Positions 1 through 64,000 of a DNA stretch of 64,000 bases are shown piece by piece (positions within the stretch are counted from its first letter, which is position 1; each line of letters opens with the position of its first letter). The notes under the pieces were generated by a model. It did no database searches. It was given only the letters and a program-made list of their open reading frames with translations, and was not told where the DNA came from. A program made the translations under genes and the position numbers. The DNA is from Oleomonas cavernae (lineage in GTDB: Bacteria > Pseudomonadota > Alphaproteobacteria > Zavarziniales > Zavarziniaceae), in assembly GCF_003590945.1 (NCBI RefSeq), contig NZ_QYUK01000011.1, positions 1,640,001 through 1,704,000 of the forward strand, read 5' to 3'.

Positions 1-627
1 GTGGTGGCGCGGTGTCGGCGTTACCCACAATGCCTTCGTGGTCGAAAGCTTCGTCGATGAGATGGCCGAGGCGGCTGGCAAGGACCCTGTGGCGTTCCGC
101 CGGCGCCTGCTGGCGGAATCGCCCGGGCGATGGCCGTCCTCGACCTTGCGGCCGAGAAGGCCGGCTGGGGCACGCCGATGCCTGCCGGACAGGCGCGCGG
201 CGTCTCGCTGATCCTGCTCTTTGGCACCTACACGGCGCAGGTGGCCGAAATCTCGGTCGACGCCCGGGGCGAGGTTCGGCTCGACCGTGTCGTCTGCGCG
301 GTCGATTGCGGGCGGGTCGTCAATCCCGACGGTGCCAAGGCGCAGATCGAGGGCGGCATCATCTTTGGCGCCAGCGCGGCGCTCTACAATGCGGTCGACA
401 TCGAGCAGGGGCAGATCGTGCAGACCAACTTCGACACCTACCGGGTCATGCGGATCGACGAGGCGCCCACGATCGAGGTCTATTTTGTCGACAGCGATCA
501 GCCGCCCACCGGCACTGGCGAGCCCGGCACGGCGGCGATCGCCGGGGCCATCGCCAACGCCGTCTCCGCGGCGACCGGCAAGCGGTTGCGCAAGCTACCC
601 GTCGATCGGCGTGCGATCGACGGGTGA
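1..627 (+). pseudogene. Molybdopterin-binding subunit of a xanthine dehydrogenase/aldehyde oxidase-type hydroxylase, C-terminal part, frameshifted
   Basis: This is the C-terminal end of the large subunit of a molybdenum hydroxylase; the rest lies left of the window. Residues such as RVVCAVDCGRVVNPD, GGIIFGASAAL and the PPTGTGEPGTA tail are typical of the isoquinoline 1-oxidoreductase / CO dehydrogenase large-subunit family, which oxidises N-heterocycles or aldehydes with FAD and 2Fe-2S partners. Bases 2-124 read in one frame ([20 protein letters not shown]) and bases from about 125 in another ([14 protein letters not shown]). Adding one C to the CCC at 122-124 gives a continuous [18 protein letters not shown]. 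The break is therefore one missing base, probably a sequence error. The fdhD-mobB-moeA-mobA genes just downstream supply its cofactor. The exact substrate cannot be told. Confidence 0.8.
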
Positions 628-727
628 GGAGATCAACACTGCCCCGGGCCCCCGCGGGCGGGGGTCCTTGACCGCGCGGGCCGCTGGGCTATTGATGGTC
701 GCGACGAAGACCAGCCCAGGAGGCGAG

Positions 728-1582
728 ATGACGGGGACGGCCCCTGCGGACGATCCGGCGCTGGACGACGAGCCGGCCGGCAGCCGCTTTGCGCCCCTGG
801 TCGATGTCGCCTGCGTGCGGCGCGACGGCGACGGCGCCCGGCCCGGCCACGACATCCTGGCCGACGAGGTGCCGGTCGCCCTGGTCTTCAACGGCATTTC
901 CCATGCCGTGATGATGGCCACACCCCAGGACCTGGAAGACTTCGCCCTGGGCTTCAGCCTGACCGAGCGGATCATCGAGCGGCCGGGCGACCTGCGCGAC
1001 TGCCGGCGCACGGACTTCGACAAGGGCATCGAACTGGCCCTGACAATTCCGGCGCGGCGCTTCGCCCTGCTGAAGGAGCGGCGGCGCAGCCTGGTGGGGC
1101 GCACCGGCTGCGGCCTGTGCGGGGTCGAGAGCCTGGACGAGGCGGTGCGCCCGGCGGCGGCCCTGCCCGACGGGCCGGCGATCGCGGCGGCGGTGGTTGC
1201 CCGCGCCCTGGCCGCCATGGCCCCGCGCCAGGTGCTGAACCAGGATTCCCACGCCGTCCACGCCGCCGCCTGGGCCGGACTGGACGGGGAGATCGCGCTG
1301 ATCCGCGAGGATGTCGGCCGCCACAACGCGGTCGACAAGCTGATCGGCGCCCTGGCCCGGGCGGGCAGCGACCCCGCCGCCGGCTTCCTGGTGGCGACCA
1401 GCCGCTGCTCCTACGAAATCGTCCAGAAGGCGGCCAGTGCCGGCATCCGCGTCATTGCGGCGGTCTCGGCCCCCACGGCCTATGCCGTGCGCCTGGCCGA
1501 CGGCGCCAACATGACCCTGATCGCCTTTGCCCGCGGGGCCCGGCACAGTCTCTACAGCCACCCCGAGCGTATCACCGGATGA
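728..1582 (+). CDS. fdhD: FdhD family sulfurtransferase (molybdenum cofactor sulfuration)
   Basis: 284 aa, the usual FdhD length. FdhD carries sulfur to the molybdenum cofactor of formate dehydrogenases. The sequence has the family core DEVPVALVFNGISHAVMMATP near residue 50, a CxxC pair in GRTGCGLCGVE near residues 125-132 (the sulfur-relay cysteines), and the conserved EDVGRHNAVDKLIG segment near residue 200, followed by SYEIVQKAASAGI. The ATG at 728 is chosen because a strong Shine-Dalgarno (AGGAGGCGAG) lies directly before it. The gene sits between a molybdenum hydroxylase and mobB, with mobB starting 7 bases after its stop, so it belongs to a cofactor maturation operon. Formate dehydrogenase itself is not in the window. 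Confidence 0.93.
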   Translation: MTGTAPADDPALDDEPAGSRFAPLVDVACVRRDGDGARPGHDILADEVPVALVFNGISHAVMMATPQDLEDFALGFSLTERIIERPGDLRDCRRTDFDKGIELALTIPARRFALLKERRRSLVGRTGCGLCGVESLDEAVRPAAALPDGPAIAAAVVARALAAMAPRQVLNQDSHAVHAAAWAGLDGEIALIREDVGRHNAVDKLIGALARAGSDPAAGFLVATSRCSYEIVQKAASAGIRVIAAVSAPTAYAVRLADGANMTLIAFARGARHSLYSHPERITG

Positions 1583-1589
1583 CCGTCCC

Positions 1590-2084
1590 ATGCGCCTGAT
1601 CGGCTTTGCCGGGTGGAGCGGCAGCGGCAAGACCACCCTGGTCACCCAGGTCATCCCCGCCCTGATCGCCCGCGGCCGCACGGTTTCGACCATCAAGCAC
1701 GCGCACCACGATTTCGACGTCGATCAGCCCGGCAAGGACAGCTACGAGCATCGCGCCGCCGGTGCCGCCGAGGTGCTGGTGGCCTCGAGCCGGCGCTTCG
1801 CCCTGATGCACGAGTATCGCGGCGAAGCCGAGCTGGACCTGCACAGCCTGCTGGCCCGGCTGGCCCCGGTCGACGTGGTGATCGTCGAGGGCTTCAAGCG
1901 CGACGCCTTCCCCAAGCTCGAGGTGCACCGTCCCGAGGTGGGCAAGCCCCTGCTCCAGCCCGACGACCGCCATATCGTGGCGGTGGCGAGCCCCAAGCCC
2001 CTGCCCGGCCTGACCGTGCCCTGGCTGCCGCTCGACGACCTCGATGCCATCGTCGGCTTTCTCATCGCCAACGACCTGGCCTGA
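1590..2084 (+). CDS. mobB: Molybdopterin-guanine dinucleotide biosynthesis adaptor MobB
   Basis: 164 aa GTP-binding accessory protein of molybdopterin-guanine dinucleotide synthesis. A P-loop GWSGSGKTT spans residues 8-16; the family-specific STIKHAHHDFDVDQPGKDS follows near residue 37, and VIVEGFKR near residue 110. Start ATG 1590 puts the P-loop at the very N terminus, as expected. It lies 7 bases after fdhD and 10 before moeA, in one transcription unit. MobB is not essential in known systems but helps MobA load GTP or target enzymes. Confidence 0.93.
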   Translation: MRLIGFAGWSGSGKTTLVTQVIPALIARGRTVSTIKHAHHDFDVDQPGKDSYEHRAAGAAEVLVASSRRFALMHEYRGEAELDLHSLLARLAPVDVVIVEGFKRDAFPKLEVHRPEVGKPLLQPDDRHIVAVASPKPLPGLTVPWLPLDDLDAIVGFLIANDLA

Positions 2085-2094
2085 GGGGCGGGCC

Positions 2095-3297
2095 ATGCTG
2101 CTGCGCCTCGACCAAGCCCTGGCCCTGATCGACCAGACCTTCGCCCCCGTCGCCGCCACCCGCCGCGTGGCCCTGCACGAGGCGGCGGGTGCCATCCTGG
2201 CCGAGGCGGTCGCCGCGCTGGCGCCCCTGCCGCTGGCCGACAATGCGGCGGTCGACGGCTATGCCCTGCGTGCGGCCGACAGCGCCGCCGGGCCGGCCGG
2301 GTTCGCGGTCATCGGCCGGGCGGCGGCGGGCCGTCCCTTTGCCGGCACGCTCGGCCCGGGCGAGGCGGTGCGCATCTTCACCGGCGCCGTGGTGCCCGCG
2401 GGCGCCGACACGGTGGTGATGCAGGAGGTGGCGGTCACGCTCGAGGCGGGACGCGTTACCCTGCCCGCGGCCCTGCGCCCGGGGGCCAATATCCGCCGGC
2501 AGGGCGAGACCCTGGCGCCGGGCGCTGCCGTGCTCGCCCCCGGGGCTGTGCTCACCCCGCTTCGCCTGGGGCTGCTGGCGGATCTGGGCCATGCCGAGGT
2601 TGCGGTTCGCCTGCCCCTGCGGGTCGCCCTGCTGTCGAGCGGAGACGAGTTGGTCGCCGTGGGCACGAAGCCCCAGGCCCACCAGGTGATCGACAGCAAC
2701 CGGCCCATGCTGCGCGCCCTGCTGGCGCAGGCGGGCTGCATCGTCAACGAATACCCGATCCAGCCCGACGACCGCGCCACCATCGCCGCCACCCTGGGCA
2801 CGGCGGCCCGGGCCCACGACCTGATCGTCACCACGGCGGGGATGTCGGTCGGCGGGGAAGACCATGTCCGCGCCATCCTGGAAGCGCAGGGCCGGGTGAT
2901 CTTTCAGCGCCTGGCCCTGCGCCCCGGCCGGCCGGTCGGCCTGGGGCTGCTGGGCGGCGCGCCGGTGCTGGGCCTGCCCGGCAATCCCGGGGCGGCGGCG
3001 GTTGCCTTCCTGCTGATCGGCCGTCCCCTGCTGCGGCGCCTGGGCGGGGCGATGCCGGCCTCGCTGCCGCGGGTGACCCTGGCGGCGGGTTTCACCTGGG
3101 CCAAGCCGGCGGGCGACCGGGTCTACCTGCCCGGCAGGGTGACGGGGGGCACGGTCCGGCGCCTGGCCCACAACGCCGCCAGCAACCTGGTCTGGGCGGC
3201 GGAGGCCGACGGCCTCATCGACCTGCCCGAGGCGGCGCAGGCCATCGAACCGGGCACGCCGGTCGCCTTCATCCCCTTCGCCGGGGCCTGGCCGTGA
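2095..3297 (+). CDS. moeA: Molybdopterin molybdenumtransferase MoeA
   Basis: 400 aa, the normal MoeA length. MoeA inserts molybdate into adenylated molybdopterin. Landmarks are the N-terminal ADNAAVDGYALR (about residues 48-59), FTGAVVPAGADTVVMQE (residues 95-112), the MoCF fold core with VALLSSGDELV near residue 180, TTAGMSVGGEDHV near 245, and the binding loop LPGNPGAAAVAF near 295. Its stop TGA overlaps the GTG start of mobA, which implies translational coupling. Together with fdhD, mobB and mobA it forms a Mo-cofactor finishing operon next to a molybdenum enzyme. Confidence 0.95.
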   Translation: MLLRLDQALALIDQTFAPVAATRRVALHEAAGAILAEAVAALAPLPLADNAAVDGYALRAADSAAGPAGFAVIGRAAAGRPFAGTLGPGEAVRIFTGAVVPAGADTVVMQEVAVTLEAGRVTLPAALRPGANIRRQGETLAPGAAVLAPGAVLTPLRLGLLADLGHAEVAVRLPLRVALLSSGDELVAVGTKPQAHQVIDSNRPMLRALLAQAGCIVNEYPIQPDDRATIAATLGTAARAHDLIVTTAGMSVGGEDHVRAILEAQGRVIFQRLALRPGRPVGLGLLGGAPVLGLPGNPGAAAVAFLLIGRPLLRRLGGAMPASLPRVTLAAGFTWAKPAGDRVYLPGRVTGGTVRRLAHNAASNLVWAAEADGLIDLPEAAQAIEPGTPVAFIPFAGAWP

Positions 3298-3896
3298 CCG
3301 CGCCCTGCGGCGTCATCCTGGCCGGCGGCCAGGCACGGCGCCTGGGCGGCGGCGACAAGGGCCTGCTGGCCTTGGGCGGGCGGCCGATCCTGGGCCACAT
3401 GATCGAGCGGCTGGCCCCGCAATGCGCCCGCCTGGCCTTGAATGCCAACGGCGATCCTGCCCGCTTCGCCAGCTTCGCTCTGCCGGTCCTGGCCGACCCC
3501 CTGCCCGGCCAGCCCGGCCCGCTGGCCGGCGTGCTGGCGGGCCTGGACTGGGCCAGCCGCTTTGCCGATTGCCGCTGGCTGCTCTCGGTCCCCGGCGACC
3601 AGCCCTTCGTGCCCCGGGACCTGGCCGCGCGGCTCAGCACCGCCGCCGTGGACATGCCCCTCGTCTGCGCCGCCTCGGGCGGGCAGACTCACTGGCTGAC
3701 CGCCCTGTGGTCGATAACCCTGCGCGAACCCCTGCGCCGCGCCCTGGTCGAGGAAGGCCTGGCCAAGGTGGAGCATTTCGCCACCCGCGCGGGCTTCGCC
3801 ACCGTCGACTACGCCACCGCCCCCGTCGACCCGTTCTTCAACATCAACGACCCCGGCGACCTGCGCCGGGCCGAAGACCTGATCCATCGCCAATAA
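3294..3896 (+). CDS. mobA: Molybdenum cofactor guanylyltransferase MobA
   Basis: 200 aa nucleotidyltransferase that joins GMP to molybdopterin. The N-terminal ILAGGQARRLGGGDKGLLALGG (residues 8-29) is the GTP-binding signature; GPLAGVLAGLDW, SVPGDQPFVP and the C-terminal PFFNINDPGDL are also MobA hallmarks. The start is GTG at 3294, sharing four bases (GTGA) with the moeA stop. GMP-type cofactor suits DMSO-reductase-family enzymes, whereas the hydroxylases seen here normally use the cytosine dinucleotide form, so the operon may also serve enzymes outside the window, or the family label could hide a MocA-like specificity. Confidence 0.92.
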   Translation: MTAPCGVILAGGQARRLGGGDKGLLALGGRPILGHMIERLAPQCARLALNANGDPARFASFALPVLADPLPGQPGPLAGVLAGLDWASRFADCRWLLSVPGDQPFVPRDLAARLSTAAVDMPLVCAASGGQTHWLTALWSITLREPLRRALVEEGLAKVEHFATRAGFATVDYATAPVDPFFNINDPGDLRRAEDLIHRQ

Positions 3897-3914
3897 CCGG
3901 TGGGAGTCGCATCC

Positions 3915-4026
3915 TGCGTCCTTCGAGACGCCACCTTTGGTGGCTCCTCAGGATGAGGCAAGTCTTTATGCCACAAAGATTTTCCTCATCCTGAGGAGGC
4001 CCGCAGGGCCGTCTCGAAGGACGCAC
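3915..4026. repeat. Palindromic intergenic repeat, family A, copy 1
   Basis: The ends TGCGTCCTTCGAGACG and its inverse enclose a second inverted pair (CTCCTCAGGATGAGG and CCTCATCCTGAGGAG) and the middle CTTTATGCCACAAAGATTTTC. A nearly identical element occurs at 63641-63763 and a shorter variant at 46664-46744. All three are intergenic. Transcribed, it would fold into a long branched hairpin and could act as a terminator for the mob operon and the convergent gene at 4059-4340. Confidence 0.85.
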
Positions 4027-4058
4027 GCCGCCGCCGCCACGCTCCGCACCATGACAGG

Positions 4059-4340
4059 TTACACCACCAGCCGCACCAGCAGTGCCAGGAAGGGCACCAG
4101 GGTGAGGATCAGCGCCAGGGTGATCAGGTTGCCGCCCAGCACCAGGATCAGGGCCGGCACCAGGAAGATGATCGTGAGGATGATCAGGATCACGCCATAG
4201 GCCTGGGCCAGGCCCCGGCCGGCCAGATCGCTCTTGGTCGTAAAGAAGCTGCGGATGACCAGGACCACGCCCAGGATCTGGATGACCGCCAGGCCCAGGG
4301 TCACCAGCCGCAGTACCGTCCAGTCTTGAAGCATGTCCAT
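4059..4340 (-). CDS. Small hydrophobic membrane protein of unknown function
   Basis: 93 aa from ATG 4340 (MDMLQDWTVLRLV). Three hydrophobic stretches are visible: around residues 8-28, 45-65 and 68-90 (ILTLVPFLALLVRLVV at the end), separated by a short polar loop FFTTKSDLAGRG. Upstream in-frame codons give an unlikely polar, arginine-rich extension, so the shorter start is preferred. No family is recognised. It is convergent to mobA with a palindromic repeat between them. Confidence 0.55.
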   Translation of the reverse strand: MDMLQDWTVLRLVTLGLAVIQILGVVLVIRSFFTTKSDLAGRGLAQAYGVILIILTIIFLVPALILVLGGNLITLALILTLVPFLALLVRLVV

Positions 4341-4529
4341 GGGCACCCCATATAACTTCAGCCCCGCCGCGATCAGCCGGCGCCAGGATAATCGAAATCC
4401 CGCGAAATTTTGCCCGGCATGGCGCCTCCTGCCAGCCGGCATTGGCCTTGGCACAGCTTCGGCATCGCCGCCGAGGCAACACGCCCGGTCGTCTCACCGC
4501 GTCAGACACCCGAAACAAGGATCATCCCC

Positions 4530-4682
4530 ATGCGCAAGAACCTCTCCATCACCCTGGCCCTGCTCGCCCTGCTGGGCGGTGCTGCCGTGCTGGGCGCCTG
4601 CAACACCATCGCCGGTGCCGGCCAGGACGTCTCAGCCACCGGCGATGCGGTGACCCGCACGGCCAAGCAGACCACGCCATAA
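4530..4682 (+). CDS. Entericidin-like small lipoprotein
   Basis: 50 aa. A basic start (MRKN), a hydrophobic core and the lipobox VLGAC at about residues 20-24 predict a signal peptidase II lipoprotein. The mature part CNTIAGAGQDVSATGDAVTRTA matches the pattern CNT..G.G.D....G.A......A of the entericidin EcnA/EcnB family. In enterics these are an antidote and a bacteriolytic peptide; in alphaproteobacteria single copies are common and of unclear role. No partner gene is adjacent. Start ATG 4530. Confidence 0.8.
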   Translation: MRKNLSITLALLALLGGAAVLGACNTIAGAGQDVSATGDAVTRTAKQTTP

Positions 4683-4701
4683 TCGGCCGAGCGTCAGCAT
4701 C

Positions 4702-5106
4702 ATGACCGTCCCGGACGCCTTCGCCTTCAAGCGGTCGGGGCTCGGCGACATCCTCACCGGCGCCATCGGGACCGAGGTGAACGGCATGACCCTCACCCTG
4801 CTGTCGGCCTTTGCCCGCGCAGGTGCCGATCCCTGGCAGGAGGCCGGAAGGCTGGCCGCCCTGCCCCGGCGCGAGGCGATCGACAGCCTCGCCCGCACCA
4901 TCGCCGGCCTGCCCGCAACCTTGTGGCCGCTCCCCATGGCAACGGACATCGCCACCCGCCTGGTCGCCCTGCTGCCCACGCGGGCAAGCGTCAGCCTCGC
5001 CCTGCCGGTCAAGGGCAAGCCCGTAACGGCCTATGCCCGGCCGGCGGTCATGCTGATCGGCGTTGCGCTGCTGGCGGCCTATCTGCTTGGCCTGCTGCCG
5101 CTCTAG
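4702..5106 (+). CDS. Hypothetical protein with one C-terminal membrane segment
   Basis: 134 aa from ATG 4702, 19 bases after the entericidin-like gene. The first 110 residues look soluble and alanine-rich (GLGDILTGAIGTEVNGMTLTLLSAFARAGADPW), and the last 22 (AVMLIGVALLAAYLLGLLPL) form a single hydrophobic anchor, so the bulk probably faces the cytoplasm. No family is recognised. The operator of the next operon begins about 30 bases after its stop. Confidence 0.6.
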   Translation: MTVPDAFAFKRSGLGDILTGAIGTEVNGMTLTLLSAFARAGADPWQEAGRLAALPRREAIDSLARTIAGLPATLWPLPMATDIATRLVALLPTRASVSLALPVKGKPVTAYARPAVMLIGVALLAAYLLGLLPL

Positions 5107-5137
5107 GCGGCGGGGCCCGACATCGCCCTTGCGTCGA

Positions 5138-5155
5138 CTAGACCGATCGGTCTAG
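5138..5155. promoter_or_regulatory. Perfect 18-bp palindrome, probable TetR-family operator
   Basis: CTAGACCGATCGGTCTAG is a perfect inverted repeat ending 31 bases before the thioesterase start. The TAGACC/GGTCTA core resembles operators of the LmrA/YxaF group of TetR repressors, and a TetR-type repressor is the third gene of the operon that follows (6651-7232). Autoregulation of the operon is inferred. Confidence 0.7.
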
Positions 5156-5186
5156 CGTGTGGCCGTGACCTTCAGGGAGCTGCCGC

Positions 5187-5621
5187 ATGGACACCAGTTC
5201 GACCCCCGATAGCCCTGAGGCGATGCTGGCGCTGCTCGAACGCTCGGTGCTCACCTCGGGCTTTTCCACCATGCTGGGGGCCCGGCCGCTGCGCTGCTGG
5301 CAGGGCGAGTGCGAATTGCTGATCGACCTCAAGCCGGAACTGACCCAGCATCACGGCTTTGCCCATGGCGCGGTGGTCGGGGCGGCGGCCGACAATGCCT
5401 GCGCCTGGGCCGCGGCCAGTGTTGCGGGCGATGTCGTCACCGCCAGCTACACTTTGCACCTGGTGGCGCCGGCCAAGGGCGAGCGCCTGCGCGCCAAGGG
5501 ACTGGTGCTGAAAAGCGGCAGGCGCCAGTTGACCGTGCGCGCCGACGTCTTCGCCGAAACCGGCAACGAGGCCCGCCTGGTGGCCACGGCCCTGGCCGCG
5601 GTCGCCCGGGTGGAGCGGTGA
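5187..5621 (+). CDS. PaaI-type hotdog-fold thioesterase
   Basis: 144 aa, standard for single-domain PaaI thioesterases that hydrolyse acyl-CoA esters. The family core HHGFAHGAVVGAAADNACAWAA (about residues 54-75) carries the HG..HG.V motif, followed by ASYTLHLVAPAKGERL and the C-terminal strand. It is the first gene after an 18-bp palindromic operator and is followed 2 bases later by an alcohol dehydrogenase, then by a TetR regulator and an SDR, so it is probably part of a small repressor-controlled detoxification or catabolic operon. Natural substrate unknown. Confidence 0.85.
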   Translation: MDTSSTPDSPEAMLALLERSVLTSGFSTMLGARPLRCWQGECELLIDLKPELTQHHGFAHGAVVGAAADNACAWAAASVAGDVVTASYTLHLVAPAKGERLRAKGLVLKSGRRQLTVRADVFAETGNEARLVATALAAVARVER

Positions 5622-5623
5622 GC

Positions 5624-6640
5624 ATGCACCACGCGGTCTTCGTCGCCCCCGGCCGGGTCGAATGGCGTGACGCGCCCGATCCCAGGCTGCACGGCCCGGG
5701 CGAGGCGCTGGTGCGGCCCCTGGTGGTCGGGCGCTGCGATCTCGACGTCGCCTATCTGCGCGGCCTGCTGCCCATGCCGCCGGGGGCGCCGATCGGCCAC
5801 GAGATCATCGGCGAAATCGTCGACCTGGGCGAGGACGTCGGCCCCTTTGCCATCGGCCAGCGCGTGTTCGTGCCCGCGCAGATCTCGTGCGGCACCTGCG
5901 GCCCGTGCCGGCGCGGCCTGACCGGGCGCTGCGCCAGCGTGCCCTTCGCCGCCTCCTATGGCATGGGGCGGGAGGGCGGCTTTGGCGGCGGCCTGGCCGA
6001 TGTGGTCCGCGTGCCCTATGCCGCCGCCATGCTGACGCCCCTGCCCGCGGGGGTCGACCCGGCCGGCCTGATCGGCGCGGCCGACATGGCCGCCGATTCC
6101 TGGCGCGCGGTCGGCCCGCACCTGCGGCGCCATCCCGGCGCCCGCGTGCTGGTCATCGGCGGCATGCCGCCGGTCATCGGCCTCTATGCCGTGGGCATCG
6201 CCACCGCCCTGGGGGCCTCGATCGTCGACTATGTCGATCCCGAGCCCCGGCGCGGCATCGTCGCCGCCGGTTACGGCGCGCGGGTCATCGCCGACCCTGC
6301 GGCCGAGGTCGACGGCCCCTATGATGTCATCGTCGTCGCCAACCCGCTGCGCGCGGCGCTGGAACGCGCCTTCACCCTGGCGGCCCCCGGCGGCGTGATC
6401 ACCAGCGTGGCACCGGCGATCGACGGCCAGCCGGCGCTCGACACGGGCGTGCTCTACCATCGCGGCGTCACCTGGATGATCGGCCGGCCCGACTGCCGCC
6501 ACGATCACGACGGCACGATGCATGCCTGGGCCACCTGCGGCTTCTGCCCGGACCGCCTGCCGACCACTCGCGTCGCCTGGGATGACGCGCCGCAGGCCTG
6601 GGCCTCCGACGCCCTTTACGTCGCCGCGGTTCGTCCCTAG
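5624..6640 (+). CDS. Zinc-dependent (medium-chain) alcohol dehydrogenase family protein
   Basis: 338 aa MDR enzyme. The N-terminal GroES-like half contains GRCDLDVAY at about residues 37-45 (the catalytic-site cysteine), GHEIIGEIVDLGEDV near 58-72, and a four-cysteine structural zinc lobe CGTCGPCRRGLTGRC around residues 89-103. The nucleotide-binding half has VLVIGGMPPVIGLYAVGIA in place of a textbook GxGxxG. Start ATG 5624 lies two bases past the thioesterase stop. It probably oxidises an alcohol or reduces an aldehyde; the substrate is not evident. Confidence 0.87.
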   Translation: MHHAVFVAPGRVEWRDAPDPRLHGPGEALVRPLVVGRCDLDVAYLRGLLPMPPGAPIGHEIIGEIVDLGEDVGPFAIGQRVFVPAQISCGTCGPCRRGLTGRCASVPFAASYGMGREGGFGGGLADVVRVPYAAAMLTPLPAGVDPAGLIGAADMAADSWRAVGPHLRRHPGARVLVIGGMPPVIGLYAVGIATALGASIVDYVDPEPRRGIVAAGYGARVIADPAAEVDGPYDVIVVANPLRAALERAFTLAAPGGVITSVAPAIDGQPALDTGVLYHRGVTWMIGRPDCRHDHDGTMHAWATCGFCPDRLPTTRVAWDDAPQAWASDALYVAAVRP

Positions 6641-6650
6641 CCTCGCCGCC

Positions 6651-7232
6651 ATGGCGCAGACGCAACCGACGGCCAAGGCCGACGAACGACCGACACGCGA
6701 GCGCATCCTGCGCGCCGGTGTCCGCCTGTTCCAGGCGCAGGGCTATCACGGCACCGGCGTCGCCGCGATCCTGGCACGGTCGCGCGCCCCCAAGGGTTCC
6801 TTCTATCACCACTTTCCCGACGGCAAGGAGGCGCTGGCGGTGGCGGCCGTGGGCTGGCTGGCCGGCGAGGTCGACGGTTTCCTCGATGCCCAGGTCGCCG
6901 CCGGTGCCGATGCCGCGGCCATGGCCGTCGGGCTGGCCGAACATGCCGCCCGGGGCCTGGCCCATGCCGACAGTATGCGCGGCTCGCTCATCGCCATCCT
7001 GGCGGCCGAGGCGGTGCCCGGCTCCGCCGCCATCACCGCGGCCCTGCAGACGGCAGTCGACGGCTGGCTGGCCCGGCTGGCCACCGGCTTTGCGGGCACC
7101 AGCCCGGCCGAGGCGCAGGCCCGGGCGCGCGAGATCCTGGCCCTGGTGGAAGGCGCCACGGTCATGGCCCGCATCGCCGGCCGGCCTGGCGAGGCGGTGG
7201 CGATCGTTCGCCGCGCCGTCGAGCGATCCTGA
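6651..7232 (+). CDS. TetR/AcrR family transcriptional regulator (LmrA/YxaF-like)
   Basis: 193 aa. Residues about 14-60 form the TetR DNA-binding domain: RERILRAGVRLFQAQGYHGTGVAAILARSRAPKGSFYHHFPDGKEAL. The SRAPKGSFYHHFPDGK wording and the C-terminal half (MRGSLIAILAAEAVPGSAAI) are those of the LmrA/YxaF/AcrR subgroup. The 18-bp palindrome at 5138-5155 has the matching TAGACC half-site, so this protein likely represses the operon it belongs to. It starts 10 bases after the alcohol dehydrogenase stop and is followed by an SDR 19 bases on. Confidence 0.9.
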   Translation: MAQTQPTAKADERPTRERILRAGVRLFQAQGYHGTGVAAILARSRAPKGSFYHHFPDGKEALAVAAVGWLAGEVDGFLDAQVAAGADAAAMAVGLAEHAARGLAHADSMRGSLIAILAAEAVPGSAAITAALQTAVDGWLARLATGFAGTSPAEAQARAREILALVEGATVMARIAGRPGEAVAIVRRAVERS

Positions 7233-7251
7233 ATCAAGTTTGGAGTCCGTC

Positions 7252-8013
7252 ATGCCTGCCTATTCGTTTCACGGCCAGACCGTCGTCGTCACCGGCGGCA
7301 GCCGCGGCATCGGCCGCGGCATCGCCGAGGGTTTCATCGCCGCCGGGGCGCAGGTGGTGATCCTGGCCGATGATCCCGCCACCCCCGCGATCGCCGCCGG
7401 GATGGGCGCCCGGGGCATGGTCTGCGACATCACCGACGGGCAATCGGTGAAAGCGGCCGTGGCCGCCGTCCCGGTGATCGACGTGCTGATCAACAATGCC
7501 GGCCTGGAACTGTTCACCCCCATCGGCGATCCCGACCCGGCGATGGAGGCTCGCTTCCGCCGCATCATCGAGATCAATGTGATCGGCACCTACCTGATGA
7601 CCCGCGCGGCGCTGGCCCGGATGCCCGATGGCGGGCGGATCGTCTTCACCGCCTCGATCTGGGGCAAGACCGCGGTCGGCGGCTTCTCGGCCTATTGCGC
7701 CTCAAAACACGCCAATATCGGTTTCATGCGTTCGCTGGCCCATGAGCTGGCGCCACGCCGGATCGCGGTCAACGCGGTGTGCCCGGGCTGGGTCAAGACC
7801 GAGGCCTCCCTGCGCTCGATCCGCGACGAGGCGGCGTCGCTGGGCATCACGCCGGAGGCCCATGCGCAGACCATGCTGGGCGGGCAGGTCTTCGGCGGCA
7901 TGATGGAGCCTGCGGACATGGCCGAGGCCTATCTGTTCCTGGCCTCGCGCGAGGCCGCCCGCAACATCACCGGCCAGACCCTGCATGTCGACCGTGGCGA
8001 GGTCATGGATTGA
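7252..8013 (+). CDS. Short-chain dehydrogenase/reductase (SDR)
   Basis: 253 aa classical SDR. Visible are the NAD(P) loop TGGSRGIGRG (about residues 14-23), NNAG near residue 83, a catalytic Ser region TASIWGK, the YCASKHAN motif (Tyr-x-x-x-Lys) near residue 148, and PGWVKTE. D39 after the second strand (ILADD) points to NAD(H) rather than NADP(H). It is the last gene of the TetR-controlled operon. The sequence is reminiscent of 3-hydroxybutyrate or polyol dehydrogenases, but no specific substrate can be assigned. Confidence 0.88.
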   Translation: MPAYSFHGQTVVVTGGSRGIGRGIAEGFIAAGAQVVILADDPATPAIAAGMGARGMVCDITDGQSVKAAVAAVPVIDVLINNAGLELFTPIGDPDPAMEARFRRIIEINVIGTYLMTRAALARMPDGGRIVFTASIWGKTAVGGFSAYCASKHANIGFMRSLAHELAPRRIAVNAVCPGWVKTEASLRSIRDEAASLGITPEAHAQTMLGGQVFGGMMEPADMAEAYLFLASREAARNITGQTLHVDRGEVMD

Positions 8014-8086
8014 TCCCCACGCAAGGCGGGTGCCCGGCCGGCTTGCCGTGCCATAATCGCCGTGCAAGCGCGTCGGGACTCGAAGA

Positions 8087-9493
8087 ATGGCGGCACAAGA
8101 CCGGAACAATGGCGGGATTGAGGGCCTGTTCGATGTCGCCGTGGTCGGCGGCGGCGTCGTGGGCTGCGCCATCGCCCGGGAATTCACCCTGGCCGGCGCC
8201 CGCACCATCCTGCTCGAACAAGGGCCGGACATCCTCAGCGGCGCCTCCAAGGCCAACAGCGCGATCCTGCACACGGGCTTCGACGCCCCGGTCGGCTCGC
8301 TGGAGCAGCGGCTGGTGGCCGAAAGCCATGCGCTCTATTGCAAGCTCCACGACCGGCTGAACCTGCCGCTGCTCGAGACCGGTGCCCTGCTGGTCGCCTG
8401 GAGCGAGGCGGAGGAGGCCCGCCTGCCCGAGATCATCGCCGACGCCCACCGCAACGGCGTGGGCGACGTGGAACCGGTCACGGCGGCCCAGGCCCGCGCG
8501 CGGGTGCCGGCCCTGGGGCCGCTGGCCCGGGCGGGCGTGGTCATCCCGCGCGAATATGTCATCGACCCCTGGACCGCCCCCCTCGCCTACCTGAGCCAGG
8601 CGGTGCGCAACGGTGCCGTCGCCCTGTTCAGGGCGGCGGTGGAGAGCGGTGACTTCGACGGCAGCGCATGGCACCTGACCACGCCGCGCGGCACGGTGCA
8701 TGCCGCCCATGTCATCAATGCCGCGGGCCTGCATGGCGATCAGCTCGACCAGGCCCTGCTGGGCGCCAGCGCCTTCACCATCCGCCCGCGCAAGGGCCAG
8801 TTCGTGGTCTTCGACAAGGCGGCCGCGCGCCTCGTCGACACCATCCTGCTGCCCGTGCCCACGACCCGCACCAAGGGCGTGGTGGTCTGCCCGACCATCT
8901 TCGGCAATGTCCTGGTCGGCCCGACGGCGGAGGAGCAGGACAGCCGGACCGATACCTCGGTGAAGCAGGCGACGCTGGAAGCCCTGAAAGCCGAAGCCGC
9001 GCGCCTCGTCCCGGCCCTGGCCCAGGTGCCGGTGACCGCCGTCTATGCCGGCCTGCGCCCGGCCAGCGAGGAGAAGGATTACCGCATCCTGGCGACGCCG
9101 GCGCGTCACTGGATCACCGTGGGCGGCATCCGCTCCACCGGCCTGACCGGGGCGCTGGGCATCGCCCGCCATGTCCTGGGCCTCTATGGCAACCGCCATG
9201 CCCCGCTCCCCGATCCGGCCTGGCAGCAGATGCCCAACCTGGCCGAATACCGGCCGCGCGACTGGTCCTCCCCCGGCCACGGCGAGATCGTCTGCCATTG
9301 CGAGCTGGTGACGCGGCGCGAGATCGAGGCGGCCCTGCTGGGCGACCTGCCGGCCGCCGACCTTGCCGGCGTGAAGCGCCGCACCCGGGCCATGATGGGC
9401 CGCTGCCAGGGCTTCTACTGCGCGGCCCGGATCAGCGAACTGGTCGACGGCGCCATCGACCCGCCATTCGCCGTGGGGCCGGCCCATGGCTGA
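8087..9493 (+). CDS. FAD-dependent glycerol-3-phosphate-type dehydrogenase with C-terminal [2Fe-2S] BFD-like domain
   Basis: 468 aa. Residues 15-45 hold the FAD dinucleotide loop [34 protein letters not shown] and ITVGGIRSTGLTGALGIA are typical of the GlpA/GlpD DAO fold. The last 80 residues add a bacterioferritin-associated-ferredoxin-like cluster domain with CHCE near residue 403 and GRCQGFYC near residue 443, giving four cysteines. This matches GlpA-type anaerobic glycerol-3-phosphate dehydrogenases and relatives. Its stop overlaps the start of a second FAD protein (9486), and a glycerol-kinase-like gene follows, so the three likely act on one polyol phosphate. Start ATG 8087. Confidence 0.85.
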   Translation: MAAQDRNNGGIEGLFDVAVVGGGVVGCAIAREFTLAGARTILLEQGPDILSGASKANSAILHTGFDAPVGSLEQRLVAESHALYCKLHDRLNLPLLETGALLVAWSEAEEARLPEIIADAHRNGVGDVEPVTAAQARARVPALGPLARAGVVIPREYVIDPWTAPLAYLSQAVRNGAVALFRAAVESGDFDGSAWHLTTPRGTVHAAHVINAAGLHGDQLDQALLGASAFTIRPRKGQFVVFDKAAARLVDTILLPVPTTRTKGVVVCPTIFGNVLVGPTAEEQDSRTDTSVKQATLEALKAEAARLVPALAQVPVTAVYAGLRPASEEKDYRILATPARHWITVGGIRSTGLTGALGIARHVLGLYGNRHAPLPDPAWQQMPNLAEYRPRDWSSPGHGEIVCHCELVTRREIEAALLGDLPAADLAGVKRRTRAMMGRCQGFYCAARISELVDGAIDPPFAVGPAHG

Positions 9494-10712
9494 GACCTGT
9501 GATGTTGCCATCGTCGGCGGCGGCCCCGCCGGCCTTGCCGCCGCCACCAGCCTGAAGCGGCAGGGCCTCACCCGCGTCATCGTGCTGGAACGCGAGGCAG
9601 AGGCAGGCGGCATCCCGCGCCATTGCAGCCATTCACCCTTCGGCCTGCGCGAATTCCACCGCCTTCTGTCGGGCCCCGCCTATGCCCGCACCCTGGTTCA
9701 GCGCGCCATCGCCGCGGGTGTCGAGATCCGCACCGGGGCGACAGTCACCGCGCTGGAACCGGGCGGCCTGCTTGATGTCACCAGCGACGGCGGCCCCTAC
9801 CCGCTGGCCGCGCAGCGGGTGCTGCTGGCAACCGGCGTGCGGGAGAGCCCGCGCGCCGCCCGCCTCGTCTCGGGCGAGCGGCCCCTGGGCATCGTCACCA
9901 CCGGGGCCTTGCAGGCCATGGTGCATCTGAAGAATCGCGCGCCGTTCCGCCGGCCGGTGATCGTCGGCACCGAACTGGTCTCCTTCTCGGCCCTGCTGAC
10001 CTGCCGCAATGCCGATATCCATCCCATCGCCATGATCGAGGCCGGCCCGCGCACCACCGCGCGCCGGCCTTCCGGCCTGCTGCCCTGGCTGCTGGGCGTG
10101 CCGCTCCACCACCACGCCCGCATCACCGGCATCAGCGGCAAGCCCCGGGTGGAACAGGTCGAGATCACCGCGGGCGACAAGGTCTTCACCCTCGACTGCG
10201 ACGGCATCCTGTTCACCGGCCGCTTCGTACCCGAGGCCAGCCTGGCCCGCATGGGCCATCTTTCCGTGGATCCGGGCACCGGTGGGCCGCAGGTCGACCA
10301 GTTCGGCCGCGGCACCGATCCCGCCTATTATGCCGCCGGCAACCTGCTGCGCCCGGTCGAGACCGGCGGCTGGAGCTGGCGCGAAGGGGTCGCGGCGGCC
10401 GGCTGGATCGCCGCCGATCTCGCCGGCCGGCTGCCGCCCGCCGGGGACGAGATCGCCGTCACGGCCGCCGCTCCGCTCAAATATGTCATGCCCCAGCGCC
10501 TCTGCGCCGGTGCGGGCATGACGCACCTCCAGCTTCGCGTCGAGGGGCCGGTGCGTGGCCTGCTGGTGTTGCGGGACGGTGCGCGTGTCTTGTGGTCGGG
10601 CAAGATCGACGCCCTGCCCGAACGCCGCCTGCTGGTGCCGGTGCCGCCGCCCGCCGCCATCGGCGCGGCCCGCTCCCTGGAACTCGCTCTCATCAATGGT
10701 GCTTCCCCATGA
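9486..10712 (+). CDS. NAD(P)/FAD-dependent oxidoreductase, partner of the GlpA-type dehydrogenase
   Basis: 408 aa. The N terminus has an FAD loop VAIVGGGPAGLAAATSL (residues 7-23), GGIPRHCSHSPFG near residue 41, the VLLATGVRE signature near residue 115, and GLLPWLLGVPLHHHARITGI in the middle. This is the small FAD protein that in many bacteria sits with a GlpA-like dehydrogenase and a kinase, and probably passes its electrons onward. It overlaps the upstream gene by 8 bases and shares ATGA with the downstream kinase, so all three are translationally coupled. There is no membrane segment. Confidence 0.82.
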   Translation: MAETCDVAIVGGGPAGLAAATSLKRQGLTRVIVLEREAEAGGIPRHCSHSPFGLREFHRLLSGPAYARTLVQRAIAAGVEIRTGATVTALEPGGLLDVTSDGGPYPLAAQRVLLATGVRESPRAARLVSGERPLGIVTTGALQAMVHLKNRAPFRRPVIVGTELVSFSALLTCRNADIHPIAMIEAGPRTTARRPSGLLPWLLGVPLHHHARITGISGKPRVEQVEITAGDKVFTLDCDGILFTGRFVPEASLARMGHLSVDPGTGGPQVDQFGRGTDPAYYAAGNLLRPVETGGWSWREGVAAAGWIAADLAGRLPPAGDEIAVTAAAPLKYVMPQRLCAGAGMTHLQLRVEGPVRGLLVLRDGARVLWSGKIDALPERRLLVPVPPPAAIGAARSLELALINGASP

Positions 10713-12148
10713 CCGGACGTATCGCCGCGATCGACCAAGGCACCACCAGCACCCGCGTGCTGGTCGCCGAGGGGGCACAGGCCCGGATCGCGCTGAGCCT
10801 GCCCCACGCGCAGCACTACCCTCAATCGGGCTGGGTCGAACATGATCCCGAGGAGTTGCTCGCCAATGTCCAGGCCTGCCTGGCCGCGGCGGGCGAGATC
10901 GAGGCCGTGGGCATCGACAACCAGGGCGAAAGCTGCCTCGCCTGGGACGCCCGCACCGGGCGCCCGATCAGCCCGGTCATCGTCTGGCAGGACAACCGCA
11001 CTAGTGCCGAACTGGATCAGTTGAAGGCCGACGGCGCCGGGGAATTGCCGCTGGCCCACGCCGGCCTGCCGATGGATCCCTATTTCTCGGCCTCGAAGCT
11101 CGCCTGGATCGTGCGCAACGTGCCCGAGGCGAAAGAACTGCTGGCGGAAGGCCGGTTGCGCCTGGGCACCACCGACGCCTTCTTCCTCGACCGCCTCGCC
11201 GGGCGTTACGTAACCGATGTCACCACCGCCTCGCGCACCTCGCTGATGAACATCGAGTCCGGTGAATGGGATCCGGCCCTGTGCGCCCTGTTCGGCGTGC
11301 CGATCGAGGCCCTGCCCCGGATCGTGCCGACGGTGGGCGATTTCGGCAGCGTGAAACTCAACGGCCGCGACGTGCCGATCGTCGCCAGCATGGTCGACCA
11401 GCAGGCCGGTCTCTATGGCCACGGCTGCCGCGAGACCGGCGATGCCAAGATCACCTTCGGCACCGGGGCCTTCGTCCTGGCCGTGACCGGCAAGGAAATC
11501 CGCCGGGCACCGGGCGACGGCCTGCTGCCCACCGTTGCCTGGGGCCGCGACAGCGACGGCATCACCTATGCGCTCGACGGCGGCGTCTATACCGCCGGGG
11601 CGGCGGTCGACTGGGTGAAGCGCCTGGGCCTGTTCGACGATTTCGCCGCCGTCGACCATTTCGAGGGGCCGTCGGCGATCGACCGCGGCCTGGTCTTCGT
11701 GCCCGCCCTCTCAGGCCTCGCCTGTCCCCACTGGCACCGCGACAGTGCCGCCGCCTGGTTCGGCCTGACCCTGGACACCGGCCCGCTGGACATGGTGCGC
11801 GCCGCCCTGGAGGGCATCGCCCTGCGCACGGCGGAGGTGGTCACCGCGATGAGCGAGCATGTCGCCCTCGCCCAGGCCATCTCGATCGACGGCGGCATGT
11901 CGACGAACGGCTACTTCTGCCAGTTCCTGGCCAATGTCATGGGCCGCGCCGTGCTCGCCCGCGACGGCGGCGAGCGCACCGCCATCGGCACCGCCTTGTT
12001 CGCCGGCGCCGACGCCGCCCTCGCCTTCGCCGACCACGGCGCCGACCGCCGCTTCGAGCCGCAAGGCGATCCCGCCGGCGCCCGCGCCCGCTTTAGCGAA
12101 GCCATCGACTTCGTCCGCCGCTGGGGCCGCGAACCGCCACCGTGCTAG
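10709..12148 (+). CDS. FGGY-family carbohydrate kinase, glycerol-kinase-like
   Basis: 479 aa, slightly shorter than typical glycerol kinase. The N-terminal IAAIDQGTTSTRVLVAE and GWVEHDPEEL, the middle ASMVDQQAGLYGHG, and FGTGAFVL are glycerol-kinase motifs. Substrate residues corresponding to E. coli Glu84, Trp103, Tyr135 and Asp245 appear to be kept (NQGES, VIVWQDNRT, MDPYFSASKL, VDQQA), but the Arg83 position is Gly (NQGES instead of NQRET). That arginine touches glycerol in the E. coli enzyme, so another polyol could be the substrate. It is coupled to two FAD enzymes upstream, which suggests a phosphorylate-then-oxidise pathway. The name glpK is withheld for this reason. Confidence 0.82.
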   Translation: MTGRIAAIDQGTTSTRVLVAEGAQARIALSLPHAQHYPQSGWVEHDPEELLANVQACLAAAGEIEAVGIDNQGESCLAWDARTGRPISPVIVWQDNRTSAELDQLKADGAGELPLAHAGLPMDPYFSASKLAWIVRNVPEAKELLAEGRLRLGTTDAFFLDRLAGRYVTDVTTASRTSLMNIESGEWDPALCALFGVPIEALPRIVPTVGDFGSVKLNGRDVPIVASMVDQQAGLYGHGCRETGDAKITFGTGAFVLAVTGKEIRRAPGDGLLPTVAWGRDSDGITYALDGGVYTAGAAVDWVKRLGLFDDFAAVDHFEGPSAIDRGLVFVPALSGLACPHWHRDSAAAWFGLTLDTGPLDMVRAALEGIALRTAEVVTAMSEHVALAQAISIDGGMSTNGYFCQFLANVMGRAVLARDGGERTAIGTALFAGADAALAFADHGADRRFEPQGDPAGARARFSEAIDFVRRWGREPPPC

Positions 12149-12172
12149 GGCGATCGACACACGCGTTGTAAC

Positions 12173-12252
12173 CGTCATTCCGGCGAAGGCCGGAATCCAT
12201 TCTGGGGAAGCGCGCGACGTCTCAATGGATTCCGGCCTTCGCCGGAATGACG
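12173..12252. repeat. Palindromic intergenic repeat, family B, copy 1
   Basis: CGTCATTCCGGCGAAGGCCGGAATCC and its inverse flank a short loop containing GCGCGCGACGTCTC. Copy 2 at 61330-61409 matches almost base for base including the loop; copy 3 at 56945-57038 has GGGATCC in the arms and a different loop. It follows the kinase stop and may end that transcript. Confidence 0.88.
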
Positions 12253-12324
12253 ATTGAGCGTGCCGGAATCGCGCCGCACCCGCATCATGGCAATGATCTG
12301 CCTCATAGTCCGCCAGGAGTTGCC

Positions 12325-12723
12325 ATGTTTGCCGTCGAGGTTCGCGACCATGTCATGATCGCCCACAGCCTGCCCTCGCCGGTGTTCGGGCCGGCCCAGG
12401 GCATGCATGGGGCGACCTATGTGGTCGATGCGGCGTTCTTTGCCCCGGCGCTGGACGGTGACGGGCTGGTGGTCGATATCGGCCTGGCGACCGAGGCGCT
12501 GGGCCGGGTGCTGGGCCCCCTGAAATACCAGAACCTCGATGCCCTGCCCGCCTTCAAGGGCAAGATCACGACGACCGAATTCCTGGCCAAGGCGATCGCC
12601 GACGGCCTGATTGCCGAGATCGCGGCCGGCAGCCTGGGCGCCGGCGGCGGGCGCCTGGCGCGGCTGCGGGTGCAGCTTCATGAAAGCCACGTCGCCCGCG
12701 CCTGGTACGAGACCGACCTGTGA
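12325..12723 (+). CDS. PTPS/QueD-fold protein with altered active site
   Basis: 132 aa, 6-pyruvoyl-tetrahydropterin synthase / 6-carboxy-tetrahydropterin synthase fold: VEVRDHVMIAHSLP at the start, MHGATYVVDAAF near residue 28, VVDIG near residue 50, KITTTEFLAKAIADGL near 78, and LHESHVARAWYE at the end. Canonical members bind zinc with three histidines (AH, and HGHxY) and use a cysteine just before HGH. Here HGHxY is MHGATY, so the third His is gone, and no Cys precedes it (GPAQGM). The reaction is therefore probably not that of PTPS or QueD. ATG 12325 has a good Shine-Dalgarno (AGGAG). Its stop overlaps the next gene, a glycosyltransferase. Confidence 0.8.
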   Translation: MFAVEVRDHVMIAHSLPSPVFGPAQGMHGATYVVDAAFFAPALDGDGLVVDIGLATEALGRVLGPLKYQNLDALPAFKGKITTTEFLAKAIADGLIAEIAAGSLGAGGGRLARLRVQLHESHVARAWYETDL

Positions 12724-13766
12724 CCGCGCCGATCGTCTTTGCCATCCCCGGCGCGATCGACCAGCCGACCGGCGGCTATGGTTACGATCGCCGCATGATC
12801 GCGGAATGGCAGGCGGCGGGGCGGACGGTAAGGCACCTGGCCCTGGGGGACAGTTTTCCCCTGGCCACGGCCGGCGACATTGCCGCCGCCGATGCGGCCC
12901 TCGCCGGCCTTGCCCCCGGCACCACGGTACTGGTCGACGGCCTGGCCTTCAGCGCCGTGGGCAGCCCGATCGGCCGCCACGCCCGCCGGCTCGACCTGGT
13001 GGCGCTGATCCATCATCCCCTGTCGCTGGAAACCGGCCTGGCCCCCGATATCGCCGCCGCCTTGCGGGAAAGCGAGCTGGCAGCCCTGGCGCAGGCCCGG
13101 GCGATCGTGGCAACCAGCCACGAGACGGCACGCGGCCTGATCGCCGATTTCGCGGTCGACCCCGGGCGCCTGAGCGTCGCCGTGCCGGGTACCGATACCC
13201 GCGGCCGGGCGCCGGCGCGGGGTAACCCGCCGCTTCTCCTCTCGATCGCCACGGTGATCCCGCGCAAGGGCCACGACCTGCTGGTCGCCGCCCTCGCCCG
13301 CCTGGCCGAGCGGCCCTGGACCTGCCGCATCGTCGGCGACCATGACCGCGACCCGGCCTGGACCGAGAAGATCAGGGCGGCCATCGCCGCGGCCGGGCTT
13401 GGCGCGCGCATCACCCTGGCCGGCATCACCCGCGACCCGGCGGCGGAATTGCAGGCGGCCGACATCTTCGTGCTGCCGTCGCGCTACGAGGGCTATGGCA
13501 TGGCCTTCGCCGAGGCGCTGGCGAGCGGCCTGCCGGTCGTCGCCTGCCGGGCAGGGGCAGTGCCCGAAGTGGTGCCGGACAGCGCCGGGATCCTGGTGCC
13601 GGTCGACGATGCCGGCGCCCTGGCCGCGGCACTGGCCTTGCTGCTCGACGACCCGGCGCGGCGCCGGCGTTTGAGCGACGGCGCCTATGCCGCCGGCCAG
13701 CGCCTGCCCCGCTGGGCCGACAGCGCCCGGACCATCGCCGCCGTGCTCGACCGGGTGGGGCCTTGA
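12720..13766 (+). CDS. Glycosyltransferase family 4 protein
   Basis: 348 aa GT-B glycosyltransferase. The C-terminal half has the donor-binding pattern FVLPSRYEGYGMAFAEALASGLPVVA (residues about 251-276, E-x7-E), preceded by LLSIATVIPRKGHDLLVAALA near residue 175. The N-terminal half has GGYGYDRRMIAEW and HHPLSLETG. It starts at GTG 12720 within the stop region of the PTPS-like gene and its own stop shares TTGA with the methyltransferase start. In GT4 enzymes the donor is usually an activated hexose; the acceptor here is unknown, and the neighbours suggest a pterin- or polyol-like small molecule or lipid. Confidence 0.88.
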   Translation: MTAPIVFAIPGAIDQPTGGYGYDRRMIAEWQAAGRTVRHLALGDSFPLATAGDIAAADAALAGLAPGTTVLVDGLAFSAVGSPIGRHARRLDLVALIHHPLSLETGLAPDIAAALRESELAALAQARAIVATSHETARGLIADFAVDPGRLSVAVPGTDTRGRAPARGNPPLLLSIATVIPRKGHDLLVAALARLAERPWTCRIVGDHDRDPAWTEKIRAAIAAAGLGARITLAGITRDPAAELQAADIFVLPSRYEGYGMAFAEALASGLPVVACRAGAVPEVVPDSAGILVPVDDAGALAAALALLLDDPARRRRLSDGAYAAGQRLPRWADSARTIAAVLDRVGP

Positions 13767-14548
13767 GCGGTTTCGACATCGCCTGGCTCGACCTGCGGGC
13801 CCCGGCCGACAGGGCGGCCCGCGATGCCGGCCTGCTGCGCCGGGCGGCGGCGCGGCTGGGCCAGGTCGAGCAGCCGCTGGTCATCGACCTGGGCAGCGGC
13901 ACCGGGGCGAGCTTCCGGGCGCTGGCGCCGCTGCTCGGGCACACCGCCCGCTGGCGCCTGGTCGACAAGGATCCGCTGCTGCTGGCGGAAGCGGCCCGCC
14001 GCTGCCTAGGCGTGGAAACCCTGGCCTTCGACCTGGGCCAGGGCCTGCCGCCCATCGGTGGATCGCACCTGATTACGGCATCGGCGCTGGTCGACCTGGT
14101 CTCGGCCGCCTGGCTCCAGGCCCTCGCCACGGCCGTGACCAGGACCGGGGCCGCCCTGTGGGCGTCGCTGTCCTATGACGGGCGCCTGTCCTGGACGCCC
14201 GCGCACTCGCTCGACGAGGCGGTTCACGCGGCCTTCGACAGCCACCAGCATCGCGACAAGGGCTTCGGCCCGGCGCTAGGCCCCGACGGGGTGAGCCATC
14301 TAGAGGAGCGGCTGGTCCAGGCCGGCTACCAGGTCGCCACCGCCGACAGCGCCTGGCGGCTGGGGATCGCCGACGCCACACTGACCCTGGCGCTGATCGA
14401 GGGCATCGCTCACGCCGTCCAGGAAACCTGCCGAATTACCGATGCCGACCTGGCGGCCTGGCGGCGCTTCCGCCGCGCGGCCGCTGCCACCGGCACGGCC
14501 CTGGTCGGCCACCGCGACCTGCTCGCCTATTCGGCAACCATCGTATAG
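13763..14548 (+). CDS. Class I SAM-dependent methyltransferase
   Basis: 261 aa. The SAM-binding loop LVIDLGSGTGASFRALAPLL lies at about residues 36-55, followed by WRLVDKDPLLLAEA (acidic strand-2 residue) and HLITASALVDLVS near residue 103. The start is TTG 13763, overlapping the glycosyltransferase stop (TTGA). Its 3' end overlaps the end of the minus-strand reductase gene by 22 bases. It is the third gene of a tightly coupled set with the PTPS-like and GT4 genes. Confidence 0.85.
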   Translation: MSGFDIAWLDLRAPADRAARDAGLLRRAAARLGQVEQPLVIDLGSGTGASFRALAPLLGHTARWRLVDKDPLLLAEAARRCLGVETLAFDLGQGLPPIGGSHLITASALVDLVSAAWLQALATAVTRTGAALWASLSYDGRLSWTPAHSLDEAVHAAFDSHQHRDKGFGPALGPDGVSHLEERLVQAGYQVATADSAWRLGIADATLTLALIEGIAHAVQETCRITDADLAAWRRFRRAAAATGTALVGHRDLLAYSATIV

Positions 14549-15300
14549 CGCTCGCGCGGGCGGAAGACGCAGTCGAAGACGACGTCGCTGCCCAGGTCGT
14601 AGGCGGTGACCGTCGGCCGGACACAGTCGTCGAGCGCATCCACCGGCGGCAGGGCCAGGCCCGTCGGCCCGGCGCCGATGATCAGGGGTGCCACCGCGAT
14701 GTGCAGCCGGTCGATCAGATTGGCCGAACAGAAATGGCCGAGCGTGGTCGCCCCGCCTTCGACCAGCAGGCGGGTCAGGCCCAAGGCGGCCAGGGCGGCA
14801 ACGATCCGGTGCGGGGCGATGATGTCGCCGTCGAGCCCCAGGCGGATCACCTCGACACCTTCGGGCCGCGGCCGGTCGACCGCCTGGATGACGATGCGCC
14901 GGGCGCCGTCGTCATGGAACAGGCGCCGGTCGTCGGGGATGCGGCCGCGCGGATCGATCAGCACCCGGGCCGGGTTGGGGCCCTTGGCATGGCGGACGTT
15001 GAGTTGCGGATTGTCGTGCACCGCCGTCTTGGCGCCGACGATCACCGCGTCGACCAGGGCGCGCAGGCGGTGCAGGTGCACCAGCCCGTCCCGGCCCGAG
15101 ATGTTCTGGGCATCGCCCGCCAGGGTGGCGATCCGCCCGTCCAGCGACTGGCCCACCTGGCCGATCACCAGCGCGGTGCCCGGCGGCTGGGCGATCGGGC
15201 CGTAAAGCTCGTGGCCGGCCGCGGCCATTGCGGCGCCCGGCAGGTGGGCCCGTGCCACCAACCTGTCCCAGACCTCCGGTCGGACTGCGCCGCGATTCAT
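14527..15300 (-). CDS. RibD C-terminal-type reductase (dihydrofolate reductase-like family)
   Basis: 257 aa. It contains only the reductase half of RibD: GQVGQSLDGRIATLAGDAQNISG (near residue 46), HLHRLRALVDAVIVGAKTAVHDNPQLNVR (residues about 74-102), RVLIDPRGRIP, and LLVEGGATTLGHF near residue 173. The deaminase domain with its zinc site is absent. RibD reductases turn a ribosylamino-pyrimidine into the ribityl form with NADPH. A stand-alone copy next to a PTPS-like protein suggests a pteridine- or pyrimidine-type product rather than riboflavin. Start ATG 15300. Confidence 0.85.
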   Translation of the reverse strand: MNRGAVRPEVWDRLVARAHLPGAAMAAAGHELYGPIAQPPGTALVIGQVGQSLDGRIATLAGDAQNISGRDGLVHLHRLRALVDAVIVGAKTAVHDNPQLNVRHAKGPNPARVLIDPRGRIPDDRRLFHDDGARRIVIQAVDRPRPEGVEVIRLGLDGDIIAPHRIVAALAALGLTRLLVEGGATTLGHFCSANLIDRLHIAVAPLIIGAGPTGLALPPVDALDDCVRPTVTAYDLGSDVVFDCVFRPRERYTMVAE

Positions 15301-15361
15301 CTAACCTGCCTCCATCCCTTGAATCCTATATCACGCGACCCGGGCAACCTAGGCAAGCCGC

Positions 15362-16975
15362 TCACGGGGCGGAACGCGATACCGCCGCCATGCCGCCTGC
15401 CGGGGTGAAGGCCGCCAGCAGGCGCCCCCGCAGGGCCTCCATCGGCCAGACCGGGGCGTCGGCCGCCGGCACCATGCCGGGGGTGAAGCCCCAGCCCTCC
15501 AGCCGCGCGAGGACGGCCGGGTCGCCGGCGATGACATGCACCGGCACCTGGTGCCCGCCCCCCTCGCCCGAGACCAGGGCGATCGGCTCGTGGTCGCCGA
15601 GCGCGATCACCACCAGGTCCTTGTCGCCGCGCGTCGCGATATAGCTGGCCAGCACCGACAGGCTGTACTCGATCGAGCGGCGGTATTGGTCCCGCACCCG
15701 GCCGGGATCGCGCCACACCACGTCGGGCGGATCGCCGGCCTGGGCGAAGCCGTCGAAGACACGGCCGTCGCCGACCCGGTCCCAGGGGATCAAGGCGGGC
15801 AGCGGCGTCCAGGGCAGGTGGCTGGAGAGCAGCGCCATCTCGACCATCAGCGGCCGCCGTCCGGGCGTGCGGCGCTCCAGGCGATCGAAGGCTTCCAGGG
15901 TGAACTGGTCGGGCATGGTCACCCAGTCGAACGGCAGCCCGCGATAGCCCAGGTCCTGCGCCGCATAGACCTGGTCATAGCCAAAGAAGCCGGCCTCGGG
16001 CCAGGCCTTGGTAATCCCGGGCATGACCGCCACGGTGCGCCAGCCTGCCCGTTGGAAATCATGGGTCAGGGTCGAGCGGTCCGAGACCACCAGCGTATCG
16101 TAGCGGCGCTGATTGTCGATGCGCAGGCCCGCTGCCAGGGTGCTGTGGGCCAGCCAGCTCTGCCCGCCGAAGGTGGGCGAGACCAGGAAGCCCGAGCGGG
16201 CGGCAAAGCCCTTGGCCGCAAGGGTCCGGTCGAAGCCGGCCAGGGTCGCCCGCACGCCGTCGGCATACCAGGGATTGTCGAGCGCCGAGCGGCCGTAGGA
16301 TTCGACGAAGACGACGAGCACATCCTTGCCGGCCAGGCCCGACAGCAATTGATCGGGCGGCACCGCGCGGAAAGGATCGACCGCGGCCTCGGCCCCGAAG
16401 GCGACAAGATCGTCGATGCTGGCCCAGGTCGTCTCCGCCTCGGTGAGTGCCAGGCGGCTGGTGCCCGCGGCGACCAGCTGTTGCGACGGCCACGCCATCA
16501 GCCCGGCACCGGCGACCGTCAGCGCGGCCGCGGCGAGCCCGGTGACCCGGCGGTACCCGGCGACCAGGCGGGCCAGGACGACCATGGACTTGACCAGCAC
16601 GAACGCCAGCAGGCCCAAGGCGGCCACGGTCCCGGCGGCGGCAGCAAGCGCAACCGGCCAACCGGCGGCGGCGGCAAAAACCACCCAGCCAGGGCCCAGC
16701 AGATGGCTGTCGAGGACAAGATTGAACGGCCGGCCCAGGAACTGCTGGGCGCCCATATCGGCAAATTTCAGCGTCACCAGCAAGGCCAGGAGCAGACCCG
16801 CGGCAAAGGCGGTGAACCGCCAGGGCAACAGGGCGAACAGCAGGACCAGCACCGGCAATTCCAATGGCACCTGCAGCAGAATCTGCGGCTGCACCTGGTC
16901 CCAGCGATCGGGCAGGACCAGCGCCAGGAAGACCACGAGGCCAGCCAGGAGCGGTGCCCAGATCGCCCTTTTCAT
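15362..16975 (-). CDS. Membrane-anchored sulfatase-like (alkaline phosphatase superfamily) protein
   Basis: 537 aa. The first 190 residues hold about five hydrophobic segments (LLAGLVVFLALVLP, VLVLLFALLPW, FAAGLLLALLVTL, and more). The rest is a sulfatase-fold domain that begins DVLVVFVESYGRSALDN near residue 222. It has the ordering of lipoteichoic-acid synthase or phosphoglycerol transferase proteins, with GQSWLAHSTLAAG, and DLVVIALGDHEPI near residue 461 supplying the Asp-His metal pair. Such enzymes transfer or cleave phospho-groups on the outer face of the membrane. Its start overlaps the end of the FkbM gene by 4 bases. Confidence 0.8.
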   Translation of the reverse strand: MKRAIWAPLLAGLVVFLALVLPDRWDQVQPQILLQVPLELPVLVLLFALLPWRFTAFAAGLLLALLVTLKFADMGAQQFLGRPFNLVLDSHLLGPGWVVFAAAAGWPVALAAAAGTVAALGLLAFVLVKSMVVLARLVAGYRRVTGLAAAALTVAGAGLMAWPSQQLVAAGTSRLALTEAETTWASIDDLVAFGAEAAVDPFRAVPPDQLLSGLAGKDVLVVFVESYGRSALDNPWYADGVRATLAGFDRTLAAKGFAARSGFLVSPTFGGQSWLAHSTLAAGLRIDNQRRYDTLVVSDRSTLTHDFQRAGWRTVAVMPGITKAWPEAGFFGYDQVYAAQDLGYRGLPFDWVTMPDQFTLEAFDRLERRTPGRRPLMVEMALLSSHLPWTPLPALIPWDRVGDGRVFDGFAQAGDPPDVVWRDPGRVRDQYRRSIEYSLSVLASYIATRGDKDLVVIALGDHEPIALVSGEGGGHQVPVHVIAGDPAVLARLEGWGFTPGMVPAADAPVWPMEALRGRLLAAFTPAGGMAAVSRSAP

Positions 16976-17715
16976 GATGCCTCCAGCCGGGCGTAGAGGT
17001 CGCCGTGGCGCGCCGAAGCCGGCAGGCTGCGCAACGCCAGGCGCATAGCCCTGCCGTCCACCCAGTCGCCCCTGGCAAACTGCTGCCCCTCGCCGTCGAC
17101 ATGGTTGAAGCGATAGGACCCCAGGCCTTCCAGCCGCGCGATACAGGCGATGGCCAGATCGATCGCCGGGACCAGATACTCGAAGGCGATCAGCGGCAGC
17201 GGCTGGGACAGGCCGGCCAGAATGGCGGCCTCCATGCCTTCGACATCGATCTTCACGAACTGCGGGCGGCCGTACGTGGCCACCAGGCGATCCAGCGTCG
17301 TAACCTCGACCATTATCCGGCGATCCCAGCGGACGTGGCGAAAACCGTCACTGGAGCCAACGGCCGCGATCCAGCCCGGCGCCAGCGACGAGACGGTGGG
17401 ATGGCGACTGGAGACGGCAAGCTCCAGACTGCCCATGGCAGCCCCGACCGCGCTCTGCAACAAGGTCACCCCATTCCCCCTCAAGCTCCGCTTGAGGAAA
17501 CGGAACAGCAGGGGGTTGGGTTCCAGGGCCACCACCCGGGCGCCGGCGGCCAGCAGCGCCCGGCTGCGATTGCCGACATGGGCGCCGATATCGAAGGCCA
17601 GGTCGCCCGGTGCCAGCAGCCCGCGATAGAAGCGGCCCAGCGCCCGCTGCCGCCAGGGCCGGCCGTAGTAGATGGCGAGCGAACGGGCCAGGCCCAGGGC
17701 CTGGGCGCTATCCAT
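16972..17715 (-). CDS. FkbM-family SAM-dependent methyltransferase
   Basis: 247 aa. FkbM features are LAFDIGAHVGNRSRALLAAGARVVALEPNP (residues about 38-67), VEVTTLDRLVATYG near residue 136 and FVKIDVEGMEAAILAGL near residue 153. These enzymes O-methylate sugars or polyketides. The gene overlaps CDP-alcohol phosphatidyltransferase upstream (8 bases) and the sulfatase-like gene downstream (4 bases), so all are co-translated. Methylation of the same glycolipid or small molecule built by the neighbours is inferred. Confidence 0.87.
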   Translation of the reverse strand: MDSAQALGLARSLAIYYGRPWRQRALGRFYRGLLAPGDLAFDIGAHVGNRSRALLAAGARVVALEPNPLLFRFLKRSLRGNGVTLLQSAVGAAMGSLELAVSSRHPTVSSLAPGWIAAVGSSDGFRHVRWDRRIMVEVTTLDRLVATYGRPQFVKIDVEGMEAAILAGLSQPLPLIAFEYLVPAIDLAIACIARLEGLGSYRFNHVDGEGQQFARGDWVDGRAMRLALRSLPASARHGDLYARLEAS

Positions 17716-18439
17716 GGCGCAGCAGCCAGGCGGTATCGACCGTGAAGGAATAGACCAGCAGCGCCAGCGCGCCGGCCGCGATCGCGCTTGTCACCGGGGG
17801 CGCCAGCAGCGGCGGCAGGATCACGATCAGGGCCAGGATCTGCACCACGCAGACCAGCTTGCGCCGGAACGAGGGCGGCAACGGTGCGTTCAGTGCCGGC
17901 ACCGCCAGGCCGGCCAGCACGAACAGATAGCGCAGCAGGCCCGCCAGCAGGATCCACGGCCCCGCCTTGCCCGACAAGGCGGCCAGCACGGCGAGCACCA
18001 CGATCAGCAGGGCGTCGATCTCCATGTCGAAGCGCGCGCCGAAAGCGGTCGCCATGCCCTGGCGGCGCGCGATCCAGCCATCGACCCCGTCCAGGGCCAG
18101 GGCGATGCTGGCCAGCGCCACAGCCACCCAGGCCAGCGCCGGCGCGTCGGCGACGACAAATCCGGCCAGGACGGCAACCATTGCGCCCCGCACCAGGGTG
18201 ACGGCATTGGCCAGGCCGAAACGCTGGCCCCCGAGAAAGCGCAAGCCATCGAAGACGGCGATGCCGATCGCGCCATAGGTTGCCAAGGCCAGCGCGTAAT
18301 AGGACAGGCTCAAGCCGAAGCCGAGCCCCAGCGCCAGCAGGGCCGACACCAACCCCGCCCCCACCAGGGCAAAGACGCCCAGCACCTGCCGGCGCAGGGC
18401 ATGGGCCACGACGGGCGGGGGCCGCCGGCGGGCGGTCAT
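17708..18439 (-). CDS. CDP-alcohol phosphatidyltransferase family protein
   Basis: 243 aa from ATG 18439 (MTARRRPPP). Multi-pass membrane protein with the CDP-OH-P signature starting DGVDGWIARR near residue 123 and ending ARFDMEID, that is D..DG..AR, a gap, G...D...D. The final Asp is the catalytic residue in this family, which moves a phosphatidyl or other phospho-alcohol group from CDP to a second alcohol. A longer start at 18463 adds only eight residues. It overlaps the MDR gene by 4 bases. The alcohol acceptor is unknown. Confidence 0.87.
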   Translation of the reverse strand: MTARRRPPPVVAHALRRQVLGVFALVGAGLVSALLALGLGFGLSLSYYALALATYGAIGIAVFDGLRFLGGQRFGLANAVTLVRGAMVAVLAGFVVADAPALAWVAVALASIALALDGVDGWIARRQGMATAFGARFDMEIDALLIVVLAVLAALSGKAGPWILLAGLLRYLFVLAGLAVPALNAPLPPSFRRKLVCVVQILALIVILPPLLAPPVTSAIAAGALALLVYSFTVDTAWLLRHG

Positions 18440-19408
18440 GCGGGATAACGGATGCGGTGGCACAGGGTCGCCCGGTCGGCCAGCACGCGCGCGTAATCAT
18501 CGGCGATCCGGGCAAAGTCGCTCTCGCCCGAAATCAGCAGGTCCAGCCGGGGATCGCGCAACAGGTCCAATGCCAGCGCCAGGCGCTGGCGATGGCTGAC
18601 CCGCGACCGCTTGGCCGGCGCGACATGGCCGACCTGGGAACTTTTCAAGGTCAGGCGCCGGCTGTGGAAGGCGCCGCCCAGGGCCATGCTGACCGGCCGG
18701 TCGCCGTACCAGCTCGCCTCGACCACGGTGGCCTCGAAACCGGCAAGCTCCAGCGCCAGGGCCAGCCCGGCCTCGCTGGCGCTGGTGTGAACGACCACGT
18801 CACAGTCGGCCGGCAGTTCGCCCCGGGCAGGGCAAAGCCAAAGCCCAGTGCCGCCGCCAAGGATCCCCGCGACGGCTCGAGATCGATCAGGGTGACCTCG
18901 GTCCCCGGCATCCGCGCCGCCGCCCAAGCGACCAGCAGGCCCAGCACGCCGCCGCCCACCACCGCGACCCTGTCCCCGGGCCGATGCCGGCATCCCAGAC
19001 GACGTTCAGCGCGGTTTCGGCATTGGCGCCCAAGACGGCGCGTTCCGGCGGCACCCCGCCCGGCAGGGGCACCACCATCGCCGCCGGCACGACGAAACGG
19101 TCCTGGTGCGGGTGCAGGCAGAACACCGTCCGCCCGCGCAGGGCCGCCGGCCCGGCCTCGACCGTGCCCACACTCTGATAGCCGTATTTGACCGGCAGGG
19201 TGAATTCACCCGCCTGGAACGGGGCGCGCATCCGCTGATGCTCGCTGGCCGGCACCCGGCCGGCCAGCACCAGCGCCTCGGTCCCCCGGCTGATGCCGGA
19301 GGCGAGCGCGCGCACCAGCACCTGGTCGGGCCCCGGTGGCGGCAGGGTTTCCGCGCGCCGCTCGACGACGCCGGGGGCGACGATCCACAGGGCGCTCGCC
19401 GCGACCAT
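18436..19408 (-). pseudogene. Zinc-less medium-chain dehydrogenase (BchC-like SRGTE type), two frameshifts
   Basis: Reads from ATG 19408 ([13 protein letters not shown]). The protein has [14 protein letters not shown] near residue 36, where zinc alcohol dehydrogenases carry a catalytic Cys, and no structural four-cysteine lobe, so it belongs to the zinc-independent MDR group with BchC-like wording. Two frame breaks exist: at CCCC 18974-18977 (GIGPG then D-R-V-A-V-V-G-G-G restored by one base) and at CCCC 18821-18824 (GFALPG then ELPADCD). Restoring one base at each gives a full protein of about 324 aa. The cluster around it is intact, so sequence error is likely. Its role is probably an oxidoreductase step in the pterin-like locus. 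Confidence 0.75.
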
Positions 19409-19409
19409 G

Positions 19410-19946
19410 TCAGAGGATGCGGTACAAGGTAGCGTCGCGCTTGATGAGGTGATGCCGCACGACACCGGCCATGTGGGCCAGGAACAGCAGCAGGATCAGC
19501 CAGCCGACGACGATATGCCCGCCCTTGAGGTAGGGCGCCAGGCCGGGCGCGGCCCCCAGCGGCGACGGCACGGGCACGACGCCGAACCACGACAGGGGAA
19601 AGCCATAGGCATTGGTCATCAGGAAACCCAGCACCGGCTGCAGGATCAGGCAGGCATAGAGCGCACGGTGAACGATCTCGCTCGCCCGCCGCTCGAAGGG
19701 CGACAGCCAGGGTTCGGGCGGCGCCGGGTGGCGCAGCCGGACGGCCAGGCGCGCCAGCATCACCCACAGGATCAGGAAGCCGAAGGACTCGTGGATCAGG
19801 TAGAAGCCGCCCTGGAAATCCTTGGCGACGAACTTGATCAGGGCGCCGACGGGAAACACCACCAGCACCAGCAAGGCGACGATCCAGTGAAAGATCCGCA
19901 CCATGGGTGCGTGACGCTGTGCCGGCGCAAGCCATGTATCGGTCAT
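19410..19946 (-). CDS. Cytochrome b561 family protein
   Basis: 178 aa with four hydrophobic segments. Haem-ligand histidines are visible in [12 protein letters not shown] (residue 20 region), [14 protein letters not shown] (about 53), [19 protein letters not shown] (about 95) and [16 protein letters not shown] (about 159). Bacterial b561 proteins move electrons between the quinone pool and periplasmic partners. ATG 19946 follows a GGGAG Shine-Dalgarno. It is the first gene of the minus-strand series that runs through the dehydrogenase at 18436, so it may supply or accept electrons for that pathway, but b561 genes are also often free-standing. Confidence 0.88.
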
Positions 19947-20034
19947 CGAAGGGCTCCCGAGCGATCGCCGCAACCTATGGGCCTGTGGCCCCTCTTTGTA
20001 CAGGATCGCGCGGCGGATGGTAAATTCCCCCGGA

Positions 20035-20364
20035 ATGCCCAAACCCAACGTCATCCCGATCAAAACGGCATGGAGCAATGTCGCCCTGGTCTGCGGCAAA
20101 TGCCGCAAGAAACTGAAAGGCGGTTTCGGCCCCAAGGGTAAGGAACGGCTGAGCAAGGCGCTGATACGTGATCTCGGGGCAGGCAAGGGGCGGCGCGCCG
20201 GGCTGTGCATAGTAGAGACCCGCCGCATGGACATTTGCCCCAAGTGCGGCGTCACCATCGCCAACGGCCATCAGCCGGAGCAGTTGCTGGTCATTGCCGA
20301 AGGCACCCCGGTCGACCAGATTGCCGCCGCCCCGGGCCTGCCGGCCCTCGCGCAAAGGGCTTAG
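20035..20364 (+). CDS. Small cysteine-rich protein, probably a thioredoxin-like [2Fe-2S] ferredoxin
   Basis: 109 aa. Cysteine pairs occur in LVCGKCRKKLKGGFG (about residues 19-23) and DICPKCGV (about 71-74), with another Cys in GLCIVETRR. The layout C..C, basic KGK stretch, then C, CPK resembles the thioredoxin-fold [2Fe-2S] family, though a plain zinc ribbon is possible. Start ATG 20035; the region before it is shared with the divergent cytochrome b561 gene. Function unknown. Confidence 0.6.
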   Translation: MPKPNVIPIKTAWSNVALVCGKCRKKLKGGFGPKGKERLSKALIRDLGAGKGRRAGLCIVETRRMDICPKCGVTIANGHQPEQLLVIAEGTPVDQIAAAPGLPALAQRA

Positions 20365-21209
20365 CGGGTCTCACGACGCAGTTTGCCAATTGTCCATGCA
20401 ACCTCCTCCAATATAGCCTCCCAATGAGGAAGCGCATCGTGCGGAGTTTCGATCGAATAAGTAATGTAACCTCCAGAATATCCATTGATCAAGCACGCGT
20501 GCATTTTCTTGTGAAAGAAAATAGTACACTCGGCTCTTACCGAGTCACCATTTCGCGATCTTCCGTAGCAATCTATAAAAACGATTCTTGGATCCGAATC
20601 TCTGCTATCGTTAGCATCTTCGATTTCTTTTAGTGTTAGGTCACACAAATTATTTCTTGAATACAACCCGCTCTGTGATCTCGGAAGATCAAGATAGTCT
20701 GGATTCCAGGCGCGCTCGTTCCACCCGAGCGTGGTTGCATTCATGCTGATGTAAGCAATTCGCGTTTGCTTACCAGGATCGTAGTCTATGCGACCGCTTC
20801 GGATCGCTTCGTCCCATGGAATTTCCAAGCTTATCGAGTTGCCGGCTCGGTAGGCACCGTTCTCGAACCTGGCCTTGGAATCGAAGTAAGAGAGATAACG
20901 CAGCGGGATATTGAAGTGCTGCGCAGGAATCTCTGCCTTTTTGTGCCCGATGCTCATCGGAATGACGAAATCGTGCAACGGACTGCCGGGGTCGTCTGCG
21001 AGCCTAAGCTTGATCGCGCATTTTATCATTTTCGGGGTGAGCGAAAACGCCCCATCCTGCGGCGGCTGGCTGGCGCGCGTTTCCAGGCCAGCCAGGTCGG
21101 CTGTACTGCACGGATTGATGGCCCGGCTCGGTCTCGACGTCGGGCAATAGACGATCGCCGCCAACATCACGCCAACGGCAAACGCGGTCGTGCCAGTCGA
21201 TCTACCCAT
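20361..21209 (-). CDS. Putative exported protein of unknown function, low-GC
   Basis: 282 aa from ATG 21209 (MGRSTGTTAFAVGVMLAAIVYC), with a signal-peptide-like hydrophobic N terminus. The mature part has several cysteines (INPCSTADLAG, MIKCAIKL, NNLCDLTL, FIDCYGRS, RAECTIFF, HACLINGY) that could form disulfides in the periplasm. The gene is clearly richer in A and T than its neighbours, with many TTT, AAT and GAA codons, which suggests recent acquisition. No family is recognised. Its end overlaps the end of the ferredoxin-like gene by 4 bases. Confidence 0.6.
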   Translation of the reverse strand: MGRSTGTTAFAVGVMLAAIVYCPTSRPSRAINPCSTADLAGLETRASQPPQDGAFSLTPKMIKCAIKLRLADDPGSPLHDFVIPMSIGHKKAEIPAQHFNIPLRYLSYFDSKARFENGAYRAGNSISLEIPWDEAIRSGRIDYDPGKQTRIAYISMNATTLGWNERAWNPDYLDLPRSQSGLYSRNNLCDLTLKEIEDANDSRDSDPRIVFIDCYGRSRNGDSVRAECTIFFHKKMHACLINGYSGGYITYSIETPHDALPHWEAILEEVAWTIGKLRRETR

Positions 21210-21419
21210 TTCCGCTCCGGGCGAGCGAGAACCACATTTGGTGGAACGATCAGGGCCAACAATAGCACGGCCGGCTCGGCCAGATAGGTGTGGCCGCTGT
21301 GACAGATCGCGCATTCCGGGTGCCGTCGGCTAACGGCCAAGCCCCACCGCCACAAACATCCAAGGCCCCAAAGATCACTTGAGATTGCCGGGGCAATGCC
21401 CCGCCTTGCCAGAGGATGC

Positions 21420-22391
21420 CTAGAACGGCGGTTGCTGGAGGGTGGTGAAGGCGTCGATCAGCAGGCTGAAACCCAGCAGGGCGACGAGGACGCCACCGGC
21501 CAGGCGTATCCCGTCGGCGGCCTGGCCCAGCACGCCGCCCCCGGACCGGCTGGCCAGGACGGCGAGCGACCAGCGGCGGGCATAGACGGCAAGGCTGGCC
21601 AGCGCCGCCACCGTGATCGCGGTGCCGAGGGTCATGGCCGCCACGGCGGCGATCCCCGCCCAGGGCAGGTCCAGGGCGTGAGCAAACAGCAGCACCAGGA
21701 TCGCCCCGCTGCACGGCCTGATGCCCACGGAAACGATGACCGCCAATGAACGGCGCCAGGACGGTGGCGCGGCCAGATCCTGAGGCCCAGGGCCATGGGC
21801 ATGGCCGCAGCCCGGCTCGTGGCAAGGCGCTTCATCATGATCGTGATCATGGCCGTGACCATGATGATGCCCCTGCCCCGCCGACCGTCGCCAGAGCCCG
21901 GTCGCGCCGCCATAGGCGAGCACGAGGCCCAGGAGACCGATCAGGGCGAAAGACACTTTCTCGACCGTCATCGCGGTTTCCTGGGCCTGGTGCAGCGTCT
22001 GCTGCAGCAGCCAGACGACCACGCCGGTGATCGCGATCGCGGTCAGCCCCTGCACGGCCGAGGCCGCGGCCGACAGGATCAGGCCCTGGCGCAGGCGCCG
22101 CTCGTTGCTGGCAAGGTAGGTGGCGATCACGGCCTTGCCGTGGCCGGGACCCGCGGCATGGAAGATGCCATAGCCGAAGCTGACCCCGATCAGGGTCCAC
22201 AAGGCGGCGGCCTCATGCGCCTTCACCCCGCGCAGGGCGGCCACCAGCTCGCCATGCAGGAGGCGTTGCAGGGCGGCGATCTCGCCCCCCAGGCGCGGCC
22301 AGGGCGCCAGCACGGCCAGGGCGACCGTTGCCGCCGCCAGGGCCATCAGCACGACCAGCCCGACAGGGCGACGGCGCAAGGCTAGGGACAT
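21420..22391 (-). CDS. NicO-family nickel/cobalt transporter (RcnA/HoxN-like)
   Basis: 323 aa with about seven membrane segments. The signature FGYGIFHAAGPGHGKAVIATYL (residues about 74-95) is the H-x4-G-H-G-K motif of NicO transporters. A cytoplasmic or periplasmic loop near residues 175-205 is very rich in His and Asp (QGHHHGHGHDHDHDEAPCHEPG), a metal-binding linker; VGIRPCSGAILVLLFA follows. It overlaps the DUF1007 gene, its usual partner. Direction of transport and metal (Ni, Co or possibly Zn) cannot be told. NrdJ in this window needs cobalamin, which makes cobalt handling plausible but not shown. Confidence 0.9.
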   Translation of the reverse strand: MSLALRRRPVGLVVLMALAAATVALAVLAPWPRLGGEIAALQRLLHGELVAALRGVKAHEAAALWTLIGVSFGYGIFHAAGPGHGKAVIATYLASNERRLRQGLILSAAASAVQGLTAIAITGVVVWLLQQTLHQAQETAMTVEKVSFALIGLLGLVLAYGGATGLWRRSAGQGHHHGHGHDHDHDEAPCHEPGCGHAHGPGPQDLAAPPSWRRSLAVIVSVGIRPCSGAILVLLFAHALDLPWAGIAAVAAMTLGTAITVAALASLAVYARRWSLAVLASRSGGGVLGQAADGIRLAGGVLVALLGFSLLIDAFTTLQQPPF

Positions 22392-23020
22392 GACACATCC
22401 ACCCATTCGGCAAAGGCGAGGCCCAGGGAGACGTCGGCCGTCGCCTTGCGGTCGAGGGCGGCGGCCAGGGTCACGTCTTCCTCGTCGGGATCGGCCGGCC
22501 TGACCGTGGCCTTGCAATCATCCCGGCCCGAGACCTGGACCGGGCTGTTCTCGAGATGGCCCATGGCGATGAAATAGGTCGGATCGAAAATGCTGTAGGC
22601 GAACCGGCGGCCGCCGACCACGGCCGGCGCGGCAAGGGGCACAGTGAAGCGCAGCCACAAGCGCCCGTCGCGCATCTGCGTGGCGACGTCCAGCGCCTCG
22701 GCCACCGCCACCTTCGCATCGTCCACCCGGACTTGCGTGAAATAATCGTATTCGCGCAGATTGCCCAGGTTGCGCCGGGCCAGGCCCAGCAGGGCCGCTG
22801 GATCCTTGGCGCCCGCCTTGCCCAGTTCCTCGGTCACGAACACGGAATAGAGCTCGTCGAACAGCCATTCCTCGACCACCGCCACCGCCCGGCCCTGCGC
22901 GTCCAGGAGCACGGTCGACTTGAGGTCGATCCAGGCATGGGGATGCGCTGCCGCCGGCGCCGCCGGCAGGGCCAGCCACAGCACCAGGCCCAGGAGATAT
23001 GGCTTCAGGTCACGCATCAT
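22382..23020 (-). CDS. DUF1007 family exported protein, partner of NicO transporter
   Basis: 212 aa. A signal peptide (LLGLVLWLALPAAPAAA) ends before HPHAWIDLKSTVLLD, the His-rich start typical of DUF1007. Other family marks are VEEWLFDELYSVFV, YDYFTQVRVDD and FSIFDPTYFIAM-type wording. DUF1007 proteins are thought to present metal to NicO transporters in the periplasm. Its 3' end overlaps the transporter start by 10 bases. Start is ATG 23020, or 23017 immediately after. Confidence 0.88.
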   Translation of the reverse strand: MMRDLKPYLLGLVLWLALPAAPAAAHPHAWIDLKSTVLLDAQGRAVAVVEEWLFDELYSVFVTEELGKAGAKDPAALLGLARRNLGNLREYDYFTQVRVDDAKVAVAEALDVATQMRDGRLWLRFTVPLAAPAVVGGRRFAYSIFDPTYFIAMGHLENSPVQVSGRDDCKATVRPADPDEEDVTLAAALDRKATADVSLGLAFAEWVDVSCP

Positions 23021-23086
23021 TCGCCGTCGACGCCAGTACGCGGCAGGCAGGGTCCGCCATTTCAGCCGTGGCGACAACCGCCGACG

Positions 23087-23983
23087 TCAGGGAGCCGCCG
23101 CTGCCTTGGTGAAGTCGACGAAGGCACGCAGGACGGGGGGCAGTTGCCGCCGACTGGGATAATAGAGGAAGAAGCCCGGGTAATAGGGGCACCAATCCTC
23201 CAGCACCCGGATCAGCCGGCCTTCGGCCAGCAGCGCCTCGACCTGGCCCTCGAAGACATAGGCGAGGCCGGCCCCCGCCAGGGCGCAATCCACCATCACG
23301 TCCTGTTCGTTGAGCGTCAGCGGCCCGTCGACCTCGACCTCGACCTCGGCACCGCCCCGCTCGAATTCCCAGCGATAGAGCGCACCGCTGGCAAAGCGGT
23401 AGCGGATGCAGGGCAGGTTGCGCAGGTCGTGCGGTGACCTGGGCCGGTCATGGCGTTGGAAATATTCCGGCGAGGCGACGACGGCCGAGCGTTGGCGCGG
23501 CCCGATCGGCACCGCGATCATGTCGCCGGCGATCGCCTCGCCGAAACGCACCCCGGCATCGAAACCCTCGCCCACGATATCGCTGAAGGCACTGTCGATC
23601 ACCACCTCGACCCGTATATCCGGGAACGCCGCCAGGAAGCGGTTGACCACCGGCAGAACCGCCAGTTGCGCCGCCTGCCGCGCGGTGTTGAGCCGCAAGG
23701 TGCCCATGGGCCGGCCGCGGAAAGCGTTCAAGTCCTCGATCGCATCGTTGATGTCGCGGAAGGCCGGGCTGACCCGGGCGAACAGCCGCTCCCCCGCCTC
23801 CGTCAGGCCGACGCTGCGCGTGGTGCGGTTCAGCAGGCGCACGCCCAGCCGCTCCTCGATCGCGCGCAGGGAATGGCTGAGCGCCGAGGGCGATACGCCC
23901 AACTCCGCCGCCGCCGCCCGGAAGCTGCGGTGGCGGGCAACCGCCAGGAAGGTCGCCAGATCGGCCGGGTCGATACGCCTCAT
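23087..23983 (-). CDS. LysR-family transcriptional regulator
   Basis: 298 aa. The N-terminal helix-turn-helix reads LATFLAVARHRSFRAAAAELGVSPSALSHSLRAIEERLGVRLLNRTTRSV (residues about 8-57), followed by the usual effector domain ending VLRAFVDFTKAAAA. LysR proteins of this wording often control a divergent SDR or quinone reductase gene. Start ATG 23983 aligns with the family (MRRIDPADLATFL). The divergent SDR begins at 24110 and the space between contains a dyad at 23986-24019. Confidence 0.93.
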   Translation of the reverse strand: MRRIDPADLATFLAVARHRSFRAAAAELGVSPSALSHSLRAIEERLGVRLLNRTTRSVGLTEAGERLFARVSPAFRDINDAIEDLNAFRGRPMGTLRLNTARQAAQLAVLPVVNRFLAAFPDIRVEVVIDSAFSDIVGEGFDAGVRFGEAIAGDMIAVPIGPRQRSAVVASPEYFQRHDRPRSPHDLRNLPCIRYRFASGALYRWEFERGGAEVEVEVDGPLTLNEQDVMVDCALAGAGLAYVFEGQVEALLAEGRLIRVLEDWCPYYPGFFLYYPSRRQLPPVLRAFVDFTKAAAAP

Positions 23984-23985
23984 TA

Positions 23986-24019
23986 TTGAGATAAATTCAT
24001 CAGCTCGATGATAATTCAA
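23986..24019. promoter_or_regulatory. Imperfect dyad between lysR and SDR, candidate LysR-type operator
   Basis: TTGAGATAAATTCATC and GATGATAATTCAA face each other around AGCT in an otherwise GC-rich region. It contains T-N11-A spacing and AT-rich stretches suited to promoters in both directions. It lies directly before the lysR start and 90 bases before the SDR. Confidence 0.5.
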
Positions 24020-24109
24020 GCGATTAATTCAATTCACCGCCCCCGCTACCTTCTGCCCATCGCCACCGGCAATCCCGCCCGGCGGCGCGGTTCAAAGAAG
24101 GAACACACC

Positions 24110-24936
24110 ATGCGTGTCTGGTTCATCACCGGGGCCTCCCGCGGTTTCGGCGCCCTGATCACGAAGGAAGCCCTGGCCGCCGGCGACGCCGTGGTCGCCA
24201 CCGCCCGCAACGCCCGCGACCTGGCCACCCGGTTCGGCGACCACCCCAACCTGCTGGCCGCGGCGCTGGATGTAACCCGGCAGGACCAAGCCTTTGCCGC
24301 CGCCGAGGCGGCGGTGAAGCGCTTCGGGCGCATCGATGTCCTGGTCAACAATGCCGGCTACGGCCTGCTCAGCGCCGTCGAGGAGGCCAGCGCGGCCGAG
24401 GTCGAGGGGGTGTTCGCCACCAATGTCTTCGGCCTGCTCAACGTGACCCGGGCGGTGCTGCCGGTGATGCGGCGCCAGCGCGCCGGCCATGTCATCAATA
24501 TCTCGTCGATCGGCGGCTACAGCGCCTACCCCGGCTGGGCGTCTATGGGGCCACCAAATTCGCCGTCGAAGGCCTGACCGAGGCGCTGAGCGCCGAACTC
24601 GCACCCTTAGGGATCAAGGCGACGGTGGTCGAACCCGGCTTCTTCCGCACCGATTTCCTCGACGGCCAGTCGCTGTCGGTGGCCGAGCCGATCGCCGACT
24701 ATGCCGAAACCGTGGGCGTTACCCGAGATCTGGCCGGCCGGTACAACCATGCCCAGCCCGGCGACCCGGCCAGGCTGGCCAAGGCGATGATCATCCTGGT
24801 CAATGCCGAGCAGCCGCCCGCCCGCCTGCCCCTGGGCAGCGACACGGTCGCCCGCATCACGGCCAAGAACGACCATGTCGCGGCCGAAATGGCGGCGTGG
24901 CGCGACCTGGCCGTCTCGACCGACGGCGCCTGGTAA
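24110..24936 (+). pseudogene. Short-chain dehydrogenase/reductase, frameshifted
   Basis: Start ATG 24110 after an AAGAAGGA Shine-Dalgarno. The first part has FITGASRGFGALITKEAL (residues 4-21), VLVNNAGYGLLSAVEEAS (near 80) and INISSIGGYSAYPGW (near 130). At GGG 24537-24539 the frame breaks; with one more G the protein reads GVYGATKFAVEGLTEAL and continues into VVEPGFFRTDFL to the stop at 24936, giving about 276 aa. The YxxxK catalytic pair falls just after the break. The flanks are well kept, so a lost base in sequencing is the simplest reading. LysR at 23087 is the likely regulator. Confidence 0.82.
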
Positions 24937-25087
24937 CAGCGGCCAGCCCGCAAGCCCTTGCAAAACCTGGGTTTGCGGGCGGCGGATCGGACAAAATCCG
25001 GCCCGCCCCTTGGTCTGCCCCTTGCCATGCCCATATACCGGGCTGAGCCGACCGGGATACCGGCGGCCAGCAAGAGGAGATGCGGGT

Positions 25088-25282
25088 ATGAGACTTCAGG
25101 GCATTCTGGGTGCGGTGACCGCCGCCCTGCTCCTGTTCCTCGTCCTGTCCTTTGCCGCCAGCATCGTGATCGCCCTGGCCATCGCAATCCCCGTGTTGCT
25201 GCTGCTGGGCGCCCTCTTCGGCAAGCCCACGGTGGTGCGCGTCGTGCGGCCCGGTGGCCGGATCATCGATCACGAACCGTAA
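25088..25282 (+). CDS. Small membrane protein of unknown function
   Basis: 64 aa, with one long hydrophobic region (residues about 5-46, perhaps two helices: AVTAALLLFLVLSFAAS and VIALAIAIPVLLLLGALFG) and a basic tail VVRVVRPGGRIIDHEP. A Shine-Dalgarno AGAGGAGA precedes ATG 25088. No family recognised. Confidence 0.6.
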   Translation: MRLQGILGAVTAALLLFLVLSFAASIVIALAIAIPVLLLLGALFGKPTVVRVVRPGGRIIDHEP

Positions 25283-25305
25283 GATGCCCGGGGCTTGGCC
25301 GCTCG

Positions 25306-25476
25306 CTAGTCCGGCGGTACTTCCGGCGGGTACTCGTCAGGCATTTCCTGGTCGGGATTATCCTCGTCCGGCGCCGGCGGCGGGATCTCGATCGGCAGAT
25401 CCTCGTCGGGGCGCGGGTCGGGCGGTGCCTTGGTGCCCGGCACGCACAAGGCGCCTGGAGTCGAGTCCATGGACAT
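25306..25476 (-). CDS. Short proline- and acid-rich protein
   Basis: 56 aa from ATG 25476, with GAGGA eight bases upstream. After MSMDSTPGALCVPG the sequence is almost only Pro, Asp and Glu (PDPRPDEDLPIEIPPPAPDEDNP). It is likely disordered. It is a short open frame with a plausible ribosome site but no recognised family, so it may not be a real gene. Confidence 0.35.
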   Translation of the reverse strand: MSMDSTPGALCVPGTKAPPDPRPDEDLPIEIPPPAPDEDNPDQEMPDEYPPEVPPD

Positions 25477-25617
25477 TTTCTGATCCTCGTCCTGCCGTCC
25501 ACAGATCAACCACGGATGCCACCGAGGGTTCCGTTGACGGCCGGCACCGGCGATAGGGCTTGTTCTTATTTTGTTCTCGTGAGAAGAATGGCTTCGATCC
25601 GCTTTAAGGAATGAGCC

Positions 25618-25863
25618 ATGGCCCGCGAAACCCTCCACATCGTGCAATCCTTCAACCCCGGCGCGCGCGGCTCGCTGCGGGCCGATCCGCCGGTGCAGGT
25701 GTCCTCGGCCGACTGCGCCCGCCGCATGGCCGAGAAGCTTTCGGCCTCCAAGCTGGGCGTCGTCGCCTTCTCGGCCACCGGCGACCTCGACGCCGGCGAT
25801 TTCGACGACCGCCCGGCCATCCACTTCAAGGCCGGGCGCCTGCCGATCGAATTCGACGATTGA
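25618..25863 (+). CDS. Conserved-looking small protein of unknown function
   Basis: 81 aa, soluble, from ATG 25618 after AAGGAATGAGCC. Sequence such as LHIVQSFNPGARGSLRAD, SADCARRMAEKLSASKLGVVAFSATGDLDAGDFDD has balanced composition and good coding bias. No known domain is seen. Confidence 0.6.
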   Translation: MARETLHIVQSFNPGARGSLRADPPVQVSSADCARRMAEKLSASKLGVVAFSATGDLDAGDFDDRPAIHFKAGRLPIEFDD

Positions 25864-25954
25864 TCCGATCCCCTTGCGCTGTGACCATGCTCACTGTGGC
25901 GGCGGCGCTCGCCTGCTAGGCTTTGGTCTACAGTGGCTTTTGGGGGATCAAGCG

Positions 25955-26419
25955 ATGACGCAACAATCAGTGCAAGTGGCAGCCGAGGGGCCTGTCGGGA
26001 TCGGCGGCTGGCTGATCCTGCCGATCATCGGCCTGATCGGCTCGTGCCTTCTCACCGGCTACAGCCTCCTGCAGTCGCTGCCCGACATCGAGGCTCTGAT
26101 GGCGGCCACGGACCTGCCGGAGGGCCTCTACACCTTCGTCCTGATCGAGCTGGCGGCGAATGTCGCCTTGATCGTGCTGGCGCTCGGCACCCTCGCTCGG
26201 CTGTTTGCCAAGAGCCGCCGGTTTCCCGCGACCTATATTTCCTGGCTGGTGTTCTCGCTCGTCGTCGTCGTTGGCGACACTCTGGTCGCCACGCTGGTCT
26301 TCGACATCGCAAGCGATGACCAGTCGATCAAGGACATCGTGCGCACCGTGGCCGCCTGCGCCATCTGGATCCCCTACACCCTGGTCTCGGTGCGGGTGAA
26401 AAACACCTTCGTCCACTAA
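25955..26419 (+). CDS. DUF2569-type membrane protein
   Basis: 154 aa with four hydrophobic segments: GIGGWLILPIIGLIGSCLLTGYSL, FVLIELAANVALIVLALGTLA, YISWLVFSLVVVVGDTLVATLVF and TVAACAIWIPYTLVS. The GGWLILPIIGLI start and the WIPYTLVSVRVKNTFV end are characteristic of the DUF2569 family. Function unknown. Start ATG 25955; an alpha/beta hydrolase follows 25 bases after the stop. Confidence 0.75.
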   Translation: MTQQSVQVAAEGPVGIGGWLILPIIGLIGSCLLTGYSLLQSLPDIEALMAATDLPEGLYTFVLIELAANVALIVLALGTLARLFAKSRRFPATYISWLVFSLVVVVGDTLVATLVFDIASDDQSIKDIVRTVAACAIWIPYTLVSVRVKNTFVH

Positions 26420-26444
26420 CGGGGAGGCGAATATCCGCTCGTCT

Positions 26445-27254
26445 GTGACCAGAAAGCTGTTCTACGCCCTGGGCGGCGGCGCAGCGATCTACCTTGTCCT
26501 ATGCGGCCTGATGTTCGCCTTCCAGCGCTCGTTGCAATATTTTCCCGATCAGGCGCCCATGGACCCGGCGGCTGTGGGCCTTCCTTCGATCATGGCGGAG
26601 ACGCTGGCGACACCCGATGGCGAACGGCTGGTCGTTTGGTGGTCGCCGCCGACCGATCCGGGCAAACCCAGTTTCCTCTACCTCCACGGCAACGGTGCCA
26701 ACCTGATGGCCCGGGCGCCGCACCTGCGCCGCCTGATCGCGGACGGCAACGGCCTGCTGGCGGTCAGTTGGCGCGGCTATGGCGGCTCGACCGGTGCATC
26801 GACCGAGGCGGGCTTCCTGGTCGACGCTCAGACCGCCTATGCCGCCCTCGCCGCCAGGGTCGACCCCGCGCGGCTGGTAATCGTCGGTGAATCGATCGGC
26901 ACCGGCATCGCCGCGCGGCTGGCAGCGGAAACCAGGCCCGCCGGTTTGATCCTCGATTCGAGTTTCACCTCGACAGCGGACATCGCCGCCACGCTCTATC
27001 CCTGGCTGCCCGTCCGCCTGCTGATGCTCGATCAATTTCGGGCCGACCTGGCCGCCCCGAATATCGAGGCACCGGTGTTGCAACTGCATTGCCGGGACGA
27101 TCCGGTTACCCCATTGGCCCTGGCCGCCAGCCTCCAGCCTTTGTTTCGCAACGCCCGCCCCATGATCATCGTCGAGGACCGCTGCCACACCGTTCCCCTC
27201 GACGATTTCGACGCGGCCGTCCGGGCCTTCGTCGCGCAACTGCCAAGCGGATAG
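26445..27254 (+). CDS. Membrane-anchored alpha/beta hydrolase (Bem46-like)
   Basis: 269 aa from GTG 26445. One N-terminal membrane helix (FYALGGGAAIYLVLCGLMFAF) and then FQRSLQYFPD, a typical start for this group. The fold shows FLYLHGNGANLMARA (oxyanion region near residue 77), SWRGYGGSTG near residue 108, nucleophile elbow VIVGESIGTGIAA near residue 145 (Ser148), an Asp in LHCRDDPVTPLA near residue 216 and His in EDRCHTVPLDDF near residue 246. The catalytic triad is complete. Substrate unknown. Confidence 0.85.
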   Translation: MTRKLFYALGGGAAIYLVLCGLMFAFQRSLQYFPDQAPMDPAAVGLPSIMAETLATPDGERLVVWWSPPTDPGKPSFLYLHGNGANLMARAPHLRRLIADGNGLLAVSWRGYGGSTGASTEAGFLVDAQTAYAALAARVDPARLVIVGESIGTGIAARLAAETRPAGLILDSSFTSTADIAATLYPWLPVRLLMLDQFRADLAAPNIEAPVLQLHCRDDPVTPLALAASLQPLFRNARPMIIVEDRCHTVPLDDFDAAVRAFVAQLPSG

Positions 27255-27334
27255 GCCCGCATCACATCGGCGGGCGGGCGTGCGATGATGGTTGCCCCGG
27301 AGTCAGGTGGCGACCGGCGCGCACGAGGAGTGGC

Positions 27335-29215
27335 ATGGCAGATCGGACAACCGGCCGCGGCGCCGCCGCAGCGCCACCACCCGCCCGGTCCCTGAAAGAG
27401 CGGTTCGGCGCGCTCAGGAACCTGCCGGCCTTCTTCGCCCTGGTCTGGCGCACCAGCCCGTTCCTGACCACGGCGTCGCTGACGCTGCGCCTGGTGCGGG
27501 CGCTGGTGCCGATCGTCAGCCTTTATATCGGCAAGCTGATCATCGACGAGGTGGTCGTGCTGGTGCAGCGGCCGGACAATCCCGACACCCTGCGGGCCTG
27601 GCTCGACAGCGGCCTGATCGACCGGCTGGTGTGGCTGCTGGCCGCGGAATTCGCCCTGGCGATTGCAACCGACGTGCTGGGCCGCATCGTCGCGCTGATC
27701 GACAATCTCCTGTCGCAGCGGGTCAGCAACGCCTCCAGCCTCCGCCTGATGGAACATGCGGCGACCCTGGATCTCGAAGATTTCGAGGATGCCGAATTCC
27801 AGGACCGGCTGGAGCGGGCGCGGCGCCAGGCCAGCGGCCGGATGACCCTGATGGGCCAATTGTTCGGCCAGGTCCAGGACATCGTCACCGTGGTCAGCTT
27901 CGGCGCCGGCCTCATCTTCTATGCCCCCTGGCTGATCGTGCTCCTCGTCGTGGCCCTGGTGCCCGCCTTCCTGGGCGAGGCCTATTTCAACGCCCAGAGC
28001 TATTCGCTCGACTTTGTCCGCACCCAGGAACGCCGCGAGCTCGACTATCTGCGCCTGACCGCGGCCAGCGTGGAGACGGCCAAGGAGGTGAAGATCTTCG
28101 GCCTGCACGGCTTCCTGATCGAGCGCTATCGCCGCCTGGCCGATGCCCTCTATGCCGCCAGCCGGCGCCTGGCCGTGCGCCGGGCCGCCTGGGGCGGGGT
28201 GCTGACCGCGATCGGCACCATCGGCTATTACCTCGCCTATGCCTATATCGCCTGGCGGACCTTGAGCGGCGACTTCAGCGTGGGCGACCTGACCTTCCTG
28301 GCCGGCTCGTTCCTGCGCCTGCGCGGCCTGCTCGAAGGCCTGCTGTCCGGGCTCTCCACCACCGCGGCCCAGGCCCTCTATGTCGACGACCTGTTTTCCT
28401 TCTTTGCCCTTCGGCCCAAGATCCGCTCGCCCGAAGGCGCCCTGCCCTTCCCCGAGCCGATCCGCCACGGCTTCAGCTTCGAGGACGTGGGCTTCCGCTA
28501 TCCAGGCGCCCGGCGCTGGGCGGTGCGGCATCTCAGCTTCACGCTCAAGGCCGGCGAGGTGCTGGCCCTGGTGGGCGAGAACGGCGCCGGCAAGACCACC
28601 CTGGTGAAGCTCTTAACCCGCCTCTACGACCCCAGCGAGGGCCGCATCCTGCTCGACGGGCGTGACCTGCGCGATTACGATCTCGCCGCCCTGCGCGGCA
28701 ACATGGGCGTGATCTTCCAGGATTTCGTCCGCTACAACCTCAACGCCGGCGAGAATATCGCGGTCGGCCGGATCGAGGCCCGGCACGAGCGCCCCCGGAT
28801 CGAGGAGGCGGCAAGGCGCAGCCGCGCCGACGACGTCATCGCCAAGCTGCCGGCGGGCCTCGATCAGATGGTGGGCAAGCGCTTCCGCAACGGGGTGGAA
28901 CTGTCGGGCGGCGAATGGCAGAAGGTCGCCATCGCCCGGGCCTATATGCGCGACGCCCAGGTGCTGATCCTGGACGAGCCGACGGCGGCGCTCGACGCCC
29001 GGGCCGAATTCGAGGTGTTCCAGCGCTTCAAGGAACTCAGCGCCGGCAAGACCGCCATCCTGATCTCCCACCGCTTCTCCAGCGTGCGCATGGCCGACCG
29101 CATCCTGGTGCTGGCCGACGGCAAGGTGGAAGCCGCCGGCACCCACGAGGAACTCATCGCCCGCCCCGGCCGCTACGCGGAACTGTTCGAGTTGCAGGCG
29201 GCGGGGTACCGGTAG
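27335..29215 (+). CDS. ABC transporter, fused permease and ATP-binding protein (half exporter)
   Basis: 626 aa. About six membrane helices in residues 30-330 (LIVLLVVALVPAF and others), then an ATPase domain: Walker A GENGAGKTTLVKLL near residue 413, signature LSGGEWQKVAIARAYM near residue 523, Walker B VLILDEPTAALD near residue 543, H-loop ISHRFSSVRMADRI near 574. It would work as a homodimer or with a partner; the cargo is unknown (lipid, peptide or drug). ATG 27335 follows GAGGAG. Nothing nearby hints at the substrate. Confidence 0.9.
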   Translation: MADRTTGRGAAAAPPPARSLKERFGALRNLPAFFALVWRTSPFLTTASLTLRLVRALVPIVSLYIGKLIIDEVVVLVQRPDNPDTLRAWLDSGLIDRLVWLLAAEFALAIATDVLGRIVALIDNLLSQRVSNASSLRLMEHAATLDLEDFEDAEFQDRLERARRQASGRMTLMGQLFGQVQDIVTVVSFGAGLIFYAPWLIVLLVVALVPAFLGEAYFNAQSYSLDFVRTQERRELDYLRLTAASVETAKEVKIFGLHGFLIERYRRLADALYAASRRLAVRRAAWGGVLTAIGTIGYYLAYAYIAWRTLSGDFSVGDLTFLAGSFLRLRGLLEGLLSGLSTTAAQALYVDDLFSFFALRPKIRSPEGALPFPEPIRHGFSFEDVGFRYPGARRWAVRHLSFTLKAGEVLALVGENGAGKTTLVKLLTRLYDPSEGRILLDGRDLRDYDLAALRGNMGVIFQDFVRYNLNAGENIAVGRIEARHERPRIEEAARRSRADDVIAKLPAGLDQMVGKRFRNGVELSGGEWQKVAIARAYMRDAQVLILDEPTAALDARAEFEVFQRFKELSAGKTAILISHRFSSVRMADRILVLADGKVEAAGTHEELIARPGRYAELFELQAAGYR

Positions 29216-29282
29216 GGCGCGAGGCCTGACGGATGATACCCGCTTGAGACACCTGGATTGTCGCGTCGTCCCTGCCCTTGAT

Positions 29283-29391
29283 CGTCATGACCGGGCTTGT
29301 CCCGGTCATCCACGTCGGGCCGCAGCCCATATCGTCGCCAGTTACGGCAGCTTCACGACGTGGATGGCCGGGACTTCGCCCGGCCATGACG
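29283..29391. repeat. Palindromic intergenic repeat, family C
   Basis: CGTCATGACCGGGCTTGTCCCGGTCATCCACGTCG and, 25 bases later on the opposite strand, an imperfect match (CGACGTGGATGGCCGGGACTTCGCCCGGCCATGACG). Each half also folds on itself. It shares the CGTCAT ends with family B but its stem is different. It lies between the ABC transporter stop and the convergent higA-like gene, where it may act as a bidirectional terminator. Confidence 0.75.
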
Positions 29392-29430
29392 AAAGAGAGC
29401 CGGCCAGGCCCAATTCGTCGGCCCCTTCGA

Positions 29431-29724
29431 TCACGCCGCGCGCGGCTGGATCTCGTCGATCACCGCCGCCTGCGCCTCGCCCTGCGTGGCGAGGTCGTAC
29501 TTCGACTGCATGTTCATGAACCACTGCGGATCGACGCCGAAGAACTTGCCCAGGCGCAGGGCGATGCTGGCGGTGATGCCCTGGCGGCCGTGGCAGATCT
29601 CGTTGATCCGGCTACGCGGCACATGGATGGACTTGGCCAGCGCATAGACCGACAGGCCCATGGGATCGAGGAATTCACTCTTCAGGATTTCGCCTGGATG
29701 GGGCAGCGGAATGTCACGGGCCAT
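29431..29724 (-). CDS. higA: HigA-family antitoxin (XRE-type), apparently without toxin
   Basis: 97 aa. PLPHPGEILKSEFLDPMGLSVYALAKSIHVPRSRINEICHGRQGITASIALRLGKFFGVDPQWFMNMQ is the complete HigA/VapI-type DNA-binding domain (residues 6-75). In higBA operons the toxin HigB sits just upstream; here 29725-29864 has no HigB-like frame. So the protein is an orphan antitoxin or regulator. Start ATG 29724. A CGTAC-N9-GTACG inverted repeat lies 56 bases upstream. Confidence 0.85.
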   Translation of the reverse strand: MARDIPLPHPGEILKSEFLDPMGLSVYALAKSIHVPRSRINEICHGRQGITASIALRLGKFFGVDPQWFMNMQSKYDLATQGEAQAAVIDEIQPRAA

Positions 29725-29779
29725 GATGGCCTCCCTAACAAGGGCGTTGGGGGCCTTAACCTTGGGAGCGGAGCCAAGA

Positions 29780-29798
29780 CGTACAAATAAATAGTACG
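29780..29798. promoter_or_regulatory. Inverted repeat upstream of higA, candidate operator
   Basis: CGTAC AAATAAATA GTACG: five-base arms around an AT-rich centre, in the 140 bases between higA and the divergent gene at 29865. AT-rich in a GC-rich setting, so it may overlap the promoter. Short arms limit certainty. Confidence 0.4.
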
Positions 29799-29864
29799 CA
29801 CACCTCGTTCGCCATTTAGCATCCCGGCCCACGGCAGGCAATCTCCTCGTGTCACCCTGGCGCC

Positions 29865-30410
29865 ATGCTTGTATCCTGGCTCGACGAAAACCAGTCGGGG
29901 GCTACAGTGGGATCTCAACTCGCCAACTGCCCGCATTGCAATGCACCGCTCGCCCTGTCCTCGTCCCAGGCCGGCAACACGGCCTGCCCCGCCTGCGGCA
30001 AGCCCCTGCCGGCCGCGGCGGCAAGCGGCGGTACGTCGCGGAAACTGCTCTGGCTGATCCCGCTGGTCCTGCTGGCGGTCATGGCGGCCGGCTTCGTCGT
30101 CTACCTGAGGATGGGCACGCCCCTCCAGCAGGACGAGGCGGTCCGGGCCAATTTCGAGAAATCCTTCCTGGAAAGCTGCATCAAAAGCGCCGGCGGGACC
30201 CAGGAGCAGACGGCGGAGACGACGGCGCAGGTCCAGCGCTATTGCCAGTGCTCGCTGGACGAATTCAACCAGACGCTGACCGCCAAGCAGTGGTCGCTGG
30301 TCGACCTGCTGCCCGACATGCAGGGCGACCTGTCCGGCAATCCCGAACTGAAAGCAGAGCTGACCCGGATCACCGAGATCTGCGCGAAGCGGGTGAAGCC
30401 GCAGCAATAG
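29865..30410 (+). CDS. Zinc-ribbon membrane protein of unknown function
   Basis: 181 aa. Two cysteine pairs, CPHCNAPLAL and CPACGKPLP, form a zinc ribbon at about residues 22-47; a single membrane helix (LLWLIPLVLLAVMAAGFVVYLRM) lies near residues 60-82; the rest looks extracytoplasmic with cysteines in FLESCIKSAGG, RYCQCSLDEFNQ and TEICAKRV. The start could also be GTG 29907, just before the ribbon (GSQLANCPHC). No family is assigned. Confidence 0.65.
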   Translation: MLVSWLDENQSGATVGSQLANCPHCNAPLALSSSQAGNTACPACGKPLPAAAASGGTSRKLLWLIPLVLLAVMAAGFVVYLRMGTPLQQDEAVRANFEKSFLESCIKSAGGTQEQTAETTAQVQRYCQCSLDEFNQTLTAKQWSLVDLLPDMQGDLSGNPELKAELTRITEICAKRVKPQQ

Positions 30411-30441
30411 AAGATTGACGGTGTTTCAACAGCACCTCGCA

Positions 30442-30621
30442 ATGGCCGTCATCGCCGGCGGCAGGCTTGGACCGGACGCGGCCAATTTCGTGGCTGTCCT
30501 TGTCTTGATCGTCGCCTGTTTCATGGCCATGGCCTGGGGATTCCAGATAAACCGGGCCCTCGGCTGGGCGATCACCGCGGGGATCGGTGCTGCGATCTGG
30601 TGGTGGATCGCGCGGTGGTGA
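30442..30621 (+). CDS. Small two-helix membrane protein
   Basis: 59 aa from ATG 30442, or longer from GTG 30421. FVAVLVLIVACFMAMAWGF and GWAITAGIGAAIWWWIARW form two membrane helices. It directly follows the zinc-ribbon protein and converges on the macro-domain gene 12 bases away. No family recognised; the start is uncertain. Confidence 0.5.
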   Translation: MAVIAGGRLGPDAANFVAVLVLIVACFMAMAWGFQINRALGWAITAGIGAAIWWWIARW

Positions 30622-30633
30622 AGGCAACCGCCC

Positions 30634-31269
30634 CTATTGCAGCCGCCGCGGCCGATCGGTGTAGAGCAATTGGTGCCTCTCGCTGGCTTCTGCCCAGGAG
30701 GTTGGCAGGCGCGGCCTGCCGGCCAGATGCTCGTCGATCGCCGCCCGCATTTGCCGGGCACAGGTTTCCGGAGAGACCCGCCCCACACCCGTGCCAAGGC
30801 CGGGAAACGCCACGGCGTGAACATGGTCGGCAATCGGAACGCCGGCATGCGGGCCCTCGGCAAAGACGCCATGGCGGACAAGCAGCATCACCGCCTTGGC
30901 CACCAGATAGGGATTGACCGTTTCAGATCCCAGGGCCATCGGCACGCGCATGGTTGGCGCCGCGATCAGGTAAGGCTGCCGCGGATCGCCCGTCCCGACG
31001 ATCTCGGCACGGCCGATCAGCAGTTCGCCGTGATGCCTGGTCAAGATCGCGTGACGCACCCGGTCTTGAATCGCCGCGCCGAAATGCTCGAAGTAGAGCG
31101 CGTCGATCCCGCCATCCATAAAGCCGAAACTGTTGGCCGGGCTGACCACGGCATCGCAGGAAACGTCAAGGATCGAGCCGTGATGAACGCTGACATCGGT
31201 CAGGTCACCGCAATGCTTCGCCCACGCCTTGGCCAGGGCTTGATCCATGGCCGTGAGGATCAGCTTCAT
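30634..31269 (-). CDS. Macro domain (ADP-ribose-binding) protein
   Basis: 211 aa. ILDVSCDAVVSPANSFGFMDGGIDALYFEHFGAAIQDRV (residues about 36-74) is the macro-domain core with the N-S-F-G-x-M-D-G-G loop; GTGDPRQPYLIAAPTMRVPM and VAFPGLGTGVGRVSPETCARQM complete the ligand-binding loops. Such proteins bind ADP-ribose or remove it from proteins or nucleic acids. No ADP-ribosyltransferase is adjacent. Start ATG 31269. Confidence 0.88.
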   Translation of the reverse strand: MKLILTAMDQALAKAWAKHCGDLTDVSVHHGSILDVSCDAVVSPANSFGFMDGGIDALYFEHFGAAIQDRVRHAILTRHHGELLIGRAEIVGTGDPRQPYLIAAPTMRVPMALGSETVNPYLVAKAVMLLVRHGVFAEGPHAGVPIADHVHAVAFPGLGTGVGRVSPETCARQMRAAIDEHLAGRPRLPTSWAEASERHQLLYTDRPRRLQ

Positions 31270-31612
31270 CGATCCCGCCCCGCTGTTTCCGACAACGAAG
31301 TCTACCGGCGTGAGCCGCGAATGTCGCGTATTGGCGCCACCTTGCCTAGAATCTCTCCGTGTCATCTCAATGGAGTGACCACGATCTTGGTGTCTCACCC
31401 AAAGGGTGCAGTCGAGCCCATGGGATCCGGTCAGCAGCCGGTCGACAATTGACCGAAAGTACAATTGCCCGAATGACCGAAAGTACAATTGTCCGGCAAA
31501 ACTCGCCCAATTACCGTCCGCACACCGGGGGGATATTGCCTGCGAGGACCAGTATGGGGCCGCAGGACGGAGATTTTTTCTCCACGGCATCAACAACCGA
31601 TGGAGGAAATAC
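31270..31612. other. Intergenic stretch with two short direct repeats
   Basis: No convincing gene. It holds two copies of TGACCGAAAGTACAATTG (31450-31467 and 31474-31491), 24 bases apart, within a lower-GC patch. These repeats lie 120-165 bases before the DUF1097 gene and may be a regulator site. Confidence 0.5.
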
Positions 31613-32152
31613 ATGCCAATACTAACAGCTCTTGCAATCAGCATAGGGGCGCTCGGCGGTATCGCGACGTGGGCCTTTGTCGGCCCGCTCGCGGGGTTCG
31701 GGCTGCAGATATGGGCGGCCTTCGTCGCCTGGGCGGCCTACTACCATTCGGGCGGCAAGGCGGCTGCCCTCAAAAGCAATCTGCCGGCGCACATATTCGG
31801 TGCCTTCGTCGGCTGGGCCGCGCTGTTCGCCATCACGAAGCTGGCGGGTGCGCTCGGCGTGCCGCTTGCCGGCGGGCTGTGCGTGGGGATCGGCGCGGCC
31901 GCGATCGTGCTCGCCGCGAACCTGCCGCTGCTCGCCGGCATACCGTCGTCGGTCTACGGCTTCGGTTGCGTCGCCGGCTTCACGCTGCTTGCCGGCAAGC
32001 TGGAGTTGCTCACCGCGGCTTCCATCGTCGACAACCCGTTCATCAACATCGTCGTTTCGATGGCGATCGGTGCGCTGCTCGCCTTCGCCTCGGAAAAGAT
32101 CGGGACGGCGCTCGCCGCAAAGCCGGCCGCCGCCGGCGCCCCTGCTGCGTGA
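31613..32152 (+). CDS. DUF1097 inner-membrane protein
   Basis: 179 aa with five or six hydrophobic segments, starting ALAISIGALGGIATWAFVGPLAGFGLQIWAAFVAWAAYYHSGG, which is typical of the DUF1097 family (E. coli YcdZ-like). The alanine-rich tail (ALAAKPAAAGAPAA) is soluble. Start ATG 31613 after GGAGGAAAT. Function of the family is unknown. Confidence 0.82.
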   Translation: MPILTALAISIGALGGIATWAFVGPLAGFGLQIWAAFVAWAAYYHSGGKAAALKSNLPAHIFGAFVGWAALFAITKLAGALGVPLAGGLCVGIGAAAIVLAANLPLLAGIPSSVYGFGCVAGFTLLAGKLELLTAASIVDNPFINIVVSMAIGALLAFASEKIGTALAAKPAAAGAPAA

Positions 32153-32325
32153 GATGGCGACAGATGATCCGGCGCATCCGCGCCGGATCATCATCGGTTC
32201 TGCCGCAAAGTTTGATGCCAGACGCTAAACGGCGGGTTACGTCTGCTTTCTAAAAGCACGCCCCATTTAATGACTCTGTCTAGGGGTTCACTCCTGGACT
32301 GCACCCCCTCGGTGAGTCAGTCAAA

Positions 32326-33228
32326 TCAGGGACAGTTGGTTGTGACCAAGCCCTCAGGCTGCTGCGCAGCAGCCTGAGGGCTTGACCGGGTTTCGAACTC
32401 CACCGGCGAGGTATAGGCCAGCGCCGAGTGGAGCCGTTGCCGATTGTAGACCGCTTCGATGAATTCGCCGATAGCGGCCGTGGCGTGCCCGAGGTCACGG
32501 TAGTCGCCGCCGTCGACCTCTTCCTGCTTCAGCGTCTTCATGAAACTCTCGGCCATGGCATTGTCGTAAGGGCAGCCGGCCCGGCTCATGCTGGGCTGGA
32601 TGCCGTGGGCTTGCAGGCGCTCGATGTAATCACCGCAGGCATATTGGACGCCCCGGTCGGAATGGTGCACCAGCCCGCCGGGAAGCACCTCTCGGCCGTC
32701 GAGCGCCATCTGCAAGGCTGCCAGGGCCAGTTCGGCCCGCAGGTGGTCGGCCATCGCCCAGCCCACGACCTTGCGGCTGAAGGCATCGAGCACCACCGCC
32801 AGGTAGACGAAGGCCTCGGCCAGCCGGACATAGGTGATGTCGGCCACCCAAAGCTGGTTGACCGCCAGCGGGACCAGCCGGCGCGCCAGGTTCGGCCAGA
32901 GCCGCCAGTCGTGTCGGGAGTCCGTCGTCGCCGGCTTGAACGCTGCCTTGCGCAGGCACAGCAGATTGTCCTCGCGCATCAGGCGCACCACGCGCTTGTG
33001 GTTGACCGCCCAGCCCTCACGTCGGAGCAGGGCCGTGAGCCGCCGGTAGCCGTAGTGACGGTGGGTCAGCGCCAGGTGCTGAAGCACGTCGCGCAGCGCC
33101 GTTTCTTCACGGCCGGGACAGTTCTCGGCCCAGCCCCGGTAGTAGGCGCCACGGCTGACATCGGCCAGGGCACACATCCGCTCGACCGTGGCCGTCAGCC
33201 CCGGCCCCTCGCCTTGCCGGCGCGTCAT
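32326..33228 (-). CDS. IS3-family transposase OrfB
   Basis: 300 aa DDE transposase with an N-terminal HTH_21-like part (HRHYGYRRLTALLRREGWAVNHKRVVRLMRED, near residues 55-86) and an RNase H-like core: VNQLWVADITYVRLAEAFVYLAVVLDAFSRKVVGW (first Asp near 130), HHSDRGVQYACGDY (second Asp near 191), and ESFMKTLKQEEV (Glu near 226). The catalytic D-D-E set is present. No OrfA is seen upstream; the same frame continues before the ATG without a stop (GVTAGERRAWRDGVFAYIQA), so a slightly longer protein with a non-ATG start is possible. It may be inactive without OrfA. Confidence 0.87.
   Translation of the reverse strand: MTRRQGEGPGLTATVERMCALADVSRGAYYRGWAENCPGREETALRDVLQHLALTHRHYGYRRLTALLRREGWAVNHKRVVRLMREDNLLCLRKAAFKPATTDSRHDWRLWPNLARRLVPLAVNQLWVADITYVRLAEAFVYLAVVLDAFSRKVVGWAMADHLRAELALAALQMALDGREVLPGGLVHHSDRGVQYACGDYIERLQAHGIQPSMSRAGCPYDNAMAESFMKTLKQEEVDGGDYRDLGHATAAIGEFIEAVYNRQRLHSALAYTSPVEFETRSSPQAAAQQPEGLVTTNCP
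32347..32384. repeat. Perfect 38-bp palindrome inside the transposase 3' end
   Basis: CAAGCCCTCAGGCTGCTGC is followed at once by its exact inverse, GCAGCAGCCTGAGGGCTTG, with no loop. It encodes the C-terminal QAAAQQPEGLV of the transposase. It may form a hairpin that ends transcription or marks the element end. Confidence 0.8.
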
Positions 33229-33344
33229 CGCTTGGATATAGGCGAAGACGCCGTCGCGCCAGGCGCGTCGCTCGCCTGCCGTGACGCCTCGAGATGCCGC
33301 AACAAAATCGGGGACAGACCACGGTTTTACTCTCCGTTCGGCAG

Positions 33345-34388
33345 TCAGTCCCGTACCGATGACGGCGCCTGGGCGGTGTCGAGCTGGCTGGACCTGGCTT
33401 CTTTCCGGATGGCCGACGGGGTCTTGCCGAACCAGCGTCGGCTTGATCGGGTGAAGGCCGATTGCTCGGGGAACCCGAGCAGTCCCGAGACCTGACCGAG
33501 TGAAACCTTGGTCTCCCGCAGGTATTGCAGCGCCAGCTCCTGGCGCAGGGATTCCTTGATGGCCTCGAATCCGGTGCCCTCCGCCTGGAGTCGGCGGTGC
33601 AGGGTGCGGGGATGGATGGCGAGCATGGCCGCGATGCCTTCCATGGTCGCCTGCGGCGTGCCCAGCATGCGCCGAAGGGCGAGCCGCACCCGCGTGCTGG
33701 TGGCGTCGCCGGGCACGCGGAAGTGCCGGGACAGGTAGTCCTCGGTGATCTGCCGCAGCGCGGGATTGACGCCCCGCAGTTCGGCCCGCAGGGAAGCTGC
33801 GCCCACATGCAAGGCCGCGCGCTCCTGGTTGGCGGTGACCGGCGCGCCGAAGAAGCGGCGATAACGGCTCGGCGACGCGACCGGCGTGTGCGGGAGCGTG
33901 ACCAGCTTCAGGTCGTAGTGCACGCCCAGCAGCGCGCTGGCGAAGCGATGGGCCAGGCCGAGGGAAAGATCGACGTTTTGCCGCTGCGGCGGCCGGATCT
34001 CGAAGACGATTTCGACCGCCCCCTCGATCGCCTCGCTGTGCGGGTTGATCGTCAGCGCCAGTCCCTGGCTGTGAACGAATATGTATCGCGAGGCGATCTG
34101 GAACGCCTCCAAGCCCGTCGCCGCGCTTTGGATGATAACGCCGAGCTTTCCCAGGATGCCGATATCCTGGTTCTCGGCGATCCGCAGCCCGAGGTCACCA
34201 CAGCCGGTTTCCGCGCTGCTGGCTTCGAGCAGATGCGCCACCGCGCCCAGGTCCAACAGGGCGTCGTCGTCGTCCAACGCCTGGGGTGCGATGTGATGCC
34301 GCCGCAGGAACGGCCCCGGGTCGGCACCCAGCCCCTGCATGACGGCCGCATAGGCCCGTATGCCACCGGCGCGCACCATAATAGACAT
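33345..34388 (-). CDS. AraC-family transcriptional regulator
   Basis: 347 aa. The N-terminal part is the arabinose-binding-like ligand domain of the OruR/ArgR-like group (RAYAAVMQGLGADPGPFLRRHHI). The C-terminal 90 residues carry two helix-turn-helices: MEGIAAMLAIHPRTLHRRLQAEGTGFEAIKESLRQELALQYL and VSLGQVSGLLGFPEQSAFTRSSRRWFGKTPSAIRK. Start ATG 34388. It faces a divergent esterase, and the intergenic DNA holds two direct repeats 21 bases apart. It likely activates the esterase in answer to a small ligand. Confidence 0.92.
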   Translation of the reverse strand: MSIMVRAGGIRAYAAVMQGLGADPGPFLRRHHIAPQALDDDDALLDLGAVAHLLEASSAETGCGDLGLRIAENQDIGILGKLGVIIQSAATGLEAFQIASRYIFVHSQGLALTINPHSEAIEGAVEIVFEIRPPQRQNVDLSLGLAHRFASALLGVHYDLKLVTLPHTPVASPSRYRRFFGAPVTANQERAALHVGAASLRAELRGVNPALRQITEDYLSRHFRVPGDATSTRVRLALRRMLGTPQATMEGIAAMLAIHPRTLHRRLQAEGTGFEAIKESLRQELALQYLRETKVSLGQVSGLLGFPEQSAFTRSSRRWFGKTPSAIRKEARSSQLDTAQAPSSVRD

Positions 34389-34421
34389 GTCTGCTCGCGT
34401 AAAAAAATTGTCTGCTCGTGT
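34389..34421. promoter_or_regulatory. Two direct repeats, candidate AraC-type operator
   Basis: GTCTGCTCGCGT (34389-34400) and GTCTGCTCGTGT (34410-34421) start 21 bases apart, two helical turns, separated by A-rich DNA. Paired half-sites in direct repeat are the usual AraC-family layout. They lie just before the araC-type start and 65 bases before the esterase. Confidence 0.6.
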
Positions 34422-34485
34422 CAATAACAGGCAGTGCCCGATCTGGATACTGTTGGCCATACATTCAACGGAAACCGAGCCTGAC

Positions 34486-35397
34486 ATGCTGAACAGAATT
34501 TATCGCGGCATCTTGCGTGTCACGCTCAAGCCGGTATTGCGCTCCACCTTCTCCGTTGGCTTCCAGCGTAAATGGACGCATTTTCTCGGCGTCATGATGC
34601 TCGGTCCGCGCGGGACGCGCGCCCGCCAGCAGAGCATGAATGGCGTACCCGCAGAGTATGTGACGGTCGGCGAGCCCGCTGCCGATCTGGCCATTCTCTA
34701 TCTGCACGGCGGCGGCTACAACCTCTGCTCGGCGCGGGGTTACCGTGCCGTCACGGGGCGCTTCGCCAAGTCGTCGGGTGTTGCGGTGCACGTCCCGGAC
34801 TACCGATTGGCCCCTGAGCACCCTCATCCCGCGGCGCTGGAAGATGCGCTGCGCGCTTACCGCTGGCTGCGGCAGCAGGGGCTGCGTCACATCGCGATCG
34901 CCGGCGATTCGGCCGGTGGCGGACTGACGCTCGCCACGGCCGTCGCCCTGCGCGATGCCGGCGAGCCGATGCCGGTGGCGCTCGCCTTGATCTCCCCTTG
35001 GGTCGATCTTGCCGCCCGCGGTGAAACCTACAGGACCCACGTCCAGCGCGATCCCCAGATCTCGCCGGACGGCGCTGCACAATGGGCGCGGGCCTACACC
35101 CGGGACCTGCCGCTTGATCACCCGCTGTGCTCGCCGCTCTATGCCGACTTGAAGGGCCTGCCGCCCATGCTGATCCATGTCGGCAGCGAGGAAATATTGC
35201 TCAGCGATTCCTTGAGTTTGCAGGCGCGCGCCCGCGCCGCCGGGGTCGACGTCCGGCTGCGTGAATTCGCGGGGATGTGGCATGACTTCCAGATCCAGGC
35301 CGGCCTGGTCAAGGAAGGGGCTGAATCGCTGACAGCCCTGGGCGGGTTTCTGCGCGGCCAGTTGGACCGCCACGCAGCCGCAAAATCATCGACCTGA
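34486..35397 (+). CDS. Alpha/beta hydrolase of the hormone-sensitive-lipase (HSL) type
   Basis: 303 aa. The HSL marks are ILYLHGGGYNLCSARGYR (HGGG oxyanion motif near residue 74), DYRLAPEHPHPAALEDAL near 106, and the nucleophile IAGDSAGGGLTLA near 140 (GDSAG, Ser). The Asp lies in LIHVGSEEILLSDS near 228 and His in GMWHDFQIQ near 265. An esterase for short acyl esters is likely. ATG 34486; expression probably under the divergent AraC-type protein. Confidence 0.9.
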   Translation: MLNRIYRGILRVTLKPVLRSTFSVGFQRKWTHFLGVMMLGPRGTRARQQSMNGVPAEYVTVGEPAADLAILYLHGGGYNLCSARGYRAVTGRFAKSSGVAVHVPDYRLAPEHPHPAALEDALRAYRWLRQQGLRHIAIAGDSAGGGLTLATAVALRDAGEPMPVALALISPWVDLAARGETYRTHVQRDPQISPDGAAQWARAYTRDLPLDHPLCSPLYADLKGLPPMLIHVGSEEILLSDSLSLQARARAAGVDVRLREFAGMWHDFQIQAGLVKEGAESLTALGGFLRGQLDRHAAAKSST

Positions 35398-35422
35398 CCA
35401 TCGAAGAGCAGGCGCCCCCTCG

Positions 35423-35509
35423 AAGTGCGCCAACGGCCATCCCGTCGGCCTGGGCTATCGGGTCTGCGGCCAATGCGGTGCGCCCATCGATCTGCAGGCA
35501 GGTGTTTGA
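35423..35509 (+). pseudogene. Fragment of a zinc-ribbon gene (C-terminal tail)
   Basis: A 28-codon stretch reads KCANGHPVGLGYRVCGQCG and then APIDLQAGV before a stop. The C...H...C..C pattern looks like the end of a zinc-ribbon protein with no beginning nearby. It lies in the 304-base gap after the esterase (35398-35701), where nothing else is recognised. Confidence 0.35.
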
Positions 35510-35701
35510 AAGGCGGTCCCCCGGCGGCCGCGCCGACGAGACGATTCGTAGCAACGGTGGTTTGACCCCGATTTTCCCTCGGGTGCCATGTCCTGGCTTT
35601 CCAGCAATGAATCAGCCAAAGGTAGAGCGCCAAGAAAAAACCTGTGTCAGCATTTGCGAGGTGACAACCTAGGCATCTGGAAACGCTAGGCGGAGGAGAT
35701 C

Positions 35702-36148
35702 ATGCAGCGCTGGCTTTTGGCCCTGGCTCTCGCGTTCGGGGGTACACTTGCCGGCTGTGCCACCACCATCACCACCACGACACAGGTCTTTCAGGATCCG
35801 CCGCCGGAGATCATCGTCTGTTACAGCTATATGATTTTCTTCGACTGGAATTCCGCAGCACTCAGCGATGAGGCTCGCGCGATCGTCGGCGATTTTGCGC
35901 AGTTCATAAAAGCGAACGACATTACCGAGATCGAACTCGTTGGCCATACAGACGCATCCGGCCCCAGGGGATATAATCTTCGTCTGTCGCTTAGGCGCGT
36001 CGAAGCCGTAAAGGCAGCGCTGGTCGCCTTGGGCATTCCGCAAGCAATGATAAAGACGGCTGCCAAGGGCGAAAGTGCTCTGCTCGTCCCAACGCCCGAC
36101 GGCATCCGGGAGCCACAAAACCGACGCGCCGAGCTTGTCGCGCCGTAG
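35702..36148 (+). CDS. OmpA-like peptidoglycan-binding lipoprotein
   Basis: 148 aa. Lipobox LAGC near residue 19 (MQRWLLALALAFGGTLAGCATT), then an OmpA C-terminal domain: YMIFFDWNSAALSDEARAIV, IELVGHTDASGPRGYNLRLSLRRVEAVKAALVALGI (residues about 80-115), and the final REPQNRRAELV. Outer-membrane lipoprotein binding peptidoglycan is expected. A Shine-Dalgarno (GGAGGAGATC) precedes the ATG. A diverged paralog lies at 36873. Confidence 0.88.
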   Translation: MQRWLLALALAFGGTLAGCATTITTTTQVFQDPPPEIIVCYSYMIFFDWNSAALSDEARAIVGDFAQFIKANDITEIELVGHTDASGPRGYNLRLSLRRVEAVKAALVALGIPQAMIKTAAKGESALLVPTPDGIREPQNRRAELVAP

Positions 36149-36245
36149 ACTATGAATTGCAATTCGGGCGGATGAAAAAATCAGTCTCACCGATGAGATG
36201 AACGCTCGGCGGCACAACGGGTCAACACGCCTGATAAGCGCTGGG

Positions 36246-36767
36246 TCACAGCACGTCCCCCCACGAACGGGTATATTTGCGGACAAAGTCGGTGAAACTG
36301 TCGGCCACGACCTTGTCGTGTTCGATCCCGGCGATCAGCACCACCTTGCCCCTGCTCTCGTCGTCGGCGCACGAGATCGCCCAGGCCCAGGCCCAGAAGC
36401 AGTGATCCAGGAAGAACAGGTATTGGTCGGCCCGGCCCGGCACCAATGGGCCGATCTCGGGGCCCCACTCATCGGGAATATTCTTGATTTCCCGGATCCC
36501 CCACCAATTTCCGAAATGCTCATCCAGGTTAAATTCGACCGGCGATGAACAACGAAGATAGTCCCGGAAATCCTCCGGCAAAACCACGTCGTACCGCGCT
36601 TCCGGCGCGCGGATCTGCGCGTCAGTTACGTCTTCCGCTACGATGCCCGCCGCCGTCCGCCGCCACCAGCACTGCAGTTCATCACGGGCTGGAAGGGGGG
36701 CCTGATCGTCCGGCACAGCCGACCTGAAGGACGGCCACCGTAAGAACTCCGGCCAGCGAAGTTTCAT
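36246..36767 (-). CDS. SMI1/KNR4 (SUKH) family protein
   Basis: 173 aa from ATG 36767 (MKLRWPEFLRW). Segments PEARYDVVLPEDFRDYLRCSSPVEFN, WGIREIKNIPDEWGPEI and YLFFLDHCFWAWAWAISC are typical of the SUKH fold, whose bacterial members are often immunity proteins against polymorphic or contact-dependent toxins. No toxin gene is adjacent, and it lies between two OmpA-like lipoprotein genes on the other strand. A 10-residue longer start at 36797 is possible. Role unproven. Confidence 0.72.
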   Translation of the reverse strand: MKLRWPEFLRWPSFRSAVPDDQAPLPARDELQCWWRRTAAGIVAEDVTDAQIRAPEARYDVVLPEDFRDYLRCSSPVEFNLDEHFGNWWGIREIKNIPDEWGPEIGPLVPGRADQYLFFLDHCFWAWAWAISCADDESRGKVVLIAGIEHDKVVADSFTDFVRKYTRSWGDVL

Positions 36768-36872
36768 CGCACCAAGCCTCTCAAGACAGGCTCCCATGGT
36801 AAGGCCGCGCCCGTGCTTTACAACCTTGAGAAGCGGCATACCCTGGCTGCGGTTCCCCCGTCGCCTTGGAAC

Positions 36873-37361
36873 ATGACCATGACACGCCTGTATCTCGCCC
36901 TGGCTGTCGCCGCCGCCATGCTCGGGGGCTGCGAGACGACCGCGAAGAGATCGGAGAGGCCCATCGTTGGCGGGCAACCGGCCGGCGTAATGCTCGGGGG
37001 TCCCTACAAAACGGTCTTCTTCCGTTGGAATTCGGCCACCCTGGAGCCTGAATCGCATGCAATCGTCCAGGACTTTGCAATATCGATAAAGAGTCTGGAG
37101 ATCTCGGCGATCGAATTGCGCGGCCACGCCGATCGCAGCGGCCCGTCAGCATACAATCATCGACTCTCCCTTCGACGCGCCAACGCAGTAAAGGCAGCAC
37201 TGATCGCGCTGGGCCTCACAAGCGTGAAAATTGTTGTCATCGCCGAGGGAGAGCATGCGCCTCTCGTTCCCACCCCAGATGGAGTTCGGGAACCGCAAAA
37301 TCGGTTTGTTACGCTGGGTGAGGCTGAAGACGAAGGGCATCAGCATTCGTCGACTGAGTAA
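36873..37361 (+). CDS. OmpA-like lipoprotein, second paralog
   Basis: 162 aa. Signal with lipobox MLGGC near residue 20, then KTVFFRWNSATLEPESHAIVQDFA and IELRGHADRSGPSAYNHRLSLRRANAVKAALIALGL (OmpA domain), ending in REPQNRFVTL. It is recognisably the same protein as the one at 35702, in both domains, with extra residues at the end (GEAEDEGHQHSSTE). A tandem duplication with an SMI1/KNR4 gene inserted between the copies is the likely history. Start could be ATG 36873 or 36879. Confidence 0.85.
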   Translation: MTMTRLYLALAVAAAMLGGCETTAKRSERPIVGGQPAGVMLGGPYKTVFFRWNSATLEPESHAIVQDFAISIKSLEISAIELRGHADRSGPSAYNHRLSLRRANAVKAALIALGLTSVKIVVIAEGEHAPLVPTPDGVREPQNRFVTLGEAEDEGHQHSSTE

Positions 37362-37394
37362 CGGCCCGCGTCGATCGTTGTTGAGGGCTCAGCC

Positions 37395-37784
37395 CTACGT
37401 GTTGTCCACCTTATTCCGCATATGCCGCGCCAAGTCATGCACCCGCGCGAAAATCGTGTCGGCGAGCGGCCCCGGCGGCACCGCCTCGGCCCAGGCGCGG
37501 GTGAAGCAGGCGAGCCAGCCGTCGATCTCGGCCTCGCCGATCGTGAACGGCAGGTGGCGGGCGCGCAGCATGGGGTGGCCGTATTTGTCGGTGAACAGGG
37601 GCGGGCCGCCCAGCCAGCCGGTGAGATACTCATAGAGTTTCTGTTCGGTCGCCGCCAGGCTGGGCTTGTGGATGGCGCGGCAGGCGGCGGCCTCCGGCAG
37701 TTCGTCCATCAATTCATAGAAGCGCCGGGTCAGGCGCCGGACGGTCGGCTCGCCGCCGATGAGGTCGTAGGGAGAGGTCTGCAT
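37395..37784 (-). CDS. Truncated haemoglobin, group II, copy 1
   Basis: 129 aa from ATG 37784 (MQTSPYDLIGGEP). Group II truncated globin marks: YDLIGGEPTVRRLTRRFYELMDELPEA, LTGWLGGPPLFTDKYGHPMLRARHLPF (proximal His in RARHLPF near residue 80), and DGWLACFTRAWAEAV (Trp G8). Such globins bind O2 or deal with NO and peroxide. It is about 91 percent identical to the copy at 38666-39055 and lies on the same strand. A longer start at 37799 (MCRGSMQ) exists in both copies. Confidence 0.88.
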   Translation of the reverse strand: MQTSPYDLIGGEPTVRRLTRRFYELMDELPEAAACRAIHKPSLAATEQKLYEYLTGWLGGPPLFTDKYGHPMLRARHLPFTIGEAEIDGWLACFTRAWAEAVPPGPLADTIFARVHDLARHMRNKVDNT

Positions 37785-37805
37785 CGAGCCCCGGCACATC
37801 GGCGG
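37413..37805. repeat. Direct repeat, first copy (truncated haemoglobin gene)
   Basis: About 393 bases from ATTCCGCATATGCC to CATCGGCGG recur at 38684-39076 without gaps, offset 1271 bases, with only scattered substitutions. The unit is a whole globin gene and its start. Similarity resumes further upstream around CGCCGAGGCCGAGC (37851 and 39195) after unequal spacer. Confidence 0.8.
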
Positions 37806-37917
37806 TGCCTTTGACCGCCTTGGACCAGGATACCGCGGTCCGGTCCGGGTTGACGCCGAGGCCGAGCGGCCTAGCCTCCTCGTGCCGTCATGACGTCCTG
37901 TGAGCCTTGACGGCATA

Positions 37918-37932
37918 TACGGAATTTCCGTA
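37918..37932. promoter_or_regulatory. 15-bp palindrome, candidate operator of the BrnT/XRE pair
   Basis: TACGGAATTTCCGTA is a perfect inverted repeat around one base, 12 bases before the BrnT start and just after a TTGACG -35-like sequence (37907-37912). Autoregulation by the XRE antitoxin is inferred. Confidence 0.55.
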
Positions 37933-37944
37933 GTGTTTGGACCC

Positions 37945-38223
37945 ATGGACTACGCATGGGACGATCCCAAGGCTGCCGCCAATCTGGCCAAGCATGGGAT
38001 CGATTTCCTCGATGCCATCGGCGCGCTGACCGATCCCCATCGACTCGAGGATGTCGATGATCGCTTCGCCTATGGTGAGGAGCGGATGCGCACCATCGGC
38101 ATGACGCGCGGCAACGTTTTGTTCGTCGTCACCACCATGCGCGGCGAGAACCTCTGCCACATCATCTCGGCCCGGAGGGCGACACGACATGAGCAAGACC
38201 AATATTACGCGGGTACGCATTGA
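37945..38223 (+). CDS. BrnT-family ribonuclease toxin
   Basis: 92 aa from ATG 37945. FAWDD-type N terminus (MDYAWDDPKAAANLAKHGIDFLDAI), then RMRTIGMTRGNVLFVVTTMRGENLCHIISARRATRHEQDQYY. The W-D-P.K...N..KHG opening and the IISARRAT..E...Y end are the BrnT signature. BrnT cuts RNA and is held by a DNA-binding antitoxin. It overlaps the antitoxin gene by 35 bases. An upstream GTG start (37900) adds residues not seen in the family. The pair sits between two globin copies. Confidence 0.85.
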   Translation: MDYAWDDPKAAANLAKHGIDFLDAIGALTDPHRLEDVDDRFAYGEERMRTIGMTRGNVLFVVTTMRGENLCHIISARRATRHEQDQYYAGTH

Positions 38224-38551
38224 GGCGGGGCAGCCGGCGCCAGAAGGCCGGACCGACTGGGAGCGGGTGCGCGCCATGACCGACGAGGAGGTGACGGCCG
38301 CGGCCTTGTCCGATCCCGACGCCCAGCCGATGACGGCGGAGCAGCTGGCACGAATGCGCCGGACGCCCAACGTCAGGGCGTTGCGCGCCCGCCTCGGCAT
38401 GACCCAGGAGCAGTTTGCCCGTACCTATCGCTTGCCGCTCGGCACCGTGCGGGATTGGGAGCAGGGACGGACCCGCCCGGATGCTCCGGCCTTGGCGCTG
38501 CTGGCGGTGATCGAACGCGAGCCGGAAGCGGCACGCCGCGCCCTCACCTGA
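38189..38551 (+). CDS. XRE-family antitoxin/regulator paired with BrnT
   Basis: 120 aa. The C-terminal helix-turn-helix is VRALRARLGMTQEQFARTYRLPLGTVRDWEQGRTRPDAPALALLAVIEREPEAARRAL (residues about 63-119). It carries Tyr-Arg-Leu-Pro-Leu-Gly-Thr-Val-Arg-Asp-Trp-Glu-Gln, common in BrnT-linked HTH antitoxins. ATG 38189 lies inside the toxin gene, so the two are co-translated. It likely binds the palindrome at 37918. Confidence 0.85.
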   Translation: MSKTNITRVRIEAGQPAPEGRTDWERVRAMTDEEVTAAALSDPDAQPMTAEQLARMRRTPNVRALRARLGMTQEQFARTYRLPLGTVRDWEQGRTRPDAPALALLAVIEREPEAARRALT

Positions 38552-38665
38552 CCTTCCCCATGCCCGCAAGAAAGGTGGGCAAGATCGCAAATCTGGATGG
38601 AAAAGCGCAATCCGGCCCAGCAGCGCATGCTCCTGCTTTCGTCAGCGTAGCACCGGCAACGCCCC

Positions 38666-39055
38666 TCACCCGGCCTGCGCCTGATTCCGCATATGCCGTG
38701 CCAGATCATGCACCCGCGCGAAGATGACATCCGCAACCGGCCCCGGCGGCACCGTCTCGGCCCAGGCGCGGGTGAAGCAGGCGAGCCAGCCGTCGATTTC
38801 GGCCTCGCCGATGGCGAACGGCAGGTGGCGGGCGCGCAGCATGGGGTGGCCGTATTTGTCGGTGAACAGGGGCGGGCCGCCCAGCCAGCCGGTGAGGTAC
38901 TCGTAGAGTTTCTGTTCGGCGGCCGCCAGGCTGGGCTTGTGGATGGCGCGGCAGGCGGCGGCCTGCGGCAGCTCGTCCATCAATTCATAGAAGCGCCGGG
39001 TCAGGCGCCGGATGGTCGGCTCGCCGCCGATGAGGTCGTAGGGAGAGGTCTGCAT
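38666..39055 (-). CDS. Truncated haemoglobin, group II, copy 2
   Basis: 129 aa, the same length and start (MQTSPYDLIGGEPTIRRL) as copy 1 at 37395. Differences are conservative (V/I, E/Q, T/A, L/V, T/V) plus a changed last five residues (QAQAG against KVDNT). All haem-pocket residues visible in copy 1 (YGHPMLRARHLPF, WLACFTRAW) are kept, so both may be functional. This copy is followed upstream by a tRNA-Glu gene at 39271. Confidence 0.88.
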   Translation of the reverse strand: MQTSPYDLIGGEPTIRRLTRRFYELMDELPQAAACRAIHKPSLAAAEQKLYEYLTGWLGGPPLFTDKYGHPMLRARHLPFAIGEAEIDGWLACFTRAWAETVPPGPVADVIFARVHDLARHMRNQAQAG

Positions 39056-39076
39056 CGAGCCCCGGCACATCGGCGG
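38684..39076. repeat. Direct repeat, second copy (truncated haemoglobin gene)
   Basis: Second copy of the 393-base unit described at 37413-37805, in the same orientation. Together they enclose the BrnT/XRE module (37806-38683). Confidence 0.8.
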
Positions 39077-39270
39077 CCCTGCGGGCACGCGCCACTAAGA
39101 GGTTGATATTATTGACACAAGAAGGCGCCCAGCGCGGCGCTGTGTAGCAGTCCGGCGGCACACCCGCAATGCGCTGGGTCAATCCCGGCCAAGTTGGCGC
39201 CGAGGCCGAGCAGCCCGGCTTTCCCAGCAATATCAATGTCTTGTGGAATATCAACGGCTTAGCGAGCCAT

Positions 39271-39346
<76 letters not shown>

Positions 39347-39410
39347 GCAAGAGGCGTTGCCGCGAGGCGATGGGAGATACAGGCTCGCGGGCCGTTGGTC
39401 AAGTGAAGCT

Positions 39411-39734
39411 TCAGGCCCTGGCCTTGCCTTTTTCCGCCGACCCGGCCGCATCGTCCCACACGGTGAATTCGTGGGCGATGTAACGCTCCATCATGTCGCG
39501 GTAGATGCCCTCGACGATGTCGGCATCGGCGCCGTTGGCCGTTGCTGTGGCGCGGACCTTGGCCACCACGTCTTCGATGCGGGCCTCGTCGCGCACGGTG
39601 TCGCGGCTTTGCTTGATGTGGCCGGCGTCGACGATGCGCTGCTCGCGCTGCGCCAGCAGGCGGACGATCTCGCGGTCCAGCCGGTCGATCTCGTCCCGGA
39701 CTTGCGTCATGGTGGTGCAGCGCGGCGTACTCAT
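39411..39734 (-). CDS. Chorismate mutase (AroQ type)
   Basis: 107 aa, all-alpha AroQ chorismate mutase turning chorismate into prephenate for Phe and Tyr synthesis. MTQVRDEIDRLDREIVRLLAQREQRIVDAGHIK carries the usual R-x2-I-D-x-L-D-x-x-I-x-x-L-L-x-x-R pattern; RDEARIEDVVAKVRATA and GIYRDMMERYIAHEF complete the helices. Start ATG 39734 or 39710 (MTQVRDE). It lies 10 bases after the recJ stop, same strand. Confidence 0.88.
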   Translation of the reverse strand: MSTPRCTTMTQVRDEIDRLDREIVRLLAQREQRIVDAGHIKQSRDTVRDEARIEDVVAKVRATATANGADADIVEGIYRDMMERYIAHEFTVWDDAAGSAEKGKARA

Positions 39735-39744
39735 GGGGCCTATC

Positions 39745-41579
39745 CTAGACTCCGTCGGCGGCCGCTGCATCCTCGACAAAAAAGCGCAGGCGCTCGCGCC
39801 CGGCCCATGTCTCGGCCCGGACATGCCCGGCCAGATGGACGAGCGCACCGGTTTGTGCCGCCTGGGCGAGGCCGTCGACCACGGCACCATCGCCGGATCG
39901 GAAGGCCACCGCCTCGGCTGATCGTCCGCCGCCGTCGGCCAGACGCAAGCGCAAGTGGCCGCGTCCCATGGTCGCGGCATGGGCGATGCGCACCGCCGGC
40001 ACCACAAACCGCGGCTCGGGATTGCCCTGGCCGAAGGGGGCCACTTGACCTAAGCGCGCCACCAGGTCGGCGTTCAGGCCAGCGATGCCCACCGCGGCGT
40101 CGATCTTCAGGCCGTCCTGGGCCAGCGCCGCCTCGACCGCGCCATCGAAGCGGTGGCCCAGAAGCGTTCGAGGTCGTCGAGCCTGTCCACCCGGGCGGTG
40201 ATGCCGGCCGCCATGGCATGGCCCCCGCCCTCCTCCACCAGGCCCATGGCCCGGGCGGCGGCCACCGCAGCCCCCAGATCCACGCCGGGGATCGAACGGC
40301 CCGAGCCCTTGGCCCGGCCGTCGTCCAGGATCGAGAGGATGAAGGTGGGCCGGCGGTAACGCTCCTTCAGGCGGCTGGCGACGATGCCCACCACCCCGGT
40401 GTGCCAGCCTAGCCCCGCGGCGATGACCAGCGGGCCGGTGCCGTTCGACTTGGCGAGTTTCGCCTCCACACAGGCGATGGCGCCGGCCTCCACCTCTTTC
40501 TCGATCGCCTGGCGTTCGCGGTTGAGCGTGTCGAGGCGCACGGCCAGGGCGCGGGCATAGTCGGGATCGTCGGTCGCCAGCAGTTGGGCGCCCAGGTCCG
40601 CCTGCCCCACCCGCCCGCCGGCATTCACCCGCGGGCCCAGCAGATAGCCCAGGTGATAGGCGGTGGGCACGGTGTCGATCTTGGCGATATCCATCAGGGC
40701 GGCGATGCCGACATTGCCCCGGCGCGCCATCACCTTCAGGCCTTGCGCGACAAAGGTCCGGTTCAGGCCTTTCAGGGGCACCACGTCGGCCACGGTGCCC
40801 AGGGCCACCAGGTCGAGCAGGCCCATCAGGTCGGGCGGCGCCTTATCGGCAAAGAAGCCCCGTGCCCGCAGGCAGCGGTTGAGCGCCACCAGCAGCAGGA
40901 AGGTCACCCCCACCGCCGCGAGCGGGCTGAGGCCGGAGGTATCGTCCAGCCGGTTGGGGTTGACCAGGGCCAGGGCCTTGGGCAGCGCCGTCTCGGCCTG
41001 GTGATGGTCGGCGACGATGACATCAAGCCCGGCGGTCGCCGCTGCCTCGAAGGCGGTGAAGGCCAGGGTGCCGCAATCGACCGTCACCACCAGGCGGATG
41101 CCCTCGCGCGCCAGCATCTCCAGCGCCGGCGCATTGGGGCCGTAACCCTCGCGCTGGCGGTCGGGCACATAGAGCCGCACCGGCCGGCCGAGCCCGGCGA
41201 AATAGCGCATCAGCAGGGCCGACGAGGTTGCCCCGTCGACGTCATAGTCGCCCCAGACCGCGACCGCCTCGTGCCCGATCACGGCATCGGCCAGGCGCGC
41301 CGCCGCCTTCTCCATGTCCAGCACGCAGGCGGGATCGGGCATGTCGACTTTGAGCGAGGGATTGAGGAAACGGTCGACCGTCTCGATCGAGACCTCGCGG
41401 CCGACCAGCACCCGGGCGGTGACCGCATCCAGCCCCGTCGCCTGGGCCAGGGCCAGCGCGCCACGCTCGTCGCGCACCCGGAAGCGCCAGGGCCGCCCAT
41501 TGAACGAGCGATCGACGCCCAGCGCCAGGTCGAAGGCCTCGGCCAGCGCATCGGCGCGGACGGCGGCGACCGGCGTCAT
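39745..41579 (-). pseudogene. recJ: Single-stranded-DNA-specific exonuclease RecJ, one frameshift
   Basis: From ATG 41579 the frame gives the DHH core: AVWGDYDVDGATSSALLMRYF near residue 117, VTVDCGTLAFTAFEAA, VIVADHHQAETALPKALALVNPN near 193, and GVDLGAAVAAARAMGLVEEGGGHAMAAGIT near 450. The DHHA1 motif GGGHAMAAG is complete. After DDLERF (near 40160) the frame shifts; adding one base gives LGHRFDGAVEAALAQDG and runs into AGLNADLVARLGQVAPFGQGNPEPRF and the OB-fold end at 39745. Total about 611 aa, normal for RecJ. RecJ is rarely lost, so this is probably a sequence error. Confidence 0.88.
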
Positions 41580-41893
41580 GCCCGAGCGCCTCTTGTCGAA
41601 TCGTATCCCATGGCCTGAGTGTAGACGCCATCGGGCCTCGCCGCCCGGTCGATTTGGCCGAAACCCCAAGTGTTTCCTGCCGGATCATGTGTCTGCGGCG
41701 CCTGCAAGCACAAAATATGGTGCCCACCCCAAATTTAGTCGTTCCGACTCGTCGCAACCGGTCCTACAGTTTGTGTCCAGCCGCGCTTCGCGACCCCACC
41801 AGTTGGGGTGAGCGACGAAAAAAAGCGGCTGGGGGTACGGGCCTGTCAGGCCCGGTGCTGGGCAGACATTACGATATTCCGGGGACGACGATA
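41580..41893. other. Intergenic region upstream of nrdJ
   Basis: 314 bases between divergent recJ and nrdJ, without a gene. It contains the NrdR-box-like palindrome at 41708, a run CGACGAAAAAAAGCGG and a hairpin GGGCCTGTCAGGCCC shortly before the nrdJ start. No B12 riboswitch box was recognised. Confidence 0.5.
41708..41723. promoter_or_regulatory. NrdR-box-like palindrome upstream of nrdJ
   Basis: GCACAAAATATGGTGC fits the known NrdR box pattern (acaCwAtATaTwGtgt) at 12 of 16 positions and has GCAC/GTGC ends. A weaker second match (TCCTACAGTTTGTGT) ends at 41776, starting 53 bases later, about five helical turns. NrdR boxes usually occur in pairs before ribonucleotide reductase genes. Confidence 0.45.
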
Positions 41894-44800
41894 ATGCGGA
41901 TCGAGCGGCGATTCACGACCGAGGGCAACTCTCCTTACGCAGGGATCGAGTTCACCAATCTCTCGAGCGAAATCCGCAATCCCGATGGTTCGGTGGTGTT
42001 CAAGCTGGCCGACATGGAAGTGCCTGCCAACTGGAGCCAGGTCGCCACCGACATCCTGGCCCAGAAGTATTTCCGCAAGGCCGGCGTCCCCGCCCGCCTG
42101 AAAAAGATCGAGGAAAACACCGTCCCCTCGTGGCTGTGGCGCTCGGTCGCCGACGAGGAAGCGCTGGCCGCCCTGCCGGAGAAAGAGCGCTATGGCGACG
42201 AGCGCCAGGCGACCCAGGTGTTCGACCGCCTGGCCGGCACCTGGACCTATTGGGGCTGGAAGTCGGGCATGTTCGACAGTGAGGCCGACGCCCTGACCTT
42301 CCGCGACGAGTTGGCCTACATGCTCGCCACCCAGATGTGCGCGCCCAACTCGCCGCAGTGGTTCAACACCGGCCTGCACTGGGCCTACGGCATCGACGGC
42401 CCGGCCCAGGGCCACTATTACGTCGACGAGAAGACCGGCACCGTCCAGCGTTCCACCTCGGCCTACGAGCGGCCGCAGCCCCATGCCTGCTTCATCCAGG
42501 GCATCGAGGACGACCTGGTGAACGAGGGCGGCATCATGGATCTGTGGATCCGTGAGGCGCGCCTGTTCAAATACGGCTCGGGCACTGGCACCAATTTCTC
42601 GCGCCTGCGCGGCGAGAACGAGAAGCTGGGCGGCGGCGGCAAGTCGTCGGGCCTGATGTCGTTCCTGAAGATCGGCGACCGTGCCGCCGGCGCCATCAAG
42701 TCGGGCGGCACCACGCGCCGCGCCGCCAAGATGGTGGTGGTCGACATCGATCACCCCGACGTCGAGCACTTCATCGACTGGAAGGTGATCGAGGAGCAGA
42801 AGGTCGCGGCCCTGGTCGCCGGCTCCAAGCTGGCCGAGCAGCACATGAATGCCGTGCTGGCCGCCTGCCACGAGGCCATCCTGGAGGGCGAGGCCCGCTT
42901 CGCCCCCAAGGACAATGCAGCGCTGAAAAAGGCGATCATCGGCGCCCGCAAGGCGATGATCCCGGAGAATTATGTCCAGCGCGCGATCCAGTTCGCCCGC
43001 CAGGGCTACAAGGACCTGGAATTCCGCGTCTATGACACCGACTGGGATTCCGAGGCCTACCTCACCGTCTCGGGCCAGAATTCCAACAATTCGGTGCGCG
43101 TCACCGACGAATTCCTGAACGCCGTCCTGGACGACAAGGACTGGAACCTGACCTATCGCACCTCCAAGAAGGTCGCCAAGACCCTCAAGGCGGCCGAGCT
43201 GTGGGACAAGGTCGGCATGGCGGCGTGGCAGTGCGCCGACCCGGGCATCCAGTACCACACCACCATCAACGACTGGCACACCTGCTCGAACTCCGGCCCG
43301 ATCCGCGCGTCCAACCCGTGCTCGGAATACATGTTCCTGGACGACACGGCGTGCAACCTGGCCTCGCTGAACCTGCTCACCTTCCGGCGCGACGACGGCA
43401 GCTTCAATGTCGACGCCTTCGAGCACGGCGTGCGCCTGTGGACCGTGGTGCTGGAAATCTCGGTGACGATGGCGCAGTTCCCCTCGGCCCGGATCGCGGA
43501 ACTCTCCTACCGCTACCGCACCCTGGGGCTGGGCTTTGCCAATATCGGCGGCTACCTGATGGCCTCGGGCCTGTCCTATGACAGCGACGAGGGCCGCGCC
43601 CTGTGCGGTGCCATCTCGGCGGTGATGACCGGCGTCTCCTATGCCACCTCGGCCCAGATGGCCAAGGAGCTGGGCGCCTTCCCGGGCTTTGCCGACAATC
43701 GCGCGCCGATGCTGAAGGTCATTCGCAACCATCGCCGGGCAGCCCATGGCCTGACCAAGGGCTATGAGGGGCTGAACACCCTGCCCGTCGCCCTGGACCA
43801 TGCCAATGTCAGCGAGGCGACCCTCTCGGCCGCGGCCAAGCGCGCCTGGGACAAGGCCCTGGAACTGGGCGAGGCCCACGGCTATCGCAATGCCCAGGCG
43901 ACGGTGATCGCCCCGACCGGCACCATCGGCCTGGTCATGGATTGCGACACCACCGGTATCGAGCCCGATTTCGCCCTGGTCAAGTTCAAGAAGCTGGCCG
44001 GCGGCGGCTACTTCAAGATCATCAACCGCATCGTCCCCGTGGGCCTCGAGACGCTCGGCTATCCCGCCGACCAGATCAGCGACATCATCGACTACGCGGT
44101 GGGCCACGGCACGCTGGACGGCTCGCCGACCCTGAACCACGCCGCACTCAAGGCCAAGGGCTTCGGCGAGGCGCAGATCCAGGGCGTGGAGAAGAACCTC
44201 GTCAGCGCCTTCGACCTCAAGTTCGCTTTCAACAAGTGGACCCTGGGCGAGGCCTTCTGCACCGACGTGCTGAAGATCTCGGCGGACAAGCTGGACGACC
44301 CGTCGTTCGACCTCTTCGCGGCCATCGGCTTCTCGAAGGCTGATGTGGAACTCGCGAACCTTTATGTCTGCGGCGCCATGACCTTGGAGGGTGCTCCTCA
44401 CCTGAAAGATGAGCACCTTGCGGTGTTCGACTGCGCCAATCCGTGCGGGCGCATCGGCAAGCGCTTCCTCTCGGTCGACAGCCACATCCGCATGATGGCG
44501 GCGGCCCAGCCCTTCATCTCGGGCGCGATCTCCAAGACCATCAACATGCCGGCCTCGGCCACGGTCGAGGAATGCAAGGAAGCCTACATGCTGTCCTGGC
44601 GCCTGGCGCTGAAGGCCAACGCGCTCTACCGCGACGGCTCCAAGCTCAGCCAGCCGCTGGCCTCCCAGCTCCTGGAAGAAGCCAACGAGGAAGCGGGCGA
44701 AGACGCCACCCCGATGATGCGCGGCCAGGTCATCGCCGAGCGCATCGTGGAGCGGATTGTCGAGAAGATCGTGCCCGGCATCGGCGTGCGCGAGCGCCTG

Positions 44801-45631
44801 CCCCAGCGCCGCAAGGGTTATACCCAGAAGGCCAATGTGGGCGGCCACAAGGTCTACCTGCGCACCGGCGAATATGACGACGGCAAGCTGGGCGAGGTCT
44901 TCATCGACATGCACAAGGAAGGCGCCGCTTTCCGCAGCCTGATGAACAACTTCGCCATCGCGGTCTCGATCGGCCTGCAGTACGGCGTGCCGCTCGAGGA
45001 ATTCGTCGACGCCTTCACCTTCACCCGCTTCGAGCCGGCAGGCATGGTCGAGGGCAACGAGGTCATCAAGATGGCCACGTCGATCCTCGACTACGTCTTC
45101 CGCGAACTGGCGGTCTCGTACCTGGGCCGCAACGACCTCGCCCATGTCGAACCCGCCGACCTGCGCTTCGACGCCATGGGCGACGGCGCCGACGAGGCAG
45201 CCCTCGACGGGGCCGACGAACGCCGCGAGGCGGTCGACGCCAAGGCCGCCGCCTTCAAGGCAACCCTGAACGCGCCAGTCTCCAACGGCTATGTCCGCTC
45301 GAACCTCTACGTCCTGAACGCGGCCGCCCAAGGCCTGCGCCAGGCGGCAAGCAACGGCGGCAAGCACACCCTGTCGGCCACGGCGGAAGCGGTCGCCTAT
45401 GCGGTCGAACCCGAACTGGCCGTGGCGGCCCTCGCCACCGGCGGCTCTGATGCGAGTTCGGGTGCGGCGGTCGCGGTCTCCGCCGCCGCCACCCGCCTCG
45501 CCCGCATCCGCGAGGCCAAGGTGAAGGGTTATGTGGGCGATGCCTGCGGCGACTGCGGCAACTTCACCCTGGTGCGCAACGGCACCTGCCTGAAGTGCGA
45601 CACCTGCGGTTCGACCAGCGGCTGCTCCTAA
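41894..45631 (+). CDS. nrdJ: Vitamin B12-dependent (class II) ribonucleotide reductase
   Basis: 1245 aa, the length of the long NrdJ type. Converts ribonucleotides to deoxyribonucleotides with adenosylcobalamin, with or without oxygen. Catalytic core segments: [21 protein letters not shown] near residue 150, [31 protein letters not shown] near residue 465, [17 protein letters not shown] near 545, and [28 protein letters not shown] near 673. The C terminus ends in a cysteine-rich metal-type domain [31 protein letters not shown]. Start ATG 41894 fits the [11 protein letters not shown]... beginning of homologues. A strong terminator follows at 45650. Confidence 0.96.
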
Positions 45632-45649
45632 GCCGCACGGGCTTCAACA

Positions 45650-45685
45650 AAAAGGCCGGGCGAGGCAACTCGCCCGGCCTTTTTC
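45650..45685 (+). terminator. Rho-independent terminator after nrdJ
   Basis: AAAGGCCGGGCGA - GGCAAC - TCGCCCGGCCTTT followed by TTTCG, a 13-base-pair stem. The same stem, with GGAAAC in the loop, recurs at 46616-46647. Confidence 0.9.
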
Positions 45686-45790
45686 GTTTCTATGATTATT
45701 CAGCGGAATTGATGGCAAGAGGAGACAGAGTTAACTTTAGGGGTCTATTCTCATTAGTCAGCGCTTAAGCTGCAAGGGAAGTAGCTGGTT

Positions 45791-46126
45791 GTGGCAGATA
45801 TCATACATGCAAGCCCCGATGGCCATCTCCGGTTCTTGGTACGTTCATGCAACGATGACATAACGGTCGGCTTCGCTGATACACCATGGCATACCCATGG
45901 TGATCTACTGGCCGCCGAGGCAGAGGTACCTACGAGCCCCTATGAAGCTGTCGAGAGTTTCATTGAAAAGCTAGTTAATAATCAGCTCATCATTGCTGTT
46001 TCGACAATAGGCGGAAAAGTCCGCGACATCTGGATCACAGACGATCCGGTAGCGGCACTTCGTTATCGCCAATCTGACGAAATAATGGACTTTCGCCTTT
46101 GGGACGGCACCAAGATTCCGGCCTGA
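45791..46126 (+). CDS. Hypothetical protein, AT-richer than neighbours
   Basis: 111 aa from GTG 45791. The sequence ADIIHASPDGHLRFLVRSCNDDITVGFADTPWHTHGDLL and VESFIEKLVNNQLIIAVSTIGGKVRDIWITDD suggests a small mixed alpha/beta soluble protein. Codon use (GTA, ATA, AAT, AGT) differs from nearby core genes. No family recognised; small immunity-type proteins look similar, but this is only a guess. Confidence 0.55.
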   Translation: MADIIHASPDGHLRFLVRSCNDDITVGFADTPWHTHGDLLAAEAEVPTSPYEAVESFIEKLVNNQLIIAVSTIGGKVRDIWITDDPVAALRYRQSDEIMDFRLWDGTKIPA

Positions 46127-46177
46127 TTTCCTTCGAAGGTCGCCCGGCCTACCTGCAGAGCTCATAAGGCGCCCGCA

Positions 46178-46612
46178 ATGAGCCACCCAATCAGCCCGAG
46201 CCAACGTGTATTGGTCGTCCTGGACCCGAAATTCGGTGAGAGCTTGAGAAATCATTGGCCTGGCCAAGCTATCTGGATCGTCAAAAGCCCGACCAACGAA
46301 CCGGTCGTCAGATCGATCTGGGCCGCCTTCCATGCCAACGATCTGACTGACATTACAATGTTCGACAACACCCCAGAGTCGCCTTTCCTCTCAACGTTAG
46401 ACGCTTTGGACCTCCACCACGGCACTTTGTCGACAGACCTTCCCTATGGTGCGCTTAAGGTAATCGGGACGGAACTTACCGAACAGATCCGACTGGCCTT
46501 GGGCCGGTTGGGCTTCGGCAAAATCTCTCAAAATTTTGATGGGTTCGAGGCAATCAGAACCGGTGACGCAATGCGTCTCGTGGCTGAAATCGAGCCGCCT
46601 CGGTCTTGGTGA
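46178..46612 (+). CDS. Hypothetical protein, AT-richer than neighbours
   Basis: 144 aa from ATG 46178, 51 bases after the previous unknown gene. VLVVLDPKFGESLRNHWPGQAIWIVKSPTNEPVVRSIWAAFHAND and ITMFDNTPESPFLSTLDALDLHHG show a soluble protein of normal composition. No family is recognised. It and the gene at 45791 are enclosed by two near-identical terminators, as a two-gene insert would be. Confidence 0.6.
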   Translation: MSHPISPSQRVLVVLDPKFGESLRNHWPGQAIWIVKSPTNEPVVRSIWAAFHANDLTDITMFDNTPESPFLSTLDALDLHHGTLSTDLPYGALKVIGTELTEQIRLALGRLGFGKISQNFDGFEAIRTGDAMRLVAEIEPPRSW

Positions 46613-46615
46613 TAG

Positions 46616-46647
46616 GCCGGGCGAGGAAACTCGCCCGGCCTTTTTTG
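46616..46647 (+). terminator. Rho-independent terminator, copy of the nrdJ terminator
   Basis: AGGCCGGGCGA - GGAAAC - TCGCCCGGCCT followed by TTTTTGC; the stem equals that at 45650-45685 and the loop differs by one base. It lies three bases after the stop of the unknown gene. Confidence 0.9.
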
Positions 46648-46663
46648 CTTGGGATCGGCGGGG

Positions 46664-46744
46664 TGCGTGGTTCGACAGGCTCTCCATGAGGAAAATATTT
46701 TTGCCACAAAGACTTACCTCATCCTGAGCCTGTCGAAGGACGCA
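46664..46744. repeat. Palindromic intergenic repeat, family A, short copy
   Basis: Outer arms TTCGACAGGC / GCCTGTCGAA and the CTCATGAGG-like inner parts surround GCCACAAAGACTTACCTCATCCTGAG, related to the elements at 3915 and 63641. It separates the unknown genes from the PIN toxin gene. Confidence 0.7.
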
Positions 46745-46758
46745 GGATGGATGTGCGA

Positions 46759-47328
46759 TCAGACTGCGGCCCGTTCATAGAACAGCATTTGTGTCCCCGG
46801 CACGATCTGGTCCATCAGGTCGAAATCCTTGGTGTTGCGGGTGACCAGAACGGCCCCGGCCTGGCGCGCCTGGTAGAAGATCAGGGCGTCGTTCAATGCC
46901 TTGCGGCGGTGGTCCTTGTCGAAGGTCTGGCGCCGGCTCAAAGTTGCGGCGAGCAGCGCAGCATCAATCCAGTCAACGGCATTCGGCACAACGATGTTCC
47001 CGGCAATCATGCGGCGGATGACCTGTTCGATACTTTCCCTGTTTTGCGGTGTCTGCGGATGTAACGGATCGAGAGCGCCAATGGCCCAGGCAAGTTCGGC
47101 TGCGACCACCGAACTGTGCACCAAGGCCCGTTGCCCGATTTCATCGTTCAGGTCCGCAGGCAGGTTGCCGTGAATGCCATCGACATAGACGCTGCTGTCG
47201 AGAAGCACTGGCGCCTCTTTCTTCACAGCCCGCACATCGAAAGGTAGCGACTGGGGCGACCTGTATGTCAGCGTTCCCCTGCCAGCCGCGACCGCAAAGG
47301 AACGCTCGAGATCAAAGGAGTTCGTCAA
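46759..47328 (-). CDS. PIN-domain toxin (VapC-like)
   Basis: 189 aa. VLLDSSVYVDGIHG carries the first PIN-domain Asp (near residue 43-49), VVAAELAWAIGAL the conserved Glu, and LNDALIFYQARQAGAVLVTRNTKDFDLM the C-terminal acidic cluster. The start is TTG 47328, overlapping the antitoxin stop by 17 bases; an internal start is also possible because residues 1-35 do not belong to the PIN fold. Such toxins cleave RNA and are neutralised by the gene upstream. Confidence 0.82.
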   Translation of the reverse strand: MTNSFDLERSFAVAAGRGTLTYRSPQSLPFDVRAVKKEAPVLLDSSVYVDGIHGNLPADLNDEIGQRALVHSSVVAAELAWAIGALDPLHPQTPQNRESIEQVIRRMIAGNIVVPNAVDWIDAALLAATLSRRQTFDKDHRRKALNDALIFYQARQAGAVLVTRNTKDFDLMDQIVPGTQMLFYERAAV

Positions 47329-47626
47329 GATCGAAGTCGGGGCTGAGGGTACCGCTCTGGGTTAGCAGCCAAGCCCAGAAATTATCCTCGCCGGCAACGA
47401 TCTTGAGGGCACCGGCAATGGCTTCGGTATCGGTCTCGACCCCCAGCTTGGCTTTCACCATCTCGATCAGGGCCGGGTCCTGCCTGGTGCTGACAGCTCT
47501 GGTCTTGCGCCCCGAGGGCAGTTTCAGCCGCTCTTCTGCGTGGCGCAGCTTCGCCTTGGTGATCTCGTCACCCGCCGTTTCGACCCGGCGGCGTGCGGCG
47601 GGCTGCCGGACTGTCTTTGTGGCCAT
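47312..47626 (-). CDS. Antitoxin of the PIN-domain toxin
   Basis: 104 aa, strongly charged: MATKTVRQPAARRRVETAGDEITKAKLRHAEERLKL, then KTRAVSTRQDPALIEMVKAKLGVETDTEAIAGALKIVAGEDNFWAWLL. The middle looks like a ribbon-helix-helix or helical DNA-binding part and the end (LSPDFDLDELL) probably wraps the toxin. It precedes and overlaps the toxin gene. Start ATG 47626 after a GAGGTG ribosome site that falls inside a long dyad. Confidence 0.75.
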   Translation of the reverse strand: MATKTVRQPAARRRVETAGDEITKAKLRHAEERLKLPSGRKTRAVSTRQDPALIEMVKAKLGVETDTEAIAGALKIVAGEDNFWAWLLTQSGTLSPDFDLDELL

Positions 47627-47633
47627 CGAGGCA

Positions 47634-47679
47634 CCTCGGCTGTATTACAAATTTCAGTAAATATGTAATACAGCCGAGG
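47634..47679. promoter_or_regulatory. 46-bp dyad, probable autoregulatory operator of the toxin-antitoxin operon
   Basis: CCTCGGCTGTATTACA (47634-47649) and TGTAATACAGCCGAGG (47664-47679) are perfect 16-base inverse arms around an AT-rich 14-base centre. The site lies 8 bases before the antitoxin ATG and covers its ribosome site. It also falls between this operon and the 3' end of the molybdenum hydroxylase. Confidence 0.85.
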
Positions 47680-47696
47680 CGATCGCGTGTCCAGTG

Positions 47697-49840
47697 CTAC
47701 ACCGACGCCCCTACCATGGGCAGGCGGCGCGGGCGGCCCAGGCCCAAACGGGCCATGGCGTTGGCGACGGCGGGGGCGGCCGGGGGCACGCCCGGTTCGC
47801 CGACGCCGGTGGGCGCCTCGGTCGAGGGGACGATGACCACCTCGACTTCCGGCATTTCGTCGATGCGCAAGGAACGATAGGTGTCGAAATTGGTGGGCAC
47901 GACGCGCCCACCATCCAACGCCACCTCGGCATAGAGGGCATGGCCCAGGCCATAGCCGATGCCGCCTTCCATCTGGGCCCGGATTACGTCCGGGTTGACC
48001 GCGATGCCACAGTCGATGGCGCACCAGATCTTGTGGATCTTGGGCACGCCGTCCTTGCCGGCCGAGACCTCCGCGATCTGGGCGACGTAGGAGTTGAAGC
48101 TCTCCACCACCGCCACCCCCCTCGCCCGGCCGTCGACCGGCCCGGGGCCGGTCCACTTGGCGGCTTCCGCCACGGCCTTGAGGACCGCGGCGGCACGGGG
48201 CGACTTCTCCATCATCGCAAGGCGACCGGCAACCGGATCCTGGCCCGCGGACTCAAGCAACTCGTCCACGAAGGCCTCGACCGCATAGCCGGTGTGGGTA
48301 TGCCCGACCGAGCGCCACCACAGCACCGGCACGCCCACCGCCGGGCTGTGCAGCTCGCAGCGGAAATCGGCGATCTCGTAGAGCAGTTCGCGCGCGCCCT
48401 CGACCGAGGTCGCATCGACACCCTCCTTCACCATCTGAGCGAAGGGCGTGCCGGCGACGATGGACTGGCCGACGATGGTATGGGCCCAGGCGGCGACCTT
48501 GCCGTCCTTCACCGACCCTTTCAGGCGGTGGACGTAGAGTGGCCGGTAGTAGCCGCCCTGGATGTCGTCCTCGCGGGTCCAGACCAGCTTCACCGGCTTG
48601 CCCGGGCCGATCGCCTTGGCGGCTTCCGCCAATTCGACGGCCAAGTGGGCAGAGGCCTGGGCGCGGCGGCCGAAGCTGCCGCCGGTCAGCAGGGTCTCGA
48701 TCTCGACCTTGCCCATGGGCAGGCCCAGGACCTTGGCGATGGCCTGGTGGTCGAAGGTGGGGAACTGGCAGCCGAAGCGGGCGACCGCCTTCTGCCCGTC
48801 CCAGCTCAGGAAACCGTCCAACGGCTCCATGGGCGCGTGGGCGAGATAGGGGAAGACGTATTCCGCCTCGATCACCTTGCCCCCGCCAGGGCCTTTGCCG
48901 CATCGCCATGGGTGCCGGCCACGGCGCCCGGCGTGGCGGCCAGGGCGCGGTATTCCTCGACCAATTGGGCGGTGCCGCGCTTCTCGGCCCCCGTCTCGTC
49001 CCACTTGATCTCGAGCAGGTCGCGGGCCTGGCGCGCCGGCCAGAAGCCCTTGGCATAGACGGCTATCCCTGAGGAAAGCTGCTTCACGTCGACCACGCCC
49101 GGCACCGCACGGGCCTTGGCCGCATCGAAGGAGGCGACCTTGGCGCCGAACAGCGGCGGATGGGCGACCAGCACCGTCAGCATGCCGGCTTCCTGGACGT
49201 CGATGGTGAAGAGCGCCTTGCCAGTTGCCTTGGCGGCACTGTCGAGGCGCTTCACCGGGCCGCGGTCGGTACCGATCAGCTTGAAGTTCTTGGGATCCTT
49301 GAGCGGCACGTCGGCCGGCAGGGGCAGCTTGGCCGCGGCCTCCGCGAAGTCGCCGAAGCGCCCCTCCCGCTTGGTCGCGGCATGGCGCAGCACACCCGCC
49401 TCCACCGTGATCTCGCCCGCCGGCACACCCCAGCTTTGCGCCGCGGCGGCGACCAGCAGGGCGCGGGCGGCGGCCCCCGCCTTGCGCATCTGCTCGAAGG
49501 AATTGGCCATGGCGGTGGAGCCGCCGGTGCCCTGGGCGCCGAAGAACAGGTTCTTGTAGAGCTCGGTATTGGAGGGGGCATGTTCGGCCCGCATTTGGGC
49601 CCAGTCCGCATCCATCTCCTCGGCCACCAGAGTGGTCAGGCCGGTGAAGGGCCCCTGGCCGAACTCGATATGCTTGATCAGCACGGTGATCGTGCTGTCG
49701 GGCGCCACGCGGACGAAGGCGTTGGGGGCGAAGGCGGCGCCCGGTGTGGCCTGGGCACGGGCGCCGCGCGTCAGGTGCACGCCGATGACGAGGCCGGCCA
49801 GGCCCTGGAGGGCGGTGCGGCGGGTGAGTTCGATACCCAT
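47697..49840 (-). pseudogene. Molybdopterin-binding large subunit of a xanthine dehydrogenase/isoquinoline oxidoreductase-type enzyme, one frameshift
   Basis: From ATG 49840 a twin-arginine signal (TRRTALQGLAGLVIGVHLTRGARA) suggests export of the folded holoenzyme, as with the isoquinoline 1-oxidoreductase beta subunit family. Then FVRVAPDSTITVLIKHIEFGQGPFTGLTTLVAEEM, GAQGTGGSTAMANSFEQMRKAG and, after the break, VIEAEYVFPYLAHAPMEPLDG, GGSFGRRAQASAHLAVELA and PTGVGEPGVPPAAPAVANA. The frame is lost at CCCCC 48880-48884; one added base joins KALAG to GKVIEAEYV. Total about 714 aa. It forms a pair with the 2Fe-2S subunit at 49845 and resembles the gene cut off at position 1. Confidence 0.85.
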
Positions 49841-49844
49841 GGGA

Positions 49845-50306
49845 TCAACCCTCCAGCGACTTGGCGGCCGCATGGATGGCGGCGCGGATGCGGACATAGG
49901 TGGCGCAGCGGCACAGGTTGCCGTTCATGGCCGTGTCGATGTCCGCGTCGGTCGGCTTCTTGTTCGACCGCAGCAGGGCGACGGCGCTCATGATCTGGCC
50001 GGACTGGCAATAGCCGCATTGGGGCACGTCGCCGGCTATCCAGGCGGCCTGGATCGCCTTGGCTTCCGGCCCGTCGACGGCCTCGATCGTGGTCACCGTG
50101 CTCTCGCCCACGGCGGCGAGCGGATAGGAACAGGAACGCTGGGGCTCGCCGTCCACCAGGACGGTGCAGGCGCCGCACTGGGCTGCACCGCAGCCGAACT
50201 TGGTGCCGGTCAGGCCGAGCGAGTCCCGCAGGACCCAAAGAAGCGGCGTGTCGTCGGCAACATCGACGTCACGGCTTGCCCCGTTGACCTTGAGTGTAAG
50301 GGTCAT
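49845..50306 (-). CDS. (2Fe-2S)-binding small subunit of the molybdenum hydroxylase
   Basis: 153 aa. Two 2Fe-2S sites: plant-type [22 protein letters not shown] (about residues 39-60) and the alpha-helical [12 protein letters not shown] plus [16 protein letters not shown] near residues 97-140. Passes electrons from the molybdopterin subunit encoded just downstream (4-base gap) to an acceptor, likely a cytochrome. No FAD subunit is present, as in isoquinoline 1-oxidoreductase-type enzymes. Start ATG 50306. Confidence 0.92.
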
Positions 50307-50541
50307 GGCTACCTCGCGGAGGCGGAATGAATGTCAATTTGAGCGGGGCGGCACCAGGCCGCCGGGCGTGGCTGTCAGGAACAGTAAGAGGAGCCTATCA
50401 TCGGCCGACAGCGGCGTTCAATACACGAAATGTACTCGAATCATCAAATAGGTCCAATTGACAGGAGAGGATCATGCAAAGCGAGCGGAGGATCGTGCAA
50501 GGACGGCAAGGCCCCTGCGAGCTGGCGTCCGCGCGCCCGCC

Positions 50542-51162
50542 CTATCGCGGGTGCTTGTCCAGCGCGGCGGTGGCCAGGGTGGCGATGTTGCGCAGGCGGG
50601 CGCGGTATTCATCCAGGGTGGCGGTGCCGCCCGTCTTGGCGCCCATCGCCGCCTGGAACAGGGTCTGCGCCACCGCCTCGGGCCCGAGGTCGATGCCGCT
50701 GAAACTGATCTCGCCGGCATGGGCGGCGGCGGTCAGCAGCTTCTTCAGGCGGCCCAGATAGGCCTGCTCGAAGGCTTGGTTTTCCTCCAGTTCCACCGCG
50801 GCGATCGTCGCGTAAAGCTCGGCCCAGTGCTCGGCATTGCCGAACCATTCGTAGCCGCAGCCGAACTTGGCATCCAGCAGGGCGGCAAGGCGGTCGCGGA
50901 ACGGCGCCGCCAGTTGCTCGGCGGCCAGGCACTTCTGCTCCGTCAGGCTGCGGGTGCGCGCCAGCATGAAGCGGAAGACATCCTCCTTGCCGGCGAAATG
51001 CAGGTACAGCGTCGCCTTGGCCACCCCGGCCTCGCGCGCGATGTCGTCCATCGAGGTGCGCCGGAAGCCATAGCGCCCGAACAGGCGGCGGGCCGCATCG
51101 GCGATGTGGTCGGACTTGGGGACGGCACACCCGTCTGCGGGTTTGGAGTCGGGGCGGGACAT
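50542..51162 (-). CDS. TetR/AcrR family transcriptional regulator
   Basis: 206 aa. DNA-binding part IADAARRLFGRYGFRRTSMDDIAREAGVAKATLYLHFAGKEDVF (residues about 20-63). The start could be ATG 51162 (MSRPDSKPADG). It lies upstream of the hydroxylase subunits on the same strand, separated by 235 bases, and may control them. TTTACTAAAAATACTAA just before its start is an AT-rich promoter or operator candidate. Confidence 0.9.
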   Translation of the reverse strand: MSRPDSKPADGCAVPKSDHIADAARRLFGRYGFRRTSMDDIAREAGVAKATLYLHFAGKEDVFRFMLARTRSLTEQKCLAAEQLAAPFRDRLAALLDAKFGCGYEWFGNAEHWAELYATIAAVELEENQAFEQAYLGRLKKLLTAAAHAGEISFSGIDLGPEAVAQTLFQAAMGAKTGGTATLDEYRARLRNIATLATAALDKHPR

Positions 51163-51288
51163 GGCGCTGGGCGGTTCGATCGATGGACCTGGTTTACTAA
51201 AAATACTAATCCAGTCTAGCCGGACTTGCTACGAGTCACCTGCAACCGCCGACAATCTCGCACGCCGAGGAACCTATATCAGCAGGGC

Positions 51289-53228
51289 CTATCCGAGAAC
51301 CTGGTTCCTCACCGGCATCGCCGGCTCGGGATCGAAGGCCTGGGTGGCGGCGGGTTCGGCGGCGGGCCGGTGCATCGGCCCGGGCCTGCCCAGCAGATAC
51401 CCCTGGGCCTCGTCACAGCCCTCGCTCACCAGAAAATCCAGTTGCGCCTGGGTCTCGACCCCTTCGGCCAGGACGGGGATCGCCAGCGCCTTCGCCATTG
51501 CCAGCACGGCCCTGACGATGGCGCGGCCCTGGACGCTGTACTCGATTTCCGCGACGAACGATTTGTCGAGCTTGATCTTGTCGAAGGACAGGTGGCGCAA
51601 GTTGGCAAGGGACGAATAGCCGGTGCCGAAATCGTCCATGGCCAGCGAAATTCCCATGGCCGTGATCTGGGCCATGATCCGGCGGGCCTTGTCGGGATCA
51701 CGCAGCAGTATGCTCTCGGTCAATTCGAGTTCGAGCCGCGAGGCCGGCAGGCCGGTCTCGCACAGGGTCCGCTCCAGCATCGGCAGGAGATCTTCGTCGG
51801 CAAACTGCACCGGCGAGAGATTGACCGCGATCTTGTGGCGCGAGGGCCAGTGTGCCGCCTCGGCGCAGGCGGTACGCAGCACCCAGGCGCCGATCGGCAC
51901 GATCAGCCCGGTCGTCTCGGCCAGGGGAATGAAGCGGTCCGGGGGATCTTGCCCAGTTCCGGATGGGTCCAGCGGATCAGCGCCTCGTAACCGACGATGG
52001 CGCCGGAACGGGCCGATTGCTGGACCTGGTAGTGGACGGCGAATTCCCCGTTCTCGAGGGCCGATCTCAGATCCCTTACCATGCGCCGTCGCTGCCGGAC
52101 GGCGGCCTCCATATCGTTGCGGTAGAAGCAGACGGTATCGGGCGAGGCCTTGGCGTGGAGCATCGCCAGATGGGCGCTGTTCAGCAGGGCTGCGGCGCTG
52201 TCGCTGTCGTCGGGATAGAAGGCGATGCCGATGCTGGCCCTAAGCGATATTTCGTGGTCGCCCAGATGGATCGGCGCAAAAATCGTGCGTTCCAGCCGTT
52301 CGGTGAAGTCGAGGATATTGCCACGGTCCGCAACCTCGGCCAGGGCGGCGAATTGATCGAGGTCGACCGAGACCAGGGCCAGGCGCCGCTCGGACCGCAG
52401 CGAGGCGATCGATTGCGTCAGCCAGGCGGTGAAGGTCGAGCGGTTGGGCAGTCTGGTCAGGGCATCGTTTCGGGCGTGAAAGCTGAGTCGCGCCTCGGCG
52501 GCGGCCTTGCCGCGGTGATCCACGACATAGCCGGCAAAAGCGGTGCCGACCACCACCAGGCCGACGATGGCGACGGTCAAGGCCAGGGGGACCGTCGACG
52601 CCAGCGAGTCCAGGGGCACCAAGGGCGCCAGGGGCACGACGACGAGTGCGGCCATCGCCGTGAAATGCAGCGTCACGATCGTCAGGGTCAGCAGGCCCGC
52701 GCTCAACAGGCGATTGCGGTGGGACGCGTCCCTGCTCATGCGGTCGAAGGCCAGGGCGCCCAGCACCATCGCGAGGAGCACGGCGGCCACCGCATAGGCC
52801 AGGTCCCATTGCACCCAGGCATCGACCTCATAGGCGCGCATCCCGGCGAAGTGCATCGCGCTGACGGCCTGCCCGAAGGTGGCACCGCCGATGACCGGCG
52901 CATAGCGAATATGGGTTTGCAGCAGGATCAGGAACGCCACGAAACAGCCGCCGATCGCGATCATCAGCGAGGTGGCGGTCATCAGGGGTTCGTAGTTTGT
53001 GTGCACCCCGCTGTCATAGGCCAGCATGGCGACGAAGTGGGTGCACCAGATCGATGAACCGGCCGCGACGGCATCGATGAAGGCCCAGGTGACGCGCTCC
53101 GTCCCCTCGGCCGCCGCCGCCCTGGCGGTCAACCGAACCGTCGTCCAGCAGCCGATGAGGCAGATCAGCGCGGCGAGCGCCACCAGCCATAAATCGTGCT
53201 GTCCGGTCAGGCAGGTGAAGACGCGCAT
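51289..53228 (-). pseudogene. MHYT - degenerate GGDEF - EAL cyclic-di-GMP protein, one frameshift
   Basis: From ATG 53228, about seven membrane helices with MHYT-type motifs (WCTHFVAMLAYD, AMHFAGMRAYE, TLHFTAMAALV) occupy residues 1-235. A GGDEF-fold domain follows (NDALTRLPNRSTFTAWL), but the GGDEF signature itself is absent. The EAL domain has YEALIRWTHPELG, VNLSPVQFADEDL, ELTESILLRD and MDDFGTGYSSLANL, so phosphodiesterase activity is likely. The frame breaks at GGGGG 51941-51945; one more base gives [25 protein letters not shown]. About 646 aa in all. MHYT domains are proposed to sense gases such as O2, CO or NO. Confidence 0.85.
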
Positions 53229-53376
53229 TTCGCCGTTCAGTTGTTGTTCATTTAAAACCCAACTCTAGGCGACAGATGGAAATAAAGGCTTAATAGGCCC
53301 GCTTTGCCCGCCATGGTTGACATCGACTTGCCGCCCGCGCACTCATGGACCGGATCGCTTAGGCGTGGTGAAAGCG

Positions 53377-53886
53377 ATGATTCGTCACCTGTTTTTGATC
53401 CTGCTCGTCATCGCCGGGGGCATCGGCGCCAGCCAGTTGCCCAGCTTTGCCCGCGCCTATGAGCAGCGGCTGGGCGGGGCTTTGGGCGAGGTCCAAAAAC
53501 TGGTCGACAGCTTCACCGGCCAGGCCCAGGCGGAAGGCCTGGATTTCGATGCCCTGGTGGAGCGCCACCGCGCCTCGCCCGATGTTGCCATCCGCGCCAC
53601 CGCCGACCGCATGACCGCGCTGGCGGCCCGGCGCAGCGCCCTGGCATCCGAGGCGACGGCGCTGGCCGCGGCCCCCTCGAGCGTGGACAAGCTGGCGATC
53701 ATCGCAACCAAGGGCGACAACGAGCTGCTGCGCGATACGATCGATACGTTCGAGATCACCGCGACCCTGGACCCGGCGTTCGGCCTCGCCGGCGTCGGCA
53801 TCGGCTGGCTGGTCTACGGGCTGGTCGCCGGCCTGTTCAACCGGCGCAGCCGGCGGATGACGCCGGGCGGCCTGATCAAGCGTTAA
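53377..53886 (+). CDS. DUF2937 family protein
   Basis: 169 aa from ATG 53377 (GTG 53368 also possible). N-terminal helix [38 protein letters not shown] is the DUF2937 hallmark, ending with a second helix [17 protein letters not shown]. The middle is helical and soluble. Function unknown. Its stop overlaps the convergent hemA stop by four bases. Confidence 0.8.
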
Positions 53887-55094
53887 GCCGCGCGCGGCAG
53901 ACGGGCGGCGGTCCAGATCCGGTCGAGCGCCACCACCAGCCGGTCCATCATGTCGTCGTCGTGGAACGGCGACGGTGTGAAGCGCAGCCGTTCGGTGCCG
54001 CGCGGCACCGTCGGGTAGTTGATCGGCTGGACATAGATGCCGTCCTTGGCCAGCAACTCGTCCGAGATCGCCTTGCAGCGCACCGGATCGCCCACCATCA
54101 CCGGCACGATGTGCGACGGCGTCTGCATCACCGGCAGCCCGGCGGCGGCCAGCTTGCGCTTCAAGGTCGCCGCCCGTTCCTGGTGCCGGGTGCGCAGTTC
54201 GGGGTGAGCGCGCAGGTGCTGGATCGAGGCCAGGGCACCGGCGGCGATCACCGGCGCCAGCGAGGTGGTGAAGATGAAGCCGGGCGCATAGGACCGCACG
54301 CAGTCGACCATCACCGACGAACCGGTGATATAGCCGCCCATGGCGCCGAACGCCTTGCCCAGGGTGCCCTCGATGATATCGATATCACCCATCACGCCAT
54401 GGGCCTGGGCGACGCCGGCACCTTCCGGCCCGTAGAGGCCGACGGCATGGACCTCGTCGAGATAGGTCAGCGCGCCGAAGCGGCGGGCGACGTCGACGAA
54501 ATCGGCCAGGGGGGCGATATCCCCATCCATCGAATAGACGCTCTCGAAGGCAATGATCTTGGGTGCCTTGGGGTCTGATTTCTCAAGCAATTCAACAAGA
54601 TGCGAGACGTCGTTGTGACGGAAGATGCGCTTGGGCGCGCCGCCGTTGCGGATGCCTTCGATCATCGAGGCATGGTTCAACTCGTCGGAATAGACGGTGA
54701 CGCCCTTCAGCACCCGGGACAGGGCCGAGAGCGCCGCCTCGTTCGAGACATAGCCCGAGGAGAACAGCAACGCCGCTTCCTTGCCGTGGAGACTGGCCAG
54801 TTCCTGCTCCAGCAGCACATGGGCATGGGTGGTGCCGGAAATGTTGCGGGTGCCGCCGGCGCCGGCACCATAGGTATCCAGCGCCTGATGCATCGCCGAG
54901 AGCACCGTGCTGTTCTGGCCCTGCCCCAGATAATCGTTCGAGCACCACACGACGATATCGCGCTGGCCATCCGGCCCATGCCAAGTGGCGCGGGGAAACT
55001 GGCCGCAATGGCGCTTCAGGTCGGCGAAGACCCGGTAGCGGCCTTCCCGCTTGAGGTCGGCAATGGCGGCAGCAAATTTATCGTCGTAGGTCAT
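53883..55094 (-). CDS. hemA: 5-aminolevulinate synthase
   Basis: 403 aa, PLP enzyme that joins glycine and succinyl-CoA in the C4 route to haem, standard in alphaproteobacteria. [40 protein letters not shown] (near 49-88), [15 protein letters not shown] (near 119), [19 protein letters not shown] (near 210) and the PLP lysine region [17 protein letters not shown] near 247. Start ATG 55094. With hemB at 60305 the window has two early haem genes, not in one operon. Confidence 0.96.
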
Positions 55095-55449
55095 TCGCCC
55101 TATCCCAGTTGCCGTGAACCTTGGGCGCACCGGTTTGTGATCACACCCCGACACGTTGTCGCATCATCGCAGGGCTTGGTTCACAAATTCTAATCGGCGC
55201 ACCCCACCGGTGCAAACTGATCATTGGGACTAGGCTGCTCGGGTTTTGGCGGGGCGACCATGACATAGGTCATTTTCGCGCCGCGGCTGGGGTTGGACGG
55301 TGATGCGCCCCCCGGCGCATCACCGCCCGGTCGCCGCCAATCCCCCGATCGGGCGACCGCCGCCGGCGGACCGGCGGCACGGGCATATAGTGCTGCACCA
55401 CTCGGGTTTGCGCTGTGACCGGCGGCACACCCGGTCGCTTTTAAGGCGG
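55095..55449. other. Intergenic region upstream of hemA
   Basis: 355 bases with no gene I can support. GGTCATTTTCGCGCCGCGGC and the TTCACAAATTC stretch near 55175 are the only AT-richer parts and may carry the hemA promoter. No recognised regulator site. Confidence 0.4.
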
Positions 55450-55611
55450 CTAGACCACCAGCGGTTCTTGTACCGCGCAACCGGGACCGCTGGGGCTCTC
55501 GGTGACCGGCGGATTCTCGTGGGGCGGCCCCGGGTCGGCCTCGTCCGCCCGGGCCGGGCCGGCGACGGCGGCAAGCAGGATCAGAAACGGCAAAAGACGG
55601 CGGGCAAGCAT
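55450..55611 (-). CDS. Small secreted protein
   Basis: 53 aa from ATG 55611. MLARRLLPFLILLAAVAGPARA is a typical signal peptide (AxA cleavage), leaving about 31 residues (DEADPGPPHENPPVTESPSG, then GCAVQEPLVV) rich in Pro and Glu. Short and without a known family, but the signal peptide supports a real gene. Confidence 0.5.
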   Translation of the reverse strand: MLARRLLPFLILLAAVAGPARADEADPGPPHENPPVTESPSGPGCAVQEPLVV

Positions 55612-55756
55612 CGGGCGGGTTTCCTCTCGCGAACGCTCGAGCCTCAGGATACGCCTGTCTCGACGGCTGTCAGTGATCGACGTCACCCCCCAAGTCGAGG
55701 CTTTGAGGCAATAGCGAATGTGCTATGGCTCCCGCTCCATCGAGGAGGAAACGCCC

Positions 55757-56932
55757 ATGAAGAAGACGGCGGAATTCGACATCATCGTCTACGGCGCGAC
55801 CGGCTACACCGGTCGCCTGGTCGCCGAATATCTCGCCCAGCGCCATGGCGTGGGCGGTGACGTCAACTGGGCCATGGCCGGGCGCAGCGCGGCGAAATTG
55901 GCCCAGGTGCGCGACGAGATCGGCGCCCCGGCGAACACCCCGCTGGTGATCGCCGACGCGGACAACCCCGCCTCGCTGGCCGCCATGGTCGCCCGCACCA
56001 GGGCGGTGCTGACCACGGTCGGCCCCTATCAGCTTTACGGCGACGCGCTGGTCGCCGCCTGCGCGGAGGGCGGCACCGACTATCTCGACCTGTGCGGCGA
56101 GACCCCGTGGATGCGCAAGGTGATCCTTGCCCACGACGCCACGGCCAAGCGCACGGGCGCCCGCATCACCCTGTCCTGCGGCTTCGACTCGATCCCCTTC
56201 GAACTGGGCGTGTTCTTCCTCCAGGAAACCGCCCGGGCGAAGCTCGGCGCGCCGGTCGCCCGCGCCAAGGGCCGGGTTCGCGGCCTGAAAGGCACATTCT
56301 CGGGCGGCACGGCGGCCAGCGGCGCTGCGACCATGGCCTTGGCGGCCAAGGACCCGGATGTGATGGCCCAGCTCATGAATCCCTTCTCGCTGGTGCCGGG
56401 CTTCGAAGGGCCGGCGCAGCCCCACGGCATGGCGCCCGAGTTCGATCAGGACGTCGAAAGCTGGGTCGCCCCCTTCATCATGGCGACCATCAATTCGCGC
56501 AATATCCACCGTTCCAACGCCTTGCAGGGCCACGCCTGGGGCCTGGATTTCGTCTATGACGAGATGATGATCGCCGGCCCCGGCCCACAGGGCGAGGCGA
56601 CCGCGAAGGCCATCGCCGGCGCCGGCTTAGGCCTGGGCGCGAACCCGCCCAAGCCGGGTGAAGGCCCCAGCAAGGAGGAGCGCGAAACCGGCTTCTACGA
56701 CGTGCTGTTCATCGGCTTTGGCCCGGACGGTCAACAGGTCCGCGTCAGCGTGAAGGGCGACAGGGATCCCGGCTACGGCTCGACCTGCAAGATCATCAGC
56801 GAGGCGGCGATCTGCCTGGTCAAGGACTGCGCCGACACGCCCGGCGGCGTCTGGGTGCCGGGTGCCGCGATGGGCGGGAAGCTCATCGACCGGCTGGCCG
56901 CCAATGCCGGGCTGACGTTCACCGTGGAGTAA
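55757..56932 (+). CDS. Saccharopine dehydrogenase-like / trans-acting enoyl reductase family protein
   Basis: 391 aa. NAD(P) loop IIVYGATGYTGRLVAEYLA (residues 9-27), WAMAGRSAAKLAQVRDEIG, TTVGPYQLYGDALVAACAEGGTDYLDLCGETPWMRK (near 88-123), SCGFDSIPFELGVF. These are the marks of the saccharopine-dehydrogenase-like oxidoreductase group, which includes mycobacterial trans-acting enoyl reductases; lysine catabolism is not implied. ATG 55757 follows a perfect AGGAGG. No operon partner. Confidence 0.85.
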   Translation: MKKTAEFDIIVYGATGYTGRLVAEYLAQRHGVGGDVNWAMAGRSAAKLAQVRDEIGAPANTPLVIADADNPASLAAMVARTRAVLTTVGPYQLYGDALVAACAEGGTDYLDLCGETPWMRKVILAHDATAKRTGARITLSCGFDSIPFELGVFFLQETARAKLGAPVARAKGRVRGLKGTFSGGTAASGAATMALAAKDPDVMAQLMNPFSLVPGFEGPAQPHGMAPEFDQDVESWVAPFIMATINSRNIHRSNALQGHAWGLDFVYDEMMIAGPGPQGEATAKAIAGAGLGLGANPPKPGEGPSKEERETGFYDVLFIGFGPDGQQVRVSVKGDRDPGYGSTCKIISEAAICLVKDCADTPGGVWVPGAAMGGKLIDRLAANAGLTFTVE

Positions 56933-56944
56933 CCCCACTCATTC

Positions 56945-57038
56945 GTCATCCCGGCGAAGGCCGGGATCCACTGTCGTGGAACACTGGGGCAGACCCGTAT
57001 TGCCACCGCTGTGGATCCCGGCCTTCGCCGGGATGACG
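56945..57038. repeat. Palindromic intergenic repeat, family B, copy 3
   Basis: CGTCATCCCGGCGAAGGCCGGGATCCAC and its inverse enclose a different 38-base loop. It lies between converging genes 55757 and 57060. Compared with copies 1 and 2 the arm has CC where they have TT; the paired change on the other arm keeps the stem, a sign of selection on pairing or of gene-conversion between arms. Confidence 0.85.
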
Positions 57039-57059
57039 ATAGTGGTTACGTGACTTGGC

Positions 57060-57949
57060 TTACAGCTTCCCGCGCAGCAGGTTGATGATGCCGGAGAAGT
57101 CGGTGCCGCCGTGGCCGGCCGCTTCATAGAGCGAGTAGAGGCTCTCGGCATGGGCGCCCAGGGGTACCGAGGCGCCGGCCTTGGCTGCCGCTTCCTGGGC
57201 CAGCTTCAGGTCCTTCAGCATCATCGAGACGGCGAAACCGGGCTTGTAGTCGCGGTTGGCCGGGCTGGTCGGCACCGGGCCGGGGACCGGGCAATAGGAG
57301 GTCAGCGACCAGCTCTGGCCCGAGGCCTTGGACGAGATGTCGAACAGTTTCTGGTGATCGAGGCCCAGCTTCTCGGCGAGCGCAAAAGCCTCGCAGGTCG
57401 CGATCATGGAAATGCCCAAGATCATGTTGTTGCAGATCTTGGCGGCCTGGCCGTTGCCCGGGCCGCCCGCGTGGATGATCGCCTTGCCCATGGCCTCCAG
57501 CACCGGCTTGGCTTTCTCGAAAGCCGCGTCCTGGCCGCCGACCATGAAGGTCAGGGTGCCGGCCTCGGCCCGCCGACGCCGCCCGACACCGGGGCATCGA
57601 CCATGGCATGGCCGGCCGTCTCGGCCGCCGCGATCACCTCGCGCGCGGTGGCGACGTCGATGGTCGAGCAATCGATCAGCAGGGTGCCCTTGGCGACCGA
57701 GGCGATCACCCCGCCCTCGCCCGTGTAGACCGATTTCACATGGGCGCCGGCCGGCAGCATGGTGACCACCACCTCGGCCCCCGCGGCCGCGGCACCCGGG
57801 CTGGCGGCCGAGGTGGCGCCGGCGGCGATCAGGCCGTCGACGGCGGATTTGGACAGGTCGAACACGGTCAGGGCGTGGCCGGCCTTGACCAGGTTGCGCG
57901 CCATGGGACCGCCCATGTTGCCGAGACCGATGAAGGCGATGCGTGCCAT
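57060..57949 (-). pseudogene. mmsB: 3-hydroxyisobutyrate dehydrogenase, one frameshift
   Basis: From ATG 57949: IAFIGLGNMGGPMARNLVKAGHALTVFDLSKSAVDGL (residues 4-40) and DAPVSGGVGG near 120. The frame breaks at CCC 57569-57571; adding one base reads GGAEAGTLTFMVGGQDAAFEKAKPVLEAMG, then the catalytic-Lys segment GPGNGQAAKICNNMILGISM and DYKPGFAVSMMLKDL to the stop at 57060. About 297 aa. It follows HIBCH and isobutyryl-CoA dehydrogenase in one strand, so it oxidises 3-hydroxyisobutyrate in valine breakdown. A sequence error is the likely cause of the break. Confidence 0.9.
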
Positions 57950-57972
57950 GGGATGTTTCCTCTTTCGTAAAC

Positions 57973-59010
57973 TTAGGCGGCCAGGTCGAGGTCGCCCTGG
58001 GGCGGCGTCGCAAAGGCGGCATTGACGATGGCCGGGGTAACCTCTTCCAGCGCGGCGGGCTGCCACCTGGGCGCCTGGTCCTTGTCGATGATCACGGCGC
58101 GCACGCCTTCATAGAAGTCGTGGCCGGTGACGATCGCCTGGGTCAGGCGGTATTCCAGGCGCATGCAATCCTCGAAATCGAGGCGGGCGCCTTCCTGCAA
58201 CTGGCGCAGGGTGAACTTCATGCTGGTGGGCGACTTGGTGCGCAGGGTCGCAGCTTGCGCCTTGCCAAAATCCGAGCCATCCGCATCGAGAGCGGCGAGG
58301 ATGGCCTCGACACTGTCGCCGGCGAACAGGCGATCGATCGCGGCGCGGTTGGCATCGATCGGCGCCGGGCCGGCGTCGGTGGCGACCGCGGCCAGGGCGG
58401 CATCGACCGCCTCGCCCGCCGCCAGCCGCTCGACCAGGCCGTCCAGGGCGGCCGAGGGCACGAAGTGGCTGGCGATGCCGGCGTGGACGCAATCGGCCGC
58501 CTTCAGGCGCGCGCCGGTCAGCCCCAGATAGATGCCGACCTTGCCGGGCAGGCGCGGCAGGAAATAGGTGCCGCCCACGTCCGGGAACAGGCCGATGCCG
58601 GTCTCGGGCATGGCGAACAGGGTCTTCTCGGTCGCCACCCAATGACTGCCGTGGGCCGAGACGCCGACGCCGCCGCCCATGACGATGCCGTCGACCAGCG
58701 CGATGTAGGGCTTGGGATAGCGTTTGATCAGCGTATTCAGGCGGTATTCGTCGGCCCAGAACTGCAGGGCGCCGCCATCGCCGGCCTTGCCGGAATCATG
58801 CAGGAAGCGGATGTCGCCGCCGGCGCAGAAGGCCTTTTCCCCCGCCCCGCGCACCACCACGGCGGTGACCGCCGGATCGACCGCCCAGGCCTTCAGCGCA
58901 TCGCGCATGGCCAGGCACATGCCCAAGGTCAGGGCGTTCAGCGCCTTGGGCCGGTTCAGGGTGATCAGGCCGATGGCACCACGCTGCTCGAACAAAACTT
59001 CCGCTTCCAT
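57973..59010 (-). CDS. 3-hydroxyisobutyryl-CoA hydrolase (enoyl-CoA hydratase family)
   Basis: 345 aa. CAGGDIRFLHDSGKAGD near residue 62, YPKPYIALVDGIVMGGGVGVSAHGSHWVATEKTLFAMPETGIGLFPDVGGTYFLPRLPG (residues 97-155) with the paired Glu and Asp of hydrolases rather than hydratases; the long C-terminal part (LEYRLTQAIVTGHDFYEGVRAVIIDKDQAPRW) is also HIBCH-like. It hydrolyses 3-hydroxyisobutyryl-CoA in valine degradation, between the acyl-CoA dehydrogenase and mmsB genes. Start ATG 59010. Confidence 0.93.
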   Translation of the reverse strand: MEAEVLFEQRGAIGLITLNRPKALNALTLGMCLAMRDALKAWAVDPAVTAVVVRGAGEKAFCAGGDIRFLHDSGKAGDGGALQFWADEYRLNTLIKRYPKPYIALVDGIVMGGGVGVSAHGSHWVATEKTLFAMPETGIGLFPDVGGTYFLPRLPGKVGIYLGLTGARLKAADCVHAGIASHFVPSAALDGLVERLAAGEAVDAALAAVATDAGPAPIDANRAAIDRLFAGDSVEAILAALDADGSDFGKAQAATLRTKSPTSMKFTLRQLQEGARLDFEDCMRLEYRLTQAIVTGHDFYEGVRAVIIDKDQAPRWQPAALEEVTPAIVNAAFATPPQGDLDLAA

Positions 59011-59015
59011 GGACC

Positions 59016-61315
<2,300 letters not shown>

Positions 61316-61329
61316 AGACTTACCCCACC

Positions 61330-61409
61330 CGTCATTCCGGCGAAGGCCGGAATCCATTCTGGGGCAGCGCGCGACGTCTCTATGGATTCCGGCCTTCGCC
61401 GGAATGACG
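61330..61409. repeat. Palindromic intergenic repeat, family B, copy 2
   Basis: CGTCATTCCGGCGAAGGCCGGAATCCATTCTGGGGCAGCGCGCGACGTCTCTATGG and the inverse arm. Almost identical to copy 1 at 12173, including the central GCGCGCGACGTCTC. It stands between converging hemB and the decarboxylase and likely ends both transcripts. Confidence 0.88.
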
Positions 61410-61420
61410 GCGGGAGGCGT

Positions 61421-62597
61421 TTAAGTATCCCGGCTGGTTACCAGGCGGTTGGGGCCTTCGGGGTCCACCGCGTCGCCGATCTCGACCACCGTGTCGGTGT
61501 AGAAGCCGTTGAAATTGCTGGCGAGCGCGTTGGAATAGGCGCCGACCTGGGCGATTTCGATCCAGTCGCCGTCGGTGACGTCGTCGGGCAGGACGAAGGG
61601 CTCGGGCATCACGTCCAGGCTGTCGCAGGTCGGCCCGAAGATGCGGAACGGGGCGAATTCGCGCGACATCGGCGCGCCGCCCTTGCGGATCAGGCGCACC
61701 GGCGGGGTCAGCTTGCTGATGTTGAGTTCCGACAGGGAGCCGTAGATACCGTCGTTAATGTAGAGGCTGGAGCCCTTGCGCAGGTGCACCTGCACCAGCA
61801 GGGTGCAACCCTCCACCACCAGGGCGCGGCCCGGCTCGCACAGCACGTCACACCCCGGCGGCAGATCCAGCTTGGCGACCGCGTCCTTGATGGTCTTGAA
61901 GAACACGTCGAGCGGCGCGATCTGGGTGCCGCGATAGTGCGCCGGGAAACCGCCGCCGACATTGAGGTAGCGCAGCGGCACGCCGGCCAGGCGCATCACC
62001 TCGCCGGCATCGGCGATCGCCTTGGAATAGGCTTCCGGCGTCCGGCACTGGCTGCCGACGTGGAAGCTGATCGCCGGGATATAGCCGCGGCGGGCGACAT
62101 CCTGGAGCAGGCGCACCGCCTCGTCCTTGGTCGCGCCGAATTTCAGCGACAGGTCGAAGGCGGCATAGCCGGACGCCGTCTGCAGGCGCACCTGGATCAC
62201 GTCGGGGTGCTTGCCCACCTCCTCCTCGATTTTGTCCAACTCGTCGACGGAATCGACCACCCAGGCCTCCAGGCCATAGATCTTGTCGGCCGCCTCGATC
62301 GCCGCGGCCCTTGACCGGGTGGTTGAAATAGCATTGGGCGTCGGGCAGCAGTTCCTGGACCTGGGCGATCTCGACCAGCGACGCCGTGTCGTAGTGGCGG
62401 ATGCCGGCCTTCCACAGGGAGGTCAAAACCAGCGGATGGGGATTGCATTTCACCGCATAGAGCACCCGGCCGGGAAAGCCTTTGAGGAAGGTCTCGGCAC
62501 TGCGTTCCAGGCGATCAGGATGGACGCACAGCACTGGGTAGCTGGGGTCGAGCACGTCGACGACCTGATCGACCGTCGAAAATCGCCTGTATTTCAT
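61421..62597 (-). pseudogene. Type III PLP-dependent (ornithine/lysine) decarboxylase, one frameshift
   Basis: From ATG 62597 (MKYRRFSTVDQVV) with a GGAGGGCGGC ribosome site: LYAVKCNPHPLVL (PLP Lys near 53), YDTASLVEIAQVQELLPDAQCYFNHPVKGR. Near 62301-62308 the frame changes; with a two-base insertion (or one-base deletion) it continues AAIEAADKIYGLEAWVVDSVDELDKIEEEVG, SFHVGSQCRTPEAYSKA, YLNVGGGFPAHYRG, CEPGRALVVEGCTL, and the active-site Cys in FGPTCDSLDVM. About 391 aa, normal for this family. It would make putrescine or cadaverine. The last domain ends GFYTDTVVEIGDAVDPEGPNRLV. Confidence 0.88.
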
Positions 62598-62734
62598 GCC
62601 GCCCTCCGGGGTGCCGCTCGAATCGCCTGACCCAGCATGATGGCCTTGCCCCGTGTCGGGAAGATGTCGTCCCCCACAAACGGACGATCCGCCGTGCCGC
62701 CGCCCGCGCCATGGTGCCGTGGGAGGACTTAGAA

Positions 62735-63628
62735 ATGCCATGGACACCCGCCGACATGCCCGACCTCAACGGCAAGGTCGCCCTCGTCACCGGCGCCAAC
62801 CGGGGCCTGGGCTTCGAGACCGCCAAGGCGCTGGCCGGCCGGGGGGCCCGGGTGATCATCGTCTGCCGCGACCTGATCCTGGGCTCGGAGGCCGCCGCCA
62901 GGATGGGCGGCAAGGTCGAGGTCGTGACCATCGCCCTCGACGACCTCGCCTCGATCGAGGCGGGCGCCGCCGAGATCGCCCGCCGGACCGATCACCTGGA
63001 TATCGTGGTCAACAATGCCGGCCTGTTCGGCGTCGATTTCACCAAGACCAAGCAGGGATTCGAATATCACTTCGGCACCAACCACCTGGGCCATTTTGCC
63101 TTGACCCTCAAGCTGTGGCCCCTGCTGGCAACGGCGCGGGTGGTGACGGTCACCAGCGCCATGTACCGCCGGGCCAAGATCGATTTCGATGACCTCGGAT
63201 GGCAAAAGCGGCCCTATTCCAAATGGCAGGCCTATGCCGATTCAAAGCTCGCCAACCTGCTGTTCGCCGAGGAATTGCAGCGCCGCTTCGACGCCGCCGG
63301 CTTCAAGGCCACCAGCGTGCTGGCCCACCCCGGCTATGCCGCGACCAACAGCCCGTTCGGCGGCCGCTCGATGAAACCCAATTTCGGTGAGGTGATCATG
63401 CTGATCCTGGGCAACCTGCTGATGGCGCAGAGCCCGGCCATGGGCGCCCAGCCCAGCCTGATGGCGGCAACCGACGCGCAAGCCCGTGGCGGCGATCTCT
63501 ATGGCCCGACCAGGATGGGCGGCATGCGCGGCGCGCCCGCCAAGGCCGACAAGAAGATCGCACCCGATCCAGCACTCGCCCTGCGCCTGTGGCAGGTCTC
63601 ATCCGGGCTGACCGGGGTTGCGGTCTGA
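62735..63628 (+). CDS. SDR oxidoreductase (retinol dehydrogenase/WW-domain oxidoreductase-like)
   Basis: 297 aa from ATG 62735, with GGGAGGACTTAGAA just upstream. ALVTGANRGLGFETAKALAGRGARVIIVCRD (residues 13-43), DIVVNNAGLFGVDF near 87, FGTNHLGHFALTLKLWPLL near 109, catalytic Ser in VTSAMYRRA and WQAYADSKLANLLFAEEL (Tyr-x3-Lys near 169). The arginine after the second strand favours NADP(H). Substrate unknown. Confidence 0.88.
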   Translation: MPWTPADMPDLNGKVALVTGANRGLGFETAKALAGRGARVIIVCRDLILGSEAAARMGGKVEVVTIALDDLASIEAGAAEIARRTDHLDIVVNNAGLFGVDFTKTKQGFEYHFGTNHLGHFALTLKLWPLLATARVVTVTSAMYRRAKIDFDDLGWQKRPYSKWQAYADSKLANLLFAEELQRRFDAAGFKATSVLAHPGYAATNSPFGGRSMKPNFGEVIMLILGNLLMAQSPAMGAQPSLMAATDAQARGGDLYGPTRMGGMRGAPAKADKKIAPDPALALRLWQVSSGLTGVAV

Positions 63629-63640
63629 GGCTGTCAGGCG

Positions 63641-63763
63641 CGTTGTGCGTCCTTCGAGACGCCACTCTTCGAGTGGCTCCTCAGGATGAGGAGAATCTTT
63701 ATGCCACAACAATTTTCCTCATCCTGAGGAGGCCCGAAGGGCCGTCTCGAAGGACGCACAACG
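63641..63763. repeat. Palindromic intergenic repeat, family A, copy 2
   Basis: Longest copy: CGTTGTGCGTCCTTCGAGAC and GTCTCGAAGGACGCACAACG at the ends, CTCCTCAGGATGAGGAGAATC and CCTCATCCTGAGGAGGC inside, with CTTTATGCCACAACAATTTTC in the centre. Matches copy 1 at 3915 closely. Lies between converging genes. Confidence 0.88.
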
Positions 63764-63782
63764 TCTCTGCCAGGTGCGGCGC

Positions 63783-64000
63783 CTATTCCGGGGCGAGGCC
63801 GATGCGTGCGCGCACCTCGTCGATGGGCAGGGCGACCAGGGGCCAGAAATCCCAATTGTCCGACAGGTCGGTAGTCATCGCGCCACCGCGTTCGATAGCG
63901 CGAAAGAAACGCGGGGCGAGGCCCGGCTCGGCCATGATGCTCTTCACGGTGGGCTGTTTCACCGGGGTCACGTTGAGCCCCGCGCCGAAGGTCAGTTGCG
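63783..64000 (-). CDS. Unknown protein, C-terminal part only (runs off the window)
   Basis: The frame is open to the right edge. Visible residues: QLTFGAGLNVTPVKQPTVKSIMAEPGLAPRFFRAIERGGAMTTDLSDNWDFWPLVALPIDEVRARIGLAPE. The segment QPTVKSIMAEPGLAPRFFRA is balanced and coding-like. No family can be named from this fragment. Confidence 0.6.
   Translation of the reverse strand, partial: QLTFGAGLNVTPVKQPTVKSIMAEPGLAPRFFRAIERGGAMTTDLSDNWDFWPLVALPIDEVRARIGLAPE

Follow-up and report, generated by a model that had tools for sequence, protein, structure and literature searches.

Our data support that a group of genes in Oleomonas cavernae represents one functional set, which recurs in bacterial genomes more often than by chance and moves as a unit between unrelated bacteria. 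The set lies within the window, the 64,000-nucleotide stretch of DNA that was analyzed. With about even confidence, we propose that it is a horizontally spread cluster whose small-molecule product derives from GTP, retains guanine's 2-amino-4-oxo ring as an aminopyrimidine or pterin with a ribityl chain, and is glycosylated and methylated; in about half of the carriers the product would be lipid-linked. A preliminary description of the region had suggested a glycosylated, methylated metabolite or lipid containing a pteridine or polyol. Of the readings considered, the sequence best fits such a glycosylated, methylated product of the pteridine or ribityl type, in many cases joined to lipid, with the product itself predicted rather than proven.

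Three genes of the locus are on the forward strand. They encode a 132 aa PTPS-like protein (12325–12723; PF01242, 65 bits, 7e-18), a 348 aa GT4 glycosyltransferase (12720–13766; PF00534, 110 bits, 9e-32), and a 261 aa class I SAM methyltransferase (13763–14548), recognized by a weak Methyltransf_25 match and its predicted fold. On the reverse strand are genes for a stand-alone RibD_C reductase (257 aa, 14527–15300; PF01872, 125 bits, 5e-36), a membrane head-group transferase resembling LtaS and EptA that was previously called sulfatase-like (537 aa, 15362–16975), an FkbM-family methyltransferase (247 aa, 16972–17715; TIGR01444, 1e-24), a CDP-alcohol phosphotransferase (CDP-OH-P; 251 aa, 17708–18463; PF01066, 4e-17), an MDR dehydrogenase (about 18436–19408), and a neighboring cytochrome b561-like protein of doubtful membership (19410–19946; PF01292, 2e-25). 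These genes and families, named earlier from the sequence, were confirmed by Pfam and NCBIfam searches and by predicted folds. The reported overlaps were also found, at 4 bp for PTPS/GT4, GT4/methyltransferase and LtaS-like/FkbM and 8 bp for FkbM/CDP-OH-P. The CDP-OH-P/MDR overlap is 4 bp if CDP-OH-P starts at the ATG at 18439, as it may. The RibD_C and LtaS-like genes are separated by 61 bp; the methyltransferase and RibD_C genes are convergent and overlap by 22 bp.

Relatives of the window PTPS-like protein are encoded in at least 588 genome stretches. In 124 neighborhoods of such genes, MDR was present in 120, the methyltransferase in 112, GT4 in 111 and RibD_C in 90, and the order MDR-PTPS-(GT4)-methyltransferase was observed in 96, with RibD_C often facing this core. 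The carriers are Alpha-, Beta- and Gammaproteobacteria and Actinomycetota; the set was also found in Microbacterium, Thiodictyon and Peteryoungia, and on a Streptomyces plasmid together with RibA and creatininase. Within the class, PTPS-like and MDR genes occurred in the identical 45 of 385 genomes (the Fisher p-values for co-occurrence take no account of genome kinship). The grouping of forward- and reverse-strand genes in the preliminary description was borne out, as MDR, PTPS, GT4, methyltransferase and RibD_C genes are neighbors in most of the 124 loci, those of Actinomycetota included, and the lipid module (CDP-OH-P and LtaS-like) co-occurs with the core even where unlinked. We consider it highly improbable that these are unrelated genes brought together by chance or by transfer, with each of them working in its own known pathway (queuosine, riboflavin or phospholipid synthesis). 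Every fold in the set is a common one, and this genome encodes elsewhere a separate RibD and another PTPS-family protein with a higher score. However, the shared distribution of PTPS-like and MDR genes and the co-occurrence of the unlinked lipid module contradict this explanation, and gene order is conserved in two phyla. As anticipated earlier, no known pathway was matched to the set, and our literature search found nothing on the gene combination or on bacterial pterin-glycoside gene clusters. A comparison with anti-phage defense gave no relevant match for the cluster.

The PTPS-like protein of the window belongs to the SCO6650 subfamily and matches PDB 3d7j (SCO6650 of Streptomyces coelicolor) over its full length (E=5e-61). 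PTPS or QueD chemistry is not supported for it, as other residues stand in place of the catalytic Cys, Asp and His and of one zinc His. In all 27 of 27 aligned members the HGH zinc motif is changed to HGA (HGAT for HGH), so that one zinc ligand is lost, and the His of the AHS motif and the first His of HGH are retained. Alignment to 1b66 revealed that the Cys-Asp-His triad is absent, with Cys replaced by Ala, Asp mostly by Asn, Lys or Ala, and His mostly by Tyr. Synthesis of queuosine or BH4 by this protein is ruled out by these losses. Residues T82-T84 were nearly invariant among members and E120 was invariant; we take this Thr-Thr and Glu to be the pterin-anchoring residues. We infer that the protein is a binder or cyclase of a pterin or aminopyrimidine intermediate. 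SCO6650 is known by structure alone and has no assigned pathway. According to what is reportedly the work of Spoonamore et al. in 2008, SCO6650 has no zinc, no triad and no PTPS activity, keeps a pterin-like site and is of unassigned function; our literature search found no paper on it.

The Pfam search detected no N-terminal deaminase domain in RibD_C, unlike in bifunctional RibD. Its best two PDB matches, 6p8c and 2azn, are archaeal-type or ArfC-like ribosylaminopyrimidine reductases, and its score against TIGR01508 was 98.5 bits, below the cut-off of 186.45. Like ArfC and RIB7 of the archaeal and fungal riboflavin branch, the protein is a RibD_C reductase that stands alone and would leave the 2-amino group in place, but it is an extra paralogue next to glycosyl- and methyltransferases. 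Its homologues vary widely (29–53% identity to the window protein), and it may act on a different substrate. RibA is encoded near PTPS in 51 of 124 loci, and the in-cluster RibA of other genomes retains the Tyr before QEGR. In this genome RibA lies outside the cluster and was rejected as a cluster-specific marker, relatives being present in 155 of 385 genomes; the RibA at G000:C11:3896329 is 85–86% identical to that of congeners without the cluster. This means that the case for an origin from GTP depends on the PTPS fold together with RibD_C.

The MDR gene is broken in this genome, which the preliminary description missed, by two one-base frameshifts at G-runs (near 18974–18977 and 18821–18824), and three reading frames are needed to cover it. 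Its first piece is 61% identical to an intact homologue. The frameshifts are either sequencing errors or recent decay, and in the latter case this strain may be losing the pathway. Identity with BchC was rejected, the N-terminal fragment of this broken gene scoring 26.9 bits against a TIGR01202 cut-off of 291.25. The b561 gene could not be upheld as a firm member; it is present at 43 of 124 loci, but its pairwise distances correlate with those of the core at only 0.13–0.23, which indicates loose coupling.

The relatives of the GT4 enzyme in the PDB work on polyol or sugar phosphates. The AlphaFold model of the methyltransferase at 13763–14548 (pLDDT 96.6) matched methyltransferases in Foldseek, and we are confident of a class I fold on the basis of that model. 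Known pteridine glycosides (cyanopterin, BH4-glucoside and Chlorobium biopterin-GlcNAc) are made by dedicated pteridine glycosyltransferases (PMC3546692, PMC5683033), one of which was placed in a group-1/AviGT4-like family (PMC5683033). Those pathways have GTP cyclohydrolase I and active pterin enzymes, whereas the window cluster has a catalytically altered PTPS, RibD_C, MDR and a lipid module. Neither GTP cyclohydrolase I nor a pterin reductase was recognized among the recurrent cluster neighbors, where GT4 is present.

The LtaS-like protein had no match in Pfam or NCBIfam, but its predicted structure (pLDDT 93.4) matched LtaP (1.4e-9) and MCR-1 in Foldseek. It shares with the head-group transferases LtaS, LtaP, EptA (MCR) and GacH the predicted fold and the invariant Glu, Ser, His and Asp-His (E225, S273, D461 and H462 were invariant), and differs from them in that Ser replaces Thr as the expected nucleophile. 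As donor it is predicted to use the lipid product of the co-occurring CDP-OH-P enzyme, which has the complete catalytic motif (D..DG..AR........G...D...D, all residues invariant or nearly so), is encoded near PTPS in 46 of 124 loci, and is fused with FkbM into one reading frame at loci L071 and L076. With linked cases removed, the LtaS-like protein was found in 17 of 39 core carriers versus 2 of 331 other genomes, and CDP-OH-P in 6 of 28 versus 1 of 340. The module is thus nearly confined to core genomes even when unlinked, and neighborhood alone does not explain the association. Moreover, pairwise distances of the LtaS-like protein correlate with those of core proteins at 0.67–0.83. The module is absent from roughly half of the carriers in the class and may thus be an optional system in its own right.

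That absence would fit a soluble pterin glycoside only, cyanopterin-like and derived from dihydroneopterin-type pterins, with RibD_C serving to reduce dihydropterins and the lipid module being an envelope system of its own in the same hosts. In phototrophs, both pterin glycosides and pteridine glycosyltransferases of a GT4-like type are known, and the RibD_C fold is DHFR-like, dihydrofolate reductase being among the weak PDB matches. We regard this as rather unlikely, based on the near absence of the unlinked module from genomes without the core, the LtaS-like/core correlation, and the far greater closeness of RibD_C to ribosylaminopyrimidine reductases than to DHFR.

GT4, FkbM, CDP-OH-P and LtaS-like proteins are all envelope enzyme types, and an OpgH/MdoH-type glucosyltransferase (named mdoH in one case) adjoins 41 of 124 loci. 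These features would be expected if the cluster decorated an envelope glycan or glycolipid without any pterin, PTPS-like and RibD_C having been recruited to sugar chemistry and the target of the set being a polyol-phosphate glycolipid or a periplasmic glucan. However, OpgH and the lipid module were anti-correlated (OpgH adjoins 2 of 52 loci with the module and 40 of 78 without), which rules out OpgH as an obligate partner, and OpgH correlated weakly with the core. The pterin anchor of the PTPS-like protein is conserved, and many genomes have an extra RibA in the cluster and some a creatininase. Envelope decoration of this type therefore appears decidedly unlikely. An LPG-synthase-TM protein, by comparison, was encoded at 26 of 52 loci with the lipid module and 1 of 78 without.

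For the pathway that we favor, to a glycosylated and methylated pterin or ribityl aminopyrimidine, our analysis established the genes, their co-inheritance, which residues were lost and kept, and predicted folds for two of the enzymes, whereas all substrates and the step order are inferred. GTP would be opened by GTP cyclohydrolase II, either housekeeping or an in-cluster RibA, and the stand-alone RibD_C would reduce the ribosylamino to the ribitylamino compound with no deamination step, as happens in archaea and fungi. The PTPS-fold protein, with its anchor kept and its zinc and triad chemistry lost, may then bind the ring and either aid ring formation or present the intermediate, with a redox step by the MDR enzyme. 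Glycosylation by GT4 and methylation by the class I methyltransferase would follow. In about half of the carriers, this genome included, CDP-OH-P may link the product, through its polyol or sugar end, to a phospholipid, and the LtaS-like enzyme may transfer that head group at the outer face of the membrane, helped by FkbM and, in many other carriers, by the LPG-synthase-TM protein. A more specific version, which we regard as rather unlikely, is a phospholipid with a glycosylated pterin or ribityl-aminopyrimidine head group that the LtaS-like enzyme transfers to an envelope acceptor, so that a pterin active in redox or light reactions would sit outside the cytoplasm. We know of no class of lipid-anchored extracytoplasmic pterins.

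In Agrobacterium PruA/PruR/DcpA signaling, periplasmic pterins are depicted as carrying an undefined side chain and, optionally, a methyl group, and their export route is open (PMC13259868). No PruA, PruR or DcpA genes were seen in the cluster, and we treat the link as a lead only. Neither product nor pathway is described in the literature searched, and the product is probably sugar-decorated, pterin-like and often attached to membrane lipid. If our proposal is correct, hundreds of bacterial genomes hold an undescribed pathway that leads from GTP to a pterin or ribityl-pyrimidine, decorated and possibly bound to the membrane; the pathway's genes are currently annotated as those of queuosine, riboflavin and phospholipid synthesis. 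The pathway would also give a context to a PTPS-fold protein that has a structure but no function, tie pterins to the cell envelope, and be relevant to how pterins get to the periplasm (PMC13259868).

In the window, two gene sets converge tail to tail at ~14,530. On the plus strand, the PTPS-like gene (12325–12723) is overlapped by 4 bp by a GT4 glycosyltransferase gene (12720–13766), which is overlapped by 4 bp in turn by a methyltransferase gene (13763–14548). The minus-strand order is b561, MDR dehydrogenase, CDP-alcohol phosphotransferase (CDP-OH-P), FkbM methyltransferase, LtaS-like enzyme and RibD_C. The preliminary description had treated these genes as one candidate biosynthetic series. 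Every member except MDR is an open reading frame. The MDR gene (18436–19408) is broken by two single-base frameshifts: three reading frames are required, one base being absent at each of two G-runs. MDR homologues in other genomes are intact, and the frameshifts at G-runs suggest long-read errors or recent decay.

Co-location of the gene set in other genomes, the check proposed for that series, was borne out by a fixed core that recurs across 124 PTPS neighbourhoods, sampled from Alphaproteobacteria genomes, 80 named loci of species genomes and plasmid records. Near PTPS were found MDR (120 loci), methyltransferase (112), GT4 (111), RibD_C (90), RibA (51), CDP-OH-P (46), b561 (43), OpgH-like (41), FkbM (37), LtaS-like (32), YceI (16) and creatininase (9) genes. 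MDR lies directly upstream of PTPS in 109/124 loci, and the order MDR-PTPS-(GT4)-methyltransferase is kept in 96/124; the window differs in that MDR sits in the opposite operon. PTPS relatives occur in 45 of the 385 genomes of the class (34 genera), and the genomes with MDR relatives (E ≤ 1e-40) are these 45 and no others. The host range takes in Rhizobiales, Rhodobacterales, Azospirillum, Xanthomonas, Burkholderiaceae, Thiodictyon, Streptomyces and Microbacterium. Because three very small genomes (1.4–1.6 Mb; loci L070, L072 and L074) retain MDR, PTPS, GT4, methyltransferase and RibD_C, the product would seem to be worth its cost in streamlined cells. Two Streptomyces plasmids (L161, 10001–15652; L166, 10001–12552) carry the same PTPS subfamily without the cluster, close to MEKHLA-domain, cupin and MBL-fold genes, possibly a second setting for the subfamily.

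The PTPS-like protein belongs to the SCO6650 (3d7j) subfamily and did not fit the PTPS-I to III groups, which are HGH-based (PMC5041015). Aligned with 1b66, it carries other residues in place of the catalytic Cys, Asp and His and of one zinc His, and it retains Thr-Thr and Glu. We take the latter to be the residues holding the pterin ring. A deaminase domain is absent from RibD_C. In the PDB it is matched best by two archaeal-type reductases, a kind of enzyme that acts on a ring with the 2-amino group still present. A pterin-type anchor would recognise just such a ring, and it is mainly because the RibD_C type and the PTPS-like anchor agree that we propose this substrate. The proposed product is a GTP-derived aminopyrimidine or pterin on a ribityl chain, glycosylated and methylated; all substrates in the pathway are predicted. 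In-cluster RibA copies retain the Tyr preceding QEGR, as a GTP cyclohydrolase II that releases formate should. In the window's own genome a related RibA is located outside the cluster, and it is not specific to genomes encoding a PTPS relative (carriers). A third GTP cyclohydrolase II-like gene of this genome (L170, G000:C8:652857-653318) is distant from the others (76 bits).

Among the PDB relatives of GT4 are enzymes of the MshA and PimA/PimB types, which use polyol phosphates or lipids of these as acceptors, and the methyltransferase has a confidently predicted class-I fold. The motif of CDP-OH-P is complete. The "sulfatase-like" enzyme of the preliminary description is predicted to be an LtaS/EptA-like head-group transferase of the membrane, in which Glu225, Ser273, Asp461 and His462 are invariant. 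Of the 24 genomes with close CDP-OH-P relatives, 23 are carriers; LtaS-like relatives were found in 25/376, again including 23 carriers, in 17 of which the gene is unlinked to the cluster. With linked cases removed, and genome relatedness ignored, LtaS-like genes were present in 17/39 carriers vs 2/331 others (Fisher p 9e-17) and CDP-OH-P in 6/28 vs 1/340 (p 8e-7). The two genes are associated with each other (p 3e-26, relatedness likewise ignored), both being present in 23/26 genomes having either. Among the exceptions to these associations is one genome, G132, that is 74% complete. Since LtaS-type enzymes take phospholipid head groups and the genes occur together so often, the simplest reading is a donor-maker/donor-user pair: where this lipid module is present, CDP-OH-P would join the product to phospholipid and the LtaS-like enzyme would then move it as a head group. 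CDP-OH-P and FkbM form a single reading frame at loci L071 (6562–8022) and L076 (6700–8157), a fusion that suggests that they act in succession. An LPG-synthase-TM membrane protein lies near 26/52 loci with the lipid module vs 1/78 without. An MdoH/OpgH-type glucosyltransferase gene divergent to MDR (41/124 loci; L163, 7079–8881) occurs in many lineages without an adjacent lipid module.

Upstream of the cluster, a glycerol-catabolism operon (8129–12130; glycerol-3-phosphate oxidase, oxidoreductase, glycerol kinase) is syntenic with the congener G004 at 73% DNA identity. The likeness stops just short of the cluster, which marks a boundary. Because similarity ends at this edge and PTPS was absent from all congeners searched, the cluster is an acquired or differentially lost segment. 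A REP-like inverted repeat (12172–12255; CGTCATTCCGGCGAAGGCCGGAATCCA and its complement) separates the glycerol kinase gene from PTPS, and a 317-aa minus-strand ORF with no Pfam match (20361–21314) falls in a low-GC patch (0.607).

No description of this cluster was found in the searchable literature, in agreement with the earlier statement that no characterised pathway with this mix is known. Among known products, pteridine glycosides come closest (PMC3546692, PMC5683033); their proposed roles are in UV-A protection and phototaxis. Phototrophs or surface dwellers make up several of the named hosts, a lead only. The cluster may be placed with pterin-type glycoside biosynthesis, and a lipid-linked form, if true, would be a new kind of product, beyond the known pterin-type glycosides.
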